Positions 1 through 64,000 of a stretch of 64,000 nt of DNA are shown here, piece by piece (positions within the stretch are counted from its first letter, which is position 1; each line of letters starts with the position of its first letter). The position numbers were made by a program, and so were the translations under genes. A model generated the notes under the pieces. The model was not told the DNA's origin and ran no database searches. It saw nothing but the letters and a program-made list of their open reading frames with translations. The stretch is from Pseudomonadota bacterium (GTDB lineage: Bacteria; Pseudomonadota; Gammaproteobacteria; Pseudomonadales; Pseudomonadaceae). The DNA is taken from positions 25,469-89,468 of the forward strand of contig JAEYXX010000061.1 of assembly GCA_023431055.1 (NCBI GenBank), in the 5' to 3' direction.

Positions 1-305
1 ACGCGCAACTGGTGCGTCTGGCGGCCGAGCGTCTGCGAGGCAAGTCGGTTTACAGCTCGCTGCCGCTGTATCTGCTGGCGCCGCGCTTTACCGTGACCGA
101 AGCACTTGGGGCCTTCCAGGCCTGCCTGGGCGAGCCGGTACAGCACACCACCTTGCGCGGACGGCTGGAACGGATGAAGACCCAGGGCTGGATCAGCGAG
201 ACCGGCGAGAAGAACTACCCGAAGATGGGGCGGCCACAAAATCTTTTGGAGCATCGCCCGCTGGCGGCTGAAGTGTTCGTCTTCGACCGCAACCTGCTGG
301 CCTAG
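1..305 (+). CDS. NrtR-like NUDIX regulator, C-terminal fragment
   Basis: The frame is open from base 3, so the gene begins upstream of the window and only the last 100 codons are present. The visible part starts near AERLRGK, continues with a P-x-Y-L-L-A-P-x-F-T segment and a helix pair ending in TTLRGRLERM, and finishes with a basic GRPQNLLEHRP tail. This layout resembles the winged-helix DNA-binding half of NrtR-type regulators, in which an N-terminal NUDIX domain senses a nucleotide or ADP-ribose ligand. The NUDIX half lies outside the window, so the ligand cannot be guessed. The assignment rests on pattern similarity only. Confidence 0.5.
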   Translation, partial: AQLVRLAAERLRGKSVYSSLPLYLLAPRFTVTEALGAFQACLGEPVQHTTLRGRLERMKTQGWISETGEKNYPKMGRPQNLLEHRPLAAEVFVFDRNLLA

Positions 306-346
306 CAACCTTCGTGTACCCGTAGCGACTCAGGGGGAATACTGCG

Positions 347-373
347 GGAAAAAAAATAGGCGCCAGAGGCGCC
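347..373 (-). terminator. distal terminator of the acylase gene
   Basis: The arms GGCGCC and GGCGCC (359-373) pair around AGA. Read on the minus strand, the hairpin is followed by a run of eight T residues (the A run at 350-357). This is a standard Rho-independent terminator for the leftward gene. It is nearly a copy of the one at 467-489. Confidence 0.75.
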
Positions 374-466
374 AGGGGAGCATTTCAATCGATGCATAGG
401 TTCTGAACCTGCTCTGGCGAGAAAGTTCATTCAGTGATGTAGAAATGCCATCTTTTTCTGCAGGCA

Positions 467-489
467 AAAGAAAAGGCGCCAGAGGCGCC
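467..489 (-). terminator. proximal terminator of the acylase gene
   Basis: The hairpin has the same GGCGCC-AGA-GGCGCC sequence as the distal one and is followed on the minus strand by TTTTCTTTT (467-474). It lies about 83 bases past the acylase stop codon, so it is the first terminator met by RNA polymerase. The distal copy would catch read-through. Confidence 0.75.
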
Positions 490-571
490 TTAAACGATGA
501 TCTATGGAGTAAGTCGATTACTCGGAGTCGGGGGTTGCAGAAATGGTTCAGCACCATCCGACGAACGGTCA

Positions 572-3085
572 TCATTTCGCTGGCATCAGCAGTAGGCGCT
601 GGTTGCCATAGACCTTGTCCAGATTTTCCGATTTGAACGGGAAACTCATGTAGCCGCCCTTGAGCCATGCGTCGATGCCGTCGGCATAGTGCGGGCTGGC
701 AGGGTTGCCGGACTGGCCCGAGCTGTTGACGCCGATCAGCGGCTCGTCGGCGGCGAAGTCCACCACGATGCGCATGGCCGGGACCAGGAAGGTATTGAAA
801 TCCTGGCCCCAGGCGTAGGCCGAAACGTTCAGCGTGCTGTGATCACCGCCGGCCGGATAGGGGCCGCGATCCAGATAACCTTTCAAGGCATTGATGCTGG
901 TGCGCTGGCTGGCGCTCATGTAGGGCGCCATGCGCGTGGTATCGGTCATCCACTCGTAGGTGTGCAGCTTGCCCCATTGCCAGTTGCGCCGCTCCGTGCC
1001 GAGGCGGCTCTCCAGCAGGGTGATGCTGGCGGCCAGGCTGCGGGCAAGGATGGTCGGCTTGTCTTCCTGTTCGGGCGTGCGGATGTCGTTCCAGAACGGG
1101 CTGTCGGGGCGGCCGAGCAGATGGTCGGCCTGCGCCGAGTAGGAGGTGTTGGCGGTTTGCAGCAGCGCCTGCCAGGCCGGGCTATTTTCCGGGCCCAGCT
1201 CGTCGAGGAAGATATGCCGCGCGCTTTCATGCAGGAAGGCGCCGTAGATGGCTGCATCGGCCGAGCTGGCGGAGAGCTTGCCGTCGAAGGCGAGCAGGCG
1301 TTTCAGCGCTTCATCGGCGCGTGCGCGCTGACCGGCCGGCAGCGCCGCGATGGCCTGGCGCAGCGAGTCGTGCATGGCCGGGTCGTTGAACATGGCCTGC
1401 AGCTTGGCGACGAAGGGCGAGGTCTGGTCGTATTGCATGGCGATCATGCTGCGTCCGTCGTGCCGGCCGTTGCCGGCCAGTTCGGCGATGCGCTCGGCAC
1501 GCTCCGGGTAGTACCAGGAGCTCGACAGCTGCATGCCGTAGCCCGGCGGTACGCTGCGCTCGTTGGCGGTACCCAGCCAGCCTTGCGGTGGGTCCTGATC
1601 GTAAGGATGCAGCATCGGGTCGGCGAAGCCGTCCCAGGCGTAGCGCTCGTCCCAGCCAGGGGAGGGCAGCAGGCCGCGGCCTTCACGACGATTGGGGTAG
1701 CGACCGGTGACCTGCCAGCCGATGTGCTGGGCATCGGCGAAGACGATGTTCAGCGGCATGGCGCGGATCTCGCGTGCCGCCTCGAAGGCCTGGTCCACCG
1801 ACTGCGCACGGGACAGGTCGAAGAAGGCATCGAGGCTGTTATCACGCTCGAGCTGAGTGGTCTTCAGCGCCAGGCCATAACCGCTCTGCAATGGCAGAGG
1901 TTGCAGCATATGTTTGCGCTCGCCGAGCACCGAGTTGAGCAGCGGGCCGTTGCGGGTCTCGTACAGTGTCTCGCGGACCGGCCGCTGGCCGCGGATGAAG
2001 AAGGTTTCCTGGCGTTCGGCGACCGGCAGCCACTTGCCATCCGCCTCGTACATCAGGCGGCTGCCTTCGCGGCGAATGCGTTCGAGATAGATGTCCTGAT
2101 TGTCACCCATGACCATGGTCATGCCCCAGGCGAGCTTGCCGTTGTAGCCGGCGACCACTGCCGGTACGCCCGCGAGGGACACGCCTGCGGCCTGGTACTT
2201 GGGCGAACGGATCTGCACGAAATTCCACAACGAGGGCATGCTCAGCGGCAGGTGGGTGTCGTTGGCCAGCAGGCTCCTGCCGCCGCGGGTTCGTTGCGGC
2301 GCGATGGCCCAGTTGTTCGAGGCGGCGACGCCGAGCATGTGCTGCTCGGCGATCTGTGCTGCGGTGCGGGAAATCGCCTGCAGACCGGGCAGCTGGCCTT
2401 TGAGGTCGAGGCCGGCGAGCTTTTCCGCCTCGGCGAAGGGCAGCGGTTCGTCCGGGTAGATCGGCAGCAGCCAGGGCAGCTTGTCGGCGCCCACCTGCTG
2501 GGCCATTGTCAGCGCGGCGATCTCTTCCTGCAGGTTCACCGCCAGGCCGAAGTTGAGCAGGCAGAACAGCAGCACCGAATCCTCGGGCTTCCAGTATTCG
2601 GGACGGTAGCCGGATTCGGCCAGGTCCATCGGCAGGCGATCGCGGTAGCGGAACATGTAGGCGTTGACGCCGCGCGCATAGACCTCGAAGAAACGTTTCA
2701 GGCGTGGCGAGGCATCGGCGTAGAGAATTTCCGCATTCTTTTTCAGATTCACCGCGCGCATGAAACGATCCATTTCCAGCACGCCGGGGCCAGCCATTTC
2801 CGCCAGGCGACCCTGAGCCAGGAGGCGCATGCCGACCATCTGGCTGAGACGGTCACTGGCATGCACATAACCCAGAGCGAACAGGGCGTCGTGGAAGGTG
2901 CCCGACTCGATCAGCGGCATGCCAAGGGCGTTGCGCCGCACCGATGCGCTCTCGGCCACGCCCTGGATGCGCTCAACGCCACGGGTGGGCGGCACGCTGT
3001 CGGCATAACGGCTGTTGAGCAGGGACTGGCAGCCGGCAAGACTGGTCAGGGAAGCAGCGAGAGTCAGGCAGGCCAGCGCGCGCAT
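572..3085 (-). CDS. quiP: acyl-homoserine lactone acylase QuiP, lipoprotein-type signal
   Basis: This 837-residue protein is a penicillin-acylase-family Ntn hydrolase expected to cleave the acyl side chain from long-chain N-acyl-homoserine lactones in the periplasm. The start at 3085 follows AAGGAAATTC. The first 19 residues form a signal peptide with an LAGC lipobox (Cys19). The precursor self-cleaves before an N-terminal nucleophile: the family motif A-S-N-N-W places this at Ser256, leaving an alpha chain (about 20-255) and a long beta chain. Length is close to P. aeruginosa QuiP (847 residues) and gene content nearby matches that locus. PvdQ is the alternative homologue, but a lipobox is less expected there. 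Substrate range is inferred from the family. No luxI/luxR pair lies in the window. Two tandem terminators follow it. Confidence 0.8.
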
Positions 3086-3184
3086 GGCGAATTTCCTTGG
3101 TTTGCGAACAGACGAGACCAGTCGCGCAGCAACCGGCCACAAAGGCGCCAAGGTAATGAGGCCATCGTGGCCTGGCAAGAGGGC

Positions 3185-3649
3185 TCAGGCGATTGCCCGA
3201 GACCCTTTCAGTCCTTCGTCCAGCAACCAGCGTGCGGCAATGCGCGCGGCCGCCTTGTGCTGCAGTTCCAGCTCGTTGAAACGCTTTTCGAAGCGGCGTC
3301 TCTCGGCCTTGTCCAACGCTTTCCAGGCCGCATGGGTGGGTACGTCGGCGGTGGCTTCGAAGAGCACGTGGAACACCTGGCACCGGCTGTCATTGCTCAG
3401 GCTGCTGTCGTAGTTGTCGAGCAGCACCTTGATGCGAATGGCGCCCTCTATCAGCGGCAGTTGCTCGTCGAGCAGGCTGCTGGCGAGGATGCTCAGATCG
3501 CTACCAATGCGCTGCCGGCGCTCCTGTTGCGCTTCGTCGCGGGCGCGCTGGTTGGCCCACACGCGGCGCCACAGGTGCCAGGCATAGGCCGCCAGGGCTG
3601 CGATCAGCAGCAGGCCGGTCAGTAGCAGGATGAGGGTCAGAGCATCCAT
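3185..3649 (-). CDS. DUF2489 membrane-anchored protein
   Basis: This 154-residue protein begins with a strongly hydrophobic segment (about residues 3-22, LTLILLLTGLLLIAALAAYA) followed by a basic, charged helical region. Then comes a compact domain with N-D-Y-D-S-S and a helical C-terminus rich in E, R and K, matching DUF2489 proteins of gammaproteobacteria. It would be a single-pass inner-membrane protein with a cytoplasmic domain. A longer open frame extends upstream, but the hydrophobic start at 3649 is the natural N-terminus. It lies 7 bases behind the SEC-C miniprotein and 99 bases ahead of quiP, so the three may share a transcript. Function unknown. Confidence 0.65.
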   Translation of the reverse strand: MDALTLILLLTGLLLIAALAAYAWHLWRRVWANQRARDEAQQERRQRIGSDLSILASSLLDEQLPLIEGAIRIKVLLDNYDSSLSNDSRCQVFHVLFEATADVPTHAAWKALDKAERRRFEKRFNELELQHKAAARIAARWLLDEGLKGSRAIA

Positions 3650-3656
3650 GCGCAGC

Positions 3657-3863
3657 TCAGGCGCCGTGGCACTTCTTGAATTTCTTCTGGCTGCCGCAAG
3701 GGCAGGGGTCGTTGCGGCCGACATCCTTCAGCGCGTTGCGTACCGGCTCCTGATGGCCGTGGTTGCAGTGCGGGCCGTGTACATGGCCGTGATCGTGATG
3801 ATCGTGGTCATGGTTGCAGTCGGGGCCGTGGATGTGAGGTTCGTTGCTCATGGTGTGGCTCAT
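3657..3863 (-). CDS. His-rich SEC-C motif miniprotein
   Basis: This 68-residue protein has two parts. Residues 10-37 are extremely rich in His and Asp, with two G-P-x-C-N-H units. The last 20 residues form a complete SEC-C zinc-binding motif ([17 protein letters not shown]). SEC-C motifs occur at the end of SecA, where they bind zinc and contact SecB and ribosomes, and as stand-alone domains. The His-rich part could store or deliver Zn, Ni or Cu ions, but that is inference. An internal ATG at 3851 would give 64 residues. Neighbours are the LEA-like lipoprotein upstream (5-base gap) and the DUF2489 gene downstream. Confidence 0.7.
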
Positions 3864-3868
3864 GCAGG

Positions 3869-4366
3869 TTATTCGGGGATGTAATCGCCGGGAATTATCT
3901 CTCCATTGCGCGCCATGTGCACGCTGCGGCCGAACAACATGCCGGTTTTCACTTCGCCCTTGAGGCTATAGCGAATCGGTACGTCGGGTTTTTCCAGGGC
4001 CTTGACGATTTGCCGCACGTGGCGCCAGAGGTTGGTGCGTACCGGCACGTCGAAGGTGTGATGGCCGTGGGCGGGCACGGTGAACCACTCGTTGGAGTAG
4101 CCTTCGGCCAGTTGAATGCCATTGAGGTGGACGTTGTAGTTCAACCCGCGCACGGGCAGGCTGACCCCATTGGGATTGTCGATTCGAAAGCGCAGGCTGA
4201 ACTCCTGTTCGAGCAGCCTGGCCTTGATCACATCAACTTTGATGAGTTGGACGTCCGGGTCCTTGAAGCCACCTGTCATCCAGGTAGAGCATCCTGTCAG
4301 GCCAGAAAGCAGGCCGAAAAACATCAATAGGCTGATAATTCTTATCATTTGCGCCTGAGAAAGCAT
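3869..4366 (-). CDS. LEA type 2 / WHy-domain lipoprotein
   Basis: This 165-residue protein has a hydrophobic signal sequence ending in the lipobox LTGC, so it is probably a lipoprotein. The mature part (D-P-D-V-Q-L through the C-terminus) looks like the water-stress/hypersensitive-response fold of LEA-14 proteins: the F-R-I-D-N-P-N-G segment followed by L-P-V-R-G-L-N-Y is the diagnostic pattern. These domains are associated with desiccation or membrane stress, but their bacterial role is unsettled. A second ATG at 4348 could also be the start and fits a shorter signal peptide. It is probably the first gene of a leftward unit with the SEC-C and DUF2489 genes. Confidence 0.7.
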
Positions 4367-4558
4367 TTCATACCCCCATTGCGGCTCAGTGTAACAAGCA
4401 CGCGCGTGGCTGCAACGGATGAAGTCGCATTATTTTCAAGACGATAGCGCCGCTGTTTGACTCAGTAGGTAACCGCGATGGCATGGATGAGAAGCCTGCA
4501 GTGTCAGGGCAAAGGAACCTGCGCCATACTGAGCGGCGAATAGGACAGGAGTGTGACC

Positions 4559-5113
4559 ATGAGTCGCTATGAGATCGCCTTCTCCGGGCAACTGGTGCCG
4601 GGGGCACAGGCGGAGTTGGTCAAGGCCAATCTGGCCAAGCTGTTCCAGGCCGATGCTCAGCGTATCGCCCAGTTGTTCTCCGGGCGCCGCATCGTGATCA
4701 AGAACAACCTCGATGCCGCCGCTGCGGAGAAATACCGGGCAACTCTCGAGCGAGCCGGTGCCCGTGTCGAGGTCGTCGACATGGATATGCTGATCGAGGA
4801 AGTCGAATTGGCGCCGCCACCGCCAGCCGAGACGATACCTCCTGCAGCGGCTGCGCCTGCAGCGGCCAGGCCGGGGCGTTTGCAGGTCGCACCGCGTGAT
4901 GAATACATGGCGGCATTCAGCGAGGTGGACGCGCCGGATTTCGGCATCGCTCCGGTAGGCAGCGATCTGCAGGACGCCAGGCCTGACCCCAAGGCACCGC
5001 CGGTCGACCTGTCGCAATTCAGTCTGGCGCCGGTGGGCAGCGACATGGGCCAAGCTAGGCCAGAGGCTCCCGCTGCCGCGCCGGACATCTCGCATCTGAA
5101 ACTGCAGGACTGA
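4559..5113 (+). CDS. hypothetical protein with APVGSD repeats
   Basis: I do not recognise a named family. The start at 4559 has a good AGGAG seven bases upstream. Residues 1-75 form an alpha/beta domain with Y-E-I-A-F-S-G and S-G-R-R-I-V-I-K segments. Residues about 85-105 are a Pro/Ala-rich linker. Two imperfect repeats then follow (F-G-I-A-P-V-G-S-D-L-x-x-A-R-P and F-S-L-A-P-V-G-S-D-M-x-x-A-R-P). No signal peptide or membrane helix is seen, so it should be cytoplasmic. The 184-residue gene is divergent from the LEA-like gene and is followed by a strong terminator, so it is a single-gene unit. The repeats may bind a partner, but this is a guess. Confidence 0.6.
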   Translation: MSRYEIAFSGQLVPGAQAELVKANLAKLFQADAQRIAQLFSGRRIVIKNNLDAAAAEKYRATLERAGARVEVVDMDMLIEEVELAPPPPAETIPPAAAAPAAARPGRLQVAPRDEYMAAFSEVDAPDFGIAPVGSDLQDARPDPKAPPVDLSQFSLAPVGSDMGQARPEAPAAAPDISHLKLQD

Positions 5114-5129
5114 CCGCTTCGCGGGTTGC

Positions 5130-5166
5130 AACGCCGTGAGCTGCGCGGGCAGCCACGGCGTTTTTG
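5130..5166 (+). terminator. terminator after the APVGSD protein
   Basis: The nine-base arms AACGCCGTG (5130-5138) and CACGGCGTT (5154-5162) pair around a 15-base loop and are followed by a T run ending at 5165. It begins 16 bases past the stop codon. On the opposite strand it lacks a T run, so it serves mainly the rightward gene. Confidence 0.75.
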
Positions 5167-5178
5167 CATCGAGCGCGG

Positions 5179-6294
5179 CTAGCCCGCCTTGCACTTGGCC
5201 TGCGCCTGCTCCGGTTTGAGGTTGCGCACGCTGGTGAAGAACAGCTCGCAGGTTTGCAGTTTCTGCGTTACCTGCCATTTCTGGGTACAGCTACTGAGCA
5301 GTTGCTGCGCATCGCGCGTCGGTTGCTGGCCCATGCCGGCCTGCCAGCACGCCGCGCTCAGGTCCTGCCCCATGACCCTGATCCCCGCCGCGTTGGCGGC
5401 ATCCTCGCTGCCCTTGTTGTTTGCCGGATCGGCGGCGTACCAGATATAGCTGGGATGATTGGCGCCGAGTACGGAGACCTGCCGGCCGGGCCCGGCGTTG
5501 ATCTGGCCGAGCCCGAGCACGGGCAGGTTCACGCCGTATTGCTGCTTGATCCAGCTGCGCACCGGGCTGCCGAAGGCGACCATCGGCAGGCTGGCGTCGT
5601 CCGGGGCCGCACTGAGCTCATCGACCATGCGCCGTTGGTAGTCGTTGAAGTAACCGTACACGCCTTCCAGGGCGCTGCCGGCACTGGCCGGGGCGGCAAT
5701 CGGGGCGATGTCGACGATGGTCTGGTAGGCCGGCGTCTGCTCGGGGGCGATGCCGTTGTAGCTGAGCAGGGCGGCCCAGCGGTCGGTGGTGCTCGAGCGC
5801 AGATAATCCTGAGCCTGGGTTAGTGAGTAATCCGGTGGGAAGTGCAGCAGTTCGACGCTCTTGCGGTTCTCCAGTGCCATGCCCAGTGGCAGGAAGAAGT
5901 ACCAGTTGTACTGCCATTTGCCGTCACGATTGAGTTGACTGGCGCCCTGATAGGCCAGGTCGCCGGCATCGAGCAGTTGCAGCAGGGGCTTGCCGTATTC
6001 GGCTGGTGTGCCCGCAAAGTGGGCTTGCACACGCTCGCCGTTGCGCGTGACACGTACGCTGGCTTGCGGGTAGCCATCGCGCGTGAGGCTTTGCTGCAGG
6101 TAGTGTTCCACCGTCTGCTCCAGTGTCCAGTCGCGGTAGCAGATCACGCTGCAGTTGTTCGGATAGGCGAACAGACGGCTGACGCGCTGGCTGTCCCCCA
6201 GGTCCAGCCTCTCCCCTTGCGACCCGCCGGGCTGGTTGGCGCAGCCAAAGAGCAGGCCGGCCAGGATAAGAGCGATACCACTTTTCTTGTGCAT
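5179..6294 (-). CDS. uncharacterised lipoprotein
   Basis: This 371-residue protein starts at 6294 with AGGAG six bases upstream. The signal sequence ends in the lipobox LFGC at about residue 18, so it should be lipid-anchored. The mature part contains six further cysteines, two near the N-terminus (C-S-V-I-C) and four in the last 60 residues, suggesting periplasmic disulfides. A W-Y-F-F-L-P-L segment and a Y-F-N-D-Y-Q-R-R segment may form the core. I do not recognise the family. It is transcribed leftward, facing the preceding terminator, and sits 68 bases from the end of the ychJ-like gene, so it may be in the same transcript. Confidence 0.6.
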   Translation of the reverse strand: MHKKSGIALILAGLLFGCANQPGGSQGERLDLGDSQRVSRLFAYPNNCSVICYRDWTLEQTVEHYLQQSLTRDGYPQASVRVTRNGERVQAHFAGTPAEYGKPLLQLLDAGDLAYQGASQLNRDGKWQYNWYFFLPLGMALENRKSVELLHFPPDYSLTQAQDYLRSSTTDRWAALLSYNGIAPEQTPAYQTIVDIAPIAAPASAGSALEGVYGYFNDYQRRMVDELSAAPDDASLPMVAFGSPVRSWIKQQYGVNLPVLGLGQINAGPGRQVSVLGANHPSYIWYAADPANNKGSEDAANAAGIRVMGQDLSAACWQAGMGQQPTRDAQQLLSSCTQKWQVTQKLQTCELFFTSVRNLKPEQAQAKCKAG

Positions 6295-6361
6295 GGCTTT
6301 CTCCTTGTTGAGCGTCCTCGAGGGACGATTCAACTCAAGCAGAAAGCGTGATTAACGCCAG

Positions 6362-6844
6362 TCAACCATTCAGGTAAGGCGCGCAGCACTTCTTGAACTT
6401 CTGGCCGCCTTGACAGGGGCAAGGGTCATTGCGTCCGGCCTTCAATGCCACTGTCGGGTCGAGGAAGTACCAGCGTCCCTCCACCTGAACGAAGGCGGAG
6501 CATTCGCGATGACGATGTTCGCCATGCTCGTCATGCCAGTGGGCGACGAAGGCGACCTGCGCATGTTCGGGCTTGCCGCCGAATACCTCACTGCCTTCCA
6601 CTTCCAGGCCGAGCCAGGTGCTTTGAGCGCTCCAGGCGGCCATGGCGTCACGATTAAGCGCCTGTTGCTGAATCGGCAGAGTGGTGGCCACCAGATAGTC
6701 CACCAGGCCCAGCACATAGGCGCTGTAGCGCGAGCGCATCAGCAGCTCTGCACTGGGGGCGTGGGTGCCTGCGTGATAATGGCCGCAGCACTGGCCAAGC
6801 GGGTTGCCGCTGCCACAGGGGCAATTGGGATCGAGTGGGTTCAT
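6362..6844 (-). CDS. ychJ: YchJ family SEC-C protein (UPF0225)
   Basis: This 160-residue protein carries two zinc-binding SEC-C motifs, at residues 8-21 ([13 protein letters not shown]) and near the C-terminus ([13 protein letters not shown]), flanking a central NTF2-like domain (about 35-130) with an R-S-R-Y-S-A-Y signature. This architecture is that of YchJ, a conserved cytoplasmic protein of unknown function. It is the second SEC-C gene in 3.2 kb. It starts four bases after the stop of the DUF6231 gene upstream, so the two are cotranscribed. A matching pair exists in P. aeruginosa near PA1039-1040. Confidence 0.8.
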
Positions 6845-6848
6845 CGCT

Positions 6849-7346
6849 CTACCACCAGTATTTGCCGAAGTTTTGTGGATTGGCCCAGAACTTTGCGTTC
6901 AACCAGTCGGGAACTTGCTTGTAATCGAGCAGATCATAGGTGAACAGATACAGGGTCTGTCCCTCGCGCTGGAATTGCTCGCTGGCCTGCATGGCCAGGG
7001 CGAACAGGTCGGTTTCCTGCCAATCGGCAGCCTTGAGGTCGAGCAATACGGCGACCCGGCTGGCGTTGAGGTTGCGAATGCCGCCCAGTAGTTGCAATCC
7101 ATCGCGTTTGGGTAAGTGCTCCAGACAGTCGACCAGCAACGCCAGGTCGAAACGCTGCGCGGCCAATTCCGGCGCCAGGGGAGCAGCAGGTGCGGTGGTG
7201 ACCTGACACTGCGGATGGGCGCTGTGAAAGGCGCTGACTGCGGGTAGTTCGCTTGCCCCGAGCAACAGCAGTTTCTCGGGTGTGTAGCGGGCAAGCAGTG
7301 CCGCAATGGCCTGCTGTGGAGTACGGGTGCTAAGGCTGGCGGTCAT
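6849..7346 (-). CDS. DUF6231 protein, methyltransferase-like
   Basis: This 165-residue protein starts at 7346 with CGAGGAAG upstream. It resembles a shortened class I methyltransferase fold: L-L-L-L-G-A-S near residue 30 takes the place of the SAM-binding glycine loop, and V-D-C-L-E-H-L-P-K near residue 75 matches the post-motif-IV region of Ubi/COQ5-type enzymes. The usual G-x-G-x-G loop is missing, so activity is doubtful. It precedes ychJ by four bases. The upstream 163-base spacer is shared with the divergent OmpA-like gene. The name is from memory of Pseudomonas annotations; the function is unknown. Confidence 0.55.
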
Positions 7347-7509
7347 CGAACTTCCTCGAAAAGTCTGCAAAGACTAACGTGGTGTCGGTATCTGGCCTAG
7401 AGTGAGAGAAAATTATCCGCAGAAGCTGCTATAGCTGGCGGATTGTACAACTCCTGTCTTTACTACTATCGAGTCGGTTATGGGCCGATGAACATTGGAG
7501 ACCTAAAGT

Positions 7510-8142
7510 ATGAGTATCACAAGGAACGCAGTACCCCTGATTCTGGCTAGTACCCTGCTGACCGGTTGTGCCGGCCTGCAGAAAACCGACTGGCCCACCT
7601 GCGCGGCGGTAGGCGGTGTAGGTGGTGCAGCGTTAGGGGCAATCGAAAGCTCTACCTGGGCGGGTGGTGGTGCACTGGTGGGTGCTGGTATGGCTGCCGC
7701 GTACTGCTGGGTACATGGTGCCGAAGCTCAGCAGGTTGCCGTCGTCGAAGAAGAGGTCATGGTCGAGGAAGTCGCCGTGGCTGAGCCGGCTGAAGCTGTC
7801 CGCGTCGAGCTGGACGTCAAGTTCGACTTCGACAAGGCTCAGGTCAAGCAGGAAAGCTATGGCGATATCAAAGCGCTGGCCGACTTCATGAAGCAGTACC
7901 CGCAGACCAGCACCGTGGTTGAAGGTCATACCGACTCCGTGGGCAGCGATGCCTACAACCAGGGTCTGTCCGAGCGCCGCGCCAATGCCGTTCGCGAGGT
8001 ACTGGTCAACCAGTACGGCGTAGAGTCCGGCCGCGTTCAGGCGGTTGGCTATGGTGAGAGCCGTCCGGTTGCTGACAACGCCACTGCTGAAGGCCGTGCC
8101 ATCAACCGCCGGGTTGAAGCTGAGGTCGAAGCTCAGCCGTAA
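7510..8142 (+). CDS. OmpA-family lipoprotein
   Basis: This 210-residue protein has a signal sequence ending in the lipobox LTGC. A glycine-rich segment (VGGVGGAALGAI, about 33-50) follows, then an acidic Val/Glu linker (74-95). The C-terminal OmpA domain (about 97-205) carries the peptidoglycan-binding pattern G-H-T-D-S-V-G and R-R-A-N-A-V-R. The glycine zipper could insert in the outer membrane while the OmpA domain holds the cell wall. The equivalent P. aeruginosa gene is PA1041. A strong terminator follows 32 bases after the stop. It is a single-gene unit. Confidence 0.85.
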   Translation: MSITRNAVPLILASTLLTGCAGLQKTDWPTCAAVGGVGGAALGAIESSTWAGGGALVGAGMAAAYCWVHGAEAQQVAVVEEEVMVEEVAVAEPAEAVRVELDVKFDFDKAQVKQESYGDIKALADFMKQYPQTSTVVEGHTDSVGSDAYNQGLSERRANAVREVLVNQYGVESGRVQAVGYGESRPVADNATAEGRAINRRVEAEVEAQP

Positions 8143-8174
8143 CGCGCTTCGCTGTAACGGCGCCAACCGCAAAG

Positions 8175-8206
8175 GCCCGGCCGGTTTCCACCGGCCGGGC
8201 TTTTTT
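8175..8206 (+). terminator. terminator after the OmpA-like gene
   Basis: Perfect ten-base arms GCCCGGCCGG (8175-8184) and CCGGCCGGGC (8191-8200) enclose TTTCCA and are followed by TTTTTT. A textbook Rho-independent terminator. Confidence 0.9.
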
Positions 8207-8354
8207 GTGTGAAGCCCGGAGCCGCCCGCGTCAACGAAAGGCCGACAGCGGCGGCGATACGTTAAGTCATGGAAAATAATCCTTCGCTCTGGTGGTCCAC
8301 GCCGCGACCGGTTAACGTGCTGCGCTAGTAGAAAAACCGAGTACGAGGGCGGGC

Positions 8355-8660
8355 ATGAAAGCACTGTTGATCATGGGCAAGGCGCTCGCCTTGCTCTTCT
8401 GGCTGGTGTTCGCGGCGGCGTTGGCGAAACGCCTGGGCACTCCGTTCGAGCAGCTCGTCTATCTGTTGGCCGCATTTCTGGCAACGCTGCATGGGGCGCA
8501 GTTGTGGTTGTTCTCCGGTCTGCTATGCGGCCGCGCCAATCCCTGGCTGGACCGTGTGCAGGTACTGCTGTTCGGTATTTTCCATCTCTACCCGTTGAAA
8601 GCCGAGCAGCAGCCCGAAACGGTCGTAGCGCCAGTGATCGAGGAAGCCGCTCATGCGTAG
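8355..8660 (+). CDS. DUF1145 membrane protein
   Basis: This 101-residue protein has three hydrophobic segments (about residues 5-24, 32-50 and 67-80) and an acidic, Ala-rich tail. The pattern L-L-A-A-F-L-A-T-L-H-G-A-Q-L-W matches DUF1145, a family of small inner-membrane proteins with no assigned function. The stop codon overlaps the start of the collagen-like gene by eight bases, so the two are translationally coupled. Confidence 0.7.
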   Translation: MKALLIMGKALALLFWLVFAAALAKRLGTPFEQLVYLLAAFLATLHGAQLWLFSGLLCGRANPWLDRVQVLLFGIFHLYPLKAEQQPETVVAPVIEEAAHA

Positions 8661-9414
8661 CCTCGCGCTGTTGCTCTGCTTGTGCGCCGGTACGTCCCTG
8701 GCCGCGACCCAGGTCAAGGTCCCATCCAATACCCTGATGCGTCTGCCTGTTGCCAGCAGCAGTCTGCAGCTGGAGCGGCTGGAGGTCGAGGATCAGGCGA
8801 CCCTGATGATCCCGGCGACGGTGACGGAATTGCGCATCGGCGAATTGCTGATGGGGCGCGACGCTCGCATCGGGGTGGCGCCGAGTGATCAGCCGCTACG
8901 GCTTGTGGTCGAGGATGCGGATATCGGCCCCGGCGCCTGGATCAGCGCCAAGGGCGCCGCTGGTACCTATACCCGGCCAGCGACGCCGGGGCGTGAGATC
9001 AGTCTCAAGCTGCACAAACTGACATTCGAGTCGCTGACCCTGGATGTACGCGGTGGTCAGGGCACGCCTGGTTATGCCGGGCTCGATGGTGCCCATGGCC
9101 AGCCGGGCGGTTGCACTTGGGGCCAGGCCAGTGCGGGCTACGATGGCCAGGATGGTACCGATGGCCACGATGGTGCGCCGGGCGGCAATGTGGTGCTGGA
9201 AGTGCCGCATCATGTCGAGGTCGAGCGCATGCAGGTCTTGCTCGATGGCGGCGCCGGTGGGGCCGCTGGCTCGGCGGGGCGTCCCGGCCGCGGTGGTGCG
9301 GCCAAGGGCTGTCTGCTCTACGGCGTAGATGGCGCTGCGGACGGCAAACCGGGGCAGCCAGGGCGCGAAGGTGCGGCAGGACGCAGTGGCTCGGTGCAGG
9401 TGTTCCGCTTCTGA
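8653..9414 (+). CDS. secreted collagen-like protein
   Basis: This 253-residue protein has a Sec signal peptide (about residues 1-18, cleavage after SLA). A globular N-terminal part (19-130) precedes a Gly-rich region from about 133 to the end. The latter contains runs of G-x-x triplets (G-Q-P-G-G, G-Y-D-G-Q-D-G-T-D-G-H-D-G-A-P-G-G and G-K-P-G-Q-P-G-R-E-G-A-A-G-R-S-G), interrupted by a short V-V-L-E-V-P segment and two cysteines (in G-G-C-T-W and K-G-C-L-L). This is a collagen-like repeat with interruptions, not a continuous helix. It overlaps the DUF1145 gene by eight bases. Role unknown; a periplasmic or surface protein is likely. Confidence 0.6.
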   Translation: MRSLALLLCLCAGTSLAATQVKVPSNTLMRLPVASSSLQLERLEVEDQATLMIPATVTELRIGELLMGRDARIGVAPSDQPLRLVVEDADIGPGAWISAKGAAGTYTRPATPGREISLKLHKLTFESLTLDVRGGQGTPGYAGLDGAHGQPGGCTWGQASAGYDGQDGTDGHDGAPGGNVVLEVPHHVEVERMQVLLDGGAGGAAGSAGRPGRGGAAKGCLLYGVDGAADGKPGQPGREGAAGRSGSVQVFRF

Positions 9415-9458
9415 GTGGTCGCTGCTGTTGTCGCTCGCGCGGACGGCAGCAGCACCGA

Positions 9459-9923
9459 TCAGAACGAAGGGCGCATGGCCACCAGCGTCATCAGTGCCAG
9501 GCCGATCAGCAGGTTGCTGCCCACCACCCTGCGAATCCGCCCCAGAACCGCACCGCCAGCCTGCCAGTTTTCAGCCTCTACGGCGCGCCGCAGCTCCGGC
9601 AGCTGCAACGCCTGAACGCGCAGAAACAGCGCGAGCATCACCAGATACAGCCCCATCATGATATGCACGTAGCGCGGTGCGGCGTCGAAGCCGCTGTAGC
9701 TCATGTGCAACATGCCCATGCCGGTCACCGGCAACAGCGCGACCGCCAGCCAGACCCAGACGAAGAAACGCTTGAACACGCCGAGCCACAGGCGCAGGCG
9801 CGCGGGCGCTTCCAGCGTGTCGACCGCAGCCGGGCGCAGGATCATCCAGGCGAAGAACATCCCCCCGACCCAGACGACAGCAGCGAGCAGGTGTAGGGCA
9901 TAGAGCGGTGCATAGGGCGTCAT
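9459..9923 (-). CDS. CopD-family four-helix membrane protein
   Basis: This 154-residue protein has four hydrophobic segments (about 5-27, 52-70, 83-103 and 129-148). The opening L-H-L-L-A-A-V-V-W-V-G-G-M-F-F matches the CopD/YkoX fold, with histidine 11 in the first helix and His73/His86 in the middle. CopD-like proteins import or handle copper, but the small stand-alone members have no proven role and some bind haem. It is divergent from dinG with a 140-base shared promoter region. Confidence 0.6.
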   Translation of the reverse strand: MTPYAPLYALHLLAAVVWVGGMFFAWMILRPAAVDTLEAPARLRLWLGVFKRFFVWVWLAVALLPVTGMGMLHMSYSGFDAAPRYVHIMMGLYLVMLALFLRVQALQLPELRRAVEAENWQAGGAVLGRIRRVVGSNLLIGLALMTLVAMRPSF

Positions 9924-10063
9924 GTGGTTTCTCCATCGGGGCCGTTGGGCAGTTCGCGGCGTTCGATTGGCACGCGAGTCTGCGCCAGATCGATTGGCGC
10001 GTTATGATAGCGGCCGCTCCGCGAATACTGAAAATTTATCCAGCCTTTTTCGTTTCAGAATCC

Positions 10064-12208
10064 ATGCTCAGTACCGAACTCAAGACCCAGATCCAGGGCG
10101 CCTATTCGCGCTTTCTCGAGGCCAAGTCGCTCAAGCCGCGCTACGGCCAGCGCCTGATGATCGCCGAGATCGCCAAGGTGCTCGGCACCATCAGGAGTGA
10201 CGACGAGGGCAAGCGCCTGGGCGAGCCGGCCGTGGTCGCGGTGGAAGCTGGCACCGGTACTGGCAAGACGGTCGCCTACAGCCTGGCCACCATCCCCACG
10301 GCCAAGGCTGCCGGCAAGCGTCTGGTGATCGCCACCGCGACGGTCGCCCTGCAGGAGCAGATCGTGCACAAGGATCTGCCGGATCTGTTGCGCAACAGCG
10401 GTCTGAATTTCAGCTTCGCCCTGGCCAAGGGGCGTGGGCGTTATCTGTGCCTGTCCAAGCTCGATCATCTGCTGCAGGACGGCGCCGCGCAGAGCGCCAC
10501 GGCGCAATTGTTCGAGGAAGAAGGCTTTCGCATCGACGTCGACGAGCAGGGGCAGAAGCTGTTCACCGCGATGATCGAGAAGCTCGCCGGCAACAAATGG
10601 GACGGTGATCGCGATAGCTGGCCGGAGGAACTGGAGGACAGCCGCTGGGCGCAGCTGACCACCGATCACAGCCAGTGCACCAATCGCCACTGTCCGAATT
10701 TCCAGCAGTGCGCCTTCTACAAGGCGCGCGAGGGCATGGGCAAGGTTGACGTGATCGTCACCAACCACGACATGGTGCTGGCGGACCTGGCGCTCGGCGG
10801 CGGCGCGGTGCTGCCCGACCCGCGTGAGACTATCTATGTGTTCGACGAAGGCCACCATTTGCCTGACAAGGCCATCGGCCACTTCGCCCATTTCACCCGC
10901 CTGCGCTCAACCGCCGACTGGCTGACCCAGATCGACAAGAACCTGACCAAGCTGCTGGCGCAGAATCCGTTGCCTGGCGATCTCGGTCGCCTGATCGAAC
11001 AGGTGCCGGAGCTGGCCCGTGAGCTGAAGACCCAGCAGCAGTTCATGTTCACGGCCTGTGAAGAGATTGCCGACTTCAAGGCCGGCGAGGACATGGAAGG
11101 GCGCGAGCGTCCGCGCCACCGCTTCGTCGGCGGTGTGGTACCGCAACACCTCACCGAGCTGGGGCTGGAGCTGAAGAAAGGGTTCTCCAAGCTCAACGAT
11201 CTGTTCACCGGCGTTACCGAGCTGCTCAAGGAAGCCATGGACGGTGAGGGGGCAGTGGGTATCGCCAGCCATCAGGCCGAGGAGTGGTATCCGCTGTTCG
11301 GCAGCCTGATGGCCCGCGCCAAGGGCAACTGGGAGCTGTGGCTGGCTTTCACCGCCGAGGACCCTGAGGAAAGCCCGCCGATGGCACGCTGGCTGACCCT
11401 GGCCGAGAGCGGTGCGCTATACGACATCGAGGTCAACGCCAGCCCGATCCTCGCCGCCGAGACGCTGCGCCGCAATCTGTGGAATGTCGCCCACGGCTGC
11501 CTGGTGACGTCCGCTACCCTGACCGCGCTGGGCACCTTCGACCGCTACCGCATGCGTGCCGGGCTGCCCAAGGTGGCGGTCACCGCCATCGTGCCGAGCC
11601 CTTTCCACCACGCCGATGCCGGCCTGCTGCGCGTGCCGGATCTGAAGGCCGACCCGCGCGAGGCGGCTGCGCACACGGCGGCCATCATCCGCGAGCTGCC
11701 GAACCTGGTGGCCGGCAGTCGCGGCACGCTGGTGCTGTTTTCCTCGCGCAAGCAGATGCAGGAGGTGTTCGACGGCCTGGATCGCGACTGGCGCAAACGG
11801 GTGTTCATCCAGGGCAACCTGTCCAAGCAGGAGACCCTGAACAAGCACAAGGCGCGTGTCGATTCAGGTGAGGAAAGCGTGCTGTTCGGCCTGGCCAGTT
11901 TCGCCGAGGGTGTCGACCTGCCCGGTGCCTACTGCGAGCACGTGGTGATCGCCAAGATTCCCTTTGCCGTCCCGGACGACCCGGTGGAGGCGGCGCTGGC
12001 CGAGTGGATCGAGGCGCGTGGCGGCAATCCCTTCATGGAAATCGCCGTACCGGATGCCTCGCTGCGCCTGGTGCAGGCCTGCGGTCGCCTGCTGCGTACC
12101 GAGGCCGACCGCGGCACCATCACGTTGCTGGATCGCCGTGTGGTGACCCAACGCTACGGCAAGGCCATCCTCAATGCCTTGCCGCCGTTTCGCCGGCAGA
12201 TCGACTGA
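10064..12208 (+). CDS. dinG: ATP-dependent DNA helicase DinG
   Basis: This 714-residue superfamily 2 helicase unwinds DNA, D-loops and R-loops with 5'-3' polarity. The Walker A motif A-G-T-G-T-G-K-T is at 62-69 and the DEGH box at 261-264. Four cysteines (C129, C205, C210, C216) keep the same 5 and 6 residue spacings as the Fe-S cluster of E. coli DinG (C120, C194, C199, C205). The ATG at 10064 gives the length of the family (E. coli 716 residues) with no strong ribosome binding site. In E. coli DinG is LexA-controlled; I see no clear LexA box here. It ends five bases from the oppositely oriented mnhG. Confidence 0.9.
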   Translation: MLSTELKTQIQGAYSRFLEAKSLKPRYGQRLMIAEIAKVLGTIRSDDEGKRLGEPAVVAVEAGTGTGKTVAYSLATIPTAKAAGKRLVIATATVALQEQIVHKDLPDLLRNSGLNFSFALAKGRGRYLCLSKLDHLLQDGAAQSATAQLFEEEGFRIDVDEQGQKLFTAMIEKLAGNKWDGDRDSWPEELEDSRWAQLTTDHSQCTNRHCPNFQQCAFYKAREGMGKVDVIVTNHDMVLADLALGGGAVLPDPRETIYVFDEGHHLPDKAIGHFAHFTRLRSTADWLTQIDKNLTKLLAQNPLPGDLGRLIEQVPELARELKTQQQFMFTACEEIADFKAGEDMEGRERPRHRFVGGVVPQHLTELGLELKKGFSKLNDLFTGVTELLKEAMDGEGAVGIASHQAEEWYPLFGSLMARAKGNWELWLAFTAEDPEESPPMARWLTLAESGALYDIEVNASPILAAETLRRNLWNVAHGCLVTSATLTALGTFDRYRMRAGLPKVAVTAIVPSPFHHADAGLLRVPDLKADPREAAAHTAAIIRELPNLVAGSRGTLVLFSSRKQMQEVFDGLDRDWRKRVFIQGNLSKQETLNKHKARVDSGEESVLFGLASFAEGVDLPGAYCEHVVIAKIPFAVPDDPVEAALAEWIEARGGNPFMEIAVPDASLRLVQACGRLLRTEADRGTITLLDRRVVTQRYGKAILNALPPFRRQID

Positions 12209-12213
12209 CTGAT

Positions 12214-12555
12214 CTATTCACCATCCCTGTTGCGCTGCTCCAGCTCATCGCCCAAGCGCCCCAGCGTCGGCCGAATACCGGCGCGGTGCGCGGCACGGGC
12301 GATGGCGTGCGCCGCCAGCGGGGCGCTGGCCAGCAGAATCAGCAGGCCGATAAAGGCCTCCAGGGCCAGCTCGCCACTGCTGGCCAAGGCCACTGCGCCC
12401 AGTAGCAGCACGGCGCCGAGCACGCCTGCCTTGCTCGCCGCATGCATGCGACTGTAGCTATCGGGCAGGCGCAACACGCCAATCGCACCGAGCAGAGAGA
12501 TCACCGCGCCGCTCAGCACCAACAGCGAGGCCAGCCAGGCTTGTACTTCGTTCAT
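12214..12555 (-). CDS. mnhG: Mrp antiporter subunit G (operon 1)
   Basis: This 113-residue subunit has three hydrophobic helices (about 6-30, 40-58 and 66-86). The signature L-L-G-A-I-G-V-L-R-L-P-D-S-Y-S-R-M-H-A-A-S is diagnostic for MrpG. It is the last gene of the leftward operon mnhAB-C-D-E-F-G. All subunits are needed for Na+/H+ exchange in known Mrp complexes. Its start overlaps the stop of mnhF by four bases. It converges on dinG with a five-base gap and no terminator is visible between them. Confidence 0.9.
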   Translation of the reverse strand: MNEVQAWLASLLVLSGAVISLLGAIGVLRLPDSYSRMHAASKAGVLGAVLLLGAVALASSGELALEAFIGLLILLASAPLAAHAIARAAHRAGIRPTLGRLGDELEQRNRDGE

Positions 12556-12863
12556 GGGCGTTCCTCGCTCTTCTCCGGCATCTGGCTGTGGGCATCATCG
12601 AACAGGAAGGCAAAAGCCGCCGTGCCGAGAAACGACACCAGTGCCAGTAGCACGGCGACGTCGATGAACAGCGCCTCGCCGCGTATCAGGCACAGCAATG
12701 CCATGGTCGCGACAGCCAGCAGGGTCAGGGCATCGATGGCCACAGCGCGATCAGGTCGGCTCGGCCCGCGCAACAGGCGATATAAGATGATCAGTCCGCT
12801 CAGCGCGAGCAGGACTGCTGCCAGGGGTAGTACCCAGGCGGCGCCGGCCAGATGCAAGGTCAT
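12552..12863 (-). CDS. mnhF: Mrp antiporter subunit F (operon 1)
   Basis: This 103-residue protein has three membrane helices. The R-G-P-S-R-P-D-R-A-V-A-I-D-A segment after the first helix is the MrpF signature. It has a short soluble tail (Q-M-P-E-K-S-E-E-R-P) not present in the second copy. Start and stop overlap its neighbours by ATGA junctions. MrpF belongs to the membrane core that carries sodium in structural models of the complex. Confidence 0.9.
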   Translation of the reverse strand: MTLHLAGAAWVLPLAAVLLALSGLIILYRLLRGPSRPDRAVAIDALTLLAVATMALLCLIRGEALFIDVAVLLALVSFLGTAAFAFLFDDAHSQMPEKSEERP

Positions 12864-13357
12864 GGATTCACTCCTTCGGCTTTGCCCGCGTCGAGCCAGG
12901 CCAGCAGGCGGCGCTCAAGCTCGGCCAGCGTGTCGGTCACGTCCTCGCGGTGACGGGCATCGAGTGCATGGATATAAAGCAGGCCCTGGTCCTGGTCATA
13001 CTCCAGGACCAGGGTTCCGGGGGTCAGGGTCAGCAGGGTGCCGAGCAGGGTCACCTTGTCCACTTCGCGGCGGGTCACCGGGTAGGCCAGCACTGCTGGT
13101 TCCACATCGACCCGACGCGCCAGCACCAGAGTGGCGACGTGGTAAGTCGCGAGGAACACCTGGGCAATGAACCACAAGCAGAAGCTCACACCATGCTCCA
13201 GGCTGCGTGCGTAACGGCGCAGGCGTCCGATTGCCAGGCCCAGCAGGCGAGCGAGTAGGTAGAGCAGGGCGAAGGCCAGCAGGCCACCGCCGAGATGAGC
13301 GGCGCCGAGGCTCCAGGCCAGGCCGACGCTGGCCAGCAAATGGATGATGAACAGCAT
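12860..13357 (-). CDS. mnhE: Mrp antiporter subunit E (operon 1)
   Basis: This 165-residue protein has two or three N-terminal membrane helices followed by a conserved soluble domain from about residue 80, with L-A-R-R-V-D-V-E-P-A-V and T-L-T-P-G-T-L-V-L-E as family signatures. The corresponding segment is also seen in the second operon's shaE (T-P-G-T-V-S-A-G). It overlaps mnhD and mnhF by one and four bases. Confidence 0.9.
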   Translation of the reverse strand: MLFIIHLLASVGLAWSLGAAHLGGGLLAFALLYLLARLLGLAIGRLRRYARSLEHGVSFCLWFIAQVFLATYHVATLVLARRVDVEPAVLAYPVTRREVDKVTLLGTLLTLTPGTLVLEYDQDQGLLYIHALDARHREDVTDTLAELERRLLAWLDAGKAEGVNP

Positions 13358-14853
13358 CAGGTACCTCCTGCGCCAGTGAAGGGTTGCAGATAGGCTTGCG
13401 GGTCGGCGAGTTGCGCGGCAGCCGCCACGGCATAGTCGATCAGCGGGCCGGCGCCGAGGCCGATCAGCACGGTCAGCAGTGCCAGGGCGCTCATGCCCAC
13501 CCAGGCCGCGCGCATGCCAGTCACCCTTTGCAGCGCCTCTTCACCGCGCGGATGAGGCTTGAGGAAGGCCTCGTTCCAGATCTTGTTCATCGATAGCAGG
13601 GTGAACACGCCGGTCAGCAGGGCGATGCCCGCCGCCCACCAGGCCGCGGCATCCAGGCTGGCCTTGACCAGCAGGAACTTGGCCCAGAAACCGGACAGCG
13701 GCGGGATGCCGGCCAGCGACAGCGCCGGAATGGCAAAGAGCAGCGCCAGCCAGGGCATGCGCTTGTACAGCCCGCCCATGTCGGCCAGGCGCTCGGAGCC
13801 GCAGATGCGCGCCGCCAGGCCACCGATGAAGAACAGGTTGGCCTTCACCACGATATGGTGGATCAGATAGAACACCGCACCGGCCAGGGCCAGCGGCGTG
13901 GCCAGCGCCAGGCCGAGGATCATGTAGCCGACCTGGCTGACGATATGGAACGACAGGATACGGCGCACCTCGGTCTGCGCCGCCGCGCCGAGCACGCCCA
14001 CCAGCATGGTGGCGCAGGCGACCCACAGCAGCAGTTGATGCGGCAGGCCATGCTCCGGCCAGAGCAGGGTCACCAGGCGGATCAGCGCGTACACGCCGAC
14101 CTTGGTCAGGAGCCCGGCGAACATCGCCGAAACCGCCGTCAGGGCGACGTGATAGGTGGCCGGCAGCCAGCCGAATACCGGGAACAGCGCGGCCTTGATG
14201 GCGAACGACAGCAGCATCAGCAGCAGCGCCGGTGTTACGCCCGGTGGCGCCTCACCGCTACGCATGATCATGGCCAGCTCGCCCATGTTCAGCGTGCCGC
14301 TGGCGCCGTAGACCAGGCCGGCGGAGAGCAGGAAGATCAGCGTGGCGAACAGGTTCAGCGCCACATAGGTCATGCTGCCGGCCAGCCGACGGCTGCCACC
14401 GCCCAATGCCATCAGGGCGAAGGAGGCGATCAGCAGTACTTCAAACCAGACATAGAGGTTGAAGATGTCAGCGGTGATGAAGGCGCCGCAGATGCCGGTC
14501 AGCAGACCTTGGATGAACAGATGAAAGTCGCGACCGATCTTGCTGTCGTTGTCCTTGGCCACGCCATAGAGCAGGGTGACCAGCGCGACCAGGGCGCTGA
14601 TGGCGATCATCACCGCCGACAGCCGGTCGATCACCAGGCTGATGCCGAAGGGCGCCTGCCAGCCGCCGACCTGACCACTGAGCACCACGCCTTGCGCAGC
14701 CTGCCACACCAGCATCAGGCCAACGGCCAGCAGCAGCACGGCACCCGTCAGGCTGAGCACGCGCACGGCCAGCAGATGGCGGCGCAGGATGATTGCCAGC
14801 AACAGGCTGCACAGCGGGATGAGAATCGGGGCAACGAGTAGCGCGTGATTCAT
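13357..14853 (-). CDS. mnhD: Mrp antiporter subunit D (operon 1)
   Basis: This 498-residue protein is homologous to the proton-pumping subunits NuoM/NuoN of complex I and has about 14 helices. Proton-channel residues are visible: Glu138 in Y-V-W-F-E-V-L-L-I, Lys220 in F-A-I-K-A-A, and Lys251 in L-L-T-K-V-G. It overlaps the start of mnhE by one base and the stop of mnhC by four. The key charges are all kept, so it should be functional. Confidence 0.9.
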   Translation of the reverse strand: MNHALLVAPILIPLCSLLLAIILRRHLLAVRVLSLTGAVLLLAVGLMLVWQAAQGVVLSGQVGGWQAPFGISLVIDRLSAVMIAISALVALVTLLYGVAKDNDSKIGRDFHLFIQGLLTGICGAFITADIFNLYVWFEVLLIASFALMALGGGSRRLAGSMTYVALNLFATLIFLLSAGLVYGASGTLNMGELAMIMRSGEAPPGVTPALLLMLLSFAIKAALFPVFGWLPATYHVALTAVSAMFAGLLTKVGVYALIRLVTLLWPEHGLPHQLLLWVACATMLVGVLGAAAQTEVRRILSFHIVSQVGYMILGLALATPLALAGAVFYLIHHIVVKANLFFIGGLAARICGSERLADMGGLYKRMPWLALLFAIPALSLAGIPPLSGFWAKFLLVKASLDAAAWWAAGIALLTGVFTLLSMNKIWNEAFLKPHPRGEEALQRVTGMRAAWVGMSALALLTVLIGLGAGPLIDYAVAAAAQLADPQAYLQPFTGAGGT

Positions 14854-15254
14854 CGGCGAGCCTCCGCACCCTGGGCGTCCTGTTCGTGCTCGCTGTCGTG
14901 CCAGTCCGGTGCCGGTTGCTCGGTGATTGCGCTGACCGAGTCGGTGGTCTTGTCGCCGTGCAGTTCGCGGGTGCGTTTGAGCAGTGCCAACGTGAAGATG
15001 AACAGGCTGAAGCCGATGACGATGGCCGTCAGTACCAGTGCCTGCGGCAGTGGGTTGGCCGTGCTGGCAGCGTTGCCGGCCTCGACGAAGGCCGGGCGTT
15101 CACCGAAGAAACGGCCGGCGGTGAGAACCCCCAGGTTGATTGCATTACCCAGAACCACAATCCCCAGTACGACACGCTTGAGGTTGCGATCCAGAAGCAT
15201 CCACAGGCCCAGACCCGCCAGGCCACCGGTGGTGATTGCAGCTAGCCATTCCAT
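14850..15254 (-). CDS. mnhC: Mrp antiporter subunit C (operon 1)
   Basis: This 134-residue homologue of NuoK has three helices and the signature P-L-P-Q-A-L-V-L-T-A-I-V-I-G-F-S. The start overlaps the stop of mnhAB (TAATG). Compared with the second copy it has a long, acidic C-terminal tail (about residues 95-134, with S-D-S-V-S and W-H-D-S-E-H-E-Q-D), which is unusual for MrpC and may be regulatory. Confidence 0.9.
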   Translation of the reverse strand: MEWLAAITTGGLAGLGLWMLLDRNLKRVVLGIVVLGNAINLGVLTAGRFFGERPAFVEAGNAASTANPLPQALVLTAIVIGFSLFIFTLALLKRTRELHGDKTTDSVSAITEQPAPDWHDSEHEQDAQGAEARR

Positions 15255-17974
15255 TACTGGCGAACTCCCGTGAGCTTGTCGATCATGTGCAGGGCAGAGC
15301 CGAACACGGTGAGGAAAACGCCGATATCGAAGAGCAAGGGCGTACCCAGCGGCAGCTCGCCAGGGAAGGTCCAGAGACCGGTAAGAAAGGCGCTGCCGGC
15401 GATCAGCCCGAGGATACCGGCGCCCGCAGCACAACCCAGGCCGATACCGATCAGCTGCGCCGGCGCTAGCGGCAGCACCCGGCGAATCTGCCCGTGGCCG
15501 TAGGTCAGCACCAGCAGGATCAGGCCGCAGGCCGCCACCAAGCCACCAATGAAACCGCCACCGGGCAGGTTGTGCCCGCGCCACAGCACCAGCAGCGAGG
15601 CGGCCATCATCAACCAGGCCAGCGGGCGTAGGCCTTGGCGCAGCAGCGGCGAGGTGAAGGCGTCTTCGCCGCTGTGCTCGCCGCCGAAGCGTCGGCCGGT
15701 GCCGAGCAAACTGGCGGCGGCAAGGGCCGAGAGCGCGACCACGAGGATTTCGCCGAGGGTATCGAAGGCGCGGAAGTCCACCAGAATTACGTTGACCACG
15801 TTATGGCCATGACCGCCCGGCAGGCTGTTGGCCTGATACCACTGGGCGATTTCGCCCGGCAGCGGCAGGCTCACCGCGAGCAGCAGGGCGCCGGCCACAC
15901 TGAGGCCGAAGAGGATCGCCACGCTGGCATGCAGACGGCGCTTCCAGGGCGCGCGGGCGCCACTGGCCGGCACCGTGGGCATTTTGCGAAAGACCAGGGC
16001 GAGGAAGATCAGGCTGAGGGTTTCCACCATCAGCTGAGTCATCGCTACGTCCGGTGCGTTGACCGAAACGAACACCAGCGCCAGGCCCAGGCCGCAGGCA
16101 CCCAGTGCGGCCAGCAAGGTCAGGCGACCGGGCAGGAATGCCGCCGCCACGCCGCCAGCCAGGGCCAGCAGGCAGCCGGCCAGCCCCAGTGGCGAGATCG
16201 GGCTGTAGCTGCCCTGCAGCAACTGTGGCAGGGCGGGTAGCAAGCCAACCGCCAGCAAGCCGCCAACCGCCAGGGCCAGCAATACCAGATGCTGGCGCAA
16301 TGAGCCGTGCTGGAAGCGCGCGGCAAGCAGGCCGGCGAAATGGAACACACGTTTGAGCAGGCGATCCCAGATCAGGTCGCCGCTGACGTTCCAGGCCGCG
16401 TTGGCACGGTCCAGCAACTGCCGTACCCGATCGCGCATCACATAGAACAATACGCCCAGCGATACGGTCAGCAAGCTGGCCAGCAGCGCCGGGGTGATAC
16501 CGCCCCACAGATACAGGTGTACATCCACCGGGCCACGTGCCACGGCCTGCACCGCATTGTTCACCAGCCAGGTTTCCGGCCAGGCATTCCAGGCGCCGAG
16601 CAGGAAACCGCCGATGGCCAGCAGCATCGGCCCCAGCCACATCGGCAAGCCGACTTCGTGCGGCATGCGCGGATAGTCGCCACGCTTGCCGAGGAAGGTC
16701 TGCAGGAAGACCAGGCCGGCAGCGGCGAACAGCAGGGCGTTGGTCAGGATCATCACCAGCGTTACCGCCCAGCCGATATGACCCATCTCGATCAGGCCGC
16801 TGTACTTGAACTCCTTGGCGATGAAGCCGAAGAACGGCGGCAGGCCGGCATTGGAGAATGCCGCCAGGGCCACTGCCGTGCCGGTCAATGGCATGAAACG
16901 GATCAAACCGCCCAGGCGTGCCAATTCGCGGGTGCCGGTGGCGTGATCAATGGCGCCGACGGCCATGAACAGCGCGCCTTTATAGAGAGAGTGTGCCACC
17001 AGATAGAGGATGAACGCCTGCAGGCCATAGCTGGTGTTGGTGCCGATCAGCATGGTCAACTGACCGAGTACGGTGACCGTGGTGTAAGCCAGCAAACGCT
17101 TGAGGTCGGTCTGGCGGAAGGCGAGGAAGGCACCGAGCACCGCCGTGGCGGCGCCAATGGTGATCAGCAGCGTACCCCAGCCGACCGAGCCGCCGAGTAC
17201 CGGATTGAGTCGCGCCAGCAGGTAGATACCGGCCTTGACCATGGTTGCCGAATGCAAATAGGCCGACACCGGCGTCGGCGCGTTCATCGCGTTGGGCAGC
17301 CACAGGTGGAAGGGCACCTGCGCCGATTTGGTGAAGCAACCCAGCAGCACCAGGCCGATGATCGCCGGCAGCAGGACATGGCCTTCGATCTGTTCGGCGC
17401 TGAGGCTGGAGAACTGCCAGTTGCCGGTGGCGCCGCCAAGCAGGATCAGCCCCGCCAGCAGGGCCAGACCGCCGCCGCCAGTGATCAGCAGCGCCTGCAG
17501 CGCCGCGCGGCGCGAGACGGCCTTTTCATGTTGGAAGCTGATCAACAGGAAGGAGGCGATACTGGTCAGCTCCCAGAATACGAACATCGCCACCAGATCG
17601 TCGGCCAGCACCAGGCCGAGCATCGCCAGCATGAACACCAACAGGTAGGCGTGAAAGCGGCCGAGGTGAGTGTGGCTGGACAGGTAACTGCTGGCATACA
17701 GCACGATCAGGCTGCCGATGCCGCTGATCAGCAGGGCAAATACCAGCGAGAGGCCGTCCAGGCGTAGGCTCAGGTTGATACCTAACGCCGGAATCCAGCT
17801 GACGCTCTGCATCACAGCGCCGCCGTCGGCGATCAGCGGTATCTGTTGAGTGAACCAGATAAAAGCCGCCAGCGGTGCCAGCATCAGCAGCCAGCCAGTG
17901 CGGGCACCCAGCAGACGCGTCAGGCCTGGTGCCAGTATTGCAGCCAGGGCAATCAGGGACAGTAGGTAGAGCAC
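15254..17974 (-). CDS. mnhA: Mrp antiporter fused A/B subunit (operon 1)
   Basis: This 906-residue fusion of MrpA and MrpB is typical of proteobacterial group 2 Mrp systems. The N-terminal two thirds are NuoL-like and contain Glu135 (F-V-F-W-E-L-T-S), Lys216 (T-K-S-A-Q-V), His241 and Lys247, the conserved proton-pathway residues. The C-terminal part carries the MrpB motif [14 protein letters not shown]. The GTG start at 17974 has AGGAG six bases upstream. Residues are diverged from the second copy, so this is an old paralogue. The 235-base upstream spacer is shared with the divergent esterase gene. Confidence 0.92.
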   Translation of the reverse strand: MLYLLSLIALAAILAPGLTRLLGARTGWLLMLAPLAAFIWFTQQIPLIADGGAVMQSVSWIPALGINLSLRLDGLSLVFALLISGIGSLIVLYASSYLSSHTHLGRFHAYLLVFMLAMLGLVLADDLVAMFVFWELTSIASFLLISFQHEKAVSRRAALQALLITGGGGLALLAGLILLGGATGNWQFSSLSAEQIEGHVLLPAIIGLVLLGCFTKSAQVPFHLWLPNAMNAPTPVSAYLHSATMVKAGIYLLARLNPVLGGSVGWGTLLITIGAATAVLGAFLAFRQTDLKRLLAYTTVTVLGQLTMLIGTNTSYGLQAFILYLVAHSLYKGALFMAVGAIDHATGTRELARLGGLIRFMPLTGTAVALAAFSNAGLPPFFGFIAKEFKYSGLIEMGHIGWAVTLVMILTNALLFAAAGLVFLQTFLGKRGDYPRMPHEVGLPMWLGPMLLAIGGFLLGAWNAWPETWLVNNAVQAVARGPVDVHLYLWGGITPALLASLLTVSLGVLFYVMRDRVRQLLDRANAAWNVSGDLIWDRLLKRVFHFAGLLAARFQHGSLRQHLVLLALAVGGLLAVGLLPALPQLLQGSYSPISPLGLAGCLLALAGGVAAAFLPGRLTLLAALGACGLGLALVFVSVNAPDVAMTQLMVETLSLIFLALVFRKMPTVPASGARAPWKRRLHASVAILFGLSVAGALLLAVSLPLPGEIAQWYQANSLPGGHGHNVVNVILVDFRAFDTLGEILVVALSALAAASLLGTGRRFGGEHSGEDAFTSPLLRQGLRPLAWLMMAASLLVLWRGHNLPGGGFIGGLVAACGLILLVLTYGHGQIRRVLPLAPAQLIGIGLGCAAGAGILGLIAGSAFLTGLWTFPGELPLGTPLLFDIGVFLTVFGSALHMIDKLTGVRQ

Positions 17975-18209
17975 TGGTTTCTCCTGTACCGGGCGTCGAT
18001 CCAAGACGGCCTGCCTGCCATGCCCACCTGTAGCCGACGGTTGTCGGTCTGACTCGGGATGCAGGGCGTATCGGTCAGATCAGGCCACGCTTTTTCAGCA
18101 TAGGGAAAACCAATCGGGCATCGCTATTTTATGAAGTTTCAGAACATTGCATGATAGGTGGCTGACATCACTGGCCATATCTGGCCGAGCAAGGTAACGG
18201 GAGAGCAGC
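17975..18209. other. shared promoter region, operon 1 and esterase
   Basis: This 235-base spacer has divergent genes on both sides. The segment ATTTTATGAAG at 18126-18136 (TAAAAT on the minus strand) is a candidate -10 for the antiporter operon. A small hairpin (CCGAC 18034-18038 / GTCGG 18043-18047) lies in the presumed leader. No operator or riboswitch is recognised. Confidence 0.4.
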
Positions 18210-19355
18210 GTGCAGATTCAGGGTTATTTCGACTTACGCTTCGAAGCGGTGAGAGACGCATTCGCTGCACTCTTCGAGGACACACAGGAGCGGGGTGCGG
18301 CCCTGTGCGTGAAAGTCGGCGGCGAAACCGTGGTCGATCTGTGGGCTGGGGTGATGGATAAGGACGGCCAGCAGGCCTGGCACAGCGACACCATCGCCAA
18401 TCTGTTTTCCTGCACCAAGCCCTTTGCCGCGGTGGCGGCCCTGCAACTGGTGGGCGAGGGCAAGCTCGATCTGGATGCGCCGGTGGCGCGCTACTGGCCG
18501 GAGTTCGCTGCCACCGGCAAGGAACGCATCAGAGTACGCCATCTGCTTTGCCATCAGGCCGGCTTGCCGGCGCTGCGTCAGTTGCTGCCCGCCGAGGCGC
18601 TGTACGACTGGCAGACCATGACCGACGCGCTGGCGGCCGAACAGCCCTGGTGGCCGCTGGGCGAGGGCCATGGTTACGCGCCCATCACCTACGGCTGGCT
18701 GATCGGTGAGCTGATTCGCCGGGTCGATGGCCGTGGCCCGGGCGAGAGCATTGCTGCGCGTATCGCCAGGCCCCTGGGTCTGGATTTTCATGTCGGCCTG
18801 GCCGACAGCGAATTCGACCGCGTTGCCCATATCGCCCGTGGCAAGGGCAATATTGGCGACGCCGCCGCGCAGCGCCTGCTCAAGGTGATGATGAGCGACG
18901 CCAGCGCCATGAGCACCCGCTCGTTCACCAACCCGCCGTCGATCATGACCAGCACCAACAAGCCGGAATGGCGGCGCATGCAGCAACCGGCGGCCAATGG
19001 TCATGGCAACGCGCGCAGCCTGGCGGGCTTCTATGCAGGTCTGCTCGACGGCAGCCTGCTTGATGGCGACCTGCTCGATGAGATGACTCGTGAGCACAGC
19101 GTCGGTGATGACAAGACCCTGCTCACCCGTACCCGTTTCGGCCTTGGCTGCATGCTTGATCAGGCCGATGTGGCCAACGCCACCTACGGCATGGGGGCCA
19201 AAGCCTTCGGTCATCCCGGTGCCGGTGGGTCCAGCGGCTTTGCCGACCCGGAACGGGACTTGGCATTCGGCTTCGTGATCAACAATCTAGGACCGTTCGT
19301 CTTGATGGACCCTCGCGCGCAGAAACTTGCACGTCAGATTGCGGACTGTATCTGA
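18210..19355 (+). CDS. serine hydrolase, EstB/beta-lactamase fold
   Basis: This 381-residue protein starts with GTG at 18210 behind GGGAGAG. It is a class C-type serine hydrolase: the nucleophile motif S-C-T-K sits at residues 67-70 and a G-Y-A-P segment with Tyr156 fits the tyrosine of the second motif. The G-H-P-G-A-G-G motif near 317 is the third. Such proteins act as esterases (EstB) on short esters or acyl lactones rather than on beta-lactams. No signal peptide is seen, so it is cytoplasmic. P. aeruginosa PA1047 is the likely equivalent. It is divergent from the Mrp operon. Confidence 0.8.
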   Translation: MQIQGYFDLRFEAVRDAFAALFEDTQERGAALCVKVGGETVVDLWAGVMDKDGQQAWHSDTIANLFSCTKPFAAVAALQLVGEGKLDLDAPVARYWPEFAATGKERIRVRHLLCHQAGLPALRQLLPAEALYDWQTMTDALAAEQPWWPLGEGHGYAPITYGWLIGELIRRVDGRGPGESIAARIARPLGLDFHVGLADSEFDRVAHIARGKGNIGDAAAQRLLKVMMSDASAMSTRSFTNPPSIMTSTNKPEWRRMQQPAANGHGNARSLAGFYAGLLDGSLLDGDLLDEMTREHSVGDDKTLLTRTRFGLGCMLDQADVANATYGMGAKAFGHPGAGGSSGFADPERDLAFGFVINNLGPFVLMDPRAQKLARQIADCI

Positions 19356-19436
19356 TTGAACGGCTAAACTCGCGCCAATCGTTCCGCAACAACCATAACG
19401 AATCGACCATTAGATCTGTTTGACCTCGGGGGCTTC

Positions 19437-20090
19437 ATGCGTGCCAACAAGATTTTTGCCTTTACCTGCTGCCTGCTGATCGCCGGCTGCGCTGGCTCGG
19501 AGAAGAAGGAAGTCGCCAAGCCGGCAGCGATGCCTGCGCCTCAGGTGACTCGCGCCTGGCTCGACGAGTACGAGCCGAAGCTGCGCGAAGCGGTCAAGGG
19601 CAGCCAGTTCGAGTTTGAGCGTCGGGAAAATCTGTTGGTGGTAACCGCACCGGTGCAGGGCTCCTTCAACCCGGACCGTCCGCACATGCTCCTGCCCGCC
19701 AGCCTGGGCCCGATCACCCGCGTAGCCAAGCTGCTGGAGAGCGACGAAGACATCGCCGTGGTGGTCCTCGGCCACGCCGACAGCAGCGGTGACGATGCGA
19801 AGAACCGCGACCTCAGCCAGCAGCGCGCGCGTGCCGTGACCTCCATCTTCCGTCTCAGTGGCCTCAAGCAGAACCGTCTGCAGGTCATGGGCCTGGGCTC
19901 CGACATGCCGCGCGCGGCCAACGACAGCGCTGCCGGCCGTGCCCTCAACCGCCGTGTGGAAATCCTTCTGACCTCGCGTGACACCATGCAGGGTCTGATC
20001 GCCAAGTACAGCCAGCCGGCCCAGTCGGAGTTCAAGGATGCGCCCAAGGTAGCTGCTGCAGATCAAGGAAAAATCAGCAAGTCGGAGTAA
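19437..20090 (+). CDS. OmpA-family lipoprotein, second copy
   Basis: This 217-residue protein has a lipoprotein signal (I-A-G-C), a charged linker, an N-terminal domain (about 40-90) and an OmpA C-terminal domain with G-H-A-D-S-S-G and Q-Q-R-A-R-A-V peptidoglycan-binding residues. The last 30 residues form a disordered tail rich in Ala and Lys. It resembles PA1048. It precedes pdxH by 34 bases but with no obvious functional link. Confidence 0.85.
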   Translation: MRANKIFAFTCCLLIAGCAGSEKKEVAKPAAMPAPQVTRAWLDEYEPKLREAVKGSQFEFERRENLLVVTAPVQGSFNPDRPHMLLPASLGPITRVAKLLESDEDIAVVVLGHADSSGDDAKNRDLSQQRARAVTSIFRLSGLKQNRLQVMGLGSDMPRAANDSAAGRALNRRVEILLTSRDTMQGLIAKYSQPAQSEFKDAPKVAAADQGKISKSE

Positions 20091-20124
20091 GCTTGGCGGC
20101 ATTTCCCCTCTGTGAGGAACTGCC

Positions 20125-20772
20125 ATGACCCAGACTTTGGCCGATATGCGCCGCGACTACACCCGCGACGGTCTGAGCGAAGCCCAGGCCCCGCTGGAAC
20201 CCTTTGCCCTGTTTCGTCAGTGGTTCGATGACGCGGTCAAGACCGAGCAACTGCCGGTCGAGCCCAACGCCATGACCCTGGCCACCGTCGACGAACAGGG
20301 CCGCCCCCACTGCCGCGTGCTGCTGCTCAAGGGCCTGGACGAACGTGGCTTCACCTTCTTCAGCAACTATGACAGTGCCAAGGGTCGTCAGCTGGCGGCC
20401 CGTCCCTTCGCCGCCATGACCTTCTTCTGGCCGAGTCTGGAGCGCCAGGTGCGTATCGAAGGTCGTGTCGAGCGTGTCACCCCGGCCGAATCCGACGGTT
20501 ACTTCCAAGTGCGCCCGCTGGGTAGTCGCATCGGCGCCTGGGCCTCGCCGCAGAGCCGGGTGATCCGTGACCGTGCCGAGCTGGAGAGCTTGCTGGCGGA
20601 AACCGAAAAACGCTTCCTCAACCAGGCGCCTCACTGCCCGCCGCACTGGGGCGGCTACCGCCTGCTGCCTGAACGCATCGAGTTCTGGCAGGGCAGGCCA
20701 AGTCGCCTGCATGATCGCCTCAACTATCGTCTGCAGGGCGAAGCCTGGATTCGTGAGCGCTTGGCGCCTTGA
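20125..20772 (+). CDS. pdxH: pyridoxamine 5'-phosphate oxidase PdxH
   Basis: This 215-residue FMN enzyme oxidises pyridoxine 5'-phosphate or pyridoxamine 5'-phosphate to pyridoxal 5'-phosphate. The substrate and FMN segments are all present: M-T-L-A-T-V (50-55), R-V-L-L-L-K (64-69), [10 protein letters not shown] (77-86), E-R-Q-V-R-I-E-G (109-116) and W-G-G-Y-R-L at the end. Length matches E. coli (218). It shares no operon with pdxJ (59.7 kb), which is the other vitamin B6 gene in the window. Confidence 0.95.
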
Positions 20773-20943
20773 TAGGTGGCAGGTCGGTGAAATCAGGCTG
20801 CTGGAGAATCTTGTGCATGGCAACTCGCCAAGCGCTTGCCCGACCACTACCACCGGGCACGTCAGCAGCCAATAAGGCTGTAAGAAGCGAGCACATACGA
20901 TACCCTTGCGCCACGAACCAACCAGGACGCTGCGAACCGAACG

Positions 20944-21471
20944 ATGGGTTTTGAACAACTAGCCGAGCTACGTGACCGCCTGCGAGCCGAGAAAAAGCAG
21001 GTAGAGCAGGTACAGCAGGCAAAGAGCGAAGGCACCAAGCCGCAAAAGCGCAAGCAACCGCAAAAGGCCAAGACCCGAGAGCAGGATCCGGCTGTCGAGG
21101 CGATCTGGCGGCTGCAGAAGCATTTCCCTCTGGCTTTCCCGGTCAACCCCGCGCCCAAGGTGCCGCTGAAAGAAGGCATTCTCAAGGATGCCGAGCAGCA
21201 TCTATCGCTGCTCGGCATCAGCCTTGAGCAGCTCAAGCTGGGTATTGCCGCCTGGTGTCGCGGCGGGCGCTACTGGTCTGCGATGACCGAGAACGCGCCG
21301 CGTCTGGACCTGCAAGGCCAACCCGTTGGTGTGGTGACGGCCGGGCAGGCGTTGCACGCCCGGCAGCAGGCCAGGCGGCATCGCATGGAAGCGCGGCGTA
21401 ACCAAGCCAAGGCGAAAGTGCCGGCGAATGACACCGCCGTAGGCAGCGTCGAGCAACCAAGCGCCGAGTGA
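20944..21471 (+). CDS. ProQ/FinO-domain RNA-binding protein
   Basis: This 175-residue protein has a basic, Gln/Lys-rich N-terminal tail (about 1-50), a central ProQ/FinO domain (about 52-135, with F-P-V-N, P-L-K-E-G-I and R-Y-W-S-A-M) and a basic C-terminal tail. ProQ-type proteins bind structured RNA and act as chaperones for sRNAs and mRNA 3' ends. The start at 20944 has no ribosome binding site. It is separated from pdxH by a 171-base spacer in which I see no feature. Confidence 0.75.
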   Translation: MGFEQLAELRDRLRAEKKQVEQVQQAKSEGTKPQKRKQPQKAKTREQDPAVEAIWRLQKHFPLAFPVNPAPKVPLKEGILKDAEQHLSLLGISLEQLKLGIAAWCRGGRYWSAMTENAPRLDLQGQPVGVVTAGQALHARQQARRHRMEARRNQAKAKVPANDTAVGSVEQPSAE

Positions 21472-21566
21472 AACGTCTGCAGTAGCCCGAGGATTGCTCG
21501 GGCTCTCCAGCGCATTGGCCTGTCCAACGGCCTACAATGGCGACCTCATTAGCGAGGCCGTTCCCG

Positions 21567-22697
21567 ATGCTCGAACTCGACTCCACCCTGGCGCAGCATA
21601 TTGTCGACCGCGCCATGGCTATCCTGCCGTACAACATCAATGTGATGGATGCGCAGGGCATGATCATCGGCAGTGGCGACCCCAGTCGGCTGCATACCCG
21701 CCATGAGGGCGCGCAGCTGGTGCTGGCCAATCGACGCGTGGTGGAGATCGATGCGCAGGCAGCAGCCTGCCTGCGTGGCGTCAAACCCGGTGTCAACCTG
21801 CCGTTGCTGCATGCCGAACGCCTGATTGGCGTGCTCGGTATCACCGGTGACCCCGAGATCGTGCGGCCCTATGCCGAGCTGGTGCGTATGGCTGCGGAGA
21901 TGCTGGTCGAGCATCGCGTGTTGCAGGCCGAGCGGCACTGGCAGCGGCATCAGCAGGAGGCCTGGTTGCGACAGCTGCTCGACCCCATGCTGCGCCTGTC
22001 CAGTCTCGAGGTCGATGCCGAACGCCTAGGCCTGCAACTGACCTGGCCGCGACAGATGTGCCTGCTGCAACTCGATGGAGAGGGCGATCCGCTGCCGCGT
22101 CAGGCTCGTCTGCTCGCCGCACTGGGGGGCAAGAGTGAACATCTGGTAGCGCCGCTCGGGCGTCATGAGCTGCTCTGGTGTCGGCCTTACAGCACCACGC
22201 GCGATGATCGCGCCTGGCTGCAACAGGCTGACGAACGCGAGTGGGGTGTGAGCTCGCTGGCGCTCAGCGATCCGCTGCATGATCTGACCGAGCTGCGCCA
22301 GGCCAGCCTGGTCCTGCGCGATCTTCAGGCCTATGGTCAGGCGCGTTTTCCTAGTCGCCGCCTGCTGCGTCTGGACGAATTGCGTCTGCCGACGCTGCTC
22401 TATGCCCAACGCCACAGCTGGCTGCTACAGGGCTGGCTGGCGCCCCTGCGCCAGGTCCTGGCGCAGGACCCGCAGGGTACGCTGCGCGCGACGCTGGAGG
22501 CCTGGTGCGCACATGACGGTCAGGTGCAGACCTGTGCCCAGGAACTGGGCATTCATCGCAATACCTTGCGCTATCGCCTGGAACGTATCGCCGAGCTCAG
22601 CGGCCTGGATCTCAACCGGCTGGATCAGCGCCTGCAGCTATCCTTGGGGCTGGGATTGCTGGAACCCGCCGCGAAGGATCAGTTGAACGCTCGGTAA
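21567..22697 (+). CDS. cdaR: CdaR-type sugar-diacid/glycerate regulator
   Basis: This 376-residue regulator has the N-terminal sugar-diacid recognition domain (about 1-130, with V-D-R-A-M and G-S-G-D-P-S-R-L-H), a middle GGDEF-like fold and a C-terminal PucR-family helix-turn-helix (H-R-N-T-L-R-Y-R-L-E-R-I). In E. coli CdaR activates galactarate, glucarate and glycerate genes. The next two genes are a GntP permease and a glycerate kinase, both matching that role. The start at 21567 is preceded by GAGG. It is encoded just before the permease it probably controls. Confidence 0.85.
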   Translation: MLELDSTLAQHIVDRAMAILPYNINVMDAQGMIIGSGDPSRLHTRHEGAQLVLANRRVVEIDAQAAACLRGVKPGVNLPLLHAERLIGVLGITGDPEIVRPYAELVRMAAEMLVEHRVLQAERHWQRHQQEAWLRQLLDPMLRLSSLEVDAERLGLQLTWPRQMCLLQLDGEGDPLPRQARLLAALGGKSEHLVAPLGRHELLWCRPYSTTRDDRAWLQQADEREWGVSSLALSDPLHDLTELRQASLVLRDLQAYGQARFPSRRLLRLDELRLPTLLYAQRHSWLLQGWLAPLRQVLAQDPQGTLRATLEAWCAHDGQVQTCAQELGIHRNTLRYRLERIAELSGLDLNRLDQRLQLSLGLGLLEPAAKDQLNAR

Positions 22698-22860
22698 TCC
22701 GCTCCCGCTGGTAAAGGCGGGCAGATGGCTTTGTGCGATTGCACAGCCTCCTGCGCGTGGCTGCGGCTGTTTTAGTGCCAGCGCACAGGGCAAGGCTGGG
22801 GGTGGCTGAGCCACAATGTGGCGCCTCTCGGCATTCCCATCCGGGCCATGCGCCCGCCAT

Positions 22861-22868
22861 AACAACAA
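22861..22868 (+). promoter_or_regulatory. Hfq/Crc-type A-rich motif at gntP
   Basis: AACAACAA lies one base before GAGGAG (22870-22875), the Shine-Dalgarno of gntP. This matches the AANAANAA motif bound by Hfq with Crc to block translation of catabolite-controlled transport mRNAs in Pseudomonas. The site is visible; regulation is inferred. Confidence 0.6.
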
Positions 22869-22882
22869 TGAGGAGACTGGTC

Positions 22883-24250
22883 ATGGGCCTGGTCCTGATT
22901 CTGGTGGCACTGATCGCGTTCATCGTGCTGTCCACTACCCGTTTGAAACTGCACCCCTTTCTGGCGCTGCTGGCTGCCGCGCTGATCGCCGGCTTTGCCT
23001 ATCAGCTGCCCAGTGGCGAAATCATCAAGACCATGACTGCCGGTTTCGGCGGCATTCTCGGTTACATCGGTATCGTCATCGTGCTCGGCACCATCATCGG
23101 CGTCATCCTCGAGCGTAGCGGCGCCGCGATCACCATGGCCGAGACAGTGATTCGTCTGTTGGGCCAACGCTTCCCCACGCTGACCATGTCGATCATCGGT
23201 TATCTGGTGTCGATTCCGGTGTTCTGTGACTCCGGCTACGTCATTCTCAACTCGCTGAAGAATGCCCTGGCCGCACGCATGAAGGTGTCCGTGGTGGCCA
23301 TGAGCGTCGCTCTGGCGACCGGCCTGTACGCCACTCACACCTTCGTGCCGCCGACCCCCGGCCCGATCGCCGCGGCTGGTAACCTGGGGCTGGAAACGTC
23401 CCTGGGCCTGGTGATCCTGGTTGGCCTGCTGGTGGCAGCGGTCACTGCCGTGGCCGGTATGTTCTGGGCCAACCGCTTCCTCAAGCAGAACGATCAGGAG
23501 CTGCTGGAAGAAGCGCCGAGTGAGTTGCTCGCCGATGACGTCGACTTCGACGCGCTGCGTGCTCGCTACGGCAAGCTGCCCAGCGCGTGGCAGGCGTTCT
23601 CGCCGATCTTCGTGCCGATCGTACTGATCTGCCTGGGCTCGGTCGCGGCTTTCCCGAGCAAGCCCTTCGGCACCGGCGCCTTCTTCGAAGTGCTGAGCTT
23701 CCTCGGTCAGCCAGTCGCTGCGTTGCTGGTCGGTCTGGTGCTGGCCTGCTCGCTGCTCAAGGGCGAAGGCAAGCGTCAGCAGTTCCATGATTATGTCGCT
23801 CATGGCCTGAAAGAGGCTGCGCCGATCCTGCTGATCACCGGTGCCGGTGGCGCCTTCGGTGCCATCCTCAAGGCTACCGCCTTGACTGGTTACCTCGGTG
23901 ACACCCTGTCGGCGCTGGGCATCGGTCTGTTCATGCCGTTCCTGGTGGCTGCTGCGCTGAAGAGTGCGCAGGGTTCTTCCACCGTGGCGCTGGTCACCAC
24001 CTCGGCGATGGTGGCGCCGCTGCTGGGCAACCTGGGCCTCGACAGCGAGATGGGCCGGGTGCTGACCGTGATGGCCATCGGCGCCGGCGCCATGACCGTA
24101 TCCCACGCCAACGACAGCTTCTTCTGGGTCGTGACCCAGTTCAGCCGCATGAAAGTGGCGACCGCTTATCGTGCCCAGACCATGGCCACCCTGATTCAGG
24201 GCGTGGCCGGCATGGCCGCTGTCTGGCTGCTCAGCCTGGTTCTGCTGTAA
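22883..24250 (+). CDS. gntP: GntP-family gluconate/glycerate:H+ symporter
   Basis: This 455-residue protein has about 12 membrane helices and the GntP signatures P-V-F-C-D-S-G-Y and H-T-F-V-P-P-T-P-G-P. The start at 22883 uses GAGGAG seven bases upstream; an alternative ATG at 22868 has no ribosome binding site. Flanking cdaR and a glycerate kinase suggests D-glycerate or a related sugar acid as substrate rather than gluconate itself. The A-rich motif before the ribosome binding site points to carbon catabolite control. Confidence 0.85.
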   Translation: MGLVLILVALIAFIVLSTTRLKLHPFLALLAAALIAGFAYQLPSGEIIKTMTAGFGGILGYIGIVIVLGTIIGVILERSGAAITMAETVIRLLGQRFPTLTMSIIGYLVSIPVFCDSGYVILNSLKNALAARMKVSVVAMSVALATGLYATHTFVPPTPGPIAAAGNLGLETSLGLVILVGLLVAAVTAVAGMFWANRFLKQNDQELLEEAPSELLADDVDFDALRARYGKLPSAWQAFSPIFVPIVLICLGSVAAFPSKPFGTGAFFEVLSFLGQPVAALLVGLVLACSLLKGEGKRQQFHDYVAHGLKEAAPILLITGAGGAFGAILKATALTGYLGDTLSALGIGLFMPFLVAAALKSAQGSSTVALVTTSAMVAPLLGNLGLDSEMGRVLTVMAIGAGAMTVSHANDSFFWVVTQFSRMKVATAYRAQTMATLIQGVAGMAAVWLLSLVLL

Positions 24251-24265
24251 TTCGCTTTGGGACAC

Positions 24266-24363
24266 TCTGCAAAAAGCCGTCATTCCCGCGCAGGCGGGAA
24301 TCCAGAATCTGAGCGTCCTGGGCTCCCGCCTTCGCGGGAGCGACGATAAATGGCTTTTTCAGA
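24266..24363. repeat. palindromic MITE-like element with dRS3-like units
   Basis: The ends TCTGCAAAAAGCC (24266-24278) and GGCTTTTTCAGA (24352-24363) are inverted repeats with one indel. Inside, two units face each other: CGTCATTCCCGCGCAGGCGG (from 24279) and its inverted partner CTCCCGCCTTCGCGGGAG (from 24323). This is the ATTCCCGCGNAGGCGGGAAT palindrome class known as dRS3 and common in several bacteria. The A and T tracts would also let it act as a bidirectional terminator between gntP and the glycerate kinase. Confidence 0.75.
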
Positions 24364-24419
24364 ACAGGCTTTACCGGCAGGCGACCAGAGGTCGCCTGCC
24401 TCCTTTCGAGGTACCTACC

Positions 24420-25553
24420 ATGAAAATCGTCATTGCTCCTGATTCCTTCAAGGAGAGTCTTAGCGCACCCGACGTGGCTGCTGCCATCGCACGCGGCTGG
24501 CAGCAGGTGTTCCCTGACGCCGAATGTCTGCTGCGGCCGATGGCCGACGGTGGTGAGGGTACGGTCGATGCGCTGTTGGCAGCCGTTGGCGGCGAGCGCC
24601 GTGAACACGAAGTGCGCGGCCCCATGGGCGCACCGGTCAAGGCGCATTGGGGCTGGCTGGGGCAGGGCACTGCGGTCATCGAGATGGCTGCGGCCAGCGG
24701 CCTGCATTGGGTGCCGCGCGAGCAGCGCGACGCTCGCCTGGCTTGCAGCTTCGGCACGGGTGAGTTGATCCGCGAGGCGCTGGACGCCGGCGCCACCCGA
24801 ATCATTCTGGGCCTGGGCGGCAGCGCCACCAACGATGCCGGTCTCGGACTGCTGCAAGCGCTGGGCGTGCGTTTTCTCGATGCCCAGGGAAACCAGCTGT
24901 CGCCAGGCGGTGCAGCGTTGGCGAGCCTCGATCAGCTCGACCTGAGCAGCCTCGATGCACGCCTGCTCAAGGTGCAGATCGAAGTCGCCGCCGATGTCGA
25001 CAATCCCCTGTGCGGGCCGCGCGGCGCTTCTGCCGTATTCGGTCCACAGAAGGGCGCGACGCCTGAACATGTCGCCGAGCTCGACACCGCGCTTGGCCGC
25101 TTCGCCCGCATTGCCGCCGCCACGCTAGGTGAGGATCACGCCGAGTTTCCAGGTGTCGGTGCCGCTGGCGGGCTCGGTTTCGCTGCGCGGGCTTTTCTCA
25201 AGGCGAGTTTCCGGCCCGGTATCGAGCTGGTAGCTGAACTGTCCGGCCTCGCCGCGGCGGTGGAGAATGCAGACCTGGTGATTACCGGGGAAGGGCGCAT
25301 GGATGCCCAGACCCTGCATGGCAAGACCCCTGTGGGTGTGGCACGTGTGGCGCGCGCGGCCGGGGTGCCGGTTATCGCCTTGTCCGGTAGCCTGGGCGAA
25401 AACTATCAGGCGTTGTACGAGGCGGGTATCGAGGCAGCGTTCAGCCTGGCGCCGGGACCGCTGTCGCTGGAGCAGGCGATGGCTGGCGCGGCAGGCGAAT
25501 TGCAGGCACGCGCCACGGATATCGCGCGGCTCTGGCGCCTCGCCCGATCCTGA
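24420..25553 (+). CDS. glxK: glycerate 2-kinase
   Basis: This 377-residue protein phosphorylates D-glycerate, feeding glycolysis. The opening M-K-I-V-I-A-P-D-S-F-K-E-S-L and the phosphate motifs L-G-L-G-G-S-A-T-N-D-A-G (about 124-137) and M-A-D-G-G-E-G-T (41-48) are diagnostic. Also present are A-A-D-V-D-N-P-L-C-G and T-G-E-G-R-M-D. Together with cdaR and gntP it forms a sugar-acid module. It could be cotranscribed with gntP through the intervening repeat. Whether the product is 2- or 3-phosphoglycerate depends on the subfamily, which I cannot settle. Confidence 0.92.
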   Translation: MKIVIAPDSFKESLSAPDVAAAIARGWQQVFPDAECLLRPMADGGEGTVDALLAAVGGERREHEVRGPMGAPVKAHWGWLGQGTAVIEMAAASGLHWVPREQRDARLACSFGTGELIREALDAGATRIILGLGGSATNDAGLGLLQALGVRFLDAQGNQLSPGGAALASLDQLDLSSLDARLLKVQIEVAADVDNPLCGPRGASAVFGPQKGATPEHVAELDTALGRFARIAAATLGEDHAEFPGVGAAGGLGFAARAFLKASFRPGIELVAELSGLAAAVENADLVITGEGRMDAQTLHGKTPVGVARVARAAGVPVIALSGSLGENYQALYEAGIEAAFSLAPGPLSLEQAMAGAAGELQARATDIARLWRLARS

Positions 25554-25582
25554 CAGGACGAACCTAGCTGAACTCGGTCTGT

Positions 25583-25608
25583 CTGAGTTAACAATTGTTA
25601 AGACTCAG
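25583..25608. promoter_or_regulatory. dyad in slyB promoter region
   Basis: A perfect 14-base palindrome TTAACAATTGTTAA (25588-25601) sits inside CTGAG and CTCAG arms (25583-25587 and 25604-25608). It is also a direct repeat GTTAA with ten-base period. slyB in enterobacteria is controlled by PhoP, whose box is a direct repeat, but the spacing here is one base short. A dimeric repressor or PhoP-like regulator is possible. The dyad has no T run, so it is unlikely to terminate the kinase gene. Confidence 0.45.
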
Positions 25609-25667
25609 CCGTGACAGTTACGCGCGCCCGGCGTCTAATGGATCAGGATACCTCTGGAGGAATTGCT

Positions 25668-26129
25668 ATGCGTAAACCCACTCTGCTCATCACCTCGCTG
25701 GCCGCGCTGCTGGCCCTTGGCGGCTGCCAGTCCAGCCTGACCGGCGACACCTACAGCCGCGACGAGGCCCGAGCGGTGCAAACGGTACGCATGGGCACCA
25801 TCGAGTCGCTGCGCCCGGTGAAGATCGAAGGTACCAAGACGCCGATCGGCGCTGGTGCCGGCGCCGTGGTCGGTGGTATCGGTGGCAGCGGCCTGGGTGG
25901 CGGGCGTGGCAGCGCGGTGATGGCCGTTGTTGGTGCCGTTGCCGGTGGCCTGCTTGGTGCCGCGGCCGAAGAAGGCCTGACGCGCACTCAGGGTGTTGAA
26001 ATCACCGTGCGCGAGGACGATGGCACCATGCGCGCCTACGTGCAGGAAGTCGAACCGAACCAGGTGTTCCGTGTCGGCGAGCGCGTGCGCATCATGACCG
26101 TCAACGGCACCAGTCGCGTCACGCACTGA
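25668..26129 (+). CDS. slyB: SlyB-like outer-membrane lipoprotein
   Basis: This 153-residue protein starts at 25668 with TGGAGG upstream. The lipobox L-G-G-C is near residue 18. A glycine-zipper region (about 65-105: A-G-A-G-A-V-V-G-G-I-G-G and A-V-A-G-G-L-L-G-A-A) precedes a small C-terminal beta domain. This is the SlyB/Pcp 17 kDa antigen family, which supports outer-membrane integrity during envelope stress. P. aeruginosa PA1053 is the equivalent and sits next to the sha operon as here. Confidence 0.85.
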   Translation: MRKPTLLITSLAALLALGGCQSSLTGDTYSRDEARAVQTVRMGTIESLRPVKIEGTKTPIGAGAGAVVGGIGGSGLGGGRGSAVMAVVGAVAGGLLGAAAEEGLTRTQGVEITVREDDGTMRAYVQEVEPNQVFRVGERVRIMTVNGTSRVTH

Positions 26130-26143
26130 TCGCTGTAGATATG

Positions 26144-26176
26144 AGCCGGAGCAGTCAAGGCTGCTCCGGCTTTTTT
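26144..26176 (+). terminator. terminator after slyB
   Basis: The 11-base arms AGCCGGAGCAG (26144-26154) and CTGCTCCGGCT (26161-26171) enclose TCAAGG and run into T residues to 26176. It isolates slyB from the sha operon. Confidence 0.9.
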
Positions 26177-26260
26177 GTGTCCGGCTATAGTGGTGGGGCG
26201 GTCGTCGCAGCGCTGAATCGACATGCGTGTAACCAAGTGTGTTCAACGATAATTCAATGC

Positions 26261-26289
26261 ATGACGTTGCGTTGATAGTTATGGATAAT
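26261..26289 (+). promoter_or_regulatory. candidate sigma-70 promoter of the sha operon
   Basis: ATGACG (26261-26266) and GATAAT (26284-26289) are separated by 17 bases and match the -35 and -10 hexamers at four and five of six positions. Transcription would start near 26296, giving a leader of about 129 bases. Prediction from sequence only. Confidence 0.4.
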
Positions 26290-26295
26290 CGGCCG

Positions 26296-26424
26296 TTATG
26301 CTTGTGCCGACAACGACTTAGCTGATCCGTTGTGGTGCATGAACTATCACCGTCAGGGAGTTGCGACTCCAGTTCTCGTAGCTGGATCACACGACCTGAC
26401 GTGCCTGCATAAGGGGTTTTTCCG
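26296..26424 (+). ncRNA. structured leader of the sha operon
   Basis: This untranslated leader can form a stem ACAACG/CGTTGT (26310-26315, 26328-26333). Farther on lies a closing stem CGTCAGG (26351-26357) with CCTGACG (26395-26401) that encloses two hairpins: GAGT-ACTC (26358-26361, 26366-26369) and CAG-CTG (26370-26372, 26382-26384). That makes a compact three-way junction ending 23 bases before the shaA start and 10 bases before its AAGGGG ribosome binding site. No known riboswitch class is recognised. Confidence 0.4.
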
Positions 26425-29217
26425 ATGGCGCTTGCGCTGATTGTCGCCTTGCCATTTCTTGGTTTATTTCTGCCGGTACTCACCGAGCGGCTTGGACGCT
26501 CGGCCTGTGCTGCGGCTGCGGCTCTCGCGCCCGTGGTGGCGCTGGTGCTGCTGTTCAACCACCAATCGGCGGTGTTCGCCGGTGAGGTGCTGCGGGTCAA
26601 ACTGGAGTGGTTGCCGCACCTGGGGCTGAATCTCAGTCTGCGCCTCGATGGCCTGGGCTTTCTGTTTGCCCTGCTGATTCTCGGCATCGGCCTGCTGGTC
26701 ATCCTCTACGCGCGCTATTACCTGGCCAAGACCGAGCCCATGGGGCGTTTCTTCGCGTTCCTGCTGCTGTTCATGGGCGCCATGCTCGGTGTGGTGCTGT
26801 CGGAAAACCTGCTGCTGATGCTGATGTTCTGGGAGCTGACCAGCCTGTCGTCGTTCCTGCTGATCGGCTTCTGGGGTTCGCGCTCCGATGCCCGCAAGGG
26901 CGCGCGCATGGCGCTGGCAATCACCGGTGGCGGTGGTCTGGCGCTGCTCGCCGGTATCCTGCTGATCGGCCACATCGCCGGTAGCTTTGAGCTGTCGCAG
27001 GTGCTGGCCGCCGGCTATGCCATCCGCGCGCACGAGTTGTATCCGGTGGCGCTGGTGCTGGTGCTGCTGGGTGTGTTCACCAAGTCGGCGCAATTCCCGT
27101 TCCACTTCTGGCTGCCGCACGCCATGGCGGCGCCGACGCCGGTATCGGCCTATCTGCACTCGGCGACCATGGTCAAGGCCGGGGTATTTCTGCTGGCGCG
27201 CCTGTACCCGGCACTGGCCGGTTCCGAGTGGTGGTTCTACATGGTCAGCATGACCGGCCTGGCCACGCTGCTGGTAGGCGCATGCATGGCGCTGTTCCAG
27301 CATGACCTCAAGGGTCTGCTGGCTTATTCGACCATCAGCCACCTGGGCCTGATCACCCTGCTGTTCGGCCTGGATACCCGCCTGGCTGCGGTAGCGGCGG
27401 TGTTCCACATCATCAACCACGCGACCTTTAAGGCTTCGCTGTTCATGGCCGCGGGCATCATCGACCACGAAACCGGTAGCCGCGACATGCGGCGAATAAA
27501 CGGCTTGTGGAAGTACATGCCGCATACGGCGGTGCTGGCGATGGTGGCGGCTTCGGCCATGGCAGGCGTGCCGCTGCTCAATGGCTTTTTGAGCAAGGAG
27601 ATGTTCTTCACCGAAACCTTGCACCAGCACCTGCTGGGCGGTTTCAACTGGGTGATTCCGGCTGCCGCGACCCTGGCCGGCGTGTTCTCGGTAGCCTACT
27701 CGCTGCGTTTCATTCACGACGTGTTCTTCAATGGCGAGCCGATCGACCTGCCCAAATATCCGCCGCACGAGCCGCCGCGCTACATGAAGGTGCCGGTCGA
27801 GGTGCTGGTGTTCCTCTGCCTGCTGGTCGGCATCGTGCCTGCCTATACGGTAGCGCCGTTGTTGGCCGCCGCCGCCGCTTCGACCCTGGGTGGCGAGCTG
27901 CCTGAGTACAGCCTGGCCATCTGGCACGGCTTCAACCTGCCGCTCCTGATGAGTTTCGTTGCGCTGTTCGGCGGGATCATCGTCTATGCCTGTCGCAAGC
28001 CGCTGTTCCGCTGGTATGAAGGTTTGCCCAACCTGGATGCCAAGGATGCCTTTGACCAGGTGGTGCGTTACTCGACGCGCTTGGCCGTGCGCATTACCGC
28101 GCTGCTGGAAAGTGGCTCGCAGCAGCGTTACCTGGCCTGGATGCTGGGCAGTGCCCTGACCCTGGTGATCATCGCGCTGTCGCCGCTCGAGCAGTTGACC
28201 GGTAGCGTGGCGATGACGCCGATCGATCCGCTGACCGTCACGGGAATGTTGATCCTGATGGTGACTGCGGTGCTCACCGTGGTTTTCCACCGCCGCCGCC
28301 TGGTGGCGCTGATGATCCTCAGCGCCGCTGGTCTGATGGTGGCACTGGCCTTCGCCCGCTTCTCCGCTCCGGATCTGGCGCTGACCCAGCTGTCGGTCGA
28401 GGTGGTGACCATCATTCTGCTGATGCTGACCCTGTATTTCATGACTGATCGTACCCCGGCCGAGTCCAGCAGCCTGCGCGGCCTGCGCGACCTGGTCTTG
28501 GCCCTGGGCAGCGGCACCATGGTGGCGATGCTGACCTACGCCGTGCTGACCCGGCCTTATCAGAGCATCTCGTCGTTCTTCCTCGAGAACAGCGTCTCTG
28601 GTGGTGGCGGTACCAATGTGGTCAACGTGATCCTGGTGGACTTCCGCGGCTTCGATACCCTCGGCGAGATCACCGTGCTGGCGATCGCCGCCATCGGCAT
28701 CTACGCGCTGCTGCATGGCCTGCACCTGCCGCATCCGACTCATGACAAGAACGGCCGACCCTGGTCGACCGATGCCCACCCGATGATCCTCGACAACCTG
28801 GCGCGCGCCATGCTGCCGATGGCGCTGCTGATTTCGGCGTTCATCTTCCTGCGTGGTCACAACCTGCCGGGTGGCGGCTTCATCGCCGGCCTGATCACCT
28901 CGGTGGCGTTGATCCTGCAGTACATCTCCCACGGTGTGACCTGGACCCAGGAGCGCCTAAAGTTCAGCTATCACGCCACCGCCGGCTGGGGCGTGCTGAT
29001 CGCCGGGCTGACCGGCCTGGGCAGTTGGGCGTTCGGCTCGCCGTTCCTGACCTCGGCGTTCGGTCATTTCCATATTCCGCTGATCGGCGAAATCGAGCTG
29101 GCGACCGCGATCCTCTTCGATCTCGGGGTATTCCTGGCGGTCGTCGGCGCGACCCTGCTGATTCTTTCCAATATCGGCCATGTCAGTCAGGACGAGTCGT
29201 GCAAGGAGGTCATCTGA
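26425..29217 (+). CDS. shaA: Mrp/Sha antiporter fused A/B subunit (operon 2)
   Basis: This 930-residue MrpA-MrpB fusion is the large subunit of a Na+/H+ antiporter. Glu137 (M-F-W-E-L-T-S), Lys220 (F-T-K-S-A-Q), His245 and Lys251 are the conserved proton-path residues. The MrpB part shows [13 protein letters not shown]. The start follows AAGGGG and a structured leader. P. aeruginosa PA1054 is the equivalent. In that species sha mutants are sodium-sensitive and attenuated. The fusion type is the same as in the first operon, but the sequences differ widely. Confidence 0.93.
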
Positions 29218-29218
29218 T

Positions 29219-29548
29219 ATGGAGGCATTATTCGCAATCACCCTCGGGGTGCTGACGGCCAGCGGCGTGTACCTGCTGCTGCGCGCGCGGATCTTCCCGG
29301 TGGTGATGGGGCTTACCCTGATCTCCTATGCGGTCAATCTGTTCATCTTCGCCATGGGACGCCTCGGTACGGGCGTGCCGGCGGTGATCGGCAAGAGCGC
29401 CGAGTACGGTGACCCGCTGCCGCAGGCGCTGGTGCTGACCGCTATCGTCATCGGCTTTGCCATGACCGCCTTCGTCGTGGTGCTGGCCCTGCGCGGGCTG
29501 GGCGAGCTGAAAACCGATCACGTCGATGGCGAGGAGCCGCGCGCATGA
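29219..29548 (+). CDS. shaC: Mrp/Sha antiporter subunit C (operon 2)
   Basis: This 109-residue NuoK-like protein has three helices and the signature D-P-L-P-Q-A-L-V-L-T-A-I-V-I-G-F-A. The start is one base after the shaA stop, with AAGGAGG upstream inside shaA. It lacks the acidic tail of the operon 1 copy. It overlaps shaD by four bases. Confidence 0.92.
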   Translation: MEALFAITLGVLTASGVYLLLRARIFPVVMGLTLISYAVNLFIFAMGRLGTGVPAVIGKSAEYGDPLPQALVLTAIVIGFAMTAFVVVLALRGLGELKTDHVDGEEPRA

Positions 29549-31056
29549 ATCACGCCATCATCCTCCCCATTCTCCTGCCGCTGTTCTTCGGCGCGCTGCT
29601 GCTGGTCGGTCACAGCTGGTCGCGCGAGGTCAAACGGGGCATCTCCCTGGTGGGCTGCGTGGCGTTGCTGCCGGTGTGTCTGTACCTGGTCGTGCTGGCC
29701 GGGGCAGGGCAGTTGCAGGTCTATGCCCTGGGTAACTGGGTGGCACCGTTCGGCATCATGCTGCTGCTCGACCGCTTCAATGCTGCACTGCTATTGGTTA
29801 CCGCGCTCCTGGCCAGCCTGGCGCTGATCTACGCCTGCCGTGGCGACGACGAGCGTGGGCCGAATTTCCATGCGCTGTTCCAGTTCCAACTGCTCGGCAT
29901 CAACGGTGCGTTCCTCACCGCTGACCTGTTCAACCTGTTCGTATTCTTCGAGATCCTGCTGATCTCTTCCTATGCGTTGTTGCTGCATGGCAATCGTGCC
30001 AATCAGGTCAAGGCGGGTGTGCACTACGTGGTGCTCAACCTGTTGGGTTCGTCGTTTTTCCTGATCGGTGTCAGCCTGTTGTACGGCCTGACCGGCACCC
30101 TGAACATGCCGGACCTGGCGGCGCGCGTAGCCAGTGCCAATGTCGCCGATGCACCGTTGATCAGGGCCGCCGCCTATCTGCTGCTGATCGTCTTCGGTCT
30201 CAAGGCTGCGGTGTTGCCGCTGTGCTTCTGGCTGCCGCGTGCCTACGCTTCGGCGCCCGCCTCGGTGGCCGCCTTGTTCGCGATCATGACCAAGGTTGGC
30301 TTCTACGCCATCGTCCGTGTGTTCACCCTGATATTCGGCGAGCAGGCCGGGCCGCTGGCCAATCTCGGTCATGAACTGCTTTGGTGGCTGGCACTGCCGA
30401 CCATTGCCTTTGGCGTGATCGGCGCCCTGGGTGCGCGACAGCTGCAGGCGTTGCTGGCTTATCTGGTGGTGATTTCGGTGGGTACTCTGCTGGCCGGCTT
30501 CGCCATTGGTAATGCCGCGGCGCTGAGTGCGGCGCTCTACTACATGCTGCACAGCACGCTGATCAGCGGTGCGTTGTTCCTGCTGGCCGGCCTGGTGGTC
30601 GCCCAGCGCGACAGCGCCGGCGGTGATCTGCAGCAGGAGCGTGTGCTGCGCCAGCCGCTGGTGCTGGGTTGCATGTTCTTCTTCGCATCCATTTCCGTGG
30701 CCGGGCTGCCGCCATTCTCCGGCTTCCTCGGCAAGATGTTGCTGCTGCGCGCGGCCGAGCCGGGTTGGCAGGCCTGGAGCCTGTGGCCGGTAGTGCTGAT
30801 CGGCGGTCTGTTGACCCTGGTGGCGCTGAGTCGCGCCGGTACCAGCCTGTTCTGGCTGGGCCATGGCGCGGACGCGTCACCGTCCAAGGCCGAGCCGGCG
30901 GATCGCATCAGCCTGCTGGCGGCGCTGGGCCTGTTGCTGGCCAGCCCGCTGCTGCTGATCGCCGCCAAGCCGATCCTGGCGTATCTGGAGGCGGCTGCGG
31001 CGCAATTGCTCGATCTGCAACCCTATCTGTCGATCATTGCCGGAGGTGCGGCATGA
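29545..31056 (+). CDS. shaD: Mrp/Sha antiporter subunit D (operon 2)
   Basis: This 503-residue protein belongs to the NuoM/NuoN class and carries Glu136 (F-V-F-F-E-I-L-L), Lys220 (F-G-L-K-A-A) and Lys250 (M-T-K-V-G) as key charges. About 14 helices are predicted by hydrophobicity. It overlaps the stop of shaC and the start of shaE by four bases each. Confidence 0.92.
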   Translation: MNHAIILPILLPLFFGALLLVGHSWSREVKRGISLVGCVALLPVCLYLVVLAGAGQLQVYALGNWVAPFGIMLLLDRFNAALLLVTALLASLALIYACRGDDERGPNFHALFQFQLLGINGAFLTADLFNLFVFFEILLISSYALLLHGNRANQVKAGVHYVVLNLLGSSFFLIGVSLLYGLTGTLNMPDLAARVASANVADAPLIRAAAYLLLIVFGLKAAVLPLCFWLPRAYASAPASVAALFAIMTKVGFYAIVRVFTLIFGEQAGPLANLGHELLWWLALPTIAFGVIGALGARQLQALLAYLVVISVGTLLAGFAIGNAAALSAALYYMLHSTLISGALFLLAGLVVAQRDSAGGDLQQERVLRQPLVLGCMFFFASISVAGLPPFSGFLGKMLLLRAAEPGWQAWSLWPVVLIGGLLTLVALSRAGTSLFWLGHGADASPSKAEPADRISLLAALGLLLASPLLLIAAKPILAYLEAAAAQLLDLQPYLSIIAGGAA

Positions 31057-31550
31057 GGCGTTTCTTCCCCCACCCGCGCATGATGCTGGTGCTGGCGGTG
31101 CTTTGGCTGCTGCTGGTCAACACCCTCAATCTGGGGCATATCCTGCTCGGGCTGTTTCTGGGGTGGTCGATCGTGCACCTGTGCGGCGACTTTCTGCTGA
31201 ACGTGCCCAGGGTGCGCAAGCCGCTGGGGCTGTTGTTGTTCATTGGTAAGGTATTCTTCGACATCGTCGTGGCCAACATGCAGGTAGTCAGGCTGGTGCT
31301 GGGGCCGAAATCGCGGCTCAATCCGGCATTCGTCGAGTTGCCGGTGGAGATCGAGGATGAGTTCGTTCTGGCTGCGCTGGCCTGCATCATTTCGCTGACG
31401 CCAGGCACGGTGTCTGCCGGGCTCAGCTCTGATCACAAGACGCTGTTGCTACACGGCCTGGACGTGCCTGACCACGATGCGCTGATTGCCGAGATCAAGA
31501 GCCGTTACGAAGCACCGCTGCTGGAGATTTTCGAATGCTCGAGAACGTAG
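31053..31550 (+). CDS. shaE: Mrp/Sha antiporter subunit E (operon 2)
   Basis: This 165-residue protein has N-terminal helices (about 10-50 and 58-80) and a soluble domain with the family segments L-V-L-G-P-K-S-R-L-N-P-A-F and L-T-P-G-T-V-S-A. The start at 31053 overlaps the shaD stop, and its end overlaps shaF by 16 bases. Confidence 0.9.
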   Translation: MRRFFPHPRMMLVLAVLWLLLVNTLNLGHILLGLFLGWSIVHLCGDFLLNVPRVRKPLGLLLFIGKVFFDIVVANMQVVRLVLGPKSRLNPAFVELPVEIEDEFVLAALACIISLTPGTVSAGLSSDHKTLLLHGLDVPDHDALIAEIKSRYEAPLLEIFECSRT

Positions 31551-31804
31551 TCTTTCTGTGCATGGGCATCCTTACGCTGGCCATGCTGCTCAACGTTGCG
31601 CGTCTGGTCATGGGGCCGAGCGTGGTCGACCGTGTCCTGGCGCTGGATACGCTTTACATCAACGCACTGGCGCTGATCGTGCTGTTCGGTATCTGGCTGG
31701 CCTCGGATCTGTTCTTCGAAGCTGCCCTGCTGATCGCGGTGATGGGCTTCGTCGGTACGGTCGCAGTGGGTAAACACCTGCTGCACGGCGACATCATCGA
31801 TTAA
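31535..31804 (+). CDS. shaF: Mrp/Sha antiporter subunit F (operon 2)
   Basis: This 89-residue protein has three helices and the MrpF signature M-G-P-S-V-V-D-R-V-L-A-L-D-T-L-Y. It ends with the short tail H-G-D-I-I-D rather than the long tail seen in the first operon. Confidence 0.9.
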   Translation: MLENVVFLCMGILTLAMLLNVARLVMGPSVVDRVLALDTLYINALALIVLFGIWLASDLFFEAALLIAVMGFVGTVAVGKHLLHGDIID

Positions 31805-31816
31805 GGGAGAATGCCC

Positions 31817-32155
31817 ATGCCTTTCTGGCTGGAACTGTTGATTTGCGCCTGCCTGATCCTCGGCAGCCTGTTCGCCCTGGTCGGTGCCATCGGGCTGTAT
31901 CGACTGCCGGATTTCTTCACCCGCCTGCACGGCCCGACCAAGGCCACCACGCTGGGTGTCGGCGGTACCCTGATCGCCTCGATGCTGTTCTTTGCGCACC
32001 ATACCGGCAGCCTCAGCCTGCATGAGTTGCTGATCACCCTGTTCCTGTTCATCACCGCACCGGTCAGCGCACATATCCTGTCCAAGGCGGCGATGCAGCA
32101 GAAGGTCGAGCTGACCGAGCGTACTCATGGCCAGCCGTGGGACGATGATCACTGA
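31817..32155 (+). CDS. shaG: Mrp/Sha antiporter subunit G (operon 2)
   Basis: This 112-residue protein has three helices and the MrpG signature V-G-A-I-G-L-Y-R-L-P-D-F-F-T-R-L-H-G-P-T. The ATG at 31817 has GGGAG seven bases upstream and is preferred over one at 31811, which is too close. It is the last gene of the operon and is followed by a large palindromic repeat. Confidence 0.9.
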   Translation: MPFWLELLICACLILGSLFALVGAIGLYRLPDFFTRLHGPTKATTLGVGGTLIASMLFFAHHTGSLSLHELLITLFLFITAPVSAHILSKAAMQQKVELTERTHGQPWDDDH

Positions 32156-32196
32156 GCCACTGTCAGGCGCCTTCCGCGCCTAATTGGCGGGTGACC

Positions 32197-32363
32197 GTAG
32201 GGTGGGTTAGGCGCCTGTCGGCAAGGCTGATTAGCTCGCAAGATTGAGTTGCGCCGTAACCCACCATTGGCGCAGCGCAGGAACATCGCCTGGTGGGTTA
32301 CACGGCGCGCTGCGATGGCGGTGACCGAACCTTCACAGGCTTGGCGCCGCTAACCCACCCTAC
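32197..32363. repeat. nested palindromic repeat, GTAGGGTGGGTTAG type
   Basis: The outer arms GTAGGGTGGGTTAG (32197-32210) and CTAACCCACCCTAC (32350-32363) are perfect inverted repeats of 14 bases. The inner arms GTAACCCACCA (32256-32266) and TGGTGGGTTAC (32291-32301) are also perfect. The 167-base element has no open frame and resembles a MITE or REP/BIME-type sequence. GTAGGGTGG cores also occur at 37369-37380 and 61905-61915. Confidence 0.7.
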
Positions 32364-32386
32364 AGGGTGGGTGATGCGAAAAGGAT

Positions 32387-34000
32387 TTAGCGATTCAGCC
32401 CAAGCATGCTCTTGGCCACCGCTTCTGCAACACGAATGCCATCGACGCCTGCCGAGAGAATGCCGCCAGCGTAGCCGGCGCCTTCACCTGCCGGGTACAA
32501 ACCCTTGAGATTCAGACTCTGCAGGTCATCGCCACGGGTGATACGTACCGGCGAGGAGGTGCGCGTCTCGATGCCGGTGAGCACTGCATCGGCCAGGTCG
32601 AAGCCCTTGATCTGCTTGCCGAAAGCCGGCAGTGCCTCGCGGATTGCTTCGATGGCAAAATCCGGCAGCGACGGCGCCAGATCGCCCAGTTTCACCCCCG
32701 GTTTGTAGGACGGCTGCACTTCACCCAGGGCGGTAGATGGCGTGCCCTTGATAAAGTCGCCAACCAGTTGTCCCGGCGCTTCGTAGTTACGCCCGCCGAG
32801 TACGTAGGCGTGCGATTCCAGACGCTCCTGTAGCTCCACGCCGGCCAGCGGGCCGCCCGGATAGTCCTGCTCGGGGGTGATGCCGACGACGATGCCGGCG
32901 TTGGCGTTGCGCTCGTTGCGCGAATACTGACTCATGCCGTTGGTGACCACGCGCTCCGGTTCGGAGGTGGCGGCCACCACGGTGCCGCCCGGACACATGC
33001 AGAAGCTGTACACCGAACGTCCGTTGCTGGCGTGGTGCACCAGCTTGTAGTCGGCGGCGCCGAGCTTCGGATGGCCGGCGTACTTGCCCAGGCGCGCGCG
33101 GTCGATCAGCGATTGCGGATGTTCGATACGGAAACCGACCGAGAAGGGCTTGGCCTCCAGGTACACGCCACGGGCATGCAGCATGCGGAAGGTATCCCGC
33201 GAACTGTGGCCGAGGGCGAGCACAACATGACGGCTGAGCAACTGCTCGCCACTTTCCAGCACCACGCCGGTGAGTTGGCCGTCGTCGATCAGCAGGTCGC
33301 TGACGCGCTGTTGGAAGCGTACCTCACCACCGAGGGCCTTGATCTCTTCACGCATGGTGGCGACCACGCCGGTCAGGCGGAAGGTACCGATGTGCGGCTT
33401 GCTGACGTAGAGAATCTCGTCCGGCGCGCCGGCCTTGACGAACTCTTCCAGCACCTTGCGTCCATAGTGGTTGGGGTCCTTGATCTGGCTGTACAGCTTG
33501 CCGTCGGAGAAGGTGCCGGCGCCGCCTTCGCCGAACTGCACGTTGGAGGTCGGGTCGAGCACGTTCTTGCGCCACAGGCCCCAGGTGTCCTTGGTGCGCT
33601 GGCGTACTTCCTTGCCGCGCTCCAGGACGATGGGGCGCAGGCCGGCCTGGGCCAGGATCAGTGCGGCGAAGATGCCGCAGGGGCCGAAACCGACCACGAT
33701 GGGGCGCTCATCCAGCGGCGCCTCGGCCTTGCCCACCGGTTTGTAGGTGATGTCCGGCGCCGGGCCGACGTGCTTGTCGTCGCTCAGGCGCGCCAGCAGC
33801 GCCGCTTCGTCCTTTACTTCGCAATCGAGGGTGTAGATGAACGGCATATCGCCGTACTTCTTGCGCGCATCGTAGCTGCGCTTGAACACGCTGAAGGCCA
33901 GCAGGTCGGCATCGGCGATACCCAGGCGCTGGACGATGGCCGGGCGCAGGGCCTCGTCGGCATGGTCGAGGGGCAGTTTTAGTTCGGTCAGGCGAAGCAT
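32387..34000 (-). CDS. FAD-dependent dehydrogenase, COG2509 family
   Basis: This 537-residue flavoprotein has an N-terminal domain of about 95 residues (M-L-R-L-T-E-L-K-L, K-R-S-Y-D-A-R-K) followed by a Rossmann FAD site V-V-G-F-G-P-C-G-I-F (about 102-111) with L-E-R-G at the end of the second strand. The S-N-V-Q-F-G-E-G-G-A-G-T-F-S-D-G-K-L segment and the S-F-C-M-C-P-G-G-T-V segment match the COG2509 uncharacterised dehydrogenases. Substrate unknown. The gene is monocistronic with a 161-base gap to the MFS gene behind it. Confidence 0.8.
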   Translation of the reverse strand: MLRLTELKLPLDHADEALRPAIVQRLGIADADLLAFSVFKRSYDARKKYGDMPFIYTLDCEVKDEAALLARLSDDKHVGPAPDITYKPVGKAEAPLDERPIVVGFGPCGIFAALILAQAGLRPIVLERGKEVRQRTKDTWGLWRKNVLDPTSNVQFGEGGAGTFSDGKLYSQIKDPNHYGRKVLEEFVKAGAPDEILYVSKPHIGTFRLTGVVATMREEIKALGGEVRFQQRVSDLLIDDGQLTGVVLESGEQLLSRHVVLALGHSSRDTFRMLHARGVYLEAKPFSVGFRIEHPQSLIDRARLGKYAGHPKLGAADYKLVHHASNGRSVYSFCMCPGGTVVAATSEPERVVTNGMSQYSRNERNANAGIVVGITPEQDYPGGPLAGVELQERLESHAYVLGGRNYEAPGQLVGDFIKGTPSTALGEVQPSYKPGVKLGDLAPSLPDFAIEAIREALPAFGKQIKGFDLADAVLTGIETRTSSPVRITRGDDLQSLNLKGLYPAGEGAGYAGGILSAGVDGIRVAEAVAKSMLGLNR

Positions 34001-34161
34001 GGCAGTGTCCTGGTTGGCCGGTGGTGATCCGGCAAGGTGAAGAAGGGCCGCGATTGTACGGGATTCAGGGTACGAAAGGGGCCGCGGCGCCGTTCACCAC
34101 GCTTGCGGCGCACGGTTGAGAGTAGGCTATTCACAAGCACCGCCGAACCGAGCCGTCGTGC

Positions 34162-35355
34162 TCAGCGTTCTTCCAGGGCACGGCCGCGTGCGAACATCAG
34201 GGCAGCGCCGGCCAGGGTTGCCACAGCGGCATAGAGAATCACCGCCTTTGCGCCGAAGCCGTCGATAATCAGTCCGCCCAGCACCGCCCCTGCGGCAATG
34301 GCCACCTGGAAGGTCGAGGACAGCAGTGCGCCCGCGCTTTCGGCGTGATTGGCAGCTGCCCGCGCATTCCAAACCGATATCGACACCGGGAAGGCGCCAA
34401 AGGCGAAGCCCCAAAGCGCGGTTGCCACGAACGCGATGTTCACCTCGGTGCCGAATAGCACCAATGCGAGCGCCACGATGGTGATCAGCAGCGAGCAACT
34501 GGCCACGGCCCAGGCTGGGCTGCGCGCGGCAACTACGCCTCCGATCAGGTTGCCGAAAAAACCGCAGACACCGAATGCCAGCAAGGTCAGAGACACGGTG
34601 GCGACGTCCAGGCGCGGCACCTCTTCGAGAAATGGGCGGATGAAGGTCAGCGCGGCGAAGTGCCCGGAAATGACCAGTAGCCCCGTGACCAGGCCGATGG
34701 CCACCGAGCGGCGCGACAATGCGGCTTTGAACGAAGCCAGCCCCGGTGCAGCGGCCGCCGGCAGCCTGGGCAAGCTCAGCATCTGGATTGCCAGCGCCGC
34801 CACGCCAATCCCCGAGGCGGCGAGGAAAGTCATGCGCCAGCCCCACAGATCACCCAGAAAGGCACCCAGCGGTGCGGCGAATACCGTGGCGAAGGATATC
34901 CCCATGAGGATGATCGAGATGGCTTTCGGCACCTTGTCGGGCGGCACCAGGCGCAGGGCCAGCGCGGTCATCATGGCCCAGAAGCTGCCAAGGGCGAAGC
35001 CCAGCAGGCCGCGTGCGATCAGCAGGACGCTCACGCTCGAGGCATAGGCCGAGAGGACGCTGGAAAGCACCAGCACCACCATCAAGCCCCAGACGATCTT
35101 CTGCCGATCCAGTCGGCCTGCGCACAGCACCACGAGCGGGCCGGCAAATGCCGCGACCACTGCTGTCGCGGTAATGGCCTGGCCTACGACTCCGTTGGAG
35201 GCGCCGAGCTCGGCCGCCATGGGGGTGAGCAGGCTGATCGGCAGGAACTCCGCGGTCACCAGCCCGAAGGCGCCAAGGGCGAGCGATACGACGGCCCACC
35301 ATGCGGCGGACGAGGGGCCGGATGGGGCGGGTGCCATTGAGGCGGGATGAGGCAT
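34162..35355 (-). CDS. MFS exporter, DHA1 type
   Basis: This 397-residue transporter has 12 hydrophobic segments and a DHA1-type loop 2-3 motif (A-G-R-L-D-R-Q-K). The early G-L-V-T-A-E-F-L-P segment is common in the sugar/purine efflux branch (NepI, AraJ and relatives). The ATG at 35355 has AAGGA seven bases upstream. No regulator is adjacent, so substrate cannot be inferred. Confidence 0.8.
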   Translation of the reverse strand: MPHPASMAPAPSGPSSAAWWAVVSLALGAFGLVTAEFLPISLLTPMAAELGASNGVVGQAITATAVVAAFAGPLVVLCAGRLDRQKIVWGLMVVLVLSSVLSAYASSVSVLLIARGLLGFALGSFWAMMTALALRLVPPDKVPKAISIILMGISFATVFAAPLGAFLGDLWGWRMTFLAASGIGVAALAIQMLSLPRLPAAAAPGLASFKAALSRRSVAIGLVTGLLVISGHFAALTFIRPFLEEVPRLDVATVSLTLLAFGVCGFFGNLIGGVVAARSPAWAVASCSLLITIVALALVLFGTEVNIAFVATALWGFAFGAFPVSISVWNARAAANHAESAGALLSSTFQVAIAAGAVLGGLIIDGFGAKAVILYAAVATLAGAALMFARGRALEER

Positions 35356-35498
35356 GTAGAAATCCTTGGTTCGTCTCGCGCCAGGGCTCGGATGAGCTGA
35401 TCCGACGCGAGCGACTCTGCGAAGAAGGCGTCGGACGGGCTGCAGTCCGATGAGCCATTCGCGCGGCTTGCCGATGCTGTGCACCGGTCATGCGAGGT

Positions 35499-36170
35499 TT
35501 AGTTGCGTATGGCACCGAAGTGCGCGCAGCCACGCAGCACCTGACCATCCAGGCGCAGTTCGGCACTGAGGTGATTGACCGCGCCGCTCATGCCGTCGAC
35601 GCAACGCTGCGGGGCGATCCACAGATCGAGGCGCTGGCCGTTGGCTTCGCTGCTGTAGTTGAGGCGGCCATCCGGCATTTGCTCCTCCAGGTAGGGCAGG
35701 GCCAGTGGCTCGTGATCGGGGCGGTTGAGGATCAGGCCCTTGCTGCCGACTTCCAGTTGCCAGAACGGTTCGTTGCCACTGGCGCGCAGGGCCAGGCGCT
35801 TGAAGTTGAGGTCGTCACAGCCGTGCCCTTCACCTTGCAGGCGATAGATCTGGCTGACCGCGAAGCGACCGTCGTTGTCTTTGCCCTGACTGCCGCCCAG
35901 CTGACCGCCGAGATCGGCGAACAGGCCGGCCTGGCCATAGCTGCCGAGTCGCGTGACCTCCCGCTCGATACCGGTCCCATCGCCATCGACCAGCACGAAG
36001 CGTCGCTGCTCCTGGCAGGGCATGAACATCAACTGGCCATTCTCGGCCTGTACCTGACCCTGCAGGCGGGTGGCCGGAGGTGGCCCTTCCGGTTTGCCGG
36101 TGTAGACCTGGCAGGCGGCCAGAAGCGGGAGTAGGGCGACGCTGGTGAGCAGGGAGCGGGTGATGGACAT
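35499..36170 (-). CDS. COG3650-like lipoprotein
   Basis: This 223-residue protein starts at 36170 after GGAGAG. The signal sequence ends in the lipobox L-A-A-C. The mature protein has cysteines near 52, 118, 190 and 215, and a G-N-E-P-F-W-Q-L-E-V segment typical of the COG3650 group (META/HslJ-related beta proteins). It is probably periplasmic and lipid-anchored. No partner gene is evident; the MFS gene downstream is 143 bases away. Confidence 0.65.
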   Translation of the reverse strand: MSITRSLLTSVALLPLLAACQVYTGKPEGPPPATRLQGQVQAENGQLMFMPCQEQRRFVLVDGDGTGIEREVTRLGSYGQAGLFADLGGQLGGSQGKDNDGRFAVSQIYRLQGEGHGCDDLNFKRLALRASGNEPFWQLEVGSKGLILNRPDHEPLALPYLEEQMPDGRLNYSSEANGQRLDLWIAPQRCVDGMSGAVNHLSAELRLDGQVLRGCAHFGAIRN

Positions 36171-36295
36171 GGGTCTCTCCAAATACGAGCGGCCACCATA
36201 GCCACAGCGCGACCCTGGCTCAAGCCGTTTGCTTTGACTGAGCCTTGCGAGTGCGGCCTAATTCGCCCGTCCGGTTCGATCGAGCAGCCTCTGCA

Positions 36296-37177
36296 ATGCC
36301 CAGCCCCGCCATGCGCCCCAGCACTCTTCATCTGCCACAGGGCAATTGGGCTACGGTGCTCGATTGCCTGTGCGACCACTTTCCCGCCATCGACCGCGCT
36401 ACCTGGCTAGAGCGTATGGCCCGCAGTCGGGTGCTGGATGCGACCGGCACGCCTATCGATGCCACGCATCCCTATCAGGTCGGGCTCAAGGTGCGCTATT
36501 TCCGTGAGGTGCCGAACGAGACGCCGATCCCCTTCGTCGAACAGGTGCTATGGCAGGACGAGCATCTGCTGGTCGCCGACAAGCCGCATTTTCTGCCGGT
36601 GATGCCGGCGGGCGAGTATGTCGAGCAGACCCTGCTGGCGCGCCTGATCAAGCGCACCGGCAATCTTGACCTGGTACCGATCCATCGCATCGACAGGCTC
36701 ACCGCCGGCCTGGTGTTGTTCTCGGTCAACCCGGCCAGTCGCGGCCAGTATCAGGCGCTGTTTCGCCAGCGTGCGGTGGAAAAGCGCTACGAGGCCATCG
36801 CGCAGGCCTTGGCGCAGTTGCAGTTTCCCTACCTGCATCGTTCGCGCATGGTCGATGGCGAGCCGTTCTTCCGCATGCAGGAGGTCGCGGGCGAGGCCAA
36901 CAGCGAAACGCGCATCGAGGTGCTGGAGCGCCGCGGCGACCTGTGGCGTTACGGCCTGTCGCCGGTAACGGGGCGCAAGCATCAGCTGCGCGTGCATCTG
37001 GCCGGTCTGGGCGCGCCCATCGTTGGCGACGACTTCTATCCGCAGTTGCTGGAGTCGCGTAATCAGCCGGATGACTACAGCAAGCCGCTCAAATTGCTGG
37101 CGCGTGGCCTGCGCTTCGTCGATCCGCTTAGCGGGCAGAGGCGCGAGTTCGAAAGCGAACAGCAGTTGCAGTGGTAG
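36296..37177 (+). CDS. RluA-family pseudouridine synthase
   Basis: This 293-residue enzyme isomerises uridine in RNA. The catalytic aspartate is D133 in H-R-I-D-R-L-T-A-G-L. An N-terminal S4-like segment (about 19-70) and the G-R-K-H-Q-L-R-V-H-L motif near the end are also typical. It belongs to the RluA branch, but the target (rRNA or tRNA position) cannot be decided from sequence alone. The start may be 36296 or the ATG at 36311; neither has a strong ribosome binding site. Confidence 0.8.
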   Translation: MPSPAMRPSTLHLPQGNWATVLDCLCDHFPAIDRATWLERMARSRVLDATGTPIDATHPYQVGLKVRYFREVPNETPIPFVEQVLWQDEHLLVADKPHFLPVMPAGEYVEQTLLARLIKRTGNLDLVPIHRIDRLTAGLVLFSVNPASRGQYQALFRQRAVEKRYEAIAQALAQLQFPYLHRSRMVDGEPFFRMQEVAGEANSETRIEVLERRGDLWRYGLSPVTGRKHQLRVHLAGLGAPIVGDDFYPQLLESRNQPDDYSKPLKLLARGLRFVDPLSGQRREFESEQQLQW

Positions 37178-37190
37178 CCCTGATGCGTAC

Positions 37191-37293
37191 GGCTGTGGAG
37201 GGGCTTCAGCCGCGAGCTTTCTCGCCGCTACGTCGGCATGGATGCAGGAGGTAGAGCGACGCAGGATGCCAGAGCCGAAAGCGCCTCCCACAG
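37191..37293. repeat. REP-like element, copy 1
   Basis: Left arm CTGTGGAGGGGCTTCAGCC (37193-37211) and right arm AAGCGCCTCCCACAG (37279-37293) are imperfect inverted repeats with a GCTTCAGCCGCGA core. The same sequence recurs at 60466-60527. It lies downstream of the pseudouridine synthase gene and could form a hairpin that ends transcription or protects the mRNA. Confidence 0.65.
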
Positions 37294-37350
37294 TGTGGCG
37301 CTCTTCGGCTGCGTGCCACTGACCGACTGTCCAAGCCAAGCTGCAAGAGC

Positions 37351-37376
37351 GGTGGATCGGTGAAGCGTGATCCACC
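37351..37376. repeat. inverted repeat abutting abrB stop
   Basis: GGTGGATC (37351-37358) and GATCCACC (37369-37376) pair around ten bases and sit directly against the abrB stop codon. Read on the minus strand, the element starts GTAGGGTGGATC, related to the repeat at 32197. It may be the terminator or 3' end of the tct operon. Confidence 0.6.
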
Positions 37377-38399
37377 CTACGCGTTGCTCTTGCACCAGAG
37401 CTTGAACAAGGGTTCGGCGAGGAACATCACCAGAAACAGCCGTAGCACCTGCAGAGCGGTGACCAGCGCCACCGACAGTTGCAAGGCTTCGGCGGTCAGG
37501 CACAGTTCGGTGATGCCGCCGGGCATCATGCCCAGCATCAGCGACAGGTGGTCCTCACCTGCCAACCAGCCTAGCGCCTCGCCGAGTGCGGCAGCGGCGA
37601 GCATCGCCAGCAGGGTGAAGGCCAGCACGCGGGCGAGAAAACCCGGCGCGCTGCGGAAGAAGGCGCGGTCGAAGTGACAGCCCAGGGCGCAACCGATCAG
37701 CCATTGGCCAAGCTGGCCCATGCCTTGCGGCAGGCCCAGATGCAGGTCGAAACTGGCACTGGCCACGGCGCAGACGCTCAGCGGGCCGAGCATCCAGGGG
37801 TTGGGTTGGTTCAGCCGGCCCCAGAGTATTGCCAGCAGAGCGCCAGCAGCGAGCAGGCCGGTTAGCCACAACCAGTCCACTGGCGCCGGAGGGGGCGCGC
37901 TGACATCGGACAGACCCCAGGTGAACAGTGCCGGAATCAACAGCAGCACCAGCAACAGGCGCAGGCTGTGCGCCGCTGCCACTCTTGCGGGCTGGGCATC
38001 GTGGCGCAGGGCCAGGTTGACCATTTCGCTGGCACCGCCAGGCATGCTGGCGAAGAAGGCGGTAGCACGGTCTACGCCGGCACGGCGAAGGATGGCGATG
38101 CCGATCAGGCTGAGCAGAAGCGTGCCGAAAGCGCCCATGACGATAACGGGCAAGTGGCTGAGCACCTGTTCCAGCACATCGCTGGTGAAATGCAGGCCGA
38201 TACCGCTCGCCACCAGCCACTGGCCGGCCTTGCGCCCGCCCGGCATTTCACTGAAGGCGCGGTCGGCCAGGCAGCGCACGGCGATGACCGCCAGCAAGGA
38301 ACCGACCATCCACGGCAAAGGCCAGCCGGCGAGGCTGGCCAGGTAACCGCCGACCATTCCGGCCAGCGGCGTTACCCAAAGATCACGCGGCAGTGGCAT
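37377..38399 (-). CDS. AbrB-family membrane protein
   Basis: This 340-residue protein has about ten hydrophobic segments and the internal duplication of the membrane AbrB family: M-P-G-G occurs in both halves (S-M-P-G-G-A-S-E-M and M-M-P-G-G-I-T-E-L), each followed by a similar helix. It is not the B. subtilis transition regulator of the same name. It overlaps tctA by 17 bases, so it is translated with the tricarboxylate operon and may take part in organic acid transport. P. aeruginosa has an equivalent gene just after tctA. Confidence 0.75.
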   Translation of the reverse strand: MPLPRDLWVTPLAGMVGGYLASLAGWPLPWMVGSLLAVIAVRCLADRAFSEMPGGRKAGQWLVASGIGLHFTSDVLEQVLSHLPVIVMGAFGTLLLSLIGIAILRRAGVDRATAFFASMPGGASEMVNLALRHDAQPARVAAAHSLRLLLVLLLIPALFTWGLSDVSAPPPAPVDWLWLTGLLAAGALLAILWGRLNQPNPWMLGPLSVCAVASASFDLHLGLPQGMGQLGQWLIGCALGCHFDRAFFRSAPGFLARVLAFTLLAMLAAAALGEALGWLAGEDHLSLMLGMMPGGITELCLTAEALQLSVALVTALQVLRLFLVMFLAEPLFKLWCKSNA

Positions 38400-39903
38400 C
38401 AGCCCCAGCCTTGATCTGCTTGCGTCGACGCATCCAGCGGATGCCCGGCAGGGCCAGCATCAGCGCTACCAGCGCCCACAGTACCAGGGTGATCGGGCTG
38501 CCCCAGAGGATGCCCAGATCACCAGCGGAGATCGACAGCGCGCGACGCAGGTTGTCCTCCATCATCTCACCCAGTACGAAGCCGAGAATCACGGCCGAGA
38601 GTGGGAAATCCAGTTTGCGCAGGATGTAGCCAAACACGCCAAGCGCGATCATCAATACCAGGTCGAAGGTGGTGCTGTGTACCGCGTAGACACCGACCAT
38701 GCTGATCACGGTGATGGCGGGCACCAGCACCCAGTTCGGCACGCTGAGCATGCGCGAGAACAGGCCGACCAGCGGAATGTTCATCACCAGCAGGATGATG
38801 TTGCCGATGAACAGCGAGGCGATCAGACCCCAGACCACGTCGGGCTGCTGTTCGAACAGCAGCGGGCCGGGCGTGATGTTGTACAGGGTCAGCGCACCGA
38901 TCATCACGGCAGTGGTGCCCGAACCCGGCACGCCAAGGGTCAGCATCGGGATCAGCGAGCCGCAGGCCGAAGCGTTGTTGGCCGATTCAGGCGCCGCAAC
39001 GCCGCGCAGGTCACCGTCGCCGAACTTGCCGCTGTCACCCGCCAGGCGCTTCTCGGTCATGTAGGTCATGGCGCTGGCGATGGTCGCACCGGCGCCCGGC
39101 AGTACGCCAATGACGAAGCCGGCGACCGAGCTGCGAATCATGGTCCAGAAGGTGAAGCAGTATTCCTTGAAGTTGAACAGCACGCGGCCGCTGGCCTTCA
39201 CGGCCTTCTGGCCGTTGTGGGTGTTTTCCAGCATCAGCAGAATTTCGCTGACACTGAAGAAGCCGATCACCACGATGACGAACTGGATACCGTCGGACAG
39301 GCTGACGCTGTCGAAGGTGAAGCGGTAGACCCCGGTAGTGGAGTCGACCCCGACTGTGGCCAGTGCCAGGCCGATCAGGGCCGAGAGCAGGGTCTTGACC
39401 GGCTTGTCGCCGACCATGCCGCCGAGACAAGCAATGGCGAAGACCATCAGCACGAAGTACTCGGCCGGACCAAAGGCTACCGCCCACTTCGCCAGAATCG
39501 GCGCGAACAGCACCACGCCGCAGGTGGCGATCATGCTGCCGGTGAAGGAGCTCACTGCCGACAACGACAGGGCGATACCCGCTTTGCCCTGACGTGCCAG
39601 CGGGTAGCCATCGAGGGTGGTCATGACTGCAGCGGCATCGCCAGGCACGTTGAGCAGAATGGCGGAGATACGTCCGCCGTACTCGCAGCCCAGGTAGACG
39701 GCGGCGAGCAGAATCAGTGCAGTTTCCGGCGGCAGGCCAAGGGCGAAGGCCAATGGCAGCAGGAGGGCGACGCCGTTGATCGGGCCCAGGCCCGGCAGCA
39801 AACCGACGATGGTGCCGACGAAGGCACCGAACAGCGCAACCAGCAGGTTGGTCGGCCGGGTGGCGACGTCAAAACCCTGCATCAGAAAATGTAATGTTTC
39901 CAT
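38383..39903 (-). CDS. tctA: tripartite tricarboxylate permease, large subunit TctA
   Basis: This 506-residue protein has about 12 helices and the TctA signatures L-L-P-G-L-G-P-I-N-G and L-P-G-A-G-A-T-I-A-S-A. It forms the inner-membrane channel with TctB and accepts substrate from TctC. It starts one base after the tctB stop and overlaps abrB. The match to the P. aeruginosa PA0752-0757 locus is exact in gene order. Confidence 0.93.
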   Translation of the reverse strand: METLHFLMQGFDVATRPTNLLVALFGAFVGTIVGLLPGLGPINGVALLLPLAFALGLPPETALILLAAVYLGCEYGGRISAILLNVPGDAAAVMTTLDGYPLARQGKAGIALSLSAVSSFTGSMIATCGVVLFAPILAKWAVAFGPAEYFVLMVFAIACLGGMVGDKPVKTLLSALIGLALATVGVDSTTGVYRFTFDSVSLSDGIQFVIVVIGFFSVSEILLMLENTHNGQKAVKASGRVLFNFKEYCFTFWTMIRSSVAGFVIGVLPGAGATIASAMTYMTEKRLAGDSGKFGDGDLRGVAAPESANNASACGSLIPMLTLGVPGSGTTAVMIGALTLYNITPGPLLFEQQPDVVWGLIASLFIGNIILLVMNIPLVGLFSRMLSVPNWVLVPAITVISMVGVYAVHSTTFDLVLMIALGVFGYILRKLDFPLSAVILGFVLGEMMEDNLRRALSISAGDLGILWGSPITLVLWALVALMLALPGIRWMRRRKQIKAGADATAA

Positions 39904-39904
39904 C

Positions 39905-40348
39905 TCAGCTCTCCACCAACGCTTCGAACACGCCCAGTGGCAGCGGAACGTCTAGCGCATAATCGAACAATGCATACAGCAGCACACCCATCAGGACGCC
40001 GCTAATCAGGCACGGCAGCACACGACCCGTGAACAGCAAGCCCAGAACGAAGGTTGCCAGTGCGGTACTCAGGACGAAGCCCAGGGGTTCGAAGAGCAGG
40101 GCATAGGCCAACAGGGTCAGGATGCACAGGCCTGCACGCTGCAGCGCCTGGCGGCTGAGCGCCTCGGTCTGCGGACCCGGCTTGAAGATCAGCCAGGCGG
40201 CACCAGCAGCCATCAATACCAGCAGCAGCAGCGGATAGGCCCTCGGGCCGACAGGGTCGTAGGCGAAGGGTGCCTGGAAACCCCAGGCGATGACTGCGAG
40301 AAAGGCGCACAACAGCAGCCAGATCGCAGCGAACAGGCGAACGTACAT
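39905..40348 (-). CDS. tctB: tripartite tricarboxylate permease, small subunit TctB
   Basis: This 147-residue protein has four helices, as expected for TctB. An upstream extension to 40396 is open, but the hydrophobic start M-Y-V-R-L-F at 40348 is natural. It lies 90 bases downstream of tctC and one base before tctA. Sequence conservation in this family is low, so identification rests on helix count and position. Confidence 0.85.
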   Translation of the reverse strand: MYVRLFAAIWLLLCAFLAVIAWGFQAPFAYDPVGPRAYPLLLLVLMAAGAAWLIFKPGPQTEALSRQALQRAGLCILTLLAYALLFEPLGFVLSTALATFVLGLLFTGRVLPCLISGVLMGVLLYALFDYALDVPLPLGVFEALVES

Positions 40349-40438
40349 AGCGGTGGTCTCTTGCGTTGGGACAGGATCGAGCGGCGAGGCGCTCAACTAC
40401 AGGTTCGGCGTCGGGCGGCGCCGAACCTGTCGATGCAC

Positions 40439-41419
40439 TTATTCCTGCATCAGGCCGAATTCACCGGCCAGGGCCTTGTACTCGGCAACCTGCTTGTGCA
40501 CCAGGGTATCGAGGTCATCACCGGTAACCGACAATGGCAGCAGGTCGCGTTGTTCACGCAGCTTGGCGAACTCTTCGCTGGCCAGCAGGGTGTCGAACTG
40601 CTGTTTCCACCAGTTGAACTGCTCGTCGCTGACTTCCGGGCCCATGTAAAAACCGCGGATCACCGGCCAGGTGATGTCGTAGCCCTGCTCCTTGGCTGTC
40701 GGGATCTCGGCCAGCTTGCCCGGCAGGCGCTCATCGGAGAGCACGGCGAGGATGCGTACTTTCTTCGCTTCCAGTTGCGGGGTGACTTCACCCAGGCCGC
40801 TGCTGGTGACCTGTACATGGCCGCCGAGCATGGCAGTGAGGGTTTCACCGCCGCCTTCGAAGGCAACATAGCGCAGGTTCTTCGGCTCGATCCCGGCCAG
40901 ACGGGCGATCAGCGCGGTCTGCATCCAGTCCTGGCCGCCGATGGTGGCACCGGCGCCGAAGACAATGCTGGACGGATCTTTCTTCAGGGCCTGAACCAGG
41001 TCATCGAGATTCTTGTACGGGGAGTCGGCACGCACGGTGATCGCGCCGTAGTCGGTACCGACCGCGGCTAGCCAGCGTACGGCGTTCTCGTCATAACGAC
41101 CGAACTTGCCCTGTGCCAGGTTGAGCAGCGAACCGCTGGAGAAGGCGGTGATGGTGCCCGGGTCCTTGGCGCGCTGGGCGACCACGGCGTTGTAGGCCAC
41201 GGCGCCAACGCCGCCCGGCATGTAGGTGACGCGCATCGGCGCCTTGAGCAGGCCTTCGTCTTTCAGGCCGCTCTGGGCCAGTTTGCAGGTCAGGTCGAAG
41301 CCGCCGCCGGGTTTGGCCGGAGCGATGCATTCGGGGCGCTTGGGTTCGGCAGCCAGCAGTTGGCCGGCAAAGGCCAGACAGGCAGTTGCCAGTGCGGCGC
41401 GGGTCAGTACGGATTTCAT
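40439..41419 (-). CDS. tctC: tricarboxylate-binding protein TctC
   Basis: This 326-residue periplasmic protein has a signal peptide (about 1-23, cleavage after L-L-A-A) and the Bug/TTT receptor fold. The A-P-A-K-P-G-G-G-F-D-L-T-C motif near residues 33-45 contains the aspartate and cysteine that mark citrate-type TctC proteins. It captures citrate or related tricarboxylates for TctAB. An A-rich Hfq/Crc motif lies 21 bases before the start. The AGG of its ribosome binding site is rather far (11 bases) from the ATG. Confidence 0.92.
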   Translation of the reverse strand: MKSVLTRAALATACLAFAGQLLAAEPKRPECIAPAKPGGGFDLTCKLAQSGLKDEGLLKAPMRVTYMPGGVGAVAYNAVVAQRAKDPGTITAFSSGSLLNLAQGKFGRYDENAVRWLAAVGTDYGAITVRADSPYKNLDDLVQALKKDPSSIVFGAGATIGGQDWMQTALIARLAGIEPKNLRYVAFEGGGETLTAMLGGHVQVTSSGLGEVTPQLEAKKVRILAVLSDERLPGKLAEIPTAKEQGYDITWPVIRGFYMGPEVSDEQFNWWKQQFDTLLASEEFAKLREQRDLLPLSVTGDDLDTLVHKQVAEYKALAGEFGLMQE

Positions 41420-41440
41420 GATGAATGATTCCTCGTGAGT

Positions 41441-41452
41441 CTTGTTGTTGTT
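41441..41452 (-). promoter_or_regulatory. Hfq/Crc-type A-rich motif at tctC
   Basis: On the minus strand the sequence is AACAACAACAAG, an AANAANAA motif, overlapping the opdH stop codon and ending 21 bases before the tctC ATG. It resembles the site at gntP. Regulation is inferred, not shown. Confidence 0.55.
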
Positions 41453-42717
41453 TACCAAATCGGCAGCGTGTAGCCGACGATGACACGGTTCTCGTCCGCG
41501 TCGCGGGCGAAGTCGGAGCGGAAGCTGGCGTTGCGTACGCGTACGTAGAGGTCCTTGAGCGGCCCGCTCTGTACCACGTACTTGAATTCGATATCGCGTT
41601 CCCACTCGCCGCCACGGTCGTCGGAGCCGGCGATGCGTGCGTCGTCACCGCGGATGTAGCGGGTCATGAAGGTCAGGCCGGGAACGCCCAGGCCGGCGAA
41701 GTTGTAATCGTAGCGAGCCTGCCAGGAACGCTCGTCGGCGTTGGCGAAGTCGTTGATCTGCACGAAGTTGATCAGGAACGGATCGCTGCCATCGATGTAG
41801 GCGAAGCCGGTGTCGCCGCTCATGTCCTGGAAGCCCAGGCCGAACTTGTGGTTGCCCAGGCCGTAACTGACCATGGCGTTGAAGGCCTGGTTGTCGACCT
41901 TGCCGGCGTTGGCCGCGCCGCTGTCGCGGCTGACGATGTAGCGCAGGTCGCTGCTCAGGGTGCCGGCGCCGAGCTTGTGGCTGGTGAGCAGTCCGAAGAA
42001 GTGCTGGCGGTAGATGTCGTCGAGATCGGCGAAGTAGTAACGGCCGGTCAAGCCGGGGGCGAACTTGTAATCGACACCGGCGAGGTCGAGGTGGTCGGCT
42101 TCGACGCCGCCGGCGAAGCGTTTGTTCTTGGCGTTGAGCAGCATCTTCTCGGAGTTGGTCGAGGCGCGGTCGATGACCTTGTCCAGGCGACCGCCGGTGA
42201 AGGTCAGACCTTCGAGTTCGGAGGAGGTCAGCAGGCCGCCCTCGAACACTTGTGGCAGCAGGCGGCTGTCACTGGCCTTGACCACCGGCAGCTCCGGTAC
42301 GTGCGAGCCATAGCGCAGCTCGGTGGCGGAGATCTTCACCTTGGCGGTGGCGCTCAGGCGGCTGAACTCGTCGGGGGTGCCGCCATCATCCTGCACAGGC
42401 AGCAGGTCGGTGCCGGTGCGGCCCTTGCCCGAATCGAGCTTGATACCCAGCAGGCCCATGGCATCGACACCGAAGCCAACGGTACCTTCGGTGTAGCCGG
42501 ACTTCACGTCGAGCCAAAGACCCTGGCCCCATTCTTCGCGCTTGTTCTGGTCCTCGAATTGGCGGAAGTCGCGGTTGAGATAGATGTTGGTAGCAGTGAG
42601 GCTGGCGGTGCTGTCTTCGATGAAGGCGGCGTTGGCGAGGGGGGCAGCGCCGGTAGCGGCGATTGCCAGGCAGAGCAGGCGTGCAGGCGGCAGGGCCTGG
42701 CGTGAGGCTGCGAGCAT
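41452..42717 (-). CDS. opdH: OprD-family porin OpdH
   Basis: This 421-residue outer-membrane porin begins at 42717 behind GGAGA. The signal peptide is about residues 1-30 (cleavage after A-N-A). Alternating short hydrophobic strands and a C-terminal aromatic residue (T-L-P-I-W) fit an 18-strand OprD barrel. In P. aeruginosa OpdH takes up tricarboxylates such as cis-aconitate and is encoded with tctCBA, as here. Expression is likely governed by TctDE. Confidence 0.9.
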   Translation of the reverse strand: MLAASRQALPPARLLCLAIAATGAAPLANAAFIEDSTASLTATNIYLNRDFRQFEDQNKREEWGQGLWLDVKSGYTEGTVGFGVDAMGLLGIKLDSGKGRTGTDLLPVQDDGGTPDEFSRLSATAKVKISATELRYGSHVPELPVVKASDSRLLPQVFEGGLLTSSELEGLTFTGGRLDKVIDRASTNSEKMLLNAKNKRFAGGVEADHLDLAGVDYKFAPGLTGRYYFADLDDIYRQHFFGLLTSHKLGAGTLSSDLRYIVSRDSGAANAGKVDNQAFNAMVSYGLGNHKFGLGFQDMSGDTGFAYIDGSDPFLINFVQINDFANADERSWQARYDYNFAGLGVPGLTFMTRYIRGDDARIAGSDDRGGEWERDIEFKYVVQSGPLKDLYVRVRNASFRSDFARDADENRVIVGYTLPIW

Positions 42718-42730
42718 CGTGTGGTCTCCA

Positions 42731-42741
42731 TTTTTGTTCTT
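42731..42741 (-). promoter_or_regulatory. Hfq/Crc-type A-rich motif at opdH
   Basis: On the minus strand AAGAACAAAAA ends one base before GGAGA (42725-42729), the Shine-Dalgarno of opdH. It satisfies AANAANAA and is placed to block the ribosome. A third such site in the window. Confidence 0.5.
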
Positions 42742-42747
42742 GTCGCC

Positions 42748-42767
42748 ACCTGGCACCACTGCCAGGT
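42748..42767. promoter_or_regulatory. inverted repeat upstream of opdH
   Basis: ACCTGGCA (42748-42755) and TGCCAGGT (42760-42767) form a perfect eight-base dyad with a four-base gap, 31-50 bases before the opdH start. It could be an operator for a dimeric regulator or a hairpin in the leader. No factor is identified. Confidence 0.45.
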
Positions 42768-42815
42768 CGCTTTAGCAGGTGGATCGAGCCACCTTCGAGC
42801 GATGCTATGAGGGCA

Positions 42816-42834
42816 AGCTTTCACTAGGCTTTCA
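42816..42834. promoter_or_regulatory. candidate TctD direct repeat
   Basis: GCTTTCA occurs at 42817-42823 and again at 42828-42834, an 11-base period. OmpR-type regulators bind such head-to-tail repeats one DNA turn apart. It lies between the divergent opdH and tctD genes, so TctD is the natural candidate. Known tctDE studies describe repression of opdH relieved by tricarboxylates. Confidence 0.5.
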
Positions 42835-42983
42835 TGGCAAAAAGTTTTTCAGCGCTGGCGGCGAGGGGCCTGCAAGGTCGTTTGGAAGACGTTTCGTTTG
42901 CCGCTTTGGCATTTGAGCAATTCACAGCAGCCGTGGCAGCGCTAAACTGCGCGCCTTCAATGATGCTGCAGCTGGAGGTAGCG

Positions 42984-43655
42984 GTGCGGATTCTGCTGGT
43001 CGAAGACCATCCGCAATTGGCGGAGAGCGTGGCCCAGGCGCTGAAAGGTGCCGGCTGGACGGTGGATGTGCTGCATGATGGCGTTGCTGCTGATCTGGCA
43101 CTGTCCAGCGAGGACTACGCGCTGGCGATTCTCGATATAGGCCTGCCACGCCTGGACGGATTTGCCGTGCTTGCGCGCCTGCGTGACCGTGGCCAGACCC
43201 TGCCGGTACTGATGTTGACCGCGCGTGGCGAGGTCAAGGATCGCGTCCATGGCCTCAATCTCGGTGCTGATGACTACCTGGCCAAACCTTTCGAACTCAC
43301 CGAACTGGAGGCGCGGGTCAAGGCGTTGCTGCGGCGTAGCGTGCTCGGTGGTGAGCAATTGCAGCGCTGTGGCGATCTGGTCTACGACCTGGGCGCCCGC
43401 CGTTTCAGCCTCGAGGGCGAGGCGCTTAGTCTCACGGCCCGTGAACAGGCTGTGCTGGAGGCGATGATCGCCAGGCCGGGGCGGGTGATGAGCAAGGAAC
43501 AACTGGCGGCGCAGGTATTCGGCCTGGACGAGGATGCCAGCCCGGATGCCATCGAGATCTACATCCATCGCCTGCGCAAGAAGCTCGAGGGCAGCGCCGT
43601 GCGCATCGTCACCTTCCGCGGTCTCGGCTACCTGCTGGAGGCGGTCGAGGCATGA
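42984..43655 (+). CDS. tctD: response regulator TctD
   Basis: This 223-residue OmpR-family regulator has the phospho-acceptor D51 (L-D-I-G-L-P), acidic residues D8 region (V-E-D-H) and K101 (A-K-P-F-E-L). The C-terminal winged helix begins near residue 128 (H-R-L-R-K-K-L). The start is probably GTG at 42984 with GGAGG five bases upstream; longer frames lack a ribosome binding site. It overlaps tctE by ATGA. Confidence 0.85.
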   Translation: MRILLVEDHPQLAESVAQALKGAGWTVDVLHDGVAADLALSSEDYALAILDIGLPRLDGFAVLARLRDRGQTLPVLMLTARGEVKDRVHGLNLGADDYLAKPFELTELEARVKALLRRSVLGGEQLQRCGDLVYDLGARRFSLEGEALSLTAREQAVLEAMIARPGRVMSKEQLAAQVFGLDEDASPDAIEIYIHRLRKKLEGSAVRIVTFRGLGYLLEAVEA

Positions 43656-45049
43656 GTCGTGGCGTCAGCCTGCGCGGACGTCTGTTGCGGCGTCTGGCGC
43701 TGCTGCTGTCGCTGATCCTGTTGCTGAGTAGCGTCAGCGCCTACTGGAGCGCGCGCCGTGCAGCCGATACCGCCTATGACCGCACGCTGCTTGCATCGGC
43801 GCGCGCGGTCGCTGACGGTCTCTACGCGGAGGACGGTCGTTTGCGTGCCAACATCCCTTATGTGGCACTGGATACCTTCGCCTACGATAGCGCTGGGCGC
43901 ATCTACTACCAGGTGCTGGATCTGCAGGGCAACCAGGTTTCCGGCTACGAGGATCTGCCGCCGCCGCCATCGGGTACGCCGCGTACCGATGATTATCCGG
44001 CGCTGGCGCATTTCTACGATGCCGAATACCGCAATCAGGGCGTACGCGTGGTCAGCTTTCTGCAGCCAGTCAGCGAGCCGCAGCTCAACGGTATCGCCGA
44101 AATCCGCGTGGCGGAAACCCAAGGTGCACGCGAGCGCATGGCCCGCGAACTGTTGATCGGTACCTTGTGGCGCATGGGGTTGCTGTCGGTCAGCGCGCTG
44201 CTGCTGGTTTGGTTGGCGGTGAATCTGGCGTTGCGGCCGCTGGAAGCACTGCGTCGGGAAGTGGCTGAGCGGGCCAGCGATGACCTGCAGCCGCTGCCGG
44301 ACGGCGGGCTACCACGTGAGGTGCTGCCGCTGGTGGAAACGCTGAACCAGTTCAATGAGCGCTTGCAGGGGCTATTCGAGCGACAGTCACAGTTCATTGC
44401 CGATGCAGCGCATGAGTTGCGTACGCCGCTGGCGGCGCTCAAGGCACGTATCACCCTGGGCTTGCGCGCCGATCAGCCTGAGGAATGGCGCAGCACTCTG
44501 GAGCAGGTGGCACAGCAAGGTGATCGTCTGACTTCGTTGGCCAATCAGTTGCTGTCCCTGGCGCGTATCGAGAGCGGTGCACGAGCCATTACCGAAGGCG
44601 GTGCTCAGCGTATCGATCTCAGTCAGCTGGCGCGTGAACTGGGGCTGGCCATGGCGCCACTGGCTCATGCCCGTGGTGTCGCGCTGGCGCTGGAGGCTGA
44701 TCAGTCGGTGTGGATCGATGGCGAGCCCACGTTGCTCAACGAGTTACTGAATAACCTGCTGGATAACGCATTGGCGCATACACCGGCCGGCGGCAACCTG
44801 ATCATCCGCGCGCTGGCGCCCTCGGTACTCGAGGTCGAGGATGACGGGCCGGGTATTCCCGAGGCCGAGCATGAGAAGGTTTTCGAGCGTTTCTACCGAC
44901 GTAGCAACCTCGGCAATGGCGCAGGCCTCGGCTTGGCCATCGTTGGTGAGATCTGTCGCGCCCATCAGGCTCGTATCAGCCTGCATCAAGCGCAGCCGCA
45001 TGGCCTGCGGGTACGTGTCGAGTTTCCGTTATCAGTGGCTGAGGCTTAG
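43652..45049 (+). CDS. tctE: sensor histidine kinase TctE
   Basis: This 465-residue membrane kinase has two helices (about 13-33 and 172-196), a periplasmic sensor of about 140 residues, a short linker and a kinase core. The phospho-acceptor is H254 (A-A-H-E-L-R-T-P-L); N-box L-L-N-N-L-L-D-N-A-L-A-H and G-box D-D-G-P-G-I-P and G-A-G-L-G-L-A-I are all intact. It should sense extracytoplasmic tricarboxylates and control TctD. Confidence 0.9.
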   Translation: MSRGVSLRGRLLRRLALLLSLILLLSSVSAYWSARRAADTAYDRTLLASARAVADGLYAEDGRLRANIPYVALDTFAYDSAGRIYYQVLDLQGNQVSGYEDLPPPPSGTPRTDDYPALAHFYDAEYRNQGVRVVSFLQPVSEPQLNGIAEIRVAETQGARERMARELLIGTLWRMGLLSVSALLLVWLAVNLALRPLEALRREVAERASDDLQPLPDGGLPREVLPLVETLNQFNERLQGLFERQSQFIADAAHELRTPLAALKARITLGLRADQPEEWRSTLEQVAQQGDRLTSLANQLLSLARIESGARAITEGGAQRIDLSQLARELGLAMAPLAHARGVALALEADQSVWIDGEPTLLNELLNNLLDNALAHTPAGGNLIIRALAPSVLEVEDDGPGIPEAEHEKVFERFYRRSNLGNGAGLGLAIVGEICRAHQARISLHQAQPHGLRVRVEFPLSVAEA

Positions 45050-45412
45050 CGGCTGCTGAATCTCCAGTAGGTACTGGGAAACCCTGCCACTGTCGCGCAA
45101 TTGATTCAGGCCGCGATTGAAGCGTTGCATCAGTTCGTCATTGCCCGGCACCTCGCGCGATAGCAGCGGATGCAGACTGTCGCTGCGCAGAGGCTTGCGA
45201 TGAAAGCTCAGGCGCTGGCGTTCGGCAGCGCTGAATTTCTGGTAGAGCAGGTCGAAGCCCACCACCTTGTCCACCGGAAACAGATCGATGCGTCCGGCGA
45301 GTAATTGGCGTAGTCCCTGTTCATCGCCGTTCAGGCGCATCACCTCGAACTCGCCAGCAGCTTCTGCTTGCTGGAAGGCTTCGCCATAGTCATATTTTTG
45401 CCATCCGTGGCT
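45032..45412 (-). pseudogene. 5'-truncated solute-binding protein remnant
   Basis: Reading leftward, the frame from about 45412 down to the stop at 45032 encodes about 125 residues resembling the C-terminal half of a family 3 periplasmic amino-acid-binding protein: Y-D-Y-G-E-A-F, then L-R-Q-L-L-A-G-R-I-D-L-F-P-V-D, and finally L-N-Q-L-R-D-S-G-R. The N-terminal half with its signal peptide is gone and the frame closes 57 bases upstream in the HDOD gene region. The 3' end overlaps tctE by 18 bases. It is a decayed gene. Confidence 0.7.
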
Positions 45413-45420
45413 AGGTGCTT

Positions 45421-46257
45421 TTATTGCAGCATGCTCATGGCCGCTTCCATGGCGGCGGAGAGGTCTTCGTCAGCCTGCATGTCGACCTGCGGATCGAGTC
45501 CTAGCTTGGCGAACGCCGGCACCTTGCTCCAGTCAAGCTGGGTGTAAGGGTGCTCGCTGCCCAGGTAGCTCTGCAGCGTGGCGACCTGAACGATGTCGAC
45601 GTAGTCGACCTTGGCCGAGTCGCGGCTGAAGTTCAGGTACTGGCTCGGCACGATGGCGATGGGCTCGGGAAATTCCCAGGTGCGCAGGATCTTGTCGCCG
45701 ATGATCGGGTGGATCTGCTCGATCACATGGTTGAGGCTGATGGAGTCGGCCAGCAACTCGTTGTGCTCTTCGGCATAGGTGAGAATCGGCAGCACGCCGA
45801 TCTGGTGGACCAGGCCGGCGAGGGTGGCCTGGTCCGGCATCAGGCGGGTGTAATGGCGGCACAGCACATGGCAGATGCCGGCAATTTCGGTGCTCTTGTT
45901 CCACACCTCGCGCATCTTGCGGTCGACCACGTCGCTGGTGGCCTGGAACATCTGCTCCATGGCCAGGCCGGTGGCCAGGTTACAGGTGTAGTTGATGCCC
46001 AGGCGGCTTACCGCCATCTGCAGATCGGTGATCTCCTTGTTGCTGCGCAGCAGTGGGCTGTTGACCACCTTGATGATGCGCGCGGTGAGGGCGGCGTCGT
46101 TGCCAATCACCTTGCTGATCTGCGGGATGCCCACGTCCGGGTCTTCGGCCGCTTCGCGAACCTTCAGCGCCACCTCGGGTAGGGTGGGCAGCACCAGCTC
46201 ATCGTTCTCGATGGCGTGGATCAGTTCCTGTTGGACTTTTTCAGCAAGCTTGCTCAT
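45421..46257 (-). CDS. HDOD domain protein
   Basis: This 278-residue protein consists of one HDOD domain (about 20-215), a signalling-related relative of HD phosphohydrolases. The motif L-P-T-L-P-E-V-A-L-K-V marks the beginning. The HD pair of active enzymes is absent: the expected position reads L-V-H-Q-I-G-V-L. It probably acts by protein contacts in motility or second messenger pathways. The remnant solute-binding gene begins a few bases past its stop codon. Confidence 0.8.
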   Translation of the reverse strand: MSKLAEKVQQELIHAIENDELVLPTLPEVALKVREAAEDPDVGIPQISKVIGNDAALTARIIKVVNSPLLRSNKEITDLQMAVSRLGINYTCNLATGLAMEQMFQATSDVVDRKMREVWNKSTEIAGICHVLCRHYTRLMPDQATLAGLVHQIGVLPILTYAEEHNELLADSISLNHVIEQIHPIIGDKILRTWEFPEPIAIVPSQYLNFSRDSAKVDYVDIVQVATLQSYLGSEHPYTQLDWSKVPAFAKLGLDPQVDMQADEDLSAAMEAAMSMLQ

Positions 46258-46303
46258 GAAGTGGCTCTCTTAGGCGATCCGATACGGCGCCAGGGAAGTT
46301 TAG

Positions 46304-47245
46304 TCAGCGCTGGATTTCCTTGTCGGCATCCAGCTGATAAGGCAGGTCGAGCAGGGTCAGCGTCGGGCCTTCGCTGCTGCCGAGATGAATACGGCCGTCG
46401 TTCACGGCATCTTCCTGCAACACGGCGAGCAACTCGGTGGCGTCGCCGGCCTGGGCCGCCAGTACCACTTCACCGACGCTGGAGCCGTGGACCGGGGAGA
46501 ACAATTCGATGCCGACGGCCGGCAGCTCGGAGCCGACCAGGCGTAGCCGATGCAGGCGTCGCTTGAGTTTGCCCAGATACTGCATGCGCGCGACGATCTC
46601 CTGGCCGGTGTAGCAGCCTTTCTTGAAGCTCACGCCGCCCAAGGCCTGCAGATTGATCATCTGCGGGATGAAAAGCTCGCGCGTGGCACCGAACACCTGG
46701 CCTACGCCAGCACGTACCTGGGCCAGCAACCAGTCGTTCAGTGGTGCTTGCGGCAGTGCGGCGGCCAGGCGGCCTTGCAGTTGCTCTGTTTCGGCGGCCG
46801 GAGCCCACAGCTCGGCACGGCCATCGCTCAGGCGCACGGCAATTAATGGTCCAGCACTGGTGATGGAGTCGCTGGCAGTGCCCAGCTGCAGGCCAAGCTC
46901 GGCGAGCACGGCGTCGCCGCCGGCCAGGCCAAAACGGACCCAGGCGGCGCTTTCATCGCTGAGCTTGGATTTGGAGAACACCGCATATTTTTGCAGGTCG
47001 GCCTGCTGTGACTCGATCAGTTCGCGGGCCATGGCCAGCAGATAGCCGTCGTCCACCGGGACGATACGGAAGCTCGACAGCATGCGGCCCTTGGGCGTGC
47101 AGCGGGCGCCGAGGCTGGATTGGCTGGCACTCAGGTAATTGAGGTTGCAGGTCACCTGGCCCTGCAGAAACTTGGCCGCGTCCGCGCCGCGCACGGCGAG
47201 CAGGCCTTCGTGATCGAGGAGGGTGAAGTAAGCGCTATCGGCCAT
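46304..47245 (-). CDS. ygfZ: folate-binding protein YgfZ
   Basis: This 313-residue protein is related to the T protein of glycine cleavage and assists Fe-S enzymes such as MiaB. The [12 protein letters not shown] motif (about 225-236) is the diagnostic YgfZ/IBA57 signature with the functional cysteine. It is divergent from sdhE with a 145-base spacer; in E. coli ygfZ and ygfY (sdhE) are also neighbours. Confidence 0.92.
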
Positions 47246-47390
47246 GGTGCAAATCGAATCGCTGGATAAAGGTCAGGGGCGTCATCATAGTAGGCGTGGT
47301 AGGGCCTTGTCAGCGCAATTGCGCTGCGTCTCGGTGAACAGCGAGGCAATTCGCCGTTATACTGCCGCCCTCGTTCGAGGAGTCCGTTGC

Positions 47391-47645
47391 ATGGTTGAGC
47401 AAAGTGAACTGAATCGCCTGTTCTGGCATAGCCGTCGTGGCATGCTGGAACTGGACGTACTGCTGGTGCCTTTCGTCCAGGAGGTATACCCGACCCTGGA
47501 TGCCGAGAACCAGGCCCGCTACCGCAAACTGCTGGAGTGCGAGGATCAGGACATGTTCGGCTGGTTCATGCAGCGCGGCGAGCCCGAGGATGCCGATCTG
47601 CGCCACATCGTGCGCATGATCCTGGATCGTGTCCAGCCCAAGTGA
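47391..47645 (+). CDS. sdhE: FAD assembly factor SdhE
   Basis: This 84-residue protein has the diagnostic R-R-G-M-L-E-L-D motif (16-23), which contacts the flavoprotein subunit and promotes FAD attachment to SdhA and FrdA. The start at 47391 has GAGGAG eight bases upstream. It overlaps ygfX by 17 bases. Confidence 0.9.
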
Positions 47646-48096
47646 TGTTTTCGAGTGCCGTTGGCAGCCCTCACGCTGGCTGCTGAGGCTCTATCTGTCG
47701 GTCCTGGCGCTGGCTCTGCTGGCGCCCTGGCTGGCCGACATTCCTCTCTGGTTGAAACTGCTTTCACCTCTGCCATGCCTGGCGCACGCCGTCTGGGTGC
47801 TGCCGCGGCACGTTCTGCTGACGGCACCACAGGCCGTTACCGGTTTGCGTCGTGATGCGTTCGGCTGGCATCTGTACAGCGCCGCCAACGGTTGGCAAGC
47901 GGTGCAGTTACGCCCGGATAGTCTGGCTTTACCGCTTGTGGTCGTGCTGCGCTATCGCATGTCGGGCCAGCGTTTCAGCCGCGGATTATGCATCGCGCGT
48001 GACGCGCTGGCGCCCGAACAGCATCGGCGCCTGCGCTTGCGCTTGAAGTTCAGTCGGCGGCGCTGGGCTGAGCCGGGGGTGTCGGCACCAGAATAG
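47629..48096 (+). CDS. ygfX: YgfX-like membrane protein
   Basis: This 155-residue protein has two close hydrophobic helices (about 17-35 and 40-55) followed by a soluble domain and a basic C-terminus. It belongs to the YgfX/CptA family, encoded with sdhE in many gammaproteobacteria; a toxin role has been claimed but is disputed. The start is GTG at 47629, inside sdhE. The last 47 bases overlap the 3' end of nadB on the other strand. Confidence 0.75.
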
Positions 48097-49681
48097 TGTC
48101 ACGGGCTTCGGCCAGTTGCTCGGGATAATCGAGGGTGTAGTGCAGGCCGCGACTTTCATGGCGCTGCATGGCCGAACGAATCATCAGCTCGGCGACCAGC
48201 GCCAGGTTGCGCAGCTCGATCAGGTCGCGACTGACCTTGTAGTTGGAATAGAACTCGTCGATTTCGTCCAGTAGCAGGCGTACGCGATGCTGCGCACGCT
48301 GCAGGCGCTTGTTGGTCCTGACGATACCGACGTAGTCCCACATGAAACGGCGCAGCTCGTCCCAGTTGTGAGCGATGATCACGTCCTCGTCGGAGTCGGT
48401 CACCTGGCTGGCATCCCAGCAGGGTAGGTCGATCGGCATGTCCACCGCGTCGAGTTGGGCGACGATGTCGGCACAGGCCGAGCGCGCATAGACGAAGCAC
48501 TCCAGCAGCGAGTTGCTGGCCATGCGGTTGGCGCCATGCAGGCCGGTGAAGCTGGTCTCGCCGATGGCGTACAGACCGGGCACGTCGGTACGGCCATGCT
48601 GATCGACCACCACGCCGCCACAGGTGTAATGGGCAGCGGGCACTACCGGGATGGGCTGTTTGGTGATGTCGATGCCAAAGCCCAGGCAGCGTTCGTAGAC
48701 GGTGGGGAAATGACTCTTGATGAATTCGGCCGGCTTGTGGCTGATGTCCAGATAGACGCAGTCGATCCCCAGACGCTTCATCTCATGGTCGATGGCGCGG
48801 GCGACGATATCGCGCGGTGCCAGTTCGGCACGCTCATCGAAGCGCTGCATGAAGCGTTCGCCATTGGGCAGCTTGAGCAGGCCGCCTTCGCCGCGCACGG
48901 CTTCGGTGACGAGGAAGCTCTTGGCCTGCGGGTGATACAGGCAGGTGGGGTGGAACTGGTTGAACTCCAGGTTGCCGACGCGGCAGCCCGCACGCCAGGC
49001 CATGGCAATGCCGTCGCCACAGGCACCGTCCGGGTTGCTGGTATAGAGATAGACCTTGGCGGCGCCGCCGGTGGCGAGAATCACGAAGCGCGCGCTGAAG
49101 GTGTCGACTTCGCCGCAGGCCCGATCCAGCACATAGGCGCCCAGGCAGCGCTCGCCCTCCAGGCCGAGCTTGCGTTCGGTAATCAGGTCTACGGCGACGC
49201 GCTGCTCCAGCAACTCGATATTCGAGCGCTGCCTGGCCTGTTCCAGCAGCGTATTGAAGATCGCTGCGCCGGTGGCATCGGCGGCGTGGATGATGCGCCG
49301 ATGGCTGTGGCCGCCCTCGCGGGTCAGGTGAAACTCGAATCCGCCGTCTTCGCGCGCCGTTTCATCGTCACGGGTAAAGGGTACGCCCTGATCGATCAGC
49401 CACTGGATGGCTTCGCGGCTGTGCTCTACCGTGAAGCGCACGGCGTCTTCGCGGCACAGTCCGGCACCGGCATCGAGGGTGTCGGCGACATGGGATTCGA
49501 CCGTGTCGGTGTCGTCCAGCACGGCTGCCACGCCACCTTGCGCCCAGTAGGTCGAGCCATTGGCCAGGTTGCCTTTGCTCAGGACTGCGATGCGCAAGTG
49601 GCTGGGTAGGGTAAGGGCGAGGGTCAAGCCGGCAGCGCCGCTGCCGATGACCAGAACATCGTGCTGGAAGTGGTGGCTCAT
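48050..49681 (-). CDS. nadB: L-aspartate oxidase NadB
   Basis: This 543-residue flavoenzyme oxidises aspartate to iminoaspartate, the first step of NAD synthesis. The FAD-binding segment [11 protein letters not shown] (9-19), the [11 protein letters not shown] signature (43-53) and the [13 protein letters not shown] motif near 385-397 are all diagnostic. It is divergent from algU and convergent with ygfX. In P. aeruginosa it is also next to algU. Confidence 0.95.
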
Positions 49682-49767
49682 GTCCGAGTTCCGCGTGAAA
49701 GCGAGCCCTAGTATATAGAGAGGGGCAGCGGCACAATAGGTGGCTTATGACCGACCGCCGTGCTCGG

Positions 49768-49794
49768 GAACTTTTTTAGTCTCTAAGGTTCCAT
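49768..49794 (+). promoter_or_regulatory. algU promoter, distal, sigma-E type
   Basis: GAACTT (49768-49773), a 16-base spacer and TCCAT (49790-49794) match the sigma-E/AlgU consensus GAACTT-N16/17-TCTGA. It lies 254 bases before the algU start and would give autoregulation, as in P. aeruginosa. Confidence 0.65.
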
Positions 49795-49961
49795 AGAGGG
49801 TCGCCCATATAAGGGAGAGCGCTTGCGCGTGCCTGCATCTGAAGTCAGCGAAGGGTGTGGAAATGAGCGGCGATAAGATTATTTGCCGGAGCGAAGAGGT
49901 TTCGCTGCGGCCATTCCAGGCAGAGGGAAGAAAACTCTGCAGGAAGCTTGCTTGGAGGGGA

Positions 49962-49988
49962 GAACTTTTGCGTAAGACCCGAGTCTAT
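49962..49988 (+). promoter_or_regulatory. algU promoter, proximal, sigma-E type
   Basis: GAACTT (49962-49967), 16 bases and TCTAT (49984-49988) form a second, closer match to the AlgU consensus, 60 bases before the start codon. P. aeruginosa algU is likewise described with two AlgU-dependent promoters among several. Confidence 0.7.
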
Positions 49989-50047
49989 CTTGGCAAGTTG
50001 ATTCGCTTAAGGGTGCAGACCTCCTCCATGCTTAATGAGGAGAATGC

Positions 50048-50629
50048 ATGCTAACCCAGGAAGATGATCAGCAGCTGGTCGAGCGAGTGCAGCGTGGTGA
50101 CAAGCGTGCCTTCGATCTGTTGGTGCTGAAGTATCAACACAAGATCCTCGGTCTGATCGTGCGATTCGTGCACGACACTCACGAGGCTCAGGATGTTGCT
50201 CAGGAGGCGTTCGTAAAAGCCTACCGAGCACTTGGAAACTTTCGCGGTGACAGCGCGTTCTATACCTGGCTGTACCGCATCGCCATCAACACGGCGAAGA
50301 ATTATCTGGTGTCCCGCGGTCGGCGGCCGCCAGATAGTGATGTCAGTAGCGATGACGCGGAGTTCTACGATGGCGACCACGCCCTCAAGGACATCGAGTC
50401 ACCGGAGCGGGCATTGCTGCGCGACGAGATCGAGGCCACTGTGCATCGAACCATCGCCCAGCTACCGGATGATTTACGCACGGCTCTGACTTTGCGTGAA
50501 TTCGAAGGTCTGAGTTACGAGGACATTGCCAGCGTCATGCAGTGTCCGGTAGGTACGGTGCGTTCGCGGATCTTCCGTGCACGTGAGGCAATTGATAAGT
50601 CCCTGCAACCTCTGTTGCAGGAAGCCTAA
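50048..50629 (+). CDS. algU: extracytoplasmic sigma factor AlgU
   Basis: This 193-residue sigma factor directs envelope-stress and alginate genes. Region 2 (about 22-90) holds D-V-A-Q-E-A-F-V-K-A-Y and F-Y-T-W-L-Y-R-I-A-I-N; region 4 (about 137-187) holds L-T-L-R-E-F-E-G-L-S-Y-E-D-I-A and the helix-turn-helix G-T-V-R-S-R-I. Length equals P. aeruginosa AlgU (193). A GAGGAG lies before the ATG. It heads the operon algU-mucA-mucB-rseC-mucD with small gaps. Confidence 0.95.
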   Translation: MLTQEDDQQLVERVQRGDKRAFDLLVLKYQHKILGLIVRFVHDTHEAQDVAQEAFVKAYRALGNFRGDSAFYTWLYRIAINTAKNYLVSRGRRPPDSDVSSDDAEFYDGDHALKDIESPERALLRDEIEATVHRTIAQLPDDLRTALTLREFEGLSYEDIASVMQCPVGTVRSRIFRAREAIDKSLQPLLQEA

Positions 50630-50659
50630 GGCAGCGGCGACAGCCAAGAGAGGAACACC

Positions 50660-51232
50660 ATGAGTCGTGAAACCCTGCAGGAATCGCTGTCCGCGGTGAT
50701 GGATAACGAAGCGGACGAACTGGAACTGCGGCGTGTGCTCGCAGCCAGCGAGGATGGCGAGCTACGTGGCACCTGGTCGCGTTACCAGATTGCTCGTGCA
50801 GCCATGCACCGTGAGTTGCTGGTACCGCAACTGGACATCGCATCTGCGGTTTCCGCAGCATTGGCTGACGAAGCCGCGCCGAACCGCAAGGCGCCGATCT
50901 GGCGTAGCGTTGGGCGCGTAGCCGTGGCGGCATCGGTGACGGTTGCCGTGCTGGCTGGGGTGCGTTTCTACAATCAGGACGATCTGAGCGGTGCTCAGCT
51001 GGCCCAGCAAGATGCTTCTCCGGTACTCTCGGTACCGCAAGTGCAAGGCCCTGCGCTTCTCGCCGGCTATAACAGCAGTGAGGAAGCCGGTGAGCCTGCC
51101 AAGGCTGGCACTGCCAGCTGGCATGAGCAGCGTCTGCCGAACTACCTGCGTCAACATGCACAGGAAGCTGCTATGGGCACCGGTGAAACCGCTCTGCCTT
51201 ATGCTCGTGCCGCGAGCCTGGAAAACCGCTAA
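50660..51232 (+). CDS. mucA: anti-sigma factor MucA
   Basis: This 190-residue inner-membrane protein holds AlgU inactive. The N-terminal part (about 1-78, with M-D-N-E-A-D-E-L-E and R-Y-Q-I-A-R) binds the sigma factor, a single helix spans about 84-103, and the periplasmic tail binds MucB. No frameshift or early stop is seen, so the allele should be of non-mucoid type. Length is close to P. aeruginosa MucA (194). Confidence 0.93.
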   Translation: MSRETLQESLSAVMDNEADELELRRVLAASEDGELRGTWSRYQIARAAMHRELLVPQLDIASAVSAALADEAAPNRKAPIWRSVGRVAVAASVTVAVLAGVRFYNQDDLSGAQLAQQDASPVLSVPQVQGPALLAGYNSSEEAGEPAKAGTASWHEQRLPNYLRQHAQEAAMGTGETALPYARAASLENR

Positions 51233-51248
51233 GCGCTTAAGGAGTCAC

Positions 51249-52196
51249 ATGCGCTCGATTCCCCTCTGCCTGATTGGCGGTCTGCTGGCATTGCCGGTGC
51301 AGGCCGCCGAAGTACAGGACTTGCTCGGACGCCTCGCAGCCGCGGAGCGTCAGCAAAGTTTTCAGGGTACGTTCATCTATGAGCGTAATGGTAGTTTCTC
51401 CACCCACGCTGTGTGGCATCGGGTGGAGGAGGGGGGGCAGGTTCGCGAGCGCCTTCTGCAGCTCGATGGCCCGGCGCAGGAGGTGCTCAAGGTCGATGGT
51501 CAGGCACAGTGCGTCAGTGGTGCGCTGGCTGATCAGGTCAGCGAAGGGCAGGCTTGGCCTGCCCGTCAGCTTGATGCCGCGCAATTGGGTAATTGGTACG
51601 ACATCCGCGTCGTCGGTCGGTCACGCATCGCCAATCGCGCGGCTGATGTTCTGCTGCTAGAGCCCAAGGATCAGCACCGCTACGGTTTTGAATTGCATCT
51701 GGATCGGGAAACCGGTCTGCCACTCAAATCACTGCTGCTGAACGAGCGCGGCCAGCTTCTGGAGCGCTTCCAGTTCGCTCAGCTGGACACTTCTTCACCG
51801 GTCGAAAATGCCATGCAGCCGAGTTCGGGCTGTCGTCCTGTGCGTTTCCGCGCCGCCGACAGCATGGCCGAGGGCAGCTGGCGTTCGGATTGGTTGCCGC
51901 CGGGCTTTACCCTGACTACCGCTCAGGTGCGTCGAGATCCTGCCTCCGAAGATGCTGTCACCTACCTGATGTATGGCGACGGCCTGGCGCGTTTCTCGGT
52001 CTTTCTCGAACCCCTGAAGGGCAGCGCGGTCGAAGATGCGCGCAGTCAGCTGGGGCCGACCGTCGCCGTTTCCCGGCGCATGAGCACCGATACCGGTGAC
52101 GTGATGGTTACCGTGGTCGGTGAAATTCCCCTGGGTACAGCCGAGCGCATTGCGCTGTCCATGCGCGCCGGAGTGCCCGAACAGGCCAGCCAATGA
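51249..52196 (+). CDS. mucB: MucB, periplasmic MucA-protecting protein
   Basis: This 315-residue protein has a signal peptide (about 1-20, cleavage after V-Q-A) and the two-domain RseB fold, which resembles lipoprotein carriers LolA/LolB. It binds the MucA tail and shields it from the protease AlgW until lipid signals release it. The start at 51249 follows AAGGAG and stops four bases into rseC. Confidence 0.93.
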   Translation: MRSIPLCLIGGLLALPVQAAEVQDLLGRLAAAERQQSFQGTFIYERNGSFSTHAVWHRVEEGGQVRERLLQLDGPAQEVLKVDGQAQCVSGALADQVSEGQAWPARQLDAAQLGNWYDIRVVGRSRIANRAADVLLLEPKDQHRYGFELHLDRETGLPLKSLLLNERGQLLERFQFAQLDTSSPVENAMQPSSGCRPVRFRAADSMAEGSWRSDWLPPGFTLTTAQVRRDPASEDAVTYLMYGDGLARFSVFLEPLKGSAVEDARSQLGPTVAVSRRMSTDTGDVMVTVVGEIPLGTAERIALSMRAGVPEQASQ

Positions 52197-52648
52197 TCGA
52201 AGAGCAGGGGCGTGTAGTGGCGCTCGAGCCCGGCGCCGTCTGGGTCGAAACGCTACGCAAGAGCACCTGCTCGAGCTGTTCGGCCAATGCCGCCTGTGGC
52301 AAGGGCCTGATGGATCGTCTTGGCGTAGGTCGGCAGCGCGGGTATGTGCGTGCCCTCAGCCAAATGCATCTGGCAATTGGCGACACCGTGATCATCGGTG
52401 TGCGCGAAGATCTCTTGGTGCGCAGTTCTCTGCTGGTTTATCTGCTTCCGCTTATGGGCTTGTTCGCCGCTGCGTTGCTGGCGGATGGCCTGGGTTTGCC
52501 CGAGCCTCTGGTAATTCTGTCCGGTCTGAGTGGTCTGTTCGCCAGTTGGCTGATGGTTCGCTGGCGCGCTGCTCGGGTTGCCGAGAACCCCTTATTGCAG
52601 CCTGTGGTCCTGCGTACGCTGCTGGTGCCTGTGCCAGCGGCGGGTTGA
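52193..52648 (+). CDS. rseC: RseC/MucC membrane protein
   Basis: This 151-residue protein has an N-terminal domain with the cysteine cluster C-S-S-C-S-A-N-A-A-C-G-K-G (26-38), which may hold a metal or Fe-S cluster, and two adjacent membrane helices (about 78-97 and 103-121). It is the RseC/MucC modulator of the sigma-E system and also linked with SoxR reduction in E. coli. It overlaps mucB by four bases. Confidence 0.9.
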   Translation: MIEEQGRVVALEPGAVWVETLRKSTCSSCSANAACGKGLMDRLGVGRQRGYVRALSQMHLAIGDTVIIGVREDLLVRSSLLVYLLPLMGLFAAALLADGLGLPEPLVILSGLSGLFASWLMVRWRAARVAENPLLQPVVLRTLLVPVPAAG

Positions 52649-52683
52649 AAGTGTCCGAGTTTTACATGGGGAGTCGTAGTTCG

Positions 52684-54108
52684 ATGAGAAAACTCAAGTC
52701 CATTGCGCCGCTGCTGGCGGTTGCCCTGCTCTGGGGACAGAGCCTGTTGGCCCAGGCCAGCCTGCCTGATTTTACCGATCTGGTGGAGGAGGCCTCGCCT
52801 GCAGTCGTCAATATCAGCACTCGGCAGAAAATGCCCGAGCGCGCCGTTGCCGGTCAGCCGGGCCTGCCTGATCTGGAAGGTCTGCCGCCGATGTTCCGCG
52901 AATTCTTCGAGCGCAGCATTCCGCAGATGCCGCGTAACCCGGGCGGCCGCCAGCGTGAGGCGCAGTCGCTGGGCTCCGGCTTCATCATCTCGCCGGATGG
53001 CTACATCATGACCAACAATCATGTTGTCGCCGATGCCGACGAAATCATCGTGCGCCTGTCCGATCGTAGCGAATTGGAAGCCAAGCTGATTGGTGCCGAT
53101 CCGCGCAGCGACGTGGCGCTGCTCAAGGTCGAGGGCAAGGATTTGCCCGTTGTGCGTCTGGGCAAGGCGGATGATCTGAAGGTTGGCGAGTGGGTGCTGG
53201 CCATCGGCTCGCCCTTCGGTTTCGATCACTCGGTGACCGCCGGTATCGTCAGTGCCAAGGGGCGCAACCTGCCGAGCGACAGCTACGTGCCGTTCATCCA
53301 GACCGACGTGGCGATCAACCCCGGTAACTCCGGCGGCCCGCTGTTCAACCTGCAAGGTGAGGTAGTGGGTATCAACTCGCAGATCTTCACCCGTTCCGGC
53401 GGTTTCATGGGGTTGTCCTTCGCCATTCCGATGGAAGTGGCCATGCAGGTGGCCGATCAGCTCAAGGCGGACGGCAAGGTGACCCGCGGCTGGCTCGGCG
53501 TGGTGATTCAGGAGGTGAACAAGGACCTGGCCGAATCCTTCGGCCTGGACAAGCCGGCCGGCGCACTGGTCGCGCAGGTGCTGGAAGACGGCCCTGCGGA
53601 CAAGGGTGGCCTGCAGGTGGGTGACGTGATTCTCAGCCTCAATGGCAAGCCGATCATCATGTCGGCTGATCTGCCGCATCTGGTCGGCGGGCTGAAGCCG
53701 GGCGAGAAGGCCGAACTGGACATCGTGCGTGATGGTTCGCGCAAGAAGCTCAATGTCACGGTCGGTACCTTGCCGGAAGAAGGTCAGGAGCTGGCTTCGT
53801 CGGGTTCCGCCCAGGGTGGCGAGCGCAGCAACAATCGCCTGGGCGTGACCGTGGTCGAGCTGACTGCCGAGCAGAAGAAAGGCCTCGATCTGAAGGGCGG
53901 TGTCGTGGTCAAGGAAGTGCTCAATGGTCCGGCTGCCATGATTGGTCTGCGTCCGGGCGATGTGATCACTCACCTGAACAATCAGGCCATCGACTCCACC
54001 AGCACCTTCGCCAAGGTCGCGCAGGAGTTGCCGAAGAATCGTTCGGTATCGATGCGCGTACTACGTCAGGGGCGTGCCAGCTTCATTACCTTCAAGCTGG
54101 CTGAGTAA
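52684..54108 (+). CDS. mucD: periplasmic serine protease MucD
   Basis: This 474-residue DegP-type protease degrades misfolded envelope proteins and restrains alginate production. The signal peptide is about 1-26. The triad is H113 (N-N-H-V-V), D143 (R-S-D-V-A-L) and S216 (G-N-S-G-G-P); two PDZ domains follow (about 265-355 and 375-470). The ATG at 52684 matches the usual length; an upstream ATG at 52666 would add six residues. A hairpin follows the gene. Confidence 0.93.
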   Translation: MRKLKSIAPLLAVALLWGQSLLAQASLPDFTDLVEEASPAVVNISTRQKMPERAVAGQPGLPDLEGLPPMFREFFERSIPQMPRNPGGRQREAQSLGSGFIISPDGYIMTNNHVVADADEIIVRLSDRSELEAKLIGADPRSDVALLKVEGKDLPVVRLGKADDLKVGEWVLAIGSPFGFDHSVTAGIVSAKGRNLPSDSYVPFIQTDVAINPGNSGGPLFNLQGEVVGINSQIFTRSGGFMGLSFAIPMEVAMQVADQLKADGKVTRGWLGVVIQEVNKDLAESFGLDKPAGALVAQVLEDGPADKGGLQVGDVILSLNGKPIIMSADLPHLVGGLKPGEKAELDIVRDGSRKKLNVTVGTLPEEGQELASSGSAQGGERSNNRLGVTVVELTAEQKKGLDLKGGVVVKEVLNGPAAMIGLRPGDVITHLNNQAIDSTSTFAKVAQELPKNRSVSMRVLRQGRASFITFKLAE

Positions 54109-54121
54109 TCCGGGCAAGACT

Positions 54122-54151
54122 GAAGAGGGGCGCTTTCGAGCGCCCCTCTTC
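54122..54151 (+). terminator. hairpin after mucD
   Basis: Perfect 12-base arms GAAGAGGGGCGC (54122-54133) and GCGCCCCTCTTC (54140-54151) enclose TTTCGA, 13 bases after the mucD stop. There is no T run, so it may stabilise the mRNA end or terminate weakly. Confidence 0.65.
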
Positions 54152-54176
54152 GTATCCGCGCCAATGCTGTGCAGGC

Positions 54177-54206
54177 GTGACGCGGTCATGAGGGATCGGG
54201 TACAAT
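54177..54206 (+). promoter_or_regulatory. candidate lepA promoter
   Basis: GTGACG (54177-54182) and TACAAT (54201-54206), 18 bases apart, resemble sigma-70 hexamers, 54 bases before the lepA start. This is the only spacer in the mucD-to-pdxJ region long enough for a full promoter. Confidence 0.45.
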
Positions 54207-54259
54207 CCGCGGCTATTTTCGGCAAGCGTCTTGCCTGCGCCTTCTTTGAGTGTTGATCC

Positions 54260-56059
54260 GTGAGTGACCTGAGTCATATCCGCAATTTTTCCATCATTGC
54301 CCACATTGACCACGGCAAGTCCACCCTGGCTGACCGTTTCATCCAGATGTGTGGCGGCCTCGCCGCACGTGAAATGGAGGCTCAGGTACTGGACTCCATG
54401 GACCTGGAGCGCGAGCGCGGCATCACCATCAAGGCCCACAGCGTCACCCTTCACTACAAGGCGAAGGACGGCAAGACGTACCAACTGAACTTCATCGATA
54501 CCCCCGGTCACGTGGACTTCACCTACGAAGTTTCACGCTCGCTGGCTGCGTGCGAGGGCGCGCTGCTGGTGGTCGACGCAGGCCAGGGCGTCGAGGCGCA
54601 GTCGGTCGCCAACTGCTACACCGCCATCGAGCAGGGCCTGGAAGTGATGCCCGTGCTGAACAAGATGGACCTGCCCCAGGCCGACCCGGACCGCGTCAAG
54701 GACGAGATCGAGAAGATCATCGGCATCGACGCCACCGACGCCGTGGCTTGCAGCGCCAAGAGCGGCATGGGCGTGGACGAGGTGCTCGAGCGTCTGGTGC
54801 AGACCATTCCTGCTCCCGAAGGTGAGATCGATGCTCCGTTGCAGGCGCTGATCATCGACTCCTGGTTCGACAACTACCTGGGCGTGGTCTCGCTGGTGCG
54901 CGTGCGCCAGGGCCGCGTGAAGAAGGGCGACAAGATTCTGGTCAAGTCCACCGGCAAGGTGCATCTGGTCGACAGCGTCGGTGTCTTCACCCCGAAACAC
55001 ACTGCCACCGCTGATCTGAAAGCCGGTGAAGTGGGCTTCATCATCGCCAGCATCAAGGACATTCACGGCGCGCCGGTGGGTGACACCCTGACCCTGTCCT
55101 CGACTCCCGAAGTCGAAGTGCTGCCGGGCTTCAAGAAGATCCAGCCGCAGGTCTATGCCGGTCTGTTCCCGGTCAGCTCCGACGATTTCGAGGACTTCCG
55201 CGACGCCCTGCAGAAACTGACCCTCAACGACTCGTCGCTGCAGTATGCGCCGGAAAGCTCCGACGCCCTGGGCTTCGGCTTCCGTTGCGGCTTCCTCGGC
55301 ATGCTGCACATGGAGATCATCCAGGAGCGCCTGGAGCGCGAGTACGACCTGGACCTGATCACCACCGCGCCGAGTGTAATCTACGAGATCGAGCTCAAGA
55401 CGGGTGAAACCATCACCGTCGACAACCCGTCCAAGCTGCCGGACGTTTCGTCCGTCGCCGACTTCCGCGAGCCGATCGTCACCGCGACCATTCTGGTGCC
55501 GCAGGAACACCTGGGTAACGTCATCACCCTGTGCATCGAGAAGCGTGGCGTGCAGCGTGACATGCAGTTCCTCGGTTCCCAGGTTCAGGTTCGCTACGAC
55601 CTGCCGATGAACGAGGTGGTGCTGGACTTCTTCGATCGTCTGAAGTCGACCAGCCGTGGCTATGCCTCGCTGGACTATCATTTCGACCGCTACCAGTCTG
55701 CCAACCTGGTCAAGTTGGACGTGCTGATCAACGGCGACAAGGTCGATGCCCTGGCATTGATCGTGCACCGCGACAACGCCGCCTACAAAGGCCGTGCGTT
55801 GACCGAGAAGATGAAGGAACTGATCCCTCGGCAGATGTTCGACGTGGCGATCCAGGCAGCCATTGGCGGCCAGATCATCGCGCGGACCACTGTCAAGGCA
55901 CTCAGAAAGAACGTACTGGCCAAGTGTTACGGTGGCGACGTGAGCCGTAAGAAGAAGCTGCTCGAGAAGCAGAAAGCCGGTAAGAAACGCATGAAGCAGG
56001 TCGGTAACGTGGAGATCCCACAGGAAGCCTTCCTCGCTGTGCTCAGGTTGGATAGCTAA
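54260..56059 (+). CDS. lepA: elongation factor 4 (LepA)
   Basis: This 599-residue GTPase has the G1 motif A-H-I-D-H-G-K-S-T (14-22), G2/G3 D-T-P-G-H-V-D-F and G4 N-K-M-D. The typical EF4 C-terminus with basic [13 protein letters not shown] is present. EF4 binds ribosomes under stress and can back-translocate tRNA. The start is GTG at 54260. It is followed by lepB after six bases. Confidence 0.96.
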
Positions 56060-56065
56060 GGCTCT

Positions 56066-56920
56066 ATGTCGATCAATTTCCCGCTCCTGTTGGTTATCGC
56101 GGTCGCCGTTTGCGGCTTCCTGGCCCTGATCGATCTGATTCTGCTGGCTCCGCGCCGCCGTGCGGCGATTGCGGCGTACCAGGGGCGGGTCGATGATCCG
56201 GACGACAGGGTGCTGGAGCGCCTGAGCAAGGAACCCTTGCTGGTCGAGTACGGCAAATCCTTCTTCCCGGTGCTGGCCATCGTGCTGGTGCTGCGCTCGT
56301 TTCTGGTCGAGCCGTTCCAGATTCCTTCCGGTTCGATGAAGCCGACCCTGGAAGTGGGCGATTTCATCCTGGTCAACAAGTTCGCCTACGGCATTCGCCT
56401 GCCGGTAATCGACGAGAAAATCATCGAGGTGGACAACCCGCAACGCGGCGATGTGATGGTGTTTCGCTACCCCAGCGATCCCACCATCAACTACATCAAG
56501 CGCGTGGTGGGCCTGCCGGGCGACCGCATCGAGTACACCCAGGGCAAGCGCCTGCTGATCAACGGCGAGCCGGTGGCCGAGAAATTGATCGGCGAAGAGC
56601 CTGGCAGCCTGGGCGGTGCGATGCTTTATCAGGAGCGTCTGGGCCAGGTCGAGCACACCATTCGCAAGGAAATGACCCGCATGCGCCGCGAGCCCGGCGG
56701 CCAATGGGTGGTGCCTGAAGGGCACTACTTCATGATGGGTGACAACCGTGACAACTCCAACGACAGCCGTTACTGGCGCGATCGTCATATCCCTCAGGAG
56801 CTGTGGGGCATGGTCCCTGACGACCATATCGTCGGCAAGGCATTCGCCATCTGGATGAGCTGGCCGGAGCCCAAGACCAGCAATCTGCCCAACTTCTCGC
56901 GTGTCGGCCTGATTCATTGA
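56066..56920 (+). CDS. lepB: signal peptidase I (LepB)
   Basis: This 284-residue inner-membrane protease removes signal peptides after Sec or Tat export. Ser90 (P-S-G-S-M-K-P-T) and Lys145 (N-Y-I-K-R-V-V-G-L-P-G-D) form the catalytic dyad, at the same numbers as in E. coli. Two helices occupy about 5-28 and 62-80. It is cotranscribed with lepA. Confidence 0.96.
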   Translation: MSINFPLLLVIAVAVCGFLALIDLILLAPRRRAAIAAYQGRVDDPDDRVLERLSKEPLLVEYGKSFFPVLAIVLVLRSFLVEPFQIPSGSMKPTLEVGDFILVNKFAYGIRLPVIDEKIIEVDNPQRGDVMVFRYPSDPTINYIKRVVGLPGDRIEYTQGKRLLINGEPVAEKLIGEEPGSLGGAMLYQERLGQVEHTIRKEMTRMRREPGGQWVVPEGHYFMMGDNRDNSNDSRYWRDRHIPQELWGMVPDDHIVGKAFAIWMSWPEPKTSNLPNFSRVGLIH

Positions 56921-57008
56921 GCACTGGCGCGCTGCTTTCGTCAGCGCCGCAGGCTATAAATAGTCTGGCCGTCAGGCTTTCCAACAAGACCGTCTATTGG
57001 GGATACAC

Positions 57009-57386
57009 ATGAATTTCGCGCGCTCGCAGCAAGGGCTTTCGATTCTGGGCTGGCTGGTGGTTCTGGCTGTGGTGGCGTTCTTCGCCAGCACGGCGTTCAA
57101 GGTGCTGCCGCATTACCTGGACTATATGTCCATGGAGAAGATCATCACTTCGGTCGAAACCGACAAGGCTTCGGACGTTCGCACCGTCGGTGAGTTTTAC
57201 AACCATGTGAGCAAGGGCATGCAGGTCAACAACATTCGTGACCTGAACATGCGCGACGCCATGCAGGTGAAGGTGGAAAACAACGAGTTTCTGGTCCACC
57301 TCAAATATGAAAAACGCGAGCCGCTGATCGAGAACCTCGATCTGGTGGTGAATTTCGACAAAGAATTTCGTGTACGGATGCCGTGA
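57009..57386 (+). CDS. DUF4845 membrane protein
   Basis: This 125-residue protein has one helix (about 12-34, [14 protein letters not shown]) and a periplasmic domain. The R-x-Q-x-G-L-S start resembles the membrane entry of pilin-like or secretion-related proteins but no processing site is clear. It is conserved between lepB and rnc in Pseudomonas (PA0769). Its stop overlaps the rnc start (GTGA). Confidence 0.7.
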
Positions 57387-58072
57387 GTCCCAATCTGTCC
57401 CGCCTCGAGCGCAAGCTCGGTTATAGCTTCAAGGATCAGGACCTGATGGTCCTGGCCCTGACCCATCGCAGTTTCGCTGGCCGCAATAACGAGCGGCTGG
57501 AATTTCTCGGTGATGCCATTCTCAATTTCGTAGCCGGTGAGGCGCTCTTCGAGCGCTTCCCGCAGGCCCGTGAGGGCCAACTGTCGCGCCTGCGTGCCCG
57601 CCTGGTCAAGGGTGAGACCCTGGCCGTGCTGGCGCGCGGCTTCGAACTGGGTGAATACCTGCGCCTGGGCTCCGGTGAGCTGAAGAGCGGCGGTTTTCGC
57701 CGCGAGTCGATCCTGGCCGATGCCCTGGAGGCGCTCATCGGCGCAATCTATCTGGATGCCGGCATGGAAGCGGCGCGTGAGCGCGTGCTGGACTGGCTGA
57801 CCGGCGAACTGGACGGCCTGACCCTGGTCGACACCAACAAGGATCCGAAAACGCGCCTGCAGGAATTCCTGCAATCGCGTGCCTGCGAGCTGCCTCGTTA
57901 CGAGGTGGTGGACGTTCAGGGCGAGCCGCACTGCCGTACCTTCATGGTCGAGTGCCAGGTGGCCCTGCTCAATGAAAAGACCCTGGGCCAGGGCGGCAGC
58001 CGGCGTATCGCCGAGCAGGTCGCCGCGGCTGCGGCGCTGATCGCCCTCGGGGTGGAGAATGGCAATGACTGA
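57383..58072 (+). CDS. rnc: ribonuclease III
   Basis: This 229-residue enzyme cuts double-stranded RNA in rRNA and mRNA maturation. The catalytic domain has [11 protein letters not shown] (37-47) with Glu40 and Asp44; Asp113 and Glu116 complete the metal site. A double-stranded-RNA-binding domain follows from about 152. Start is GTG at 57383 overlapping the DUF4845 stop. It overlaps era by eight bases. Confidence 0.96.
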
Positions 58073-58964
58073 TGCACCCGTGACCCGCTGCGGCTACGTC
58101 GCCATCGTCGGCCGGCCCAACGTGGGCAAGTCGACGCTGCTCAACCACATCCTCGGGCAGAAGCTGGCGATCACCTCGCGCAAACCGCAGACCACCCGCC
58201 ACAACATGCTCGGGATCAAGACCGAGGGCGATATTCAGGCCGTCTACGTCGATACGCCCGGTCTGCACAAGCACAACGACAAGGCGCTCAACCGCTACAT
58301 GAACCGCAGTGCGTCCACCGCGCTGAAGGATGTCGACGTAGTGGTGTTCGTGGTCGACCGCACGCGCTGGACCGACGAGGATCAGCTGGTGCTGGAGAAG
58401 GTGCAGCACGTCAAATGTCCGATCCTGCTGGCGGTGAACAAGGCCGATCGCCTGGAAGACAAGAGCGAGCTGTTGCCGCATCTGAACTGGCTGGCCGAGC
58501 AACTGCCGCAGGCCGAGATCGTGCCGATCTCCGCACTGCAGGGGCAGAACCTCGACACCCTGGAAAAGCTGGTGGGTGAGCGCCTGCCGGAGTCCGAACA
58601 TTTCTACCCGGAAGACCAGATCACCGACCGCTCCAGCCGCTTCCTGGCAGCCGAGCTGATCCGCGAGAAGATCATGCGTCAGCTCGGTGCCGAGTTGCCG
58701 TACCAGATCACCGTGGAGATCGAGGAGTTCAAGCAGGAGGGCCGCATTCTGCATATCCACGGTCTGATTCTGGTGGAGCGTGACGGACAGAAGAAGATCA
58801 TCATCGGTGACAAGGGCGAGCGCATCAAACGTATCGGCGCCGACGCGCGCAAGGACATGGAAACCATGTTCGACTCCAAGGTGATGCTCAACCTCTGGGT
58901 CAAGGTCAAAGGTGGCTGGTCCGACGACGAACGCGCCCTGCGTTCGCTGGGTTACCTGGATTAG
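58065..58964 (+). CDS. era: GTPase Era
   Basis: This 299-residue GTPase binds 16S rRNA and helps 30S maturation. G1 is G-R-P-N-V-G-K-S; G3 D-T-P-G and G4 N-K-A-D are intact, and a KH domain follows (about 200-290). The ATG at 58065 has GGAG seven bases upstream and is preferred over one at 58059, which is only two bases from it. Confidence 0.95.
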
Positions 58965-59000
58965 CGGCTGCAGGCCGCAGGCTACAGGCTGCAGGAAAAT

Positions 59001-59033
59001 AGCCTGAAGCCTGAAGCCTGAAGCCTGAAGCCT
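59001..59033. repeat. tandem heptamer at the recO start
   Basis: AGCCTGA repeats four times (59001-59028) and continues as AGCCT up to the ATG of recO at 59034. No Shine-Dalgarno is present in the expected window. A preceding GCAGGC/ACAGGCTGCAGG stretch (58971-58994) looks like a decayed part of the same array. Confidence 0.8.
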
Positions 59034-59720
59034 ATGCGTGCTGCCTACGTTCTGCATATCCGCCCGTACAAGGAAAGCAGCGCCCTGGTGGATTTCTTCA
59101 CCGCGCAGGGGCGCGTGCGTGCCGTGCTACGCGCCGCGCGCGGCAAGGTCGGCAGCATTGCCCGGCCATTCGCCCCGCTGGAGCTGGAACTGCGCGGGCG
59201 CAGCGAGTTGAAGTCCGTCGGCCGCCTGGAAAGCGCAGGCATTCCGCTGCTGCTGAGTGGCGAGGCGCTGTTCTCAGGGCTCTATCTCAACGAACTGCTG
59301 ATTCGCCTGTTGCCGGCCGAAGATCCGCACCCTGCGATGCTCGAACACTACGGCCTGACGCTGCAGGCGCTGGCTGCCGGTCGGCCGTTGGAGCCGCTGC
59401 TGCGCGCGTTCGAATGGCGCCTGCTGGACGAGCTGGGCTATGGTTTCGCCCTGGACCGCGACCAGCATGACCAGCCTATCGACCCTGCGGCGCTGTACCG
59501 CTGGCAGCAGGACATCGGCCTGGTGCCGGTGGTACAACTGCAGCCTGGCGTGTTCCTGGGGCGCGAGCTGCTGGCCATGGCCGAAGCCGACTGGCAGACA
59601 CCGGGCGCGCTCGCTGCCGCCAAGCGCCTGATGCGCCAGGCGCTGGCGCCCCATCTCGGCGGCAGGCCACTGGTCAGCCGCGAACTTTTCATGACGCTCA
59701 AGGAGTCCAAGCGTGACTGA
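59034..59720 (+). CDS. recO: DNA repair protein RecO
   Basis: This 228-residue protein has an N-terminal OB fold (about 1-80, with [15 protein letters not shown]) and a helical C-terminal domain. With RecF and RecR it loads RecA on SSB-coated DNA. The ATG at 59034 follows a tandem repeat and lacks a ribosome binding site. Its end overlaps pdxJ by eight bases. Confidence 0.93.
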
Positions 59721-60459
59721 GGCCAATCGTATTCTGCTCGGCGTGAACATCGACCACGTCGCCACCCTGCGCCAGGCTCGTGGCACGCGCTACCCGGACC
59801 CGGTCAAGGCCGCGCTGGACGCCGAAGAAGCCGGCGCCGACGGCATCACCGTGCACCTGCGCGAAGATCGCCGGCACATCCAGGATCGCGACGTGCGTGT
59901 GTTGGCCGATGTGCTGCAGACGCGGATGAACTTCGAGATGGGCGTTACCGATTTCATGCTCGGTTTCGCCGAGCAGATTCGCCCGGCCCATGTCTGCCTG
60001 GTGCCGGAAACCCGCCAGGAACTGACCACCGAAGGTGGCCTTGACGTAGCAGGCCAGGAAGCACGCATTGCCGCGGCAGTGGAGCGACTGACCCTGGCCG
60101 GTTGCGAGGTGTCGCTGTTCATCGACGCCGAAGAGCGGCAGATCGAGGCTGCCATGCGCGTCGGCGCACCGGCCATCGAGCTGCACACCGGCCGTTACGC
60201 CGATGCCCATACGGCGGAAGAGGCCGCGCAGGAACTGGCGCGCATTCGCGATGGCGTCATCTGCGGTCTCAACCATGGGCTGATCGTCAACGCTGGTCAC
60301 GGTCTGCATTACCACAATGTCGAGGCCGTGGCTGCGATCATGGGCATCAACGAGCTCAACATCGGCCACGCCATCGTCGCCCATGCGCTGTTCGTCGGCT
60401 TCAAGCAGGCGGTTGCCGAAATGAAGGCGTTGATCGTGGCCGCCGCTGATCGCGGCTAA
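59713..60459 (+). CDS. pdxJ: pyridoxine 5'-phosphate synthase PdxJ
   Basis: This 248-residue TIM-barrel enzyme condenses 1-deoxyxylulose 5-phosphate with 3-amino-2-oxopropyl phosphate to form pyridoxine 5'-phosphate. [15 protein letters not shown] (9-23), [12 protein letters not shown] (46-57) and I-E-L-H-T-G-R-Y near 155 are diagnostic. The GTG at 59713 has AGGAG seven bases upstream. Confidence 0.96.
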
Positions 60460-60465
60460 CAGACC

Positions 60466-60527
60466 GTGTGGGAGGGGCTTCAGCCGCGACATTTCCTGTG
60501 ATGCATCGCCGCTAAAGCGCCTCCCAC
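60466..60527. repeat. REP-like element, copy 2
   Basis: Arms GTGGGAGG (60468-60475) and CCTCCCAC (60520-60527) with a GGGCTTCAGCCGCGA core repeat the element at 37191-37293. It lies between the convergent pdxJ and LysR genes and probably serves as a bidirectional hairpin. Confidence 0.7.
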
Positions 60528-60537
60528 TGCTCCTGCA

Positions 60538-61422
60538 TCAACACTGCGCGAACGCCTGAATCATCTGCCTGGCGAGCGCCTCGATGGCATCGTTACGCTG
60601 ATGGCCGCGTATCAGCTTGATATGGTATTCGCCCAGCGGCGGCAGCCCCTGTTCCGCGCCGAGTCGGCGCAGTGGCGGCTTGACCAGGCTACGCGGGAAG
60701 GGCGCGATGGCCAGGTCGGCGGTCATTGCCGCTTCCTGGCCGGCGCACTGCTCGCAGGAGTAGGCAATGCGATAGGCCACACCCTGACGATCCAGCGCAT
60801 CGAGCGCGGTGCGGCGCCAGGCGCAGCCGGGGTTGGCCAGTGCCAGCGGTAGCGGTGAGCGTTGTATGGCCAGGCCACCATCACGCCCGGCCCAGACCAG
60901 TTCTTCGGAATAGATCACTTCGCCGCGGGTGTCATCCAGGCCGTCGTTGCCGGCATTGATCAGGGTCAGATCCAGCTCCCCGGCATCCAGCTTGGCCACC
61001 AGATCCACGCTGCGTCCCACGTTGACCTCGACTTCCACACCCGGGTGGCTGCGGGCGAACAGCATGAGTACGCCAGGTAGCACACGGTCACCGATATCGT
61101 TCGGCGTGCCAAAGCGTACGCGACCGGTCAGCGTCGGGGTAAGAAAACGGGCCACGGCCTCCTCATTGAGTTTGAGCAGGCGCCTGGCATAGCCCAGCAG
61201 TACCTCGCCCTCGGTGGTGAGTTGCACGCGCCTGGCTTCGCGGATGAACAGGCGCTGACCGAGGGTTTCCTCCAGGCGCTTGATTTGCAGGCTCACGGCC
61301 GCCGTGCTGCGAAACACCTGGGCGGCGGTGCGGGTAAAGCTGCCGCTGTCGGCGATGGCGACGAAGGTGCGCAACACATCGCTTTCCAGAAGCGGCAGGG
61401 CGGTCGGAGCGGTGGCGTTCAT
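60538..61422 (-). CDS. LysR-family transcriptional regulator
   Basis: This 294-residue regulator has an N-terminal helix-turn-helix (about 16-75, with F-V-A-I-A-D-S-G-S-F-T-R-T-A and R-L-E-E-T-L-G-Q-R-L-F) and a periplasmic-binding-like effector domain. The C-terminal segment with C-E-Q-C is unusual and could be redox-sensitive. It is divergent from a small basic protein gene, its likely target, across a 115-base AT-rich spacer. Confidence 0.9.
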   Translation of the reverse strand: MNATAPTALPLLESDVLRTFVAIADSGSFTRTAAQVFRSTAAVSLQIKRLEETLGQRLFIREARRVQLTTEGEVLLGYARRLLKLNEEAVARFLTPTLTGRVRFGTPNDIGDRVLPGVLMLFARSHPGVEVEVNVGRSVDLVAKLDAGELDLTLINAGNDGLDDTRGEVIYSEELVWAGRDGGLAIQRSPLPLALANPGCAWRRTALDALDRQGVAYRIAYSCEQCAGQEAAMTADLAIAPFPRSLVKPPLRRLGAEQGLPPLGEYHIKLIRGHQRNDAIEALARQMIQAFAQC

Positions 61423-61440
61423 GATCGTTAAAAATTACTT

Positions 61441-61458
61441 AATATTGAATTTGATATT
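61441..61458. promoter_or_regulatory. candidate LysR-type operator
   Basis: AATAT (61441-61445) and ATATT (61454-61458) form a dyad around eight bases within an AT-rich block, containing T-N11-A positions typical of LysR-type binding sites. It is located between the divergent LysR and small protein genes. Inference from sequence. Confidence 0.4.
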
Positions 61459-61537
61459 TGTCGTTTGTTTGAACGATAGGGGCGTTTCATCCTGATCGCA
61501 AGCCCGGCATTAGTCGGTAGCGACAGGAGGAAAGGTG

Positions 61538-61804
61538 ATGAAAGGTTCGAATCGTTGCGACAAACCCCGCCCGCCCATGCCCGAGTTCTACATGCCGGCC
61601 ATGTGGCCGCTGGATCTGCAGAACGCAATCGTCGACTGGATTGGTGCCTGGTTCTGGCGTCGGCGCATGCGTCGTCTATTGGCGCAGGACACCGAGGGGG
61701 CTATTCGTCTGGGTAGCGCCCGTGGTGTGGTGGAGCAGGGCGCTGGTGAGCCGCTGCGTTTGATCGCCCAGCGGCGTGCGCGTTGGTTACGCGGTGACTG
61801 TTGA
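61538..61804 (+). CDS. small basic hypothetical protein
   Basis: This 88-residue protein starts at 61538 with GGAGG seven bases upstream. It has a Pro/Met-rich start (R-P-P-M-P-E-F-Y-M-P-A-M-W-P-L-D-L), an amphipathic segment with I-V-D-W-I-G-A-W-F-W-R-R-R-M-R-R, and a basic end. I do not recognise the family. The placement and the strong ribosome binding site support it. It may attach to the membrane through the tryptophan-rich helix. The divergent LysR gene is a possible regulator. Confidence 0.55.
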   Translation: MKGSNRCDKPRPPMPEFYMPAMWPLDLQNAIVDWIGAWFWRRRMRRLLAQDTEGAIRLGSARGVVEQGAGEPLRLIAQRRARWLRGDC

Positions 61805-62084
61805 GGTCGAGCGTGTAGGACGTACCGAGCGGCGACCCCTTTGCGAGGCGGTACGCTGCTGGAGTGTCGGGTGATGGTGGCGGACTGTTCGCCAGCGCTC
61901 CTGAGTCCACCCTACGAACTCAGGCCTAGGGCTGGTATTAAGGGAGCGCATGGCAGGCCGTAGGGCGTACTCGCGAAGCAGTACGCCGTTGGTGGGGGCG
62001 TATTGGGCGTGGATGTGGTGCTGGGTCCGGTATGGGCTGGCTGACTGTGCGCTTCGCTACGAGCGGCCGGCGTACCTGTCTGCC
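61805..62084. repeat. repeat-rich spacer with palindromes
   Basis: The 280-base spacer contains two related palindromes. One is CGTACCG (61821-61827) with CGGTACG (61849-61855), preceded by GTAGGA. The other is GGCGTACT (61964-61971) with AGTACGCC (61980-61987), preceded by GTAG. A GTAGGGTGGAC core is present on the minus strand at 61905-61915. No gene is seen. Confidence 0.6.
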
Positions 62085-63050
62085 CTAAGGCTTGCGTGCG
62101 ATCAGCACGGCGCGGGTCGGTGCCGGCAGGCCTTCAACGGTGCGGCTGTGGTCGGCCGGGTCGAGAAATTCCGGCAGCGACTGGAAGCGCATCCACTCGG
62201 TGGCGCGTTGTTCTTCCACCGAGGTGGTACTGACGTCGACGCAGCGTACGTCCTCGAAACCGGCGCGGCGTAGCCAGCGTTCCAGCGCCGGCACCGACGG
62301 CAGGAACCAGACGTTGCGCATCTGCGCGTAGCGATCTTCAGGCACCAGCACCTGTTCGGCATCGCCTTCGACCACCAGGGTTTCCAGTACCAGCTCGCCG
62401 CCCTTGACCAAGGCGTCCTTGAGATCCAGCAGATGATCGATGGGCGAGCGACGGTGATACAGCACGCCCATGGAGAACACCGTGTCGAAGCCCTGCAACC
62501 TGGCCGGCAGTTCCTCGAAGGCCAGCGGCAGGTGCCATACCGGTTGCTCCGGCAGGTAGCGCTTCATCGCCAGGAACTGGCAGAGGAACAGCCAGTTGGG
62601 GTCGATGCCGACCACGCTGTCGGCACCCGCACCAAGCATGCGCCACATGTAGTAGCCGTTGCCGCAGCCGACGTCGAGGATGCGCTTGCCGACCAGATCC
62701 AGATGCGGGGCGACGCGCTGCCATTTCCAGTCCGAGCGCCATTCGGTGTCGATGTGCACGCCGAACAGTTCGAACGGGCCCTTGCGCCAGGGGATAAGCC
62801 CCTGCAGGGCCGTTTTCAACTGCGCGCGCATGGCCTCGTCACAAGCGCCGCCGAAGGCGAAGCGCTGAGCCAGTTCCACCTCGCTCACCGGCAGATCCGG
62901 CAGGGCCTGGACGGCGCCGTACCAGCGGGCGAGGTCGCCGTGACCGATGGCCAGCTTGGCATCGAGCTGGCCGGGCAGCTCACAAGCCCAGTCCTGCAGC
63001 GGAGTGCCGGCCAGTTGTGCCTGCAGGGCGTCGAGATCCAGGTCGCGCAT
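62085..63050 (-). CDS. cmoB: tRNA carboxymethyltransferase CmoB
   Basis: This 321-residue enzyme uses carboxy-SAM to convert 5-hydroxyuridine to 5-carboxymethoxyuridine at tRNA wobble position 34. The W-R-K-G-P-F and [16 protein letters not shown] motifs are diagnostic. Either ATG (63050 or 63053) may start the gene; both overlap or abut the cmoA stop. Length equals the family standard (323 in E. coli). Confidence 0.95.
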
Positions 63051-63793
63051 CATGGCAGGGCCACCAGCGAGGCGAAGTTCAGGCACTGGAACCAGGGCAG
63101 CACCTTGCTGAAGCCGGCAGCCAGCAGGCGTTCGCGATGCTGCTCGAGGCTGTCTGGCAGCATCACCTTCTCGATGGCGCTGCGCTTCTGCGCGATTTCC
63201 AGTTCGCTGTAGCCGTTGGCGCGCTTGAAGGCGACATGCAGCTCGGTGAGCAGCTCGTGCTCGGCAGCGTCCTCGAAGCGCAGCTTTTCCGAGAGAATCA
63301 GCGCGCCACCGGGCAACAGTGCCTGGCGAATGCGCGTTAGCAGCTCCAGGCGGCGCTCCGGCGGGATGAACTGCAAAGTGAAGTTCAGCGTGACCAATGA
63401 GGTGGGCTGCAGGTCGAGGGTGAGAATGTCGGCCTCGATCACCTCCACCGGTAGCAGCTCCTGGAACATGGCGTCCTGGGCGTGCAGGTACTCGCTGCAG
63501 CGCGCGACCATGGCCGGGGAGTTGTCCACGGCGATGACCTTGCAGCCATCGACGCGCACATGACGACGCAGCGCCTGGGTCACTGCACCGAGCGAGGCGC
63601 CGAGGTCATACAGCGTCGTCTGTGGCTGGGCAAACTGGCCGGCGAGTACGCCGATGTTCTCGACGATGGTCGGGTAGCCGGGCACCGAGCGCTTGATCAT
63701 GTCGGGGAAGACCCGCACCACGTCCTCGTTGAAGACGAAATCGGGCACCTCGAGCAGAGGTTGGGCGAACAGACGATCAGGTTCTTGGCTCAC
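63050..63793 (-). CDS. cmoA: carboxy-SAM synthase CmoA
   Basis: This 247-residue enzyme makes carboxy-S-adenosylmethionine from SAM and prephenate for CmoB. The segment [20 protein letters not shown] (about 20-39) and [10 protein letters not shown] are diagnostic. The GTG at 63793 gives the standard length; a longer frame begins upstream at 63847. The two genes form an operon with overlapping stop and start. Confidence 0.93.
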
Positions 63794-63850
63794 GGCAATC
63801 GCAACGGGTAGCGGGAAAGGCCGGCATTTTAGCCAAGTGTGGCGCAACAG

Positions 63851-64000
63851 TCAGGCGCTGTTGCTGCGCTGGAAGGCCGAAGCGGTGATGCCCCACTGGC
63901 CGAGCCAGTAGGTGAGGATGATGGCGTAAGGCGCGGCGTCGAAGCTGGCGACGAAGCGGTCGATGCCGATCAGGCTGTCGGACAGCACGAAGAGCGCCGC
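63851..64000 (-). CDS. YhhN-family membrane protein, C-terminal fragment
   Basis: The leftward frame from the window edge ends with TGA at 63851 and encodes 49 visible residues. F-V-L-S-D-S-L-I-G-I-D-R-F followed by I-I-L-T-Y-W-L-G-Q-W-G-I resembles the last two helices of YhhN/TMEM86 proteins, which include lysoplasmalogenases. Start and most of the gene lie outside the window. Confidence 0.6.
   Translation of the reverse strand, partial: AALFVLSDSLIGIDRFVASFDAAPYAIILTYWLGQWGITASAFQRSNSA

Follow-up and report, generated by a model that had tools for sequence, protein, structure and literature searches.

In the window, the whole 64,000-nucleotide stretch of DNA analysed here, the gene shaA is preceded by a genuine leader element that is structured and under selection. 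On balance, we favor the reading that it represents one clade's version of a previously undescribed family of structured leaders of sha in Pseudomonas, which diverges rapidly and would probably be cis-regulatory. Such a structured mRNA leader has so far been seen only in Pseudomonas, the sole genus in which genome-wide model searches were run. With a defined leader that contains a conserved core and a strong structural model for its sister version, RNA control of the sha operon is directly testable.

Promoter and conserved leader of the sha operon

Sha/Mrp antiporters have roles in Na+ and pH homeostasis. The sha operon of the window consists of six genes, encoding subunits A, C, D, E, F, and G, of which shaA is the first. 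The locus comprises the following features:

26143 to 26172, + strand: intrinsic-terminator-like hairpin closing the upstream gene, with a T run after its stem of 13 pairs
26249 to 26292, + strand: conserved promoter block with a -35-like ATGACG (26261-26266) and a -10-like GATAAT (26284-26289) at 17-nt spacing
26304 to 26338, + strand: hairpin P1, in which 26304-26308 and 26310-26315 pair with 26328-26338, with a conserved loop
26349 to 26378, + strand: near-invariant core (mean pairwise divergence, 0.055)
26411 to 26416, + strand: Shine-Dalgarno (SD) sequence AAGGGG of shaA, with the start ATG at 26425
26425 to 29217, + strand: shaA/mrpA, 930 amino acids, NF009288 monovalent cation/H+ antiporter subunit A (1429 bits against a cut-off of 1104)

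An earlier note on this DNA had described the SD sequence and start codon as well as a plausible promoter at 26261-26289, and both descriptions hold. The promoter-like ATGACG-N17-GATAAT is present and conserved, and its spacing is fixed in most related upstream regions. The terminator-like hairpin after the upstream gene indicates that shaA probably begins its own transcription unit and that the promoter is well placed; the leader is presumably transcribed from it. Among 107 unique shaA upstream regions, 62 contain the -10 block with at most one mismatch and six are without a match within five mismatches, while none of the 107 shuffled controls matched with fewer than five. ATGACG was found in 75 of the 92 upstream regions whose -10 block has at most three mismatches. 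Within the promoter block lies an imperfect palindrome, GATAGTTATGGATAATC, and a similar one precedes shaA of Stutzerimonas. An exact match occurs once in each of five of the six genomes tested, and the best match in the sixth has two mismatches. Judged by its sequence, the block with its palindrome resembles a promoter combined with a possible operator. Strong down-regulation of the sha operon by tobramycin has been described for P. aeruginosa, with no leader named in the available part of that report (PMC8120321).

Named related loci, of which the best 80 of 228 were considered, place the window in the genus Pseudomonas. Relatives of the leader were collected by a DNA search of 298 Pseudomonas genomes, 27 of which matched, and 23 mendocina-group leaders including that of the window were aligned (alignment A1). 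Divergence was computed over 136 pairs from 17 of these leaders and amounted to 0.057 in the promoter, 0.088 in the P1 region (26296-26340), and 0.055 in the core, compared with 0.261 at fourfold-degenerate shaA sites and 0.463 in the upstream spacer. The promoter, P1, and the 30-base core are thus 3 to 5 times less divergent than the fourfold-degenerate sites; the value for the P3 region (26379-26402; see below) is 0.293. Since divergence is far below that of silent shaA sites, the leader is selected at the nucleotide level.

This conservation from promoter to P1 might also act at the level of DNA, through a promoter and operator reaching to about +40, with the remainder folding by chance. 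The strongly conserved, imperfectly palindromic promoter block with its single exact match in five of six genomes would suit such an arrangement, and the 5' bases TGCCGACAA..CTTAG are common to clades with differing predicted hairpins at this place. However, the core lies about 60 nt further downstream, across a less conserved linker, and RNA covariation is seen in P3 as well as in the sister leader. We consider a DNA-level explanation decidedly unlikely.

Competing predicted folds of the core

Several helices were considered for the core and the bases behind it:

26351 to 26357, + strand: closing stem, 5' strand; no both-sided change, mismatch in 10 of 23 leaders
26395 to 26401, + strand: closing stem, 3' strand, most of which is also the 3' strand of P3
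26368 to 26386, + strand: hairpin Rb', in which 26368-26373 pairs with 26381-26386, forming the arm inside the closing stem in the window's lineage
26356 to 26377, + strand: alternative hairpin P2, 26356-26363 with 26370-26377, which competes with the hairpins of the earlier note; no both-sided change
26381 to 26400, + strand: alternative hairpin P3, which covaries in relatives and has six of eight pairs left in the window

For the window, a closing stem of seven pairs holding two hairpins in a three-way junction had been proposed, preceded by a further hairpin. The stem, CGTCAGG (26351-26357) with CCTGACG (26395-26401), is perfect and is predicted to form in the 129-nt leader, with ensemble pair probabilities of 0.76 for the outermost pair and 1.0 for 26354-26398; the upstream hairpin 26310-26333 is predicted as well (0.999 for 26312-26331). 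The three-way junction, on the other hand, is not the stable fold of this sequence. Over the same 51 bases, the two-hairpin junction reaches -12.2 kcal/mol versus -24.1 kcal/mol for the best fold, in which the closing stem encloses one extended arm on the second hairpin (26371-26383; probability, 0.999). The first hairpin of the junction, GAGU-UGCG-ACUC, has a probability of 0.0 in the window leader. By eye, loop-core and loop-SD pseudoknots are visible as candidates, and the bases involved hardly vary.

The 129-nt leader folds better than its shuffled versions (z = -2.45; 3 of 200 shuffles as good), and a z as good occurred in 7% of 60 random 129-nt stretches from the window. Folding energy was rejected as proof of a structured RNA, since most relatives are ordinary (z averages -0.94 over 17 leaders, among them that of the window). 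Folding energy alone is weak evidence, and comparative evidence is better.

Compensatory base changes, the check suggested in the earlier note, were absent from the closing stem, weak for hairpin 26310-26333 (one pair), and found in a different hairpin, P3. In none of the 23 leaders does the closing stem have a pair with both-sided change, and 8 leaders carry an A-C opposition at one of its pairs. P1 has one compensatory pair (in L012) and mismatches in L032, L039, L003, and L075, not every pair being kept in 7 of the 23 leaders. As a cross-clade hairpin P1 was rejected, because these 5' bases take up other predicted folds elsewhere among the clades.

RNAalifold proposed a set of three hairpins, namely, P1, P2 inside the core, and P3 behind it. 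Across the 23 leaders, this set shows both-sided changes in 5 of 27 pairs (7 of 500 shuffles as high) and in 13 cells (0 of 500), while the previously proposed stems yield one such pair (441 of 500) and four cells (20 of 500). Four of the eight P3 pairs carry both-sided changes. Six of eight P3 pairs are kept in the window, L001, and L031, and seven of eight in six other leaders; according to the alignment, the changes in the first three strengthen the arm held by the closing stem. The core itself is nearly invariant, so that its pairing is beyond test by covariation.

Leader L126, found later by a model search and left out of A1, has its P3 region replaced. Both P2 and P3 are broken, which ruled out a single fold for all mendocina leaders; all seven closing-stem pairs can form, and the best fold is the junction of the earlier note with a different second hairpin. 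As one conserved junction, the three stems are not supported by the 23 leaders; L126 is predicted to adopt this architecture. In the held-out leaders L115, L120, and L122, P3 and the closing stem are both complete.

A 25-leader alignment adds L120 and L126 and omits L115 and L122, apparent duplicates of L033 and L036. Its counts serve as guides, since the shuffle tests ignore relatedness and P2 plus P3 was derived from 23 of the tested leaders. P2 plus P3 has 93.7% of cells paired, with both-sided changes in four pairs, an unexceptional number for these two hairpins alone (132 of 500 shuffles), and in 12 cells (0 of 500). The closing stem with its arm has 92.3% of cells paired, one both-sided pair (437 of 500), and four cells (10 of 500), and the junction with a shortened stem has 96.0%, three pairs (140 of 500), and nine cells (0 of 500). 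All 25 leaders retain the outer four closing-stem pairs, without both-sided change. When those pairs of each fold that are able to form were forced in the core domain, the energy of P2 plus P3 differed from that of the ensemble by at most 3 kcal/mol in 12 of 25 leaders; the same held for the closing stem with its arm in 12 and for the junction in one. The three-helix junction with shortened stem (four closing pairs, first hairpin, and inner P3) was rejected, since forcing its closing pairs and first hairpin costs at least 3.4 kcal/mol in 24 of 25 leaders. We read these results as pointing to mutually exclusive folds, with different lineages favoring different ones.

The proposal that the leader senses ions or pH, with the closing stem and its two hairpins as the switch, can be judged from these comparisons. 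The seven pairs are perfect in the window, all seven can form in L126, which folds into the junction although its P3 region is replaced, the outer four are kept throughout, and the substitutions in the window, L001, and L031 reinforce the arm within the stem; yet the same stem is without both-sided change and tolerates the A-C opposition in 8 and some mismatch in 10 of the 23 leaders, its first hairpin is absent from the window ensemble, forcing the junction costs 3.4 to 12.9 kcal/mol in 24 of 25 leaders, and there is no sign of SD sequestration. We therefore regard this sensing junction as very unlikely. The idea of ion or pH sensing comes only from the identity of the downstream gene, and for the window sequence the exact junction and ligand of the earlier note are not supported. 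Similarly improbable to us is a new class of bistable cis-regulatory RNA of sha/mrp in Pseudomonas, in which the core would swap partners on an ion, pH, or osmotic signal and the recurrent A-C opposition of the closing stem could be a protonatable pair.

Sister version and distribution of the leader

A separate alignment (A3) comprises ten leaders from other Pseudomonas, each about 250 nt long. Related bases (TGCCGACAAAGGCTTAG) mark their start, a similar promoter precedes them, and examples are located as follows:

L108, 1248 to 1500; L089, 1255 to 1500; L015, 1542 to 1808: sister-clade long shaA leaders, folding z down to -6.7

In their consensus structure, a closing helix joins the 5' end to GUUUGGACGC. 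The other elements are three internal helices and two hairpins, a long one and a terminal one, the latter situated shortly before the SD sequence. Both-sided changes occur in 14 of 50 pairs and in 25 cells, each reached in 0 of 500 shuffles, and the closing helix shows one-sided changes only. The covariation far exceeds every slid control, a comparison in which the structure is favored over its slid versions because it comes from the same alignment.

A covariance model of the 3' part of the sister leader (R2) was run on 396 genomes with stricter filters that lose weak matches and found 13 genomes at E values up to 0.05. In 12 of these, the match lies directly before shaA, and in three of the 12 the long hairpin was also partly matched on the opposite strand; the thirteenth is G273 (E = 0.022). 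In 32 other sources, R2 detected six shaA leaders absent from its build (E ≤ 1.1e-4). With the alignment fitted to the model, three of them keep 14 of 16 pairs of the long hairpin, with six to eight both-sided changes, and the other three keep 11 to 12 of 16, with two to five such changes; of the nine pairs of the terminal hairpin, the six leaders keep 8, 6, 7, 8, 4, and 4. The sister version is the stronger case and a better candidate RNA family than that of the window.

The window-type leader was modeled from 22 mendocina leaders (R1), and a search of 398 Pseudomonas genomes, using the same kind of strict filters, matched 33 at E values up to 1. Strong matches were obtained in 16 of the 398 genomes (E ≤ 2.2e-30), one per genome and each adjoining the shaA start, and every strong match whose place was compared lies directly before shaA. 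The matches in the remaining 17 genomes are weak (E ≥ 0.001), that in G188 falling in the shaA leader. ShaA-like N termini are present in 384 of the 398 genomes, but R1 is strong in only 16, which indicates that the leader element belongs to one group. The N-terminal matches listed form two classes: 60 show 72 to 99% identity, and after a gap further ones follow at 49 to 57%.

No single model unites the mendocina version with that of the sister clade: R1 reached a best E value of 0.02 on the sister loci, and R2 gave no match in the window up to an E value of 10 and one of 0.4 on L075. As R2 misses the window leader, common descent of the two versions would be argued from promoter, 5' bases, and position only.

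Other shaA leaders were also inspected. Those of P. argentinensis, P. flavescens, and their kin (L045, L049, L051, and L053) are about 285 nt long, mutually alike, and unlike the window's sequence; folding z ranged from -1.6 to 0.4 in four leaders of this length (L045, L051, L053, and L063). Stutzerimonas leaders (L064, L068, and L095) are about 90 nt long, and by eye many end in a G+C-rich hairpin abutting the SD sequence. These hairpins were rejected as a shared structure, since the alignment captures a three-pair base only (mean z of 29 leaders, -0.73).

Possible mode of action and comparison with known RNAs

The SD sequence of the window is not unusually hidden, its opening energy being 4.49 kcal/mol compared with 4.22 ± 1.63 kcal/mol in shuffled leaders. 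In 13 of 16 leaders the opening energy is below the shuffled mean, with the reservation that energy models cannot exclude an expression platform. The predicted folds close the SD sequence no more than those of shuffled leaders, so that no excess of sequestration was seen, and no terminator-like site was seen within the leader. Neither standard riboswitch output is therefore visible. A leader peptide from the short frame 26339-26440 (33 codons, overlapping the shaA start) was rejected, as neither frame nor start is conserved: the frame is broken in L034, L075, and L120, the ATG is absent in L059, L075, L011, and L012, and variable columns by codon position number 20, 15, and 14 of 24, which is not coding-like.

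The near-invariant core could be a binding site that is read as sequence. It would then be the target of a factor acting in trans, either a small RNA or an RsmA/CsrA-like RNA-binding protein, and the folds would merely present it. GGA is the heart of RsmA sites, and the core contains one such triplet and is almost invariant whichever fold is assumed, but a single GGA is a weak signal and the covariation of P3 would be left unexplained. A 16-nt complement of the core matches exactly only at the locus itself in four genomes, and with one or two mismatches there are 10 other matches versus 18 for the reversed control. A trans-acting partner was accordingly rejected as a candidate, there being no excess of complements in the four genomes, and we rate the trans-target reading as unlikely. 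One-mismatch complements of the core recur in three of the four genomes (G249:C1:3408116-3408131, G001:C17:116940-116955, and G256:C1:3049819-3049834).

For the preferred cis-regulatory reading, the following course is conceivable. Transcribed from a conserved promoter of its own, the region would serve as the 5' untranslated leader of the sha (mrp) operon and would most likely affect, in cis, how the sha mRNA is translated or how stable it is. Its core may pair in mutually exclusive ways, i.e., closing stem with Rb' arm, closing stem with junction, or P2 with P3, and ribosome loading might be altered when the pairing changes or when a partner binds the core.

The earlier statement that no known riboswitch class is recognised agrees with the Rfam search, in which no match reached the gathering score either in the window or in 20 related loci. 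At E values up to 5, the single match in 26130-26500 (E = 0.97) falls on the upstream terminator. No description of RNA control of sha/mrp antiporters was found in the open-licence literature.

Several structured RNAs are nevertheless comparable. The Pseudomonas motifs rmf, gyrA, gabT, Pseudomon-groES, and Pseudomon-Rho are structured RNAs as well, with rmf in possible 5' UTRs, but these survey motifs concern other genes; the word antiporter is absent from the available text of the survey (PMC2864571). The window leader has no Rfam match at threshold. The Li+-I and Li+-II riboswitches (nhaA-I and nhaA-II motifs) occupy leaders of cation/proton antiporter genes, and a Pseudomonas monteilii nhaA example was probed; the genes named in the available text are nhaA, nhaD, and oadG, with no mention of mrp there (PMC9646797). 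Assuming that nhaA-I and nhaA-II are contained in the Rfam copy used (RF03038 is cited in the same source, as far as its text was available), neither matched the leader, and under the same assumption the Na+-I (DUF1646) model gave no match in the leader at E values up to 5. The word Pseudomonas is absent from the main text of the Na+-I riboswitch paper, and according to the available part of that study ligand binding was demonstrated for Na+-I (PMC9337991). Like the leader described here, the Na+-I riboswitch (DUF1646 motif) is a structured mRNA leader before Na+ transport genes, and the available text of the same study includes Na+/H+ antiporter genes among its targets (PMC9337991).
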